A stretch of 23,799 bases of DNA from positions 1 to 23,799 of the IMG/VR virus record IMGVR_UViG_3300036760_000099. One strand, written 5' to 3'. Position numbers and translations under genes: made by a program. Each line of letters opens with the position of its first letter. Within the stretch, counting starts at the first letter, position 1. Below the pieces are notes generated by a model. That model was not told the origin of the DNA. It did not search any database and saw nothing but the letters and a program-made list of their open reading frames with translations. Source of the DNA: a virus. Positions 1 to 23,799 of the stretch are shown piece after piece.

Positions 1-17
1 ATCCCCAACCGCCCCCA

Positions 18-46
18 TTGACCCCCTTAAAACCCTCTGCTATGAT
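18..46 (+). promoter_or_regulatory. Sigma70-type promoter for the late operon
   Basis: A -35 hexamer TTGACC (18-23; 5 of 6 to TTGACA) is separated by exactly 17 nt from a -10 hexamer TATGAT (41-46; 5 of 6 to TATAAT). The predicted transcription start would lie near 52-54, at the first base of the tandem repeat array. It points toward the packaging genes and has no gene between it and the small-terminase-like gene. The hexamers and spacing are seen directly; activity is inferred. It would be read by the host vegetative RNA polymerase, so this phage need not depend on its own polymerase for the late operon. Confidence 0.6.
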
Positions 47-53
47 CTAGCAT

Positions 54-115
54 CGCCCTCGCGCCCTCGCGCCCTCGCGCCCTCGCGCCCTCGCGCCCTC
101 GCGCCCTCGCGCCCT
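54..115. repeat. Tandem 8-bp repeat array in the presumed late leader
   Basis: Seven perfect head-to-tail copies of CGCCCTCG (54-109) are followed by a partial copy CGCCCT (110-115). One further copy plus a partial one lies at 135-147, inside codons 2-6 of the following gene. The array begins right where transcription from the promoter at 18-46 should start, so it would be transcribed as a C-rich leader. On the - strand it gives GGG tracts every 8 nt (G3N5 repeated), which fits a G-quadruplex motif. Possible roles are terminase recognition (pac-like), a rut-like or translational control element, or simple slippage. The sequence does not decide between them. Confidence 0.9.
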
Positions 116-129
116 ACACCTACTCTCCC

Positions 130-654
130 ATGCCCGCCCTCGCGCCCCAAACTCTCTCCCACACGCATCAGGATATTGCGCGGTGGATGCTGGAGAACCC
201 CGAGAAGCCCCTGCGGGAGTGCGCGCAGTTCTTCGGCTATACCCAGAGCTGGCTCTCGACGCTGATTCACTCGAGTGCCTTCCGCGCGCACATGGCGGGG
301 CTCCAAGGGGACGCAAATAATGTGACCCTCTCCGACGTACCTGCGCGGCTGCGCGGGATTGCCGACACTGCGCTCGACAAGCTCGGAGAGTCGCTCGACT
401 TCGTCATAACGGAAGGGGTCGGTGCGCGGATGGATCGAGACTTCGTGCGCGACACGGCGGAGATGGCGCTGAAGGCACTTGGCTACGGTTCCCGCGGACG
501 AGACTCTACGCCCGCGCCCGAAGGTGGGCAGACGACAATCTACGCAGATCGACTCATGATCGTGCAGGCGCGAGAGCGCATTTTGGACCGGGGCCGTGCC
601 CCCGATTCCCCTGAGCCGGTGTTGACCATTGAACACATTCCGTCCGGCGCGTGA
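130..654 (+). CDS. Small terminase subunit-like DNA-binding protein
   Basis: Protein of 174 aa. Residues about 27-52 form a helix-turn-helix-like segment (LRECAQFFGYTQSWLSTLIH), typical of the DNA-recognition domain of phage small terminase subunits. These select viral DNA and activate the large subunit. The middle part is helical and acidic, and the C-terminus is Pro/Gly-rich. Position right before the packaging genes supports the call. The ATG at 130 is the first start after a stop in this frame (43-45), but no purine-rich ribosome site precedes it; the leader there is C/T-rich. An in-frame ATG at 187 would cut into the HTH region. The first codons contain a stray copy of the upstream 8-bp repeat. 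It could be another HTH regulator, but size, domain order and neighbours favour terminase. Confidence 0.6.
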   Translation: MPALAPQTLSHTHQDIARWMLENPEKPLRECAQFFGYTQSWLSTLIHSSAFRAHMAGLQGDANNVTLSDVPARLRGIADTALDKLGESLDFVITEGVGARMDRDFVRDTAEMALKALGYGSRGRDSTPAPEGGQTTIYADRLMIVQARERILDRGRAPDSPEPVLTIEHIPSGA

Positions 655-1129
655 TGTCACTAAGGCTAGACTCCTCAAAGAACCCCCATCTTTCGTCAGG
701 GAGTACTCTCGCCGAAAAGGCCGGCGCTGGCACGGAATCAAATACCAACGAGAGGTCGATGAAGCATTTACACGACGCTTTGGGGATGCTTACGTCGTCG
801 GACCTTGGATCGAATTCTACACGGAGGAGAGTAACGAACGACGATATTGCCAGCCTGACGGAGTTCTTATTGAAATCCCGCGCGGCCGTATTACGATCGT
901 CGAGGTCAAATACTCGCACACCGAGCTCGCGTACTGGCAATTGTTCGACCTCTACTTACCCGTTCTTCAGTTTCTCTTCCCGCCGCCCCTCTGGACTTTC
1001 GCGGCCATAGAAGTTTGTTCCCGGTTTGACGTTGCAGTAGCGTCACCGAGAAAACCGGTGATGAGAAAGGAAATACTAGATGCGCTCCCCCGCGAATTCA
1101 ATGTACACATCTGGCGCCCCGTCGGGTAA
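629..1129 (+). CDS. PD-(D/E)XK nuclease-like protein
   Basis: Protein of 166 aa. The catalytic signature of the PD-(D/E)XK superfamily is readable: D77 in QPDG, then E92-V-K94 on the next strand, with acidic residues E42/E45 in an N-terminal helix as possible first ligands. A later Q104-to-Y109 element in a helix recalls the RecB/Cas4 branch. Such enzymes cut DNA using Mg2+. It starts at TTG 629, overlapping the previous gene by 26 nt. A stop at 623-625 and the lack of any nearby ATG or GTG downstream make this start the only sensible one. A nuclease wedged between small and large terminase genes suggests a role in DNA maturation, recombination or host DNA breakdown, but the exact job is not shown. 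Confidence 0.6.
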   Translation: MNTFRPARDVTKARLLKEPPSFVREYSRRKGRRWHGIKYQREVDEAFTRRFGDAYVVGPWIEFYTEESNERRYCQPDGVLIEIPRGRITIVEVKYSHTELAYWQLFDLYLPVLQFLFPPPLWTFAAIEVCSRFDVAVASPRKPVMRKEILDALPREFNVHIWRPVG

Positions 1130-1256
1130 GACTAAGAAAAAGACGCGCACGTCGACCAAGTTCGCGCCGGCGAAGAAGGGGAAACGTGTGCCGAAAGTTT
1201 CCCCCTCAGGCAATGAACCAAAGATGGCCTCCATGTACGGAAAGCTCGACCTTTGA
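1080..1256 (+). CDS. Small, very basic protein of unknown function
   Basis: Protein of 58 aa beginning MRSPANSMYTSG. The ATG at 1080 is preceded by AAAGGA with about 8 nt spacing, a good ribosome site; an internal ATG at 1101 lacks one. The middle is packed with Lys/Arg (GKTKKKTRTS, KFAPAKKGKR) and it ends MASMYGKLDL. It overlaps the nuclease gene by 50 nt in another frame, and its stop shares bases with the TTG start of the large terminase (TTGA), so translation is probably coupled. The charge suggests nucleic-acid binding or disorder. A terminase accessory protein is possible, but no family is recognised. Confidence 0.55.
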   Translation: MRSPANSMYTSGAPSGKTKKKTRTSTKFAPAKKGKRVPKVSPSGNEPKMASMYGKLDL

Positions 1257-2719
1257 ACAACGTTGCCGATCTCGTTGCGATCACGCCGGAGGAGATAACG
1301 CTCCTTGGTGCGGAGGACAGTGAGTTTTTCAATCGGCACTTTTTCCCGCGGACCTTTCGACAAGAGTCCCCCGAGTTCCATCGTGACGTCGATGCCCTGC
1401 TCGACGGCCCCGACCGCTACGTTGCGCTGAAGATGTTTCGCGGCAGCGCCAAGACAACGAAAGTGCGTGCATTCGCCGCGAAGCGGATGTCGTATGGCAT
1501 CTCCCGCACGATTGTCTTTGTTGGCAACGCGCAGAAGAATTCGATCTATTCCCTACGCTGGATTCGAAAACAAGTCATGTCGAATTCTCCTTGGGCCTCC
1601 CACTTCGGCCTAGTTCCGGGCAGTCCGTGGACAGACGAGCACATCTGTATCGTGCACACGAAGCTGGGGATCGAGATAAATGTCATCGCTCTTGGCGTTA
1701 CCTCACAGATACGCGGTATCAACCTCGACGACTATCGTCCCGATCTTATCATCCCAGATGACATCGATAATGAGGAGACGACCAACACGCCCGAGCAGCG
1801 CGAGAAGACGAGTGATCTATTGGGGTCGCTCGAGAAAGCGTTAGCGCCGCCGACGGAAGACCTCCACGCGAAGATGGTCGTCCTTCAAACGCCAATCAAT
1901 GCCTTTGACTATATCACGACAATCTCGAAGAGTGATAAGTGGAAATGCGTTACCTTCTCTTGCTTTGACGACGCGGGGAAGAGTCGTTGGGAGGCGCGGT
2001 TGCCGACGGCATTCCTTGAGCGCGAGAAGCGTGAGCATATACAGCTTAACAAACTCCACCTCTGGCTGCGCGAGATGGAGTGCAAGATCGTCAACAAGGA
2101 GAGCGCGAGCTTCCGTTTCGACTGGCTTCGCTACTGGACGGAATTGCCGAAAGGCCTCGACGTCATTCTTGCCATTGACCCCGCATCGAGTGAGGCGAAG
2201 GACGCGGACGATCAGGTGTTGGGCGCGGTGGGCTTCGCGGGGCGCGACCTCTATCTCATCGCCTACACCGCAGAGAAGGGTGAGATGCCCGATCGTCTCT
2301 CCAACACCTTTTTCAACTACATTCGTGACTTCGGCCCGCGCAAGGCGGCGGTCGAAACCGTGGCGTATCAACGCATTCTCAAGTGGTATCTTGAAGAACA
2401 GATGCGCAAGCAACGGATATTCCTCTTGGTCGAGGCAGTCGATGACAAGCGGAAGAAGAGTGACCGCATTCTCCAAGCACTTCTCGAGCCAGCCGCGCAC
2501 GGGCATCTCTACGTCCACGCGTCGCATACGAAATTTATCGAACAGTTCTCAGAGTACTCCCCTTTCTCGCGCGGGCACGACGACGTCCTCGACATGGTCG
2601 CCATCGCCGTCGCTAGTCGGCGCTCGGGCACGGGAACGACGTACGAGGGGGAGTACGATCGAATCCTTGATGGTGAACGTATGATACCCGACCTTGAAGA
2701 GTGGCGCGTTGCAATATGA
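1253..2719 (+). CDS. terL: Terminase large subunit
   Basis: Protein of 488 aa, a usual length for TerL, the packaging motor that pumps DNA through the portal and cuts concatemers. The ATPase half shows Walker A RGSAKTT (63-69, K67) and Walker B LIIPDD (165-170). The RNase H-like nuclease half shows the Asp in LAIDPAS (D309), the Glu in VETVAYQ (E368) and the acidic cluster HDDVLD (442-447), matching the three-metal-ligand pattern of TerL nucleases. It starts at TTG 1253 with GGAAAG upstream; the next in-frame Met is residue 61, next to Walker A, so the TTG is needed. It overlaps the small basic gene by 4 nt and the HNH gene by 4 nt. Both activities look intact. Confidence 0.92.
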   Translation: MNNVADLVAITPEEITLLGAEDSEFFNRHFFPRTFRQESPEFHRDVDALLDGPDRYVALKMFRGSAKTTKVRAFAAKRMSYGISRTIVFVGNAQKNSIYSLRWIRKQVMSNSPWASHFGLVPGSPWTDEHICIVHTKLGIEINVIALGVTSQIRGINLDDYRPDLIIPDDIDNEETTNTPEQREKTSDLLGSLEKALAPPTEDLHAKMVVLQTPINAFDYITTISKSDKWKCVTFSCFDDAGKSRWEARLPTAFLEREKREHIQLNKLHLWLREMECKIVNKESASFRFDWLRYWTELPKGLDVILAIDPASSEAKDADDQVLGAVGFAGRDLYLIAYTAEKGEMPDRLSNTFFNYIRDFGPRKAAVETVAYQRILKWYLEEQMRKQRIFLLVEAVDDKRKKSDRILQALLEPAAHGHLYVHASHTKFIEQFSEYSPFSRGHDDVLDMVAIAVASRRSGTGTTYEGEYDRILDGERMIPDLEEWRVAI

Positions 2720-3018
2720 AAAAGCGTGCGCACATCGAGTTACGAGCAACGCCTCTTTGGGCAAGTACGCGTGAGATTTACGCCATATACAACGCCGCAG
2801 CGGATCGACGCGATTTGGGTGAGGACGTACAGGTGGATCACATCATACCTCTTACGCATCCTCTTGTTTGTGGTTTACATTGTGTGGAAAATCTTCGGAT
2901 TATTTCGGCGCGTGAAAACTCGTACAAGTGTAACTATTTTAACGCAACTAGTCCGGCCAATGTTGGTCTTGTAGCTCGGTCTACCCCTGCCCAACAAGCT
3001 TTTGACCTACCATGCTAA
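2716..3018 (+). CDS. HNH endonuclease
   Basis: Protein of 100 aa with a clear HNH core: D41-H42 in VDHIIPL, then CGLHCVENLRII with N59, then ENSYK with N68. This is the H-N-N variant common in small phage HNH proteins, where the pattern VDHIIPL..CGLH..NL.II...EN..K is familiar. HNH enzymes cut or nick DNA. In many phages an HNH protein next to terL, terS and portal is needed for packaging-related cleavage, and this position matches. The ATG at 2716 forms an ATGA overlap with terL; a GTG at 2701 would only add five residues. The end overlaps the portal start by 7 nt. A homing endonuclease is an alternative, but the tight operon fit argues against recent insertion. Confidence 0.8.
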   Translation: MKKRAHIELRATPLWASTREIYAIYNAAADRRDLGEDVQVDHIIPLTHPLVCGLHCVENLRIISARENSYKCNYFNATSPANVGLVARSTPAQQAFDLPC

Positions 3019-4985
3019 AGCTTAAACCCGAGATCGTTGATCTACCCTACGGCAGCGAAAAGCATAAGAAGGTGCTTGAGGCCGTTATGCAGCGCGTGAA
3101 GATGTCACGGGATAAATTCTCCTCTGTCTTCTCCCGCTACGCGCTGGACGAGGAAGCGTATCGAGCGTATGTCAAGCCGACGGACAATGACAAGGTTCGA
3201 GAGCAGATACGAAAGGATGGCAAACCGCAGTTTACTACGATCTACGTTCCCTACACTCTCTCGATTCTGTGGGCGATGCACACGTATTGGTCGAGCGTCT
3301 TTCTCGGTCGTTCCCCGATTTGGCAGATTGGCGCGCGTCACGCAGAACCCCATCGAAACGTTCTTGCGCTCGAGGCGATGCTAGACTATCAAGTCTACTC
3401 CGGCAAGCACATGGTGCCATACTACATTTGGCTCATGGATGCGGGGAAGTATGGTCGGGGTATCGTGGGAACGTACTGGGCAGAGGACTACTCGACGATC
3501 ACGAAGGTCGAGGAAGTCGACGTCTCTTTCCTCGGTTACAATGTAACCAAAAAGAAGGTGAAGAATACGTATAAAGTCCCCGGATACACTGGTAATAAAG
3601 TGTATAATGTTCGTCCGCAGGACTGGCTGCCTGACCCGCGCGTACCCACGCATCGGTTTCAGGACGGAGAGTTTTGCGGGCGAACCGTCGAAGTGGGCTG
3701 GAATACGGTTTTGAAACGGCAGGATGAGGGTGTGTATTACAATGTCAAGGCCCTTCGTGATCTCTTGCGAGGTACTCGTAGCGTCAATCGGGACCAAGGC
3801 TCATCGACGTTGATTCTCCCCGACCAGATGGATACGTTGTACAATCAACTCGACTCGCAAGGGAAGAAAAAGAGCAGTGGTTTCTCCGACATTATCGAAA
3901 TGACGGTGGAACTTGTTCCGAAGGATTGGGAGTTGGGCACATCGACCTCGCCGCAGAAGTATATTTTCACCATTGGCAATGACTTGGTCGTTCTTTCGTG
4001 CCAACCATTTGGGGAGTTACACGACCAGTATCCCTTCTCGACGCTGGAGTTCGAGATTGAGGGGTATTCACTCAACAAACGTTCGATCTTCGAGATTGGT
4101 GAGCCGCTGAACAACACGCTTTCTTGGCTTTTTAATAGCCATATGTTCAATGTGCGCAAGACGATGAATGACATGCTCTTCGTCGATCCGAGCCGTTTCG
4201 TGATGAAGGACCTCACCGACCCAAATGCCGGAAAACTCGTGCGGGCGAAACCCGAGTTTTACGGACAAGATGTTCGTCAGGGGGTGCACCAGCTTCAAGT
4301 CGTCGACGTCACGCGGAGTCATATGCAGGATGCGCAGGGCGTCGCGGAAATGTTGATGCGAACCCTCGGTATGAATGATGCGATCATGGGTATGTTGGCG
4401 CCCGGGGGCCGTAAAACGGCGACAGAAGTTCGTACGAGTAGTACTGCGGGCGTGAATCGGCAAAAGACGACTTGTGAGTGGTTCTCCTCAATGGGGTTCC
4501 AGCCACTTGCCGACATGTTGATCGCCTCGACACAACAACATTACGATGGCGAACTCGAGTTCAAGATCGCAGGGGACTTAATGAACAATACAAGTCCCAT
4601 GTTGGTGACACCCGAGATGATCGCGGGGAAGTTTAACTTCGTAGCAGTCGATGGAACTCTCCCACAGGATCGTTACGCGATGGCGGCGATGTGGAAAGAA
4701 CTGCTTTTGGGCGCGAAACAGATGCCTGAGATCGGTATGAGGTATGATCTGGCCAGCATTTTCGGTTGGATCGCACAAATGAGTGGGATCAAGAATTTGG
4801 AGCAGTTTAAAGTGCAAACGGTCGACCCAGCGAATATCAATTCCATGGTACAATCTGGGAATGTTGTACCACTAGGAGAAGCAGGTGGCAACAGAGGAGG
4901 AACTCCAGCGTCTACAGGAGCTACAAGAGACTTTACGCAACTTTCGCAATCTGGAAGCGTCGCTGGGGTAGGTCGTGCGGGTTGA
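3012..4985 (+). CDS. Portal (head-tail connector) protein
   Basis: Protein of 657 aa directly after the terminase and HNH genes and before scaffold and capsid genes, the standard place for portal. Portals are dodecameric rings at one capsid vertex through which DNA is pumped. Length and composition fit a large podovirus portal. The N-terminus is helical and charged. The mid region carries EIGEPLNNTLSWLFNSHMFNV, typical of the wing/stem of such portals, and a later segment with GRKTATEVRTSSTAGVNRQK resembles the conserved stretch (TATEV) before the crown. The C-terminal 40 residues are Gly/Ser/Thr-rich and probably disordered. The ATG at 3012 overlaps the HNH gene. Few residues are diagnostic in portals, so order and the TATEV region carry the call. 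Confidence 0.82.
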   Translation: MLKLKPEIVDLPYGSEKHKKVLEAVMQRVKMSRDKFSSVFSRYALDEEAYRAYVKPTDNDKVREQIRKDGKPQFTTIYVPYTLSILWAMHTYWSSVFLGRSPIWQIGARHAEPHRNVLALEAMLDYQVYSGKHMVPYYIWLMDAGKYGRGIVGTYWAEDYSTITKVEEVDVSFLGYNVTKKKVKNTYKVPGYTGNKVYNVRPQDWLPDPRVPTHRFQDGEFCGRTVEVGWNTVLKRQDEGVYYNVKALRDLLRGTRSVNRDQGSSTLILPDQMDTLYNQLDSQGKKKSSGFSDIIEMTVELVPKDWELGTSTSPQKYIFTIGNDLVVLSCQPFGELHDQYPFSTLEFEIEGYSLNKRSIFEIGEPLNNTLSWLFNSHMFNVRKTMNDMLFVDPSRFVMKDLTDPNAGKLVRAKPEFYGQDVRQGVHQLQVVDVTRSHMQDAQGVAEMLMRTLGMNDAIMGMLAPGGRKTATEVRTSSTAGVNRQKTTCEWFSSMGFQPLADMLIASTQQHYDGELEFKIAGDLMNNTSPMLVTPEMIAGKFNFVAVDGTLPQDRYAMAAMWKELLLGAKQMPEIGMRYDLASIFGWIAQMSGIKNLEQFKVQTVDPANINSMVQSGNVVPLGEAGGNRGGTPASTGATRDFTQLSQSGSVAGVGRAG

Positions 4986-5310
4986 TTTGAGAAGCGAGAC
5001 GTCAGTGGACGATTCACAAAATCGACTTCAAGAACTATCGGAGGCGCTCAACCAGTTTCGAAAACTGATCGAGACTCCAGGTTGGGCCGAGCTGGTTAAG
5101 GTCGCGCGCGCGCAGGCGCAGGCGCGGCGAAACCAGGTGATTGGCTCACCTCTATTGAAAATGGACGATGTTCTTGCGCAACAATGGAACTTAGGCGAGG
5201 CATCGGGGATTGAAACGATTGTTGCGTTACCGCACACGATAATCGCTGACTTTAGTGAACAGCGGGATGAAATACAACAGCGTCTAGGAGAAAACGATGA
5301 AACTGAATGA
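4975..5310 (+). CDS. Conserved-type small helical phage protein, function unknown
   Basis: Protein of 111 aa, mostly helical and charged, with Gln/Glu/Arg-rich stretches (QNRLQELSEALNQFRKLIE) that could form a coiled coil. It starts at GTG 4975 with an 11-nt overlap with the portal gene; TTG 4987 and GTG 5005 are later in-frame alternatives. It ends inside the scaffold start (14-nt overlap). A short gene in the portal-scaffold gap is common in podoviruses. A role in head assembly or as portal partner is guessed from position only, and no family is recognised. Confidence 0.6.
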   Translation: MRVDLRSETSVDDSQNRLQELSEALNQFRKLIETPGWAELVKVARAQAQARRNQVIGSPLLKMDDVLAQQWNLGEASGIETIVALPHTIIADFSEQRDEIQQRLGENDETE

Positions 5311-6199
5311 GAGTTTGTTCGAGGAAGCAACGGATGGGACGCTTCCCGCCGCAACGGGTGGTGCTGGCGAAGCTACCCCAGTTGGGGCTAATACCCCCAT
5401 TCCCGACGCCGAGTCCATGAGTGAATTGAATCTTGACGATATTCTCTCGGAAGACGTAGATGGTGAAGAAGATGTAAGTGTAGCAAAGCCTGACCCCAAG
5501 CCAGCGGCGGCGCCCGTTGTGCCCCCTGTGGCCAGTGCTCCGCAACCCGCCCCGGTAACCCCAACGCCGAGTCCTACCGCGGCGCCTACCGCCCCTGTGA
5601 CACCTCCCCCTGTGGAGACCACGGTGACGCAGACGCCAAAGCCCGACTTTCAGCAGTTGAGGGCCAATGAAATGACACGTCTCGCGACAGCCTACGCGCT
5701 GTCGGAAGATGATGCCCGTTCTATGGCAATCGAGCCGGAAAAGGTCTTGCCAATGATGGCGGCGAAAGTACATCTCGATGTATTTGAGGCCGTGATGCAT
5801 GGCATTACAAGTCTCTTGCCCCAGTTTCTGGAGGCACAGACGCAGCAGCGCACTGCAAGTGAAAGCGCAAAAACGGAATTCTTCTCCGAGTTTCCGGGAT
5901 TGAAGGACGACAAGTTCCAGCAGGAAATCAAGGCGGCACTCCTCACGTATCGACAGTTCAACCCGAGTGCTACTCGCGCGCAGGCCATCGCGGCGGCGGG
6001 GGTACAAGTGAGCTTGATGCATGGAGTGGTTTTGCCCGAAAAGTATTTCAAGGGATTGGCTGGGACGACTGCCCCTGCCCCCGTGGAGACTCCAAGGGCG
6101 AACTTCACGCCAGCAAGTCCTGGTGGGTCTACGACTCCTGCAAGCCCTGACCCGGCCAACTATTACACCCGTATTGCTCAAGAAGAAATTTTTGACTGA
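5297..6199 (+). CDS. Capsid scaffold/assembly protein
   Basis: Protein of 300 aa between portal and major capsid genes. Residues about 40-62 are strongly acidic. Residues 70-115 are a Pro/Ala/Thr-rich linker. Residues 115-235 are helical (QLRANEMTRLATAYALSEDD onward), and the C-terminus is again Pro/Ser/Thr-rich before a short end IAQEEIFD. Acidic, helical, low-complexity proteins just before the capsid gene are typically scaffolds that guide coat assembly and then leave the procapsid. The ATG at 5297 has TAGGAGA six nt upstream. No protease domain is seen, so it would act as an unprocessed scaffold or be cleaved by an unseen protease. Assigned by position and composition, as scaffold sequences diverge fast. 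Confidence 0.75.
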   Translation: MKLNESLFEEATDGTLPAATGGAGEATPVGANTPIPDAESMSELNLDDILSEDVDGEEDVSVAKPDPKPAAAPVVPPVASAPQPAPVTPTPSPTAAPTAPVTPPPVETTVTQTPKPDFQQLRANEMTRLATAYALSEDDARSMAIEPEKVLPMMAAKVHLDVFEAVMHGITSLLPQFLEAQTQQRTASESAKTEFFSEFPGLKDDKFQQEIKAALLTYRQFNPSATRAQAIAAAGVQVSLMHGVVLPEKYFKGLAGTTAPAPVETPRANFTPASPGGSTTPASPDPANYYTRIAQEEIFD

Positions 6200-6220
6200 C
6201 GGGTCTGAAAGGAAAAGCAC

Positions 6221-7471
6221 ATGTTTAAGCTGTTGAAATTTTGCTTCTGGGACTTCTTCACGCTCGCAGCAGTTGCGGGCCTGAGGGGAACCGGAGATTG
6301 GGTGACAGACCAGCGTCCGAAAGACTTCCGCGAGTACATTCTCTGGCGGAGTCCGAACGGAACGGCGCCTCTGACGGCGTTGCTCTCCAAGATGAAAAAG
6401 GAATCGTGTACCGATCCCGAATTCAACTGGTGGGAGCAGGAGCTGAACGCGATTCGGCTGACGCTGAATGACGCGGCGGGCATGAGCGCGACGTCGACCT
6501 CCTTCACGGTCGATGCGAGCGATGCGCAGGACTTGGTCATTGGCGACATTCTCATGGTGGAAAAAGCCATGACGACGGCATATGACCACGAACTGATTAT
6601 CGTCTCCAGCATCACAAGCTCCACGGTTTTCATCGCAAAGCGTGCCCAGGTGGGCACGACCGGCGCCGGCATGGCAGACAATGCCCTGATGACGAAGATC
6701 GGTAATGCTTTCGCAGAAGGTACGGGCGCGCCTCTCGCCTCGAGTCGCAATCCGACGAAGTTGAACAACTTCTGCCAAATCTTCAAGACGACGTACAACC
6801 TGACCGGCACGGCGCAGGAGACCGATACTAGGACGGGCGATCCGGTGAAGATCGAGAAGAAGATCAAGATGTTCGATCACGCAGCCGCGCAGGAGCTGGG
6901 TTTCCTGTTCGGGAAACGGTTCGAGACCACCGGTGCAAACGGCAAACCCATTCGCTTCACGGGTGGAATGCTGTACATGTTGTCGCAATACGCCAGCACG
7001 CGCATTACGGCGTACACGACCACGCCGACGGAAAGCACGCTGCTCGATGCGGTGTATCCGATCTGGGACTATGACACCGAGGCGGGCAACGAGCGGATCG
7101 CGTTCTGCGGGAATGGCGCGTTGAACTCGCTAAACAAGCTGGCGAAGGCAAGCTCGAGCACGCGGATCAACTTCAACGGGTATATCACGCTCTATGGCAT
7201 GAAGCTGGCCGAGTGGATTTTCCCCCAGGGGTCGATCTACCTCAAGACGCATCCGCTGTTCAACACGCACGGTCGGTTCACCAACGACATCTTCATCTTC
7301 GACCCGAGCGCGATGCGCTATCGCTACGTCCGGAACCGCGACACGCAGTTCAAAGACAGCATCCAGCTGCCGGACGAAGACCAGATCAAGGGTCAGTGGT
7401 GGGGCGAGTGTGGCCTTGAGATGATGCACGCTAAGACCAGCTGCTGGCTGAGCAACTTTGTTGTACCGTAA
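6221..7471 (+). CDS. Major capsid protein, SU10/DUF5309-type HK97 fold
   Basis: Protein of 416 aa. The stretch NNFCQIFKTTYNLTGTAQET followed by basic, helical IEKKIKMFDHAAAQELGFLFGKR and later RYVRNRDTQFKDSIQLPD matches the style of SU10-type major capsid proteins (DUF5309), which adopt the HK97 fold and form the icosahedral shell. The ATG at 6221 has AAGGA upstream with good spacing. The first 20 residues (MFKLLKFCFWDFFTLAAVAG) are oddly hydrophobic for a coat protein. They may be trimmed, or the real start may be a later in-frame TTG or GTG lacking a ribosome site. Two terminator-like hairpins follow at once, as expected for a highly expressed coat gene. Confidence 0.85.
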   Translation: MFKLLKFCFWDFFTLAAVAGLRGTGDWVTDQRPKDFREYILWRSPNGTAPLTALLSKMKKESCTDPEFNWWEQELNAIRLTLNDAAGMSATSTSFTVDASDAQDLVIGDILMVEKAMTTAYDHELIIVSSITSSTVFIAKRAQVGTTGAGMADNALMTKIGNAFAEGTGAPLASSRNPTKLNNFCQIFKTTYNLTGTAQETDTRTGDPVKIEKKIKMFDHAAAQELGFLFGKRFETTGANGKPIRFTGGMLYMLSQYASTRITAYTTTPTESTLLDAVYPIWDYDTEAGNERIAFCGNGALNSLNKLAKASSSTRINFNGYITLYGMKLAEWIFPQGSIYLKTHPLFNTHGRFTNDIFIFDPSAMRYRYVRNRDTQFKDSIQLPDEDQIKGQWWGECGLEMMHAKTSCWLSNFVVP

Positions 7472-7476
7472 CCCCT

Positions 7477-7506
7477 AATGCAGTAGTCGGTGGATTGCTG
7501 CATTTT
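7477..7506 (+). terminator. First hairpin of a tandem terminator after the capsid gene
   Basis: AATGCAGTAGTC (7477-7488) can pair over its full 12 bp, with two G-U wobbles, to GATTGCTGCATT (7493-7504) around a GGTG loop. A run of four T (7503-7506) ends it. It begins only 5 nt after the capsid stop codon. The U-tract is short, so it may be a weak terminator or a 3'-end stabiliser. Confidence 0.6.
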
Positions 7507-7540
7507 GCCGGGGGATATTTTCTCTATCCTCCGGCTTTTT
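7507..7540 (+). terminator. Second hairpin: Rho-independent terminator
   Basis: GCCGGGGGATA (7507-7517) pairs with TATCCTCCGGC (7525-7535) over 11 bp with one G-U wobble, around a 7-nt loop. Five T follow (7536-7540). It starts immediately after the first hairpin. The next gene begins only 14 nt later with no promoter visible between, so read-through probably sets the level of downstream genes, as with the terminator after the capsid gene in T7. Confidence 0.85.
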
Positions 7541-7554
7541 CCTAGGAGTTTTAG

Positions 7555-8268
7555 ATGCTGACTCTCAAAGAACTTAATATCTTGATCGGGATACCAAGCA
7601 GTGGTATGTGGCACGCTGGCTTTGCCATTTCGTTGATCAATATGAACACGTATTTCATGAAAACGAAGGTGCCGGGGTACACGAGCCAACAAACGGCGAC
7701 GGATCATGTACAAGGATCGATTCTCCCGCGCTCCCGTTATCGTATGGTTGTCGAAGCGATGCAGAGAAAGTGTACGCACTTGCTTTTTGTCGACACCGAT
7801 CAGACCTTCCCGCGCAATACACTTCATCGAATGCTCGCGCATAAGGTGGGGGTAGTGGCGGCAAACATTGCGACGAAAAGCATTCCTGCGCAGCCCACCG
7901 CTCGAGCTGCGCCAAAGGGACAGGATAAGGGATTTGGCACGCCAGTCTTTACCGACCCTGAGTCAAAAGGACTCGAGCGTGTCTGGCGCGTCGGTACGGG
8001 CTTGATGCTTGTCGATATGGAGGTTTTTAAGCGAACGGGGCCGAAGATTTTTAGTATCGACTGGCATGACGACGTGGCCGACTACGGTGGGGAAGATTGG
8101 TCGATGGTCAAGGCATTTGAAAGCGTGAATGAACCCATTTGGATCGACCATGATCTTTCGAGAGAAGTCGGACATATTGGTTACATGGTCTACACGCATG
8201 AGCTTGTGGGCGAGGTCAGTTCAGACGACTCGAGCAACTTCCTTCAAAAACAGAAAGTGGTGGGATGA
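7555..8268 (+). CDS. GT-A fold glycosyltransferase
   Basis: Protein of 237 aa. An N-terminal strand (LNILIGIPSSG) is followed by THLLFVDTDQTF with a D80-T-D82 (DxD) metal/nucleotide-sugar motif. GED (179-181) in a loop is a likely catalytic acid region, and H207 in VGHIG is a likely third metal ligand. These are the ordered landmarks of GT-A (family 2-like) enzymes, which transfer a sugar from an activated donor. No membrane segment or signal peptide is seen, so it acts in the cytosol. It is the first gene after the terminators, with TAGGAG at 7543-7548. The acceptor is unknown; capsid or fibre proteins, or a host surface precursor, are possible. The family is fairly certain, the substrate is not. 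Confidence 0.72.
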   Translation: MLTLKELNILIGIPSSGMWHAGFAISLINMNTYFMKTKVPGYTSQQTATDHVQGSILPRSRYRMVVEAMQRKCTHLLFVDTDQTFPRNTLHRMLAHKVGVVAANIATKSIPAQPTARAAPKGQDKGFGTPVFTDPESKGLERVWRVGTGLMLVDMEVFKRTGPKIFSIDWHDDVADYGGEDWSMVKAFESVNEPIWIDHDLSREVGHIGYMVYTHELVGEVSSDDSSNFLQKQKVVG

Positions 8269-8543
8269 TGAAAATGCCAATAGCAGTGGATGAAGGAAGC
8301 GTCGACAAGATTTCGTCCGGTTATCTCTCACTCAAGCCTGACGATGCAGAACAGATTGAGGGACTTGAACCGGGGATTAAAGTGACGATCCGTATTACCG
8401 GAATGCTTCGTCGTATTTCCCTTTCCCAACCCTCGGGTGAGGATGGAACATATGACGGCACTATCGATTTCGACGCGGAGTCGGTCAAGATCGAAAAAGC
8501 AACAAATCAGTTTCAAGCTCTAGCCGACGATACGGATGAGTGA
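8265..8543 (+). CDS. Small protein, possible capsid accessory, unknown
   Basis: Protein of 92 aa starting MMKMPIAVDEG. It is acidic, with beta-strand-like alternation in GIKVTIRITGMLRRISLS and a following TYDGTIDFDAESVKI. The ATG at 8265 overlaps the glycosyltransferase stop (ATGA); ATG 8268 and 8274 are also possible starts. No known motif is found. Its size, acidity and place after the coat gene would suit a head decoration or accessory protein, but this rests on context alone. Confidence 0.55.
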   Translation: MMKMPIAVDEGSVDKISSGYLSLKPDDAEQIEGLEPGIKVTIRITGMLRRISLSQPSGEDGTYDGTIDFDAESVKIEKATNQFQALADDTDE

Positions 8544-8865
8544 TTCGTTCACAAGGCGAAATTCGGCGGATGAGGACAAGAAGCTCGATGCCGAGGTCTT
8601 TACCGATGGTGTCCTTGGGGAGCTTTATCGTCCTCGTGGCCTTACGATTGTCGAGTCTTTCGCCGATCGATTCGACTACGATGGGAGTGGGAATGTGATT
8701 TACCACGGGCGCGCGAAGCCTGGCACGGCGAACAGTGCTGCGCTTTGGCAGATTCGTAAGTTTTCTTACGATGGAAGTGGGAATCTTTTAACCACGTTGT
8801 GGTCGAATGGGACGAAAGAGTTTAGTAACATTTGGGATAGTCGCGCTGGGCTTTCTTATTCATAG
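8536..8865 (+). CDS. Phage protein with YDGSGN repeats
   Basis: Protein of 109 aa. The C-terminal 65 residues contain FDYDGSGNVIYHGRAKPG, then AALWQIRKFSYDGSGNLLTT, then FSNIWDSRAGLSYS. This arrangement (YDGSGN ... GRA.PG....A.WQI....YDGSGN ... F..IWD.R..L.Y) is one I recognise from many small phage and prophage proteins of unknown function, probably beta-rich virion components. The N-terminal 40 residues are charged. It overlaps the preceding gene by 8 nt. A virion role is inferred from neighbours. Confidence 0.65.
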   Translation: MSDSFTRRNSADEDKKLDAEVFTDGVLGELYRPRGLTIVESFADRFDYDGSGNVIYHGRAKPGTANSAALWQIRKFSYDGSGNLLTTLWSNGTKEFSNIWDSRAGLSYS

Positions 8866-8876
8866 GACCACGTAGA

Positions 8877-9680
8877 ATGCTGATCCTTCACGCTACCACC
8901 GACATCATCCGGGTCGTAACTGGCTCGGCTGCTGACGTTGAGCCAACCGTCTCTGCTATGGAGACGGACAATTCTGTACCACCAGTTGTCCAGGACATCC
9001 CCAACATCGGGCCGCTAGCATCAATCACCACAGCTACGACCACGACCATCGCGGATTGTACGACTGCTAATCGTCGGCGCAACATCAAGCATATCAGTCT
9101 CTACAACAACCACGCCTCGACCAGTACAACCTGCCGTGTGGAGTTCAGCGACGGCTCGGTCAGTGCTGTACTGGCTAACTGCACCCTGCTCGCTGGCGAA
9201 ATGCTGGTGTTCACGCAGGGCGGCATCTGGATTCACTACGACTCCAATGGCGCTCCATATCCCTCAGTGGGCAACGCCGCGTCGCAGGCTGAGATGGAAG
9301 CAGGCACGGCGACCGACAAGTACGTCACGCCGCAGGGGGTGAACTGGCATCCGGGCGCGTGCAAGGCGTGGGGCAAGGCTGTCGGCGCAGGGACTTCGCT
9401 CACCGTCAACTGGAATATCGCCAGCATCGCGGACACAGGCACGGGACGGCTTGGCGTCACCATCGGCACGGACTTTTCATCTGCCAATTACGCTATTGAC
9501 GCGATGGTGGAGCGTTCGGTAACGTCGCTGACCGCGACCGGGGTGGAGGATCAGACGATACGCAATGCGTCGCCCACCGCGGGCGTTTTTGAAATCGAAT
9601 CCTATGACCAGACGGCAATTCTGTTCGCAGCGCAAGACCCTGCAAATTACTTCTGGTCTTGTTTTGGGGATCAAGCATGA
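8877..9680 (+). CDS. Fibre-like virion protein
   Basis: Protein of 267 aa, Thr/Ala/Ser-rich and beta-strand-rich with no enzyme motif. Residues 1-125 look like a compact beta domain (RRNIKHISLYNNHASTSTTC). Residues about 138-156 (ASQAEMEAGTATDKYVTPQGV) match a short segment that recurs in phage tail fibres just before distal domains. The C-terminal part (residues 158-267) resembles a fibre tip with a Trp-rich beginning. AGGA at 8864-8867 serves the ATG at 8877. Likely a virion surface or fibre component; whether it sits on head or tail cannot be told. Confidence 0.62.
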   Translation: MLILHATTDIIRVVTGSAADVEPTVSAMETDNSVPPVVQDIPNIGPLASITTATTTTIADCTTANRRRNIKHISLYNNHASTSTTCRVEFSDGSVSAVLANCTLLAGEMLVFTQGGIWIHYDSNGAPYPSVGNAASQAEMEAGTATDKYVTPQGVNWHPGACKAWGKAVGAGTSLTVNWNIASIADTGTGRLGVTIGTDFSSANYAIDAMVERSVTSLTATGVEDQTIRNASPTAGVFEIESYDQTAILFAAQDPANYFWSCFGDQA

Positions 9681-10222
9681 GTGAAGTTTATATTGGAGTA
9701 TCACGTTCGGATGGTTCGGTGGTTCACGTGGCCTTTCAAACCGTCATGCGGGCACCGACAAGACCAGACACAGGTGGATGGCAAGGACCGGATCAACTAG
9801 GCCGCTACTTCCGCGAAGCCAGCGACAGCAACATCGCCGCCGATCTAGCCCGGTTCAACGAGCAGTGGGCGCAGCTTGGCGACCCGACGATGACAGGCTG
9901 GCGCAAACTGTCCGACCCCGAGCATGAGATGTTCAACCAGAATCGGGCACACCGCAATGCGCTGGAGGATGTTGGCGGAAAGATTCAGCACAACATGCCG
10001 AAGGCCCGTGAGCTTCACAGAGAGTATCTGCGCCACTACAACGGCGACAAACTCATCGGGCTGGACCGCGATTGGGTGAATGCGTCCGTGGCGAAGGACA
10101 ACGCCAAGATCAAGGCAACAGAGGATAAGCGTAAGGCGCTTGCGGACACCGTAGTTGATCCGCGCATCGAAGCGGCGAAGACAATTGAGGAATTGCTGCT
10201 GGTGACGCCAGCGGTGGTTTGA
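9677..10222 (+). CDS. Helical protein downstream of fibre gene, unknown
   Basis: Protein of 181 aa when started at ATG 9677, which has GGGGA upstream and an ATGA overlap with the fibre-like gene; a TTG 18 nt earlier is less likely. The first 30 residues are beta-like (EVYIGVSRSDGSVVHVAFQT). The rest is helical and rich in Arg/His/Lys (NMPKARELHREYLRHYNGDK). It sits between a fibre-like gene and the hydroxylase-like gene, with tight coupling on both sides. A fibre assembly chaperone or cap is possible by position, but no motif supports this. Confidence 0.5.
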   Translation: MSEVYIGVSRSDGSVVHVAFQTVMRAPTRPDTGGWQGPDQLGRYFREASDSNIAADLARFNEQWAQLGDPTMTGWRKLSDPEHEMFNQNRAHRNALEDVGGKIQHNMPKARELHREYLRHYNGDKLIGLDRDWVNASVAKDNAKIKATEDKRKALADTVVDPRIEAAKTIEELLLVTPAVV

Positions 10223-10653
10223 TGCTAGACCACGGAGACTGCTATACGAAACATCGCCCGGTGGATATCTCCGGCATCCTGCCGTTGTTGGCGGATGTGA
10301 AGTTCGAGGACACGCACGGGCCGAATGGCTGGATAGCGCGGCCTGAGTGGATGGCTGAGTTTATTGCTGATCTGAAACCGGAAGGCAAGGTGACGTTCAC
10401 GCTCATGCGCAAGCTGCCAGCGTATCAGAATCTTCCGCCGCACATTGACTCGTGGGGCAACGTGCCGAACGTGGGAAGAAGGCTGCATGTGCCATTGGTG
10501 ACGCATCCAGACATCAAGATGCGCTGGCCTGATGATGGTGTCGAAGTACATATGGAAGCGGGCTGGTTGTGGGAAGTGAACTATTTGAAACTGCACGAGG
10601 TGCAGCACCTTGCGCCTGTTGATCGTATCCATCTGCATTACAACGTCGTATAG
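10222..10653 (+). CDS. Asp/Asn beta-hydroxylase-like 2OG-Fe(II) oxygenase
   Basis: Protein of 143 aa. The core of the aspartyl/asparaginyl beta-hydroxylase family (PF05118) is readable in order: H74-I-D76 (first two iron ligands), GRRLHVPLVTHP (85-96; conserved Arg-x-His-x-Pro-Leu pattern), EAGWLWEVNYLKLHEV with H125 as third iron ligand, and DRIHL with R135 for 2-oxoglutarate binding. Such enzymes hydroxylate Asp/Asn side chains, or in the LpxO branch a lipid A acyl chain, using O2 and 2-oxoglutarate. It is short, with only the double-stranded beta-helix core and no membrane anchor. ATG 10222 overlaps the upstream stop (TGATG). It lies in the fibre block, so a virion or host-surface target is suggested, not shown. 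Confidence 0.78.
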   Translation: MLDHGDCYTKHRPVDISGILPLLADVKFEDTHGPNGWIARPEWMAEFIADLKPEGKVTFTLMRKLPAYQNLPPHIDSWGNVPNVGRRLHVPLVTHPDIKMRWPDDGVEVHMEAGWLWEVNYLKLHEVQHLAPVDRIHLHYNVV

Positions 10654-10661
10654 GAGATTAG

Positions 10662-11024
10662 ATGAAAAATGTACTCGCCATTCTGCTCTTGCTCTTGCTC
10701 TCGGCTACCGCTTTCGGCGCGGGCTCAACTTCCAACACCCTGCAATGGGACTACCTCGCTGCAGACGTTACGCTCTATGGTGTGACCGCGTTCAACATCG
10801 AGCGCAAAACGGAAGCATGCGCCGGTGCTGCTGCATTCGCTGAAATCGCGACGGCTGTTCCCACTGCTCGAATCTACGATGACTTGGCGATCAGCCCCGG
10901 CCTGACCTATTGCTACCGCATGGCGGCTACAGGAGCAGGGGGGAAATCAGCGTACTCGAACACCGTAGCAAAGACCGTCCCTTTCGCTGTGCCCGTTGTA
11001 CCCGGTGGTCTGAGGGTTCTTTGA
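10662..11024 (+). CDS. Secreted fibronectin type III-like protein
   Basis: Protein of 120 aa. Residues 1-20 form a Sec signal peptide (MKNVLAILLLLLLSATAFGA) with likely cleavage after A20. The mature part looks like one fibronectin-III/Ig-like domain, with LQWDY near its start and GLTYCYRMAATGAGGKSAYSN as the classic late F/G strand pattern. C53 and C84 could form a disulfide in the periplasm. AGGAG at 10652-10656 gives a strong ribosome site. An exported single domain is unusual among virion genes. It may coat the cell surface or periplasm (exclusion, host binding) or be a fibre relative. It shares the operon with the hydroxylase, 9 nt upstream. Confidence 0.68.
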   Translation: MKNVLAILLLLLLSATAFGAGSTSNTLQWDYLAADVTLYGVTAFNIERKTEACAGAAAFAEIATAVPTARIYDDLAISPGLTYCYRMAATGAGGKSAYSNTVAKTVPFAVPVVPGGLRVL

Positions 11025-11066
11025 TGTACCGAATCTGCGCGTGGTTCTCGGGGTGTTGAGACAACG

Positions 11067-11429
11067 ATGCCGCGCGCACTGACCATCGCTCGAAAGACCT
11101 TCGCCAAAGGCCGGGAACTGTTCGGTCCTGTTGCGTTATCGGGAGGCACGCGCTTCGCAGTGACCCTTTCTCGCACGGGATGGTCAGGATTGAACTCGAT
11201 ATCAGAGATTCTAAAAATTACCGTTGAGATTTCGCAGAATGGCGGTGTAACGTGGCAACATCTCGTCGGCTTTGGTGTGATGGACGATGCAATCATTGAC
11301 CCTCTTACCAGCTCTCCCGTGGCGATAAGTTCAGTGAGTAATATCGTAGTTCCCTGGGACTGTCTGGCCAGAGTTGTGGTCGATGCCGCCGAGTCGGTCG
11401 ATACCGACATCGCTGTGGATGTCTTATGA
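11067..11429 (+). CDS. Beta-rich probable virion protein, unknown
   Basis: Protein of 120 aa, with strand-like alternation (RFAVTLSRTGW, ILKITVEISQNGGVTWQHL) and no enzyme motif. It resembles a single beta-sandwich of the sort used in phage decoration or fibre proteins. The ribosome site before ATG 11067 is weak (TTGAGA). A 42-nt spacer separates it from the fibronectin-like gene, one of the larger gaps in this part of the operon. It overlaps the next gene by 4 nt (ATGA). Confidence 0.55.
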   Translation: MPRALTIARKTFAKGRELFGPVALSGGTRFAVTLSRTGWSGLNSISEILKITVEISQNGGVTWQHLVGFGVMDDAIIDPLTSSPVAISSVSNIVVPWDCLARVVVDAAESVDTDIAVDVL

Positions 11430-12157
11430 CGACATTTGACGCCAACGCATCCAGCAATGCGCATGGAAATGCGATTACGTCGCTCGACCTGACGACGTTA
11501 GGTGTTGGGTCTGGCAGTAATAGAGCGCTTGTTGCTCAAGTGAACTACGCCAATGCATCAATGCCTACCCCCACGCTGAATTGGGACAACGCGGGAACGC
11601 CTCAAGCCATGACAGAAATAGGCTCTGGCATCAGCAATGGGGTGAATGCCCTCGCCCAATTATGGGGGCTGGTTGCCCCCACCAGCGGGAATAAAACCCT
11701 GAGGTGGTCTAACGGGGCATCGGTAACTGAGGTTATTCTGAATGCTTTTTCAGTGACCGGCGCAATACAGACCGGGGGTATAGCGACATTTTCCAACAGT
11801 ACCACCAACACCGGAACCAGCACTGCGCCGAGTATAACAATCAGCAGTGTCTCTGGCGACATGACGGTGGATGCAGGAACTGGTCCCGAGGTAATATCCG
11901 CGCCCACTAAGACGCAGCTATACCTTGATAACAGTGGTACTGATACATCAGGGTGGGCGTCAAGAGCAGATGGAGCGGCGAGTAATGTTCACAGTTGGAC
12001 GTTGGCCGGCAGCGTGGCGTGGGCCGAGATAGGCTGCAACATCGTCTCAGCAGGTACTACACCGACCACTAGAACTGGCGGGCGTATCCCGCCGTATTTG
12101 ATGGACGCGCAAGACGAAGGCCGCTTCAACGAGCTAGACACGCGCAACTGGTGGTGA
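11426..12157 (+). CDS. Beta-rich fibre/decoration protein
   Basis: Protein of 243 aa, Thr/Ser/Asn/Gly-rich, with a repeating strand-turn pattern (NRALVAQVNYANASMPTPTL, TLRWSNGASVTEVILNAFSV). This resembles jelly-roll or lectin-like modules common in phage surface proteins. The last 35 residues (RTGGRIPPYLMDAQDEGRFN) are different in character, rich in Pro/Arg/Asp, and look like an anchoring tail. ATG 11426 overlaps the prior stop. Likely exposed on the virion; carbohydrate binding is possible but not shown. Confidence 0.58.
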   Translation: MTTFDANASSNAHGNAITSLDLTTLGVGSGSNRALVAQVNYANASMPTPTLNWDNAGTPQAMTEIGSGISNGVNALAQLWGLVAPTSGNKTLRWSNGASVTEVILNAFSVTGAIQTGGIATFSNSTTNTGTSTAPSITISSVSGDMTVDAGTGPEVISAPTKTQLYLDNSGTDTSGWASRADGAASNVHSWTLAGSVAWAEIGCNIVSAGTTPTTRTGGRIPPYLMDAQDEGRFNELDTRNWW

Positions 12158-12158
12158 T

Positions 12159-12332
12159 ATGAGCCTCATCATCCAGAAGTGGTTCGATGAGGATCTGGAT
12201 GCGCCGGTAGGCGGCGTCGCGTTCGACCCGGCTCTCATGGCCGCGATAAGTCGGCCTTGGCCTGACATTGTGTTTTCCAAACCGCAAGTGGTGGCTGCGG
12301 GAATGACGCCGCCGAGTAATTTACCAACCTGA
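12159..12332 (+). CDS. Small 57-aa protein, unknown
   Basis: Open frame of 57 codons (MSLIIQKWFDEDLDAPVGGV ... PPSNLPT) filling the gap between two virion-like genes. Its ATG lies one nt after the preceding stop and its end is 13 nt before the next ATG. The upstream stop region (GTGGTGAT) serves only as a weak ribosome site, so coupling is likely. Its composition (hydrophobic start, Pro-rich end) is protein-like and codon use matches neighbours. No family recognised. Confidence 0.5.
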   Translation: MSLIIQKWFDEDLDAPVGGVAFDPALMAAISRPWPDIVFSKPQVVAAGMTPPSNLPT

Positions 12333-12345
12333 AAGGAACTAAATC

Positions 12346-12801
12346 ATGGCAAGTTTCTATGCTTCTCACCAAACCCCGGCAGGAACGAATCTGTCGATCA
12401 TCACTCTCGCGTCGGCGGCTGCCGGGCGAGGCGCGCTGCACCAGATCATCATTGGTTCGGACGCGACTCCGGCGGATATTGCAACAGAGTTTGCACTTCT
12501 TCGCTTCACTGCAGCGCCCGTCGGTGGAACCGTGCTGACGGCGAACAAGGCGGACCCTGTGAGCAATGCAACGGGGTCCGGCATTGTCACGGGCGGCACG
12601 ATGACCGAGCCGACCTACGATGCGGTTGCGACGTTGGGACTGCTCCAGATCGCGCTGAACCAGCGAGCCACGTTCACCTGGATTGCCAACCCCGGTCGAG
12701 AGATCAAGGGCGCGGTGGGTACGGCCAACGGCGTGGGCCTGCGCTCTATTGCCTCTGGTGGTACGCCCAACATCAACGCGACTGTGGCATGGGACGAGTA
12801 A
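12346..12801 (+). CDS. Small virion-like beta protein
   Basis: Protein of 151 aa, Ala/Gly/Thr-rich with many short hydrophobic strands (ALHQIIIGSDATPADIATEF, FTWIANPGREIKG) and a low number of charged residues. Proteins of this make-up near capsid and fibre genes are usually decoration or minor structural proteins. AAAGGA at 12331-12336 gives a good ribosome site for ATG 12346. No enzyme motif is present. The stop is 2 nt from the ATG of the zinc-ribbon gene. Confidence 0.58.
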   Translation: MASFYASHQTPAGTNLSIITLASAAAGRGALHQIIIGSDATPADIATEFALLRFTAAPVGGTVLTANKADPVSNATGSGIVTGGTMTEPTYDAVATLGLLQIALNQRATFTWIANPGREIKGAVGTANGVGLRSIASGGTPNINATVAWDE

Positions 12802-12803
12802 AC

Positions 12804-13043
12804 ATGGGTTACGAGGCAACAGCCCGTAGGGCTGCAGGCCACATCCTCATAGCCAACCCGGAAGGTCCGGTGGTCGAGCAGGACACGCTTCAGTGCGTAC
12901 ACTGCGGCGGCCATTGGGCTGTGATACCGGGATCTGGCAGGCGGCGAGGCTACTGCATGAAGTGCGGCGGGCCTCATTGCGGACAGGGGCCTTGTTGGGA
13001 ATGTCGCCCCTACCAAAAGCTGGTTGACGAGGGTCATTGGTAA
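12804..13043 (+). CDS. Zinc-ribbon protein
   Basis: Protein of 79 aa with seven Cys placed as C31-x2-C34, C51-x2-C54, C59, C64-x2-C67, plus H37 and H58. This spacing can hold one or two zinc ions. The layout QCVHCGGHW ... RRGYCMKCGGPHCG ... C..C.P is one I recognise from small phage proteins of unknown function near virion genes. ATG 12804 follows the previous stop by 2 nt; an in-frame ATG at 12789 would extend into the previous gene. It ends TAA, and one codon later the repeat-protein gene begins in the same frame. A structural zinc protein or a regulator are both possible. Confidence 0.65.
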   Translation: MGYEATARRAAGHILIANPEGPVVEQDTLQCVHCGGHWAVIPGSGRRRGYCMKCGGPHCGQGPCWECRPYQKLVDEGHW

Positions 13044-13046
13044 GGT

Positions 13047-14069
13047 GTGGCTGAGAGATCGCAATATCAGTACCAGCCTGTCACCGGCCCGGTCTGGCGA
13101 GAGCCGGTCGCAGAGAAGCTCGCCTGGATTCCATGCGGACAGCAGCCCGCAAGACAGCTTCCACCGAATCGACTCGGCGACTACGTTCGGCCAGAGTTCG
13201 CCGCTCTTTATGCGCCGGCAGGGTTACAGTGGTCGCCATCTGATCGCTACGCAGGGCAGCCGAAGCAATACAGCCTTACCCGGTACACGATCCTTGACCC
13301 AACTCCACCGGCCCCGCCGTTCGATGCGGCGTTGCTTAGCTGGCAGACAAGGGGTCAGCAGCCCGCACGAGGTTTACAGCCAAACAGGCTCGGAGCTTTC
13401 GTCCGGCCAGAGTTCGAGGCTCTCTACAAAGCCGAGGGTTTGCAGTGGTCGCCGTCGGATCGCTACGCTGGTCGGGGACTCGACCGGGCGCGCAACGACT
13501 GGAGTGTTGTTCCACTTCCATTCGCTGCGCCAGCTTACGATCCACAAAATCTTGAGTGGTCTCCCAGGGGTATCTATCCACGAGTCCAGGTTGAGCGGCG
13601 CATCCTCGGAGACTTTCAGCAACCCCCGTTCGCTGCCCTCTATGACCCACAACGTCTCGAATGGCAATCTCTTGGGCAGGCCCCAGCACGCACACTTCCG
13701 CGAGGAGTTTTCGACTGGACAATCGCGCCGGTCTCTTTCGCTGCGCCCCCTTATAACCCACAAACACTTGAATGGGTGTTACAGGGGACGAAGCCTCGCG
13801 TCACGGTGGAATGGAGAGCACCATCGAGTGTCGCGCAGCCGATTTTTGCCCCCCTTTATAACCCACAAGGACTTCAATGGCAAGCGTTGGATCGGTACGC
13901 AGGGCGGAGTCTCGCTCGCGCACGCTTCGACAGTACGATCTTCCTACTACCAATCGTCGCGCCGACAATACCAAATCTACACCGACTGTATCTCGACCTT
14001 GACTCGGGTCGATTCCTTTGGCGTATTACAGCAGTCGGAACCGTTCTACCCTCAATGCTGGAGTTTTAG
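13047..14069 (+). CDS. Tandem-repeat protein with alternating 35-37-aa modules
   Basis: Protein of 340 aa built of about eight modules of 35-37 residues. Each begins near [QES]W....[RG] and ends near F.AP.Y.PQ.L, for example FAAPAYDPQNLEW, FAALYDPQRLEW, FAAPPYNPQTLEW and FAPLYNPQGLQW. Two flavours alternate: one with GQQPAR..PNRLG, the other with SDRYAGR..AR. The periodicity suggests a solenoid or a fibrous, multivalent binding protein. GTG 13047 is the only start, as no Met occurs before residue 337. The ribosome site is poor. It follows the zinc-ribbon stop by one codon in the same frame. A second, fully open frame (13024-14082) overlaps it but encodes low-complexity Ser/Arg sequence. Function unknown; a virion or host-surface role fits the position. 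Confidence 0.72.
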   Translation: MAERSQYQYQPVTGPVWREPVAEKLAWIPCGQQPARQLPPNRLGDYVRPEFAALYAPAGLQWSPSDRYAGQPKQYSLTRYTILDPTPPAPPFDAALLSWQTRGQQPARGLQPNRLGAFVRPEFEALYKAEGLQWSPSDRYAGRGLDRARNDWSVVPLPFAAPAYDPQNLEWSPRGIYPRVQVERRILGDFQQPPFAALYDPQRLEWQSLGQAPARTLPRGVFDWTIAPVSFAAPPYNPQTLEWVLQGTKPRVTVEWRAPSSVAQPIFAPLYNPQGLQWQALDRYAGRSLARARFDSTIFLLPIVAPTIPNLHRLYLDLDSGRFLWRITAVGTVLPSMLEF

Positions 14070-14078
14070 GAGAGAGTC

Positions 14079-14720
14079 ATGATACGAGACGATGCCATCG
14101 CTTTAGTTGCATCCCGCGTGGGGCAGCGTACGGATTTGAACACTGCGATTCAACTCGAAATGAGCCTTGTGATCGTGACGAAGTTGGAGGAAAACCCAGC
14201 GATTACTCCTTGGTTTTTGCGGACGACGAAAAGTGATCTCGTTACTGTCGCCGACGTGGACACCGTCGCGCTGCCCGCCGATTTCATTGTACAACAGGAG
14301 GATCGAGCGCTTCAGTACTACGATGAGGCTGGCGCGAAGTGGGTCAATCTCAAAAAAATGCTTTATGAGTTCCTCGACCAGAAGTATGAGGATGCCGCCC
14401 ACGCAGCACCTGCGGCCTATAACATCGACGGTCTTCTGATCGCCCTGCGGCCCGTGCCCGATGCGATCTATACCCTTCGGCTTCGTTACTATCAACACGA
14501 TCCGCTCGTCGTTGCGAACAATGTCGAGACACTGTGGTTGAAGTACGCGCCCGATCTCGTAATCGCGGCGACCTGCGCGACGGTGGCAAAGGGGCAACTG
14601 CACGATATGGAACTTGCTGCGAGTTTCGACAGTGAGATTGCCGGGGCTTGGCGTCGGCTTAGTGTTCTTAACGAAGCTCGTGAACACACGGGCATGACCT
14701 ATGAGATGGGTGAAGACTAA
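14079..14720 (+). CDS. Head-tail adaptor-like protein
   Basis: Protein of 213 aa, with AGGAGAG upstream of ATG 14079. The N-terminal half is helical (IQLEMSLVIVTKLEENPAIT) and reads PWFL......VTVADVDTVALPADFI, followed by a beta-rich part and a C-terminal helical part containing LRYYQHD and WLKYAPDLVIAATCATVA. This order resembles the short head-completion/adaptor proteins (P22 gp4- or T7 gp11-like) that sit below the portal and link it to the nozzle. Its neighbour is the tail fibre, and the nozzle-like gene lies 3 kb further on, separated by the lysis cluster. Assigned by style and order rather than by a unique motif. Confidence 0.6.
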   Translation: MIRDDAIALVASRVGQRTDLNTAIQLEMSLVIVTKLEENPAITPWFLRTTKSDLVTVADVDTVALPADFIVQQEDRALQYYDEAGAKWVNLKKMLYEFLDQKYEDAAHAAPAAYNIDGLLIALRPVPDAIYTLRLRYYQHDPLVVANNVETLWLKYAPDLVIAATCATVAKGQLHDMELAASFDSEIAGAWRRLSVLNEAREHTGMTYEMGED

Positions 14721-16144
14721 TGGGCCTCGAAACTGCGACATATTTGAATGATCTCGTTGCGACGAATCCTCTCTACAACGATGGGAAGACTGCGGGTGAC
14801 GATCATCTTCGACTGTTAAAAGCGACGCTTCAAGCAACGCTTCCAGGGCTTGCCGGACGTTTTCGTCGTATTCAATCTAAGTCTGGCGGGTACGGCCCGG
14901 CGGTTACGGATAACGCGTCGGTTCTTCGGTGTACGACGGGACTGACGCTGACGCTTGCCACAGTTGCCACGTATGGAAATGGCTACGAGTTGGTGATCGT
15001 AGCTGATGGTGGCGACGTTACGCTAACACCAAATGGCACGGAGAAGATAAATGGTCAGGGCACCTTTGTAATTCCTAACGGATCGTTCGGTGTCCTCTGG
15101 GCGACGACGGTTGCGGGCGCGGAGTTCTATCTAACGATTGTCCCACTCCTCGTGGTGAATCCGGGGGTGGGTGCAGACATTACAGGCAACACTACGCTAA
15201 CAGCCGCGCAGTTTGGTGGTGTGCGGCGCATAACGGCGACAGCGATCGTGACGCTGCCGGCGATTGCAGGCGTCGCAACGGGCCGCACGATGCTCTTCAA
15301 GTCGACCACCACGGGCGATGTGACTCTTGCACCGAACGGCGCGGAGACGATTGATGGAGTTGCAGCCGCGTTTCGTCTCCCCGCCTACTGTGAACTCGAG
15401 TTGACGAAGATCGCAAGTGGTTGGCTCATCACGCGCGCACCGGCCACCTACGTGGGAGAACTACGCCCGCTGGCTGCGGCTGTGGCGGCGCCTAATGGGT
15501 GGCTTCGAGCAGACTTCGCAGCAGTCAGCCGTACGACCTACGCAGGATTGTTTGCTGTTGTTGCATCGGCGCATGGGTCAGGTGACGGTTCAACGACCTT
15601 CAATGTGCCCGATACACGGGATCGTCAGATTACCGGTGATGGCACTGGAGCAATGGTTGAGACCATTACCTCAATCACGGCCGCCGGCAACGCAGTCACT
15701 GTGGGGTCGAACCTCGACAAGTGGGTCACGGGGATGCCTGTTACCACGTCAGGGTGCTCTGGCTTTACAGGGCTTGTTGATGGCTCGTTTTGGATTGTGC
15801 GAAACAGTTCTACCTCGATCAAGATTGCAACCTCGTTGGCCAATGCGCAGAACGGCACAGTGGTCACTGTTACAGGAACCGGTAATGCTACCTTCACGTG
15901 GACTGGAGCGGCGCGCACGGTTGGTGATCGCGGTGGTGAGGACACTCATGCAATGAGTTTGACGGAACTGTTGGCACATACGCACCTGCAGGACCCGTTC
16001 ACGGTCCTCAGCAACGGTGGGGCCGCTGCGGCCCCCATTGGCAGTAGTATTACCGTAGGCGGCACGACACAATCGAGGGGCGGCAACGCAGCCATGAACA
16101 TTGAGACACCCTTCACCGTCGCCCGCTACATGGTGAAACTCTAA
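14720..16144 (+). CDS. Tail fibre with phage tail collar domain
   Basis: Protein of 474 aa. The N-terminus (ETATYLNDLVATNPLYNDG then DDHLRLLKATLQATLPG) is the common start of podovirus-type fibres. Residues about 60-240 are beta-rich repeats around VTLTPNGTEKINGQG and VTLAPNGAETIDGVA. A collar domain (PF07484-like) lies near 255-305 with GWLRADFAAVSRTTYAGLFA and GDGSTTFNVPDTRDR. An inserted beta module (about 312-397) splits it from the HTH-containing end (LAHTHLQDPF ... NIETPFTVARYMVKL). Fibres recognise the host surface. ATG 14720 overlaps the adaptor stop (TAATG). Confidence 0.85.
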   Translation: MGLETATYLNDLVATNPLYNDGKTAGDDHLRLLKATLQATLPGLAGRFRRIQSKSGGYGPAVTDNASVLRCTTGLTLTLATVATYGNGYELVIVADGGDVTLTPNGTEKINGQGTFVIPNGSFGVLWATTVAGAEFYLTIVPLLVVNPGVGADITGNTTLTAAQFGGVRRITATAIVTLPAIAGVATGRTMLFKSTTTGDVTLAPNGAETIDGVAAAFRLPAYCELELTKIASGWLITRAPATYVGELRPLAAAVAAPNGWLRADFAAVSRTTYAGLFAVVASAHGSGDGSTTFNVPDTRDRQITGDGTGAMVETITSITAAGNAVTVGSNLDKWVTGMPVTTSGCSGFTGLVDGSFWIVRNSSTSIKIATSLANAQNGTVVTVTGTGNATFTWTGAARTVGDRGGEDTHAMSLTELLAHTHLQDPFTVLSNGGAAAAPIGSSITVGGTTQSRGGNAAMNIETPFTVARYMVKL

Positions 16145-16356
16145 TGGCTATCCTCGACGACGTTCTCTCCGCAGCCTTGACTCTCTCACAAGAGCGTGAT
16201 ACGCTTGAGCGACTTAAAGCCGTGCGCACGGAGCTGGAAGCTGCGCGGAGTTCTCTCGTGGGGCAGATAACAAACGCGGATAGTAATATCACCGCGCAAC
16301 AGGCTGTGGTGCAAACTGCGCGCAGCGCGCTTAAAACGATTGCCTCGCAGCTATGA
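16144..16356 (+). CDS. Small coiled-coil protein
   Basis: Protein of 70 aa, almost wholly helical with heptad-like spacing of hydrophobic residues (LSQERDTLERLKAVRTELEA ... SNITAQQAVVQTARSALKTI). It has no Cys, no Trp and no signal peptide. It overlaps the tail fibre stop by 1 nt and the next gene by 4 nt. A coiled coil between the fibre and the lysis genes could assist fibre assembly or spanin function; neither is shown. Confidence 0.55.
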   Translation: MAILDDVLSAALTLSQERDTLERLKAVRTELEAARSSLVGQITNADSNITAQQAVVQTARSALKTIASQL

Positions 16357-16625
16357 CGCAAGAACAACTTGAGGTACAGGGGTTTGGTATACGCGCCAAG
16401 GTGTTTGGCGCAGACCTTAAGTCCATTATAATTCTTATTATAGTGGCAGCTATTCTTGGGTTTATGATCTGGAATCATGACACAAAGGAACATAATATGA
16501 TGATAGACGTGATAGAGGAACTTGCGGCGCTCACTTATGTGACGAGTCTAACCCCAGAAGAACGAAAACACCTACAACTTACCATGCCTGAGTCGTTACG
16601 TAAGAAAATAACACTGGTACGTTAA
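16353..16625 (+). CDS. Single-membrane-segment phage protein
   Basis: Protein of 90 aa. Residues 24-40 (SIIILIIVAAILGFMIW) form one membrane helix. A charged segment follows, then ELAALTYVTSLTPEERKHLQLTMPESLRKKI. A similar pattern (ELTYV.TL...R..L.L.MP.SLR.K) occurs in small phage membrane proteins near endolysins. With N-in/C-out topology it could be an inner-membrane spanin or a holin partner. ATGA overlap upstream; the endolysin begins 1 nt after its stop. The DNA is locally AT-rich because of the Ile codons in the helix. Confidence 0.65.
   Translation: MTQEQLEVQGFGIRAKVFGADLKSIIILIIVAAILGFMIWNHDTKEHNMMIDVIEELAALTYVTSLTPEERKHLQLTMPESLRKKITLVR
16405..16432 (+). promoter_or_regulatory. Possible internal promoter before the endolysin
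   Basis: A perfect -10 hexamer TATAAT (16427-16432) lies 16 nt after TTGGCG (16405-16410; 4 of 6 to TTGACA). It is within the single-TM gene, about 190 nt before the endolysin ATG. The AT-rich hexamer is also part of the Ile codons of the membrane helix, so a chance match is quite possible. Confidence 0.25.
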
Positions 16626-16626
16626 A

Positions 16627-16941
16627 ATGATCGCGCTTAAAAAGGGGGTAAAACTTCGGTTGCTGAGTCCGCAGATGGTGGTTGCACTGATGATTGTGCA
16701 TGCCGTCTACGCGCGTAACAATGCAATCTGCACCGTGACGAGCGCGAATGATTCCACGCATAGCCTGAATTCCCTGCATTATGGTGGAAACGCGCTAGAC
16801 TTTCGCACGAAGAACTACGCATCGAATAAATCTATGTTGCTTGAGGAGGTGAAACAATCACTTGGCGATGAGTACGATGTAGTTTTGGAGGGGTTAGACA
16901 CTGACAACGAGCATATGCATGTTGAGTATGATCCAAAATAA
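16627..16941 (+). CDS. Endolysin: M15-family peptidase
   Basis: Protein of 104 aa. SLNSLHYGGNALDFRT gives the S-x-H51-x6-D58 zinc motif and EHMHVEYDP gives E95 plus H98 (H96-x-H98) of the M15 (D-Ala-D-Ala carboxypeptidase-like) family. Phage members of this family cut peptide cross-links in the peptidoglycan. It is short but the catalytic set looks complete. There is no signal peptide, so it would need the holin for access. ATG 16627 has little ribosome site sequence and lies 1 nt after the preceding stop. The next gene, a holin candidate, starts 9 nt later. Confidence 0.82.
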   Translation: MIALKKGVKLRLLSPQMVVALMIVHAVYARNNAICTVTSANDSTHSLNSLHYGGNALDFRTKNYASNKSMLLEEVKQSLGDEYDVVLEGLDTDNEHMHVEYDPK

Positions 16942-16950
16942 GGAGATATT

Positions 16951-17178
16951 ATGAACCCTTACATCAAAGCAATTATAGTAGTCCTCGGAGCCATCCTAGT
17001 GCCCATGGGCGCAGGAATGTCAGCTGGCATTCACGACTGGTACGTTATCGGCGGGGGAATGGCGACGGCTGGAGCGAGCGCCATTGCCGGCGTGTTCGTC
17101 AGACTGCCGGGAGACGCGGCCCGCAAGAACGAATGGACTGACGAGGAACGAGCCGCAAAACTGGGAGAAGTCAAATGA
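16951..17178 (+). CDS. Holin-like protein with two membrane segments
   Basis: Protein of 75 aa, with AAGGAG before ATG 16951. Residues 5-25 (IKAIIVVLGAILVPMGAGMSA) and 31-50 (YVIGGGMATAGASAIAGVFV) are membrane helices with small residues, and the tail is charged and hydrophilic. Size, topology and placement right after the endolysin fit a class II-type holin, which makes the inner-membrane lesion that frees the endolysin. It overlaps the lipoprotein gene by 4 nt. Confidence 0.68.
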   Translation: MNPYIKAIIVVLGAILVPMGAGMSAGIHDWYVIGGGMATAGASAIAGVFVRLPGDAARKNEWTDEERAAKLGEVK

Positions 17179-17507
17179 GACAAGTTGCATTGTTCTTGGT
17201 CCTACTGCTGGTCGGCTGCGCCACTTCACCCGAGGCAAAGCTAGTACAGGGTTACAAGTCTGCAACCGCGGTAGTCAAAGGCACGACGGTCTTGGTCAAT
17301 CGGGATCAGATCAGCGTCACGGATGCCGAGAACGTCCACGCCCTTGGCACTACGTCAAAGGCTACGCTGGACAGTGGGAAAGAGGCCCTAAAGGCTTGTA
17401 GGGCTACTCCGGGGGCTACTTGTACTGCTGCTGTCGCCAATATCGACCTTGGAGCGGGGGTCTTGATGCAGTTGGAAAACTACCTGAAAGCGAGGGAAGC
17501 TAAATGA
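17175..17507 (+). CDS. Lipoprotein, possible outer-membrane spanin
   Basis: Protein of 110 aa. MRQVALFLVLLLVGC is a lipoprotein signal peptide with lipobox L12-V-G-C15, so C15 would be lipidated after cleavage. The following residues ATSP lack an Asp at +2, consistent with outer-membrane sorting. The mature part is helical, with a Cys pair (C75, C83) that could form a disulfide. In a lysis cluster this could be the outer-membrane spanin, though it is longer and less Pro-rich than Rz1. The single-TM gene upstream could be its partner. An exclusion lipoprotein is an alternative. Confidence 0.65.
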   Translation: MRQVALFLVLLLVGCATSPEAKLVQGYKSATAVVKGTTVLVNRDQISVTDAENVHALGTTSKATLDSGKEALKACRATPGATCTAAVANIDLGAGVLMQLENYLKAREAK

Positions 17508-17707
17508 CGCCTCTTGAAGCGATACAACTGACCAATTCCGGTCTATTGCTTTGGAGTACGGTGGGTCCGTTAGTCGAACAGGCCATGAAAAACGGGGTGG
17601 ACGTAAACATGGATGACGTGGAAGCCGCGTCCAAAGAGTTGGGTGCGGAGCTAGACCTGCTCAAAGTAGCCATCGAACTGAAGAAGATTCGGGACGCCGC
17701 GAAGTAA
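17504..17707 (+). CDS. Small helical protein, unknown
   Basis: Protein of 67 aa, helical and acidic-to-neutral, ending ELGAELDLLKVAIELKKIRD, a coiled-coil-like stretch. It overlaps the lipoprotein stop by 4 nt and the nozzle-like start by 1 nt (TAATG). No signal peptide or membrane segment is seen. Its role is unknown; it may belong to the lysis cluster or to the tail genes that follow. Confidence 0.5.
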   Translation: MTPLEAIQLTNSGLLLWSTVGPLVEQAMKNGVDVNMDDVEAASKELGAELDLLKVAIELKKIRDAAK

Positions 17708-19284
17708 TGGAAATCAACGTTAATAATCCGGGACAGTTTGGGATCGTGCAGGAGATTCCCGCGCACGAGCTCCCCATGAATGCGTGGAGTGATGGCCGCA
17801 ATATGCGCTTTGCGAACAATATTGTGGAGAAAATCGATGGACACCAAGCCGCGTATGACCCTCCTTCCATAGTTCCGTATTGGCTTATGCCCGCACCTGC
17901 TGGGTCAGACTACTACTGGCTCTACGCGGGTCTCACGAAAGTCTACGCGGTTACGGGGGCGTCCCATACGGATATTACGCGCGCAGCTGGTGGGGATTAC
18001 ACCGCGACTGCTGACAACGTTTGGACTGGTGGGGTTCTTAATGGAGTGGGGATTGTTAACGACGGCTCAGATGATCCGCAGTCGTGGAATCCGATAAGCG
18101 GCGCGCAGAAACTCGTACTCCTGCCAAACTGGCCCGCAAATACGAAGTGTCAAGCACTGCGACCATTCAAGAATTTTCTTGTCGCACTGGATGTAGTGAA
18201 GTCCGGTACGCGTTATCCTCAAATGGTGAAGTGGAGCGATGCGGCCGACCCCGGCCTCGTACCCGGTACATGGGATATTACCGATGCGACGAAGCGTGCG
18301 GGTGAGTATTCGCTTGCGGAAACAGGCGACTATGCTATCGACTGCGCGACGCTTCGGGATATGAATGTTATCTACAAGCAGAACACCACGTGGGGAATGC
18401 AGTTTGTTGGGGGTATCCCCGTATTTCGCTTTTTCAAACTTTTTGGTGAGATTGGCATACTTGCTCGTAACTGCGTGGTGGAGTATACGAACGGTCAACA
18501 TGCAGTCTTTGGGAATAACGATATTTATCGTCACGATGGACAAACACTTACAAGTCTCTTAACGAGTCGTCTTCGCTCTTACGTCTTTTCTCGTATCGAC
18601 GGCACGAACTATGGGCGAAGCTTTGTCGTGGCAAATCCCGCAAAACGAGAGGTTTTGTTTTGTTATCCTCTTAGTGGAGACTCTGCTTGTACTGAAGCAG
18701 TTGTTTGGAACTACGAGTTCAATACGCTTCAGATTCGAGACCTACCGAGTGTTTCCAGTGCAGCCCTTGGCATAGTTCTTACAAACGTCGATACCGCGAC
18801 GTGGGATACGGATATAGGAACGTGGGATACGGACACTACGCTCTGGAGTTCCCTCACGTTTAATCCCGCGAATAGGGGAATTTTGATGTCGATCCCCGGC
18901 GCGACGAAGTTGTATAAACTCGACACCACACGTCAATTTGCGGGTGCGAATATGACCGCGTATCTCGAGCGGACGGGAATTGTTATCCCGAACAAAGATG
19001 TGAACGTGCCCCCAGACATTACTACTCGGAAGCTTTTTCGTCGAGTTTGGCCCAGGATTACCGGGACGCCGGGTGCGATTGTGAAAGTTGCGGTCGGCTC
19101 TCAAGCCTATCCCGCGGCAAGTCCGGTCTATGCGGCAGAGAAGGACTATGTCATTGGAACGACAAAATATCTGGATTTTCTCGTGAATGGGCCACTTCTC
19201 GCGTTGAAATATCGAAGTGATTCCGATATTGACTGGCAGTTACACGGATATACCATGGATATCCAAACGTTGGGTAAATTCTAG
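17707..19284 (+). CDS. Tail nozzle/stopper-like protein
   Basis: Protein of 525 aa, beta-rich with many Trp/Tyr and repeated NDG/WS motifs, in the manner of the beta-propeller nozzle or stopper proteins of podovirus tails (P22 gp10-, T7 gp12-like). Landmarks include PMNAWSDGRNMRFANNIVEK at the start, AVFGNNDIYRHDGQTLTSLL and SFVVANPAKREVLFCYP, a pattern seen in such proteins. A short internal duplication gives TWDTDIGTWDTD (DNA 13-mers at 18799 and 18820, 21 nt apart). It would hang below the adaptor and hold the DNA in. TAATG overlap with the previous gene; its TAG stop overlaps the GTG of the next. Confidence 0.72.
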   Translation: MEINVNNPGQFGIVQEIPAHELPMNAWSDGRNMRFANNIVEKIDGHQAAYDPPSIVPYWLMPAPAGSDYYWLYAGLTKVYAVTGASHTDITRAAGGDYTATADNVWTGGVLNGVGIVNDGSDDPQSWNPISGAQKLVLLPNWPANTKCQALRPFKNFLVALDVVKSGTRYPQMVKWSDAADPGLVPGTWDITDATKRAGEYSLAETGDYAIDCATLRDMNVIYKQNTTWGMQFVGGIPVFRFFKLFGEIGILARNCVVEYTNGQHAVFGNNDIYRHDGQTLTSLLTSRLRSYVFSRIDGTNYGRSFVVANPAKREVLFCYPLSGDSACTEAVVWNYEFNTLQIRDLPSVSSAALGIVLTNVDTATWDTDIGTWDTDTTLWSSLTFNPANRGILMSIPGATKLYKLDTTRQFAGANMTAYLERTGIVIPNKDVNVPPDITTRKLFRRVWPRITGTPGAIVKVAVGSQAYPAASPVYAAEKDYVIGTTKYLDFLVNGPLLALKYRSDSDIDWQLHGYTMDIQTLGKF

Positions 19285-19550
19285 TGGCAACACTCGATCC
19301 AGAAGGCTACACGCCAGAACCTATAACAATCTCCACTCTTGCGGAGTTGGGTCGGTATGTCGCGCAGGAGTATCTTCGTATCTCGGCGACGTTCGATCGG
19401 GGTCTCGCGCGTCGAGTCGAATTTCTCAATGCGCAGCCGACACGGCGCTTTGAGGGAATGACGGTGGGTGCGGATGGCACGAATTGGAACCCCGGCGCGG
19501 GGAAGGGAGTTTATACGTATTACTCTGGCGTATGGAACAAACTCGGGTAG
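19284..19550 (+). CDS. Short conserved-type tail protein
   Basis: Protein of 88 aa starting at GTG 19284, which overlaps the previous TAG by 1 nt. The C-terminal half contains VEFLNAQPTRRFEGMTVGAD followed by GTNWNPGAGKGVYTYYSGVW. A similar pattern (P.k..EGm...ADGt.WnPG.G.G.Y.y..G.W..L) is familiar from many phage tail-region proteins, and it looks like a small beta-hairpin domain. Probably a minor tail component; its exact role is unknown. Confidence 0.65.
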   Translation: MATLDPEGYTPEPITISTLAELGRYVAQEYLRISATFDRGLARRVEFLNAQPTRRFEGMTVGADGTNWNPGAGKGVYTYYSGVWNKLG

Positions 19551-19969
19551 CCATTTATCGAGTCGCACCGGAGTCTTTAACGGTGGCTTGGCCGATACTC
19601 GGTCCAATGTTAAGTCCTGTCGTCGCAATGAATCAAGGTGAGTTTACCACTATCGACGTTCTTACACAGTTGCTTGAGCAAAACTGGCAGCTTTGGACAA
19701 TTATTAAGCATGAAAGACCTGTTGCGGCGCTTGTAACGGAGATAATCTCGTATCCCTCGAAACGAGTTTGCCGCGTAGTTTTGCTTGGTGGGGCTGATTT
19801 TAATAGTTGGAAGCATTTAATCACAGAGATCGAAGATTTTGCTCTCTCTTGTGGTTGTACCGCTTTAGAGGCCATTACGCGACCGGGAATGGCGAGAAAA
19901 GCTAAGAGTATTGGTTTTGAACCATACGCCATTGTGGTTACGAAAAATCTTCGTGGGAGATTGCAATGA
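19532..19969 (+). CDS. GNAT-like protein in the tail module
   Basis: Protein of 145 aa when started at ATG 19532 (19-nt overlap with the gene before). The pattern is helix-strand with WQLWTIIKHERPVAALVTEI, then VCRVVLLGG, then IEDFALSCGCTALEAITRPG and AKSIGFEPYAIVVTKNL. The order, and the GC.ale...RPG...l...Gfe ending, match a phage branch of the GNAT acyltransferase fold. The usual acetyl-CoA loop (R/Q-x-x-G-x-G/A) is not obvious, so it may be inactive or structural. Such genes often sit between short tail genes and internal virion genes in podoviruses. An earlier TTG (19484) adds 16 residues and is less likely. Confidence 0.62.
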   Translation: MEQTRVAIYRVAPESLTVAWPILGPMLSPVVAMNQGEFTTIDVLTQLLEQNWQLWTIIKHERPVAALVTEIISYPSKRVCRVVLLGGADFNSWKHLITEIEDFALSCGCTALEAITRPGMARKAKSIGFEPYAIVVTKNLRGRLQ

Positions 19970-20892
19970 AACTGTTTCATGTACGTTGGATTCACTCTTT
20001 TCTTTCCCCACAACTAGGTGGGGGTGGGAGTAAGACTACGACACAGACGAGTGACCCTTGGTCGGGGCAGCAACCCTACCTTAAAGACTTATTTGCGCAG
20101 GCGCAGAAACAGTATCATGCGGCGGGGCCTTCGCAGTATAGTGGTGAAACTGTAGCCCCACTCTCACCAGAGACACTTGCAGCACAACAAAAGCTTTTGG
20201 GCTATGCTCGTGGGGGAGCACAACAATCATCGGATGCGGCGACGCAGGCGCTCAATTTCAACTTGACGGATGCGAAAGATGTTAACTCCAACCCCTATCT
20301 TCAGGCAGCGATTAGTGGGGCAATTCGCCCTGCGCAACGGGCGTTAACAGAAGCGGGAGGTACGATCTACAACATCGGCGACCAGTCGATGGCGGCTGGG
20401 CAGTATGGCGGCTCGAGACAGGGAGTTGCGGAGGGAATCGCGCAGACGAATTTTAACCAACAAGCCCTTGACACAGCGGCGAAAATGTCGAGTGAGGGGT
20501 ATAACACGGGGCTTGAAGCCTCGACAAAAGCACTTGCACTCGCTCCAGGTGTGATTCAAGCGGGTACGATGCCGGCGCAGTTGGAGGATACGGTCGGACA
20601 GCAACAGCGACAGTATCAACAGCAGTTGATTTCAGAGGCGATCGACAAGTGGAACTATGATCAGAACCTTCCTGCGCAGAAGCTCGCGCAGTATCAACAG
20701 CTTGTTGCCACGGGGAGTCCTGGCGGAACCTCCACAGCACAAGGGGGAAAGACGAATTCCTTCATGGGTGCTGCAGGTGGTGCAATGGCGGGTTTCGGCC
20801 TCGCGACTATGTTGGGTGGCGCGGCAAATGGTGCCGCGTGGGGGCCTTACGGCGCAGGAATCGGTGCAATAATTGGGTTACTCGGGAGTTAA
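19966..20892 (+). CDS. Internal virion/ejection protein (glycine-zipper C-terminus)
   Basis: Protein of 308 aa, GGGAGA upstream, ATGA overlap with the previous gene. Residues 18-50 read GGGGSKTTTQTSDPWSGQQP, a start I recognise from podovirus internal virion proteins. The first 17 residues (MKLFHVRWIHSFLSPQL) precede it and are unusual. The middle is Ala/Gln-rich helix with repeats of QQ and YQQ. The last about 45 residues are Gly/Ala-rich and hydrophobic (GAAGGAMAGFGLATMLGGAA ... GAGIGAIIGLLGS), a glycine-zipper membrane-insertion pattern. It probably leaves the capsid with the DNA and helps build a channel across the cell envelope. Confidence 0.7.
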   Translation: MKLFHVRWIHSFLSPQLGGGGSKTTTQTSDPWSGQQPYLKDLFAQAQKQYHAAGPSQYSGETVAPLSPETLAAQQKLLGYARGGAQQSSDAATQALNFNLTDAKDVNSNPYLQAAISGAIRPAQRALTEAGGTIYNIGDQSMAAGQYGGSRQGVAEGIAQTNFNQQALDTAAKMSSEGYNTGLEASTKALALAPGVIQAGTMPAQLEDTVGQQQRQYQQQLISEAIDKWNYDQNLPAQKLAQYQQLVATGSPGGTSTAQGGKTNSFMGAAGGAMAGFGLATMLGGAANGAAWGPYGAGIGAIIGLLGS

Positions 20893-20893
20893 T

Positions 20894-21292
20894 ATGATTA
20901 CAGCCGAACAGTTGATGGCTCTTCGCAACGATCCTGCGAAGATGGAGGAGTTGGCGAATAGCCCGATTGACCCTCACGCGATCATGGCGGGAGGGGGTCT
21001 ATCGTCGATAGGGCTGCCCGAGCCGAATCTTGGTGGTGGAGGTATGCCTGCGGTAACGCCACCGGGGCCGATGCCGGGGCTTGGTGGAGCGCCTGCACCA
21101 GCAGTAGGTGGGGGCAACGAAATCTGGGGCGCGCTTAGTGCGTTACAAGGACTTGGCCCAAAAGAGGCCCCGACTCTACATACGCCAGTGGGTCGCGCCG
21201 CGGCAAGAGCGCCGATCCCACAGTATCTCCCGCACGTTGGTGCGCCACAGACACAAGACCTTTCGACCATTCTAGCGGGGTTTAAGAAATGA
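20894..21292 (+). CDS. Pro/Gly-rich small virion-type protein
   Basis: Protein of 132 aa from ATG 20894, which has GGGAG upstream; the TTG at 20873 in the same frame is rejected. After a short helical start (ITAEQLMALRNDPAKMEELA) the rest is Pro/Gly/Ala-rich with runs such as GGGGMPAVTPPGPMPGLGG. Low complexity and its place between two ejection-type genes suggest a small internal virion protein. ATGA overlap with the next gene. Confidence 0.55.
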   Translation: MITAEQLMALRNDPAKMEELANSPIDPHAIMAGGGLSSIGLPEPNLGGGGMPAVTPPGPMPGLGGAPAPAVGGGNEIWGALSALQGLGPKEAPTLHTPVGRAAARAPIPQYLPHVGAPQTQDLSTILAGFKK

Positions 21293-22701
21293 CACCTCAA
21301 GAAACGCAGTATCTCCAGATGCTTCTTCAACAGATGCAGCAAGGAGGTGCGCCGGTTGTGCGGCCGTATGACCCGAATAATCCGAGTGGACAGCAGACGC
21401 CGACGTCACCGCAGATGCCCGGTGCAGGAGGAGAGTTTCCCCCGATGAACTGGCCCGCGCAGGCGGGTGCCCCAGCGCCACAAGGAGGTATCCCCGCAAC
21501 GATGCCGCCGATACCACAGCCTGTTCCCACGGCTGCGGGTGCCGCTGCGAATGTCCCACCGCCCTCTGCTGTCGTACCGCCGAATCCCCCGCCAAATATA
21601 CCCGGTATGCCTGCGATGCCGGTGAATCCACAGACGATTGCTGCGCAAAGTACGCCTCCGAGGCCACCACAAGATGTCAGGAATGATCCTGTGATGGCCG
21701 CGAATATGGGCGGCGCGGTCGATCCGTGGGCTGCTGCGAGTCAACAGATGGACCCGCGCATTGCGCCCGGTGCGCCACAAACGCCCGAGGAGAAAGACAG
21801 AAGAAAAGCTGGCTGGAGTGCGTTTTTGGAAAAACTCCAAACAGACCCGAACGCGCAGGCGATGATGTTGCGGATGGGCACGGGGTTGATGCAGCCGACG
21901 CAGCCGGGGCAGAGCTATGCGGGTCACGTAGGAACAGCACTTCAAAGTGGCGTAGACTACGCGGTGGCTCGTTCGGAGTTGGCGCGGAAGGCGGGACTCG
22001 AACAGACGGCAAGTACGCGAGAAGGTGCTCTTGCAGAAAACACGATTGCCACTGGAGGCGAGGCACGTCGCATTGCTGCGTCTGAGGAAAGTCGGAAAGT
22101 GAAGGCCTTTCCGAAAGAGTTGGAGTCACTCTCCGCGCGGATTCAAGCGGCCAAGACGGTCGAGGAATCGGCACGTCTCGAGCTCGAGTTGGCCAAGTGG
22201 AAGGTGCAGAACAAGAATCGCATTGGCAATGCCGAGTACGATGCAATCATCGCGGACAATCGGTTGAAGAACGCGCACGCGGGGTATTACGAGCGGTATC
22301 TTCAACAGCTGAAGGGTGGCGCTGCGGGGGCGAAACTCGATGCGCAGAAGTCTGGTGCGGCCGCGGCGATTGCTGATTTTGACAAGATGGTCAAGGCTGA
22401 GAATGAGAGGGTGAATCGCGGCAAGAAGCCAGACGATCCTTCATATCAGACGATTGAAAAGACGAAATACGATGTATTCTCGACGCTCCCCGGAGCCTTC
22501 GCTTCGTGGTTGAAGACCTCGGTCGAGGCTGCGGGTGGTTCGATACCGACAGAGGGAGAAATCCCCGCACCCGCACAGCCAGAAGTCTGGACGAGAGATA
22601 AGGTGAATCGGTATGTTAACCCAGCGGCGCCAACTCCCTCGAAAGCACTTGGAGGTGGGTATACTCCTCAAACACCTGTGATTGGCGCAACTGGTCGATA
22701 A
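21289..22701 (+). CDS. Internal virion protein, Pro-rich start and helical body
   Basis: Protein of 470 aa. Residues 1-165 are Pro/Gln/Gly/Met-rich (MTPQETQYLQMLLQQMQQGG then many PP, MP and AP runs) and likely disordered. Residues 165-395 are Ala/Glu/Lys-rich helix (ESLSARIQAAKTVEESARLE, QNKNRIGNAEYDAIIADNRL), with coiled-coil character. The C-terminus is Pro-rich with VWTRDKVNRY. No enzyme motif. Position and make-up fit an ejected internal core protein. It is the second large one in a row after the glycine-zipper protein. Confidence 0.6.
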   Translation: MTPQETQYLQMLLQQMQQGGAPVVRPYDPNNPSGQQTPTSPQMPGAGGEFPPMNWPAQAGAPAPQGGIPATMPPIPQPVPTAAGAAANVPPPSAVVPPNPPPNIPGMPAMPVNPQTIAAQSTPPRPPQDVRNDPVMAANMGGAVDPWAAASQQMDPRIAPGAPQTPEEKDRRKAGWSAFLEKLQTDPNAQAMMLRMGTGLMQPTQPGQSYAGHVGTALQSGVDYAVARSELARKAGLEQTASTREGALAENTIATGGEARRIAASEESRKVKAFPKELESLSARIQAAKTVEESARLELELAKWKVQNKNRIGNAEYDAIIADNRLKNAHAGYYERYLQQLKGGAAGAKLDAQKSGAAAAIADFDKMVKAENERVNRGKKPDDPSYQTIEKTKYDVFSTLPGAFASWLKTSVEAAGGSIPTEGEIPAPAQPEVWTRDKVNRYVNPAAPTPSKALGGGYTPQTPVIGATGR

Positions 22702-22705
22702 ATTA

Positions 22706-22731
22706 CCGGAGGATATTCCGAATCTCTCCGG
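22706..22731 (+). other. Hairpin over the ribosome site of the last gene
   Basis: CCGGAG (22706-22711) pairs with CTCCGG (22726-22731); GAT/ATC can extend it by 3 bp if one T is bulged. The hairpin lies between the stop of the previous gene and ATG 22740, and its right arm abuts the G-rich ribosome site (GGGGG, 22730-22734). No T-run follows on this strand, so it is not a terminator. It may tune translation of the long internal protein. Confidence 0.4.
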
Positions 22732-22739
22732 GGGAAAAT

Positions 22740-23799
22740 ATGACACGTCAAATCAGTTTCGAGAACAAACTCTACCACTTCGCTGATGACGTGCCAGAGG
22801 AGGATATCGCCCGAGTTCTTCAGAAGGCAACCGCGTCACCGACATATGAGGAAGTAACTGCGGCTATTCCGGGGAGAATAAGTCGAGACCTTGCCTCTGG
22901 TGTAAATGCTGGGGTGTTTTTGGGGAAAGACCTGTTCGGGATGGACACGTCGGAAGAGACGCGCACGAAAAAGTATATCGAGGAAGAGGCGCGTCTAGAA
23001 GAACCAAAGAACATGACGCTTCTGCAACAGGCGTATTTGGGGGCGCCAAGTTCTCTCATCGCCTCCGCACCTGCGATGGTTATTGCGCCCTTAGCCGTTC
23101 CTGCCCTTATGGGACGAGGACTAACGCTTGGAAACGCGGCGTTCCGCGCGGCAAGTGCAGCTGCGTTGGCCTCGGGAGTACCGACCGGTCTCGAGACATA
23201 CGAAACAAATCGAGAGGCTGGCTTTGGTCGCGCTCGAAGTGGTGGGCACGCCGCGGTTGACCTCGCTGCTGAGTGGCTTCCCGAAATTGCACCTCTGTCG
23301 ATTCTGGGTAAGAGTGCGGGAAAGGGGGCATGGCCCACGATTCGACGTTTTCTCGGGGCGGAGGTGGCGGGGGAAGAAATCACGACGGCCGTGGAGGATA
23401 TCAATGCAAAGTTGAGCTATAATCCTCAGCTCACGTTTAAAGACTACCTCAACGATACCGCGGTGACCGCGCTTACCGTGGGGATGACGGGGCCGATTCA
23501 AGGGGCGGTGGGGCATGGAGCAGCGAATCTAGGCGCTAAACTTGCCCCGGGTTTCACCGATGCTTCAGTTCCTCCCTCTACACCACCTCCCGCCGTACCT
23601 CCAAGTGGAGGTGCAGGTGCAGGGGATGTGACAGGGGTAACCTCGATTGAATCTCCCACCCCCGGCGCTCCCATTGGGCACAGCATCGCGTCACTCCTCG
23701 CCAGTGGGAAGACGGGTGAGGCACTCAAGGCGACGCCAGCGACGGAAAATGTTGTCGACCTCACCCAGCTCTCGCGCGAGTCGCGTCCGACGCCAGAGA
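22740..23799 (+). CDS. Large internal virion protein, 3' end beyond the window
   Basis: Open frame of at least 353 codons from ATG 22740 to the window edge with no stop, so it is partial. A G-rich ribosome site (GGGGGAAAAT) precedes it. The start MTRQISFENKLYHFADDVPE then EDIARVLQKA resembles the short module (..FPDD..DEEI...L) found at the front of long podovirus internal or multidomain virion proteins. Residues about 102-165 carry hydrophobic Ala-rich helices (APSSLIASAPAMVIAPLAVP; AAFRAASAAALASG) that could enter membranes. From about residue 272 it turns Pro/Ser/Gly-rich (VPPSTPPPAVPPSGGAGAGD), suggesting a linker to a further domain outside the window, perhaps a lytic enzyme, but none is visible here. 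Confidence 0.65.
   Translation, partial: MTRQISFENKLYHFADDVPEEDIARVLQKATASPTYEEVTAAIPGRISRDLASGVNAGVFLGKDLFGMDTSEETRTKKYIEEEARLEEPKNMTLLQQAYLGAPSSLIASAPAMVIAPLAVPALMGRGLTLGNAAFRAASAAALASGVPTGLETYETNREAGFGRARSGGHAAVDLAAEWLPEIAPLSILGKSAGKGAWPTIRRFLGAEVAGEEITTAVEDINAKLSYNPQLTFKDYLNDTAVTALTVGMTGPIQGAVGHGAANLGAKLAPGFTDASVPPSTPPPAVPPSGGAGAGDVTGVTSIESPTPGAPIGHSIASLLASGKTGEALKATPATENVVDLTQLSRESRPTPE

Follow-up and report, generated by a model that had tools for sequence, protein, structure and literature searches.

A Perfect 8-bp Tandem Array between a Family-Type Promoter and a terS-Like Gene of a Phage with SU10-Type Capsid: Probable Origin by Replication Slippage

Results

The Window Carries a Late Gene Region Headed by a terS-Like Gene

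The window, i.e., the whole stretch of DNA that was analysed, corresponds to the IMG/VR record IMGVR_UViG_3300036760_000099, a linear fragment of 23,799 nt (23.8 kb) from a phage with SU10-type capsid. The late genes in the window encode a terS-like protein, an endonuclease-like protein, the large terminase subunit TerL, an endonuclease VII-like protein, the portal and the major capsid protein. The features at the left end that are considered here are:

18 to 46, + strand: sigma70-type promoter TTGACC-17-TATGAT with a TG before the −10 box (10/12 matches), found at the same place in relatives
52 to 53, + strand: predicted transcription start, A52 or T53, placed 6–7 nt past the −10 box from the position of that box
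54 to 115, + strand: perfect tandem array of CGCCCTCG, 7.75 copies, absent from relatives
130 to 654, + strand: terS-like gene (174 aa; N-terminal HTH, then a long helix), starting with ATG and lacking a Shine-Dalgarno sequence
135 to 147, + strand: 13-nt copy of the periodic sequence (CGCCCTCGCGCCC) in terS codons 2–6, encoding ALAP
629 to 1129, + strand: gene following terS, related to the "putative endonuclease I" of Mel-JY34 and ABTNL-3
1253 to 2719, + strand: terminase large subunit (phrog_38, PHROGs match)

Among named phages, Microcystis phage Mel-JY34 (TerL 44%, capsid 61%) and Vibrio phage ABTNL-3 come nearest, both with a gene order resembling that of the window. A distant blastn search of window positions 1–4000 against phages gave no match, and no relative with more than 55% identity in TerL was found in the collection. 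Scanning viral contigs with TerS or TerL of the window as single proteins returned zero relatives, and alignments were required: with capsid, TerS and TerL profiles, relatives were gathered in three sets, giving about 130 terS-bearing loci. The gene at 629–1129, located between terS and terL, is kept throughout this phage group, and has no Pfam or PHROGs matches of its own.

The 174-aa protein was not recognised by PHROGs and Pfam searches, and a PDB sequence search gave chance-level matches only. Its predicted structure has an HTH at residues 11–46 (high confidence) and a long helix at 49–94, with weak fold matches to phBC6A51 2ao9 (E 0.2) and to several viral terminase small subunits. By its position before terL and by this model the protein is TerS-like, in agreement with the small-terminase-like gene proposed in an earlier note on this DNA. 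The same note had described a start codon without ribosome site, and indeed no Shine-Dalgarno match, even of 3 nt, precedes ATG130; AGGAG or AAGGA is present before the scaffold and capsid genes and several other genes of the window. TerS alignments place the starts of the relatives at ATG130 (MPALAP in the window, MALAA in Mel-JY34), so that the extra length of the window lies upstream of the ancestral start.

The Octamer Array Is Perfect and Has a Displaced Copy inside terS

TRF reported the array with period 8, 7.8 copies, 100% matches and a score of 124, by far the strongest tandem repeat of the window. It consists of seven full copies followed by CGCCCT, and such near-identical head-to-tail copies are a feature of short tandem repeats of the slippage type. 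The word GCGCCCTCG occurs 6 times versus 0.48 expected from shuffles. Seven tandem copies and an eighth within the first terS codons had been described before. Both were found, the eighth as CGCCCTCG at 135–142 with a match to the periodic sequence that extends over 13 nt, but it is one base off the register of the array (offset 81 = 10 × 8 + 1). The array makes up most of the 83 nt that separate the −10 box from ATG130.

The terS Promoter Is Shared by Many Relatives

The promoter consists of TTGACC at 18–23, a spacer of 17 nt and TATGAT at 41–46. Matches of 10/12 are rare, with two on the + strand and one on the − strand in the entire window. The predicted start at A52 or T53 falls 1–2 nt before the edge of the array, and the coincidence of start and array pointed out earlier thus holds to within this distance. 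A52 is the first base of an in-frame ATC codon, located where leaderless relatives (see below) carry ATG.

To compare relatives, the promoter was sought no more than about 200 nt away from the conserved TerS core in 108 terS loci, the window excluded. A promoter with at least 9/12 matches was present in 44 of these, mostly as TTGACA-17-TATNNT. Mel-JY34 and MW202489 have a promoter at terS as well, in each case with a ribosome site before the ATG; no sigma70-type promoter was found at terS in L116 and L216, two of the closest relatives. On this comparative evidence the proposed promoter, recurring with the same place and spacing, is real and is a trait of the family.

terS Is Predicted to Be Leaderless in Part of the Phage Group

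The distance between −10 box and ATG differs among relatives. In about nine of them it is 6–8 nt, and eight of these nine have no ribosome site, while 30 of 35 relatives with a gap of at least 15 nt do have one (Fisher 6e-5 for the comparison with the short-gap class). In L012, L026, L051, L058, L075, L169, L183 and L189 the −10 box ends 6–7 nt before the terS ATG and a ribosome site is absent. L012, which is among the closest relatives (TerL 54%), reads TATGAT-6 nt-ATG, with the same TATGAT box as the window, and the N-terminus of its TerS aligns with ATG130. Zheng et al. took a signal of the TA type, about 10 bp ahead of the start, as the mark of leaderless genes (PMC3160421). We predict from these sequences that terS transcripts are leaderless in part of the phage group. 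The window itself does not follow this arrangement, since its gap is 83 nt and only the missing ribosome site fits. For this missing site, the leaderless part of the family is the simpler explanation on comparative grounds.

The Array Is Not Conserved in Relatives

The earlier note had considered the array a functional element and had named as a check the search for a repeat array between promoter and terS in related phages. None of the about 130 terS loci of relatives carries the octamer array and the unit is not conserved, which speaks against that view and is an outcome that the note had named as refuting it. A search for octamer words in relatives yielded a small number of scattered partial copies ahead of terS (L007, L039, L042), and the best motif matches were nearly equal in relatives (9.0/12) and in shuffles (8.7/12). 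Clear enrichment was seen for none of the words resembling the array. The 8-bp units seemed at first to have a flavour in common, which a permutation test dismissed: the period-8 units of five relatives came no closer to CGCCCTCG than permutations of their letters did (P = 0.75).

Tandem repeats as such are frequent upstream of terS, with 32 calls in 98 regions versus about 3.4 in dinucleotide shuffles of those regions. This enrichment, also seen against whole loci, vanished when other non-ORF DNA served as control: per 100 windows of 300 nt there were 33 calls upstream of terS, 32 in other non-ORF DNA and 7 in ORF DNA. Repeats of period 8 show a mild excess upstream of terS (5/98 versus 3/246 other non-ORF windows; Fisher 0.045, uncorrected, with 21 periods). 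The 7.75 perfect copies of the window are the longest perfect run in the set, in which most other repeats have 2–3 copies.

Outside the phage group, arrays of the same octamer (4 or more copies) appear sporadically in 30 loci, in GC-rich bacteria of many phyla and in unrelated contexts. This distribution is, as judged from the sequences, the pattern of simple sequence that arises repeatedly. Candidatus Viridilinea mediisalina (L086, L095, L107, L110) has arrays of the window's octamer and of similar octamers (TCCTCGCG, TCTTCGCG) at several loci. Apart from the window, a single viral contig, L002 from an unrelated phage, has an array of the window's octamer; the contig ends within at least 15 copies (1–126), about 330 bp upstream of its own terS-like gene and in opposite orientation. 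Another 8-bp array, imperfect and of about 7 copies (CTCACCGC), lies between promoter and terS start in L129 (75–135; identical in L131). Its unit is unrelated to that of the window, and a ribosome site is retained downstream of it.

Discussion

Replication Slippage as the Most Likely Origin of the Array

The family shares the promoter but neither the array nor its unit, and in its non-ORF DNA short tandem repeats of many different periods are frequent. Slippage is therefore the most likely explanation, and we assign a probability of roughly 0.6 to the view that the array, as a short tandem repeat specific to this lineage, arose by replication slippage and is not a dedicated control element. 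Neither the unit nor its copy number is conserved, as expected for a slippage repeat.

The ancestral junction of promoter and terS would have been leaderless, with the −10 box 6–8 nt ahead of the ATG and a ribosome site lacking. The array would then have been produced by slippage in the C-rich non-coding stretch that separates the conserved promoter from the start of terS. The presence of GCCCTCGCGCC in both the array and the terS codons suggests where the unit came from: expansion was probably seeded by GCCCTCGCGCC in codons 2–6, or had a common origin with it. As a consequence, the ATG would have been moved about 77 nt downstream, leaving a C-rich, weakly structured leader without ribosome site. 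The array may change terS expression as a side effect. We also considered phase-variable frame switching of terS by copy number. No ATG, GTG or TTG in frame with terS precedes the array and ATG130 is the first in-frame start, so a change in copy number would not shift the terS frame, and this candidate was rejected.

Slippage as origin of the array separates a conserved trait, the terS promoter that in part of the group abuts the start codon, from a likely accident upon it. The leaderless terS genes predicted for several phages of the group are the more general point, and one that can be tested.

Alternative Functions and Origins

None of the analyses yielded positive support for a function of the array. 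By analogy to phage SPP1, the array could be a pac site, or part of one, bound by the adjacent TerS. We regard this as unlikely, although it fares best among the alternatives. The array has the same position as the SPP1 pac (PMC4737164), the TerS model combines an N-terminal HTH with a long helix, and the array of L002 likewise lies upstream of a terS, although an unrelated one and with the array on the opposite strand relative to it. Lack of conservation is as such compatible with pac function, since pac repeats are only partly conserved between SF6 and SPP1, SF6 lacking the boxA repeats of SPP1, and the DNA-binding domain of SF6 TerS has little sequence specificity (PMC4737164). However, neither the array nor a motif is kept among relatives with related TerS, and these have no array in the interval. 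Moreover, a period of 8 bp does not match the turn of the DNA helix and should give no cumulative bend, which is the proposed recognition feature in SPP1/SF6. The contig ends of near-full-length relatives do accumulate in the 2.1 kb upstream of terS (11 of 35, about 1.6 expected), but many of them are overlaps of 99–127 nt in circular assemblies and thus do not mark cut sites. The idea that they represent genome termini was given up, because 6 of 10 contigs checked have such overlaps and were mostly broken at low-complexity sequence. The near-full-length contigs G004, G005, G006, G011, G012 and G025 show end overlaps of 99–127 nt, with the break upstream of terS and mostly at homopolymers or tandem repeats. 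As a pac element the array would be unusually easy to test.

A C-rich leader might also act as a rut-like (Rho-utilisation) or antitermination element that controls the late operon. The base composition is in favour of this idea, as the sense strand of positions 1–175 has 53% C and 15% G, whereas the remainder of the window has 26% C and 29% G, and in the frame of terS the leader lacks a recognised start codon. Such control is nevertheless improbable: the relatives' mean composition of the corresponding region is 30% C and 26% G, several of them have no leader at all, which makes a family-wide leader element impossible, and an Rfam search gave no match. In addition, CGCG pairing gives the RNA of the array a more stable fold than that of shuffles (−24.5 kcal/mol, z −2.5), while rut sites are unstructured.

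The GC-rich octamer arrays at phage terS promoters, i.e., those of the window, L002, L129 and perhaps L122, L143 and L148, might instead form a recurring class of packaging or leader elements with fast turnover, in which position and period are kept and the sequence drifts. We give this grouping somewhat less credence still than a rut-like leader.

Translation could in principle begin at the 5′ AUC (52–54) as a leaderless non-canonical start, so that the array would encode a TerS extension of 26 residues of the ALAPSRPR type with a frame dependent on copy number. The terS frame is open from 46 to 654, array included, and at the place of the leaderless relatives' ATG the window has ATC. AUC, though, makes a very poor start codon, ATG130 is the position to which the relatives' starts align (MPALAP versus MALAA), and an open frame across a GC-rich array comes cheap, which together make this start highly improbable. 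An artefact of assembly close to the end of the contig, affecting the array or its copy number, is just as improbable: in relatives, simple repeats upstream of terS are frequent end points of contigs, and L002 ends inside its array, but at 62 bp the array does not reach the length of a usual short read, and it is flanked by unique, coding-consistent sequence on one side and the family-type promoter on the other.

Comparison with Known Systems

The terS genes of relatives in which a TA-type −10 box lies 6–8 nt ahead of the ATG and a ribosome site is missing resemble the TA-led class of leaderless bacterial genes (PMC3160421). The window differs from this class, as its ATG lies 83 nt past the −10 box with the array between the two.

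In the pac of the Bacillus phages SPP1/SF6, direct repeats span the terS promoters and the terS start (PMC4737164), and the array at 54–115, between the promoter at 18–46 and ATG130, is placed alike. SPP1 has three different repeat sets, a mapped cut and a footprint, while the window has a single perfect 8-bp array that is known from sequence.

The pac site of phage P1 contains hexamer repeats, with Dam-site hexamers interspersed. It shares with the window several copies of a short unit, in P1 at a packaging site; the P1 hexamers are interspersed and do not form a perfect tandem array.

Compared with short tandem repeats and minisatellites that arise by slipped-strand events, the array of the window is longer and more perfect than others in the phage group and lies between a promoter and a start codon. 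It is like them in its perfect head-to-tail short units in non-coding DNA, in a unit and a copy number that are not conserved, and in the sporadic occurrence of its unit in unrelated GC-rich genomes.
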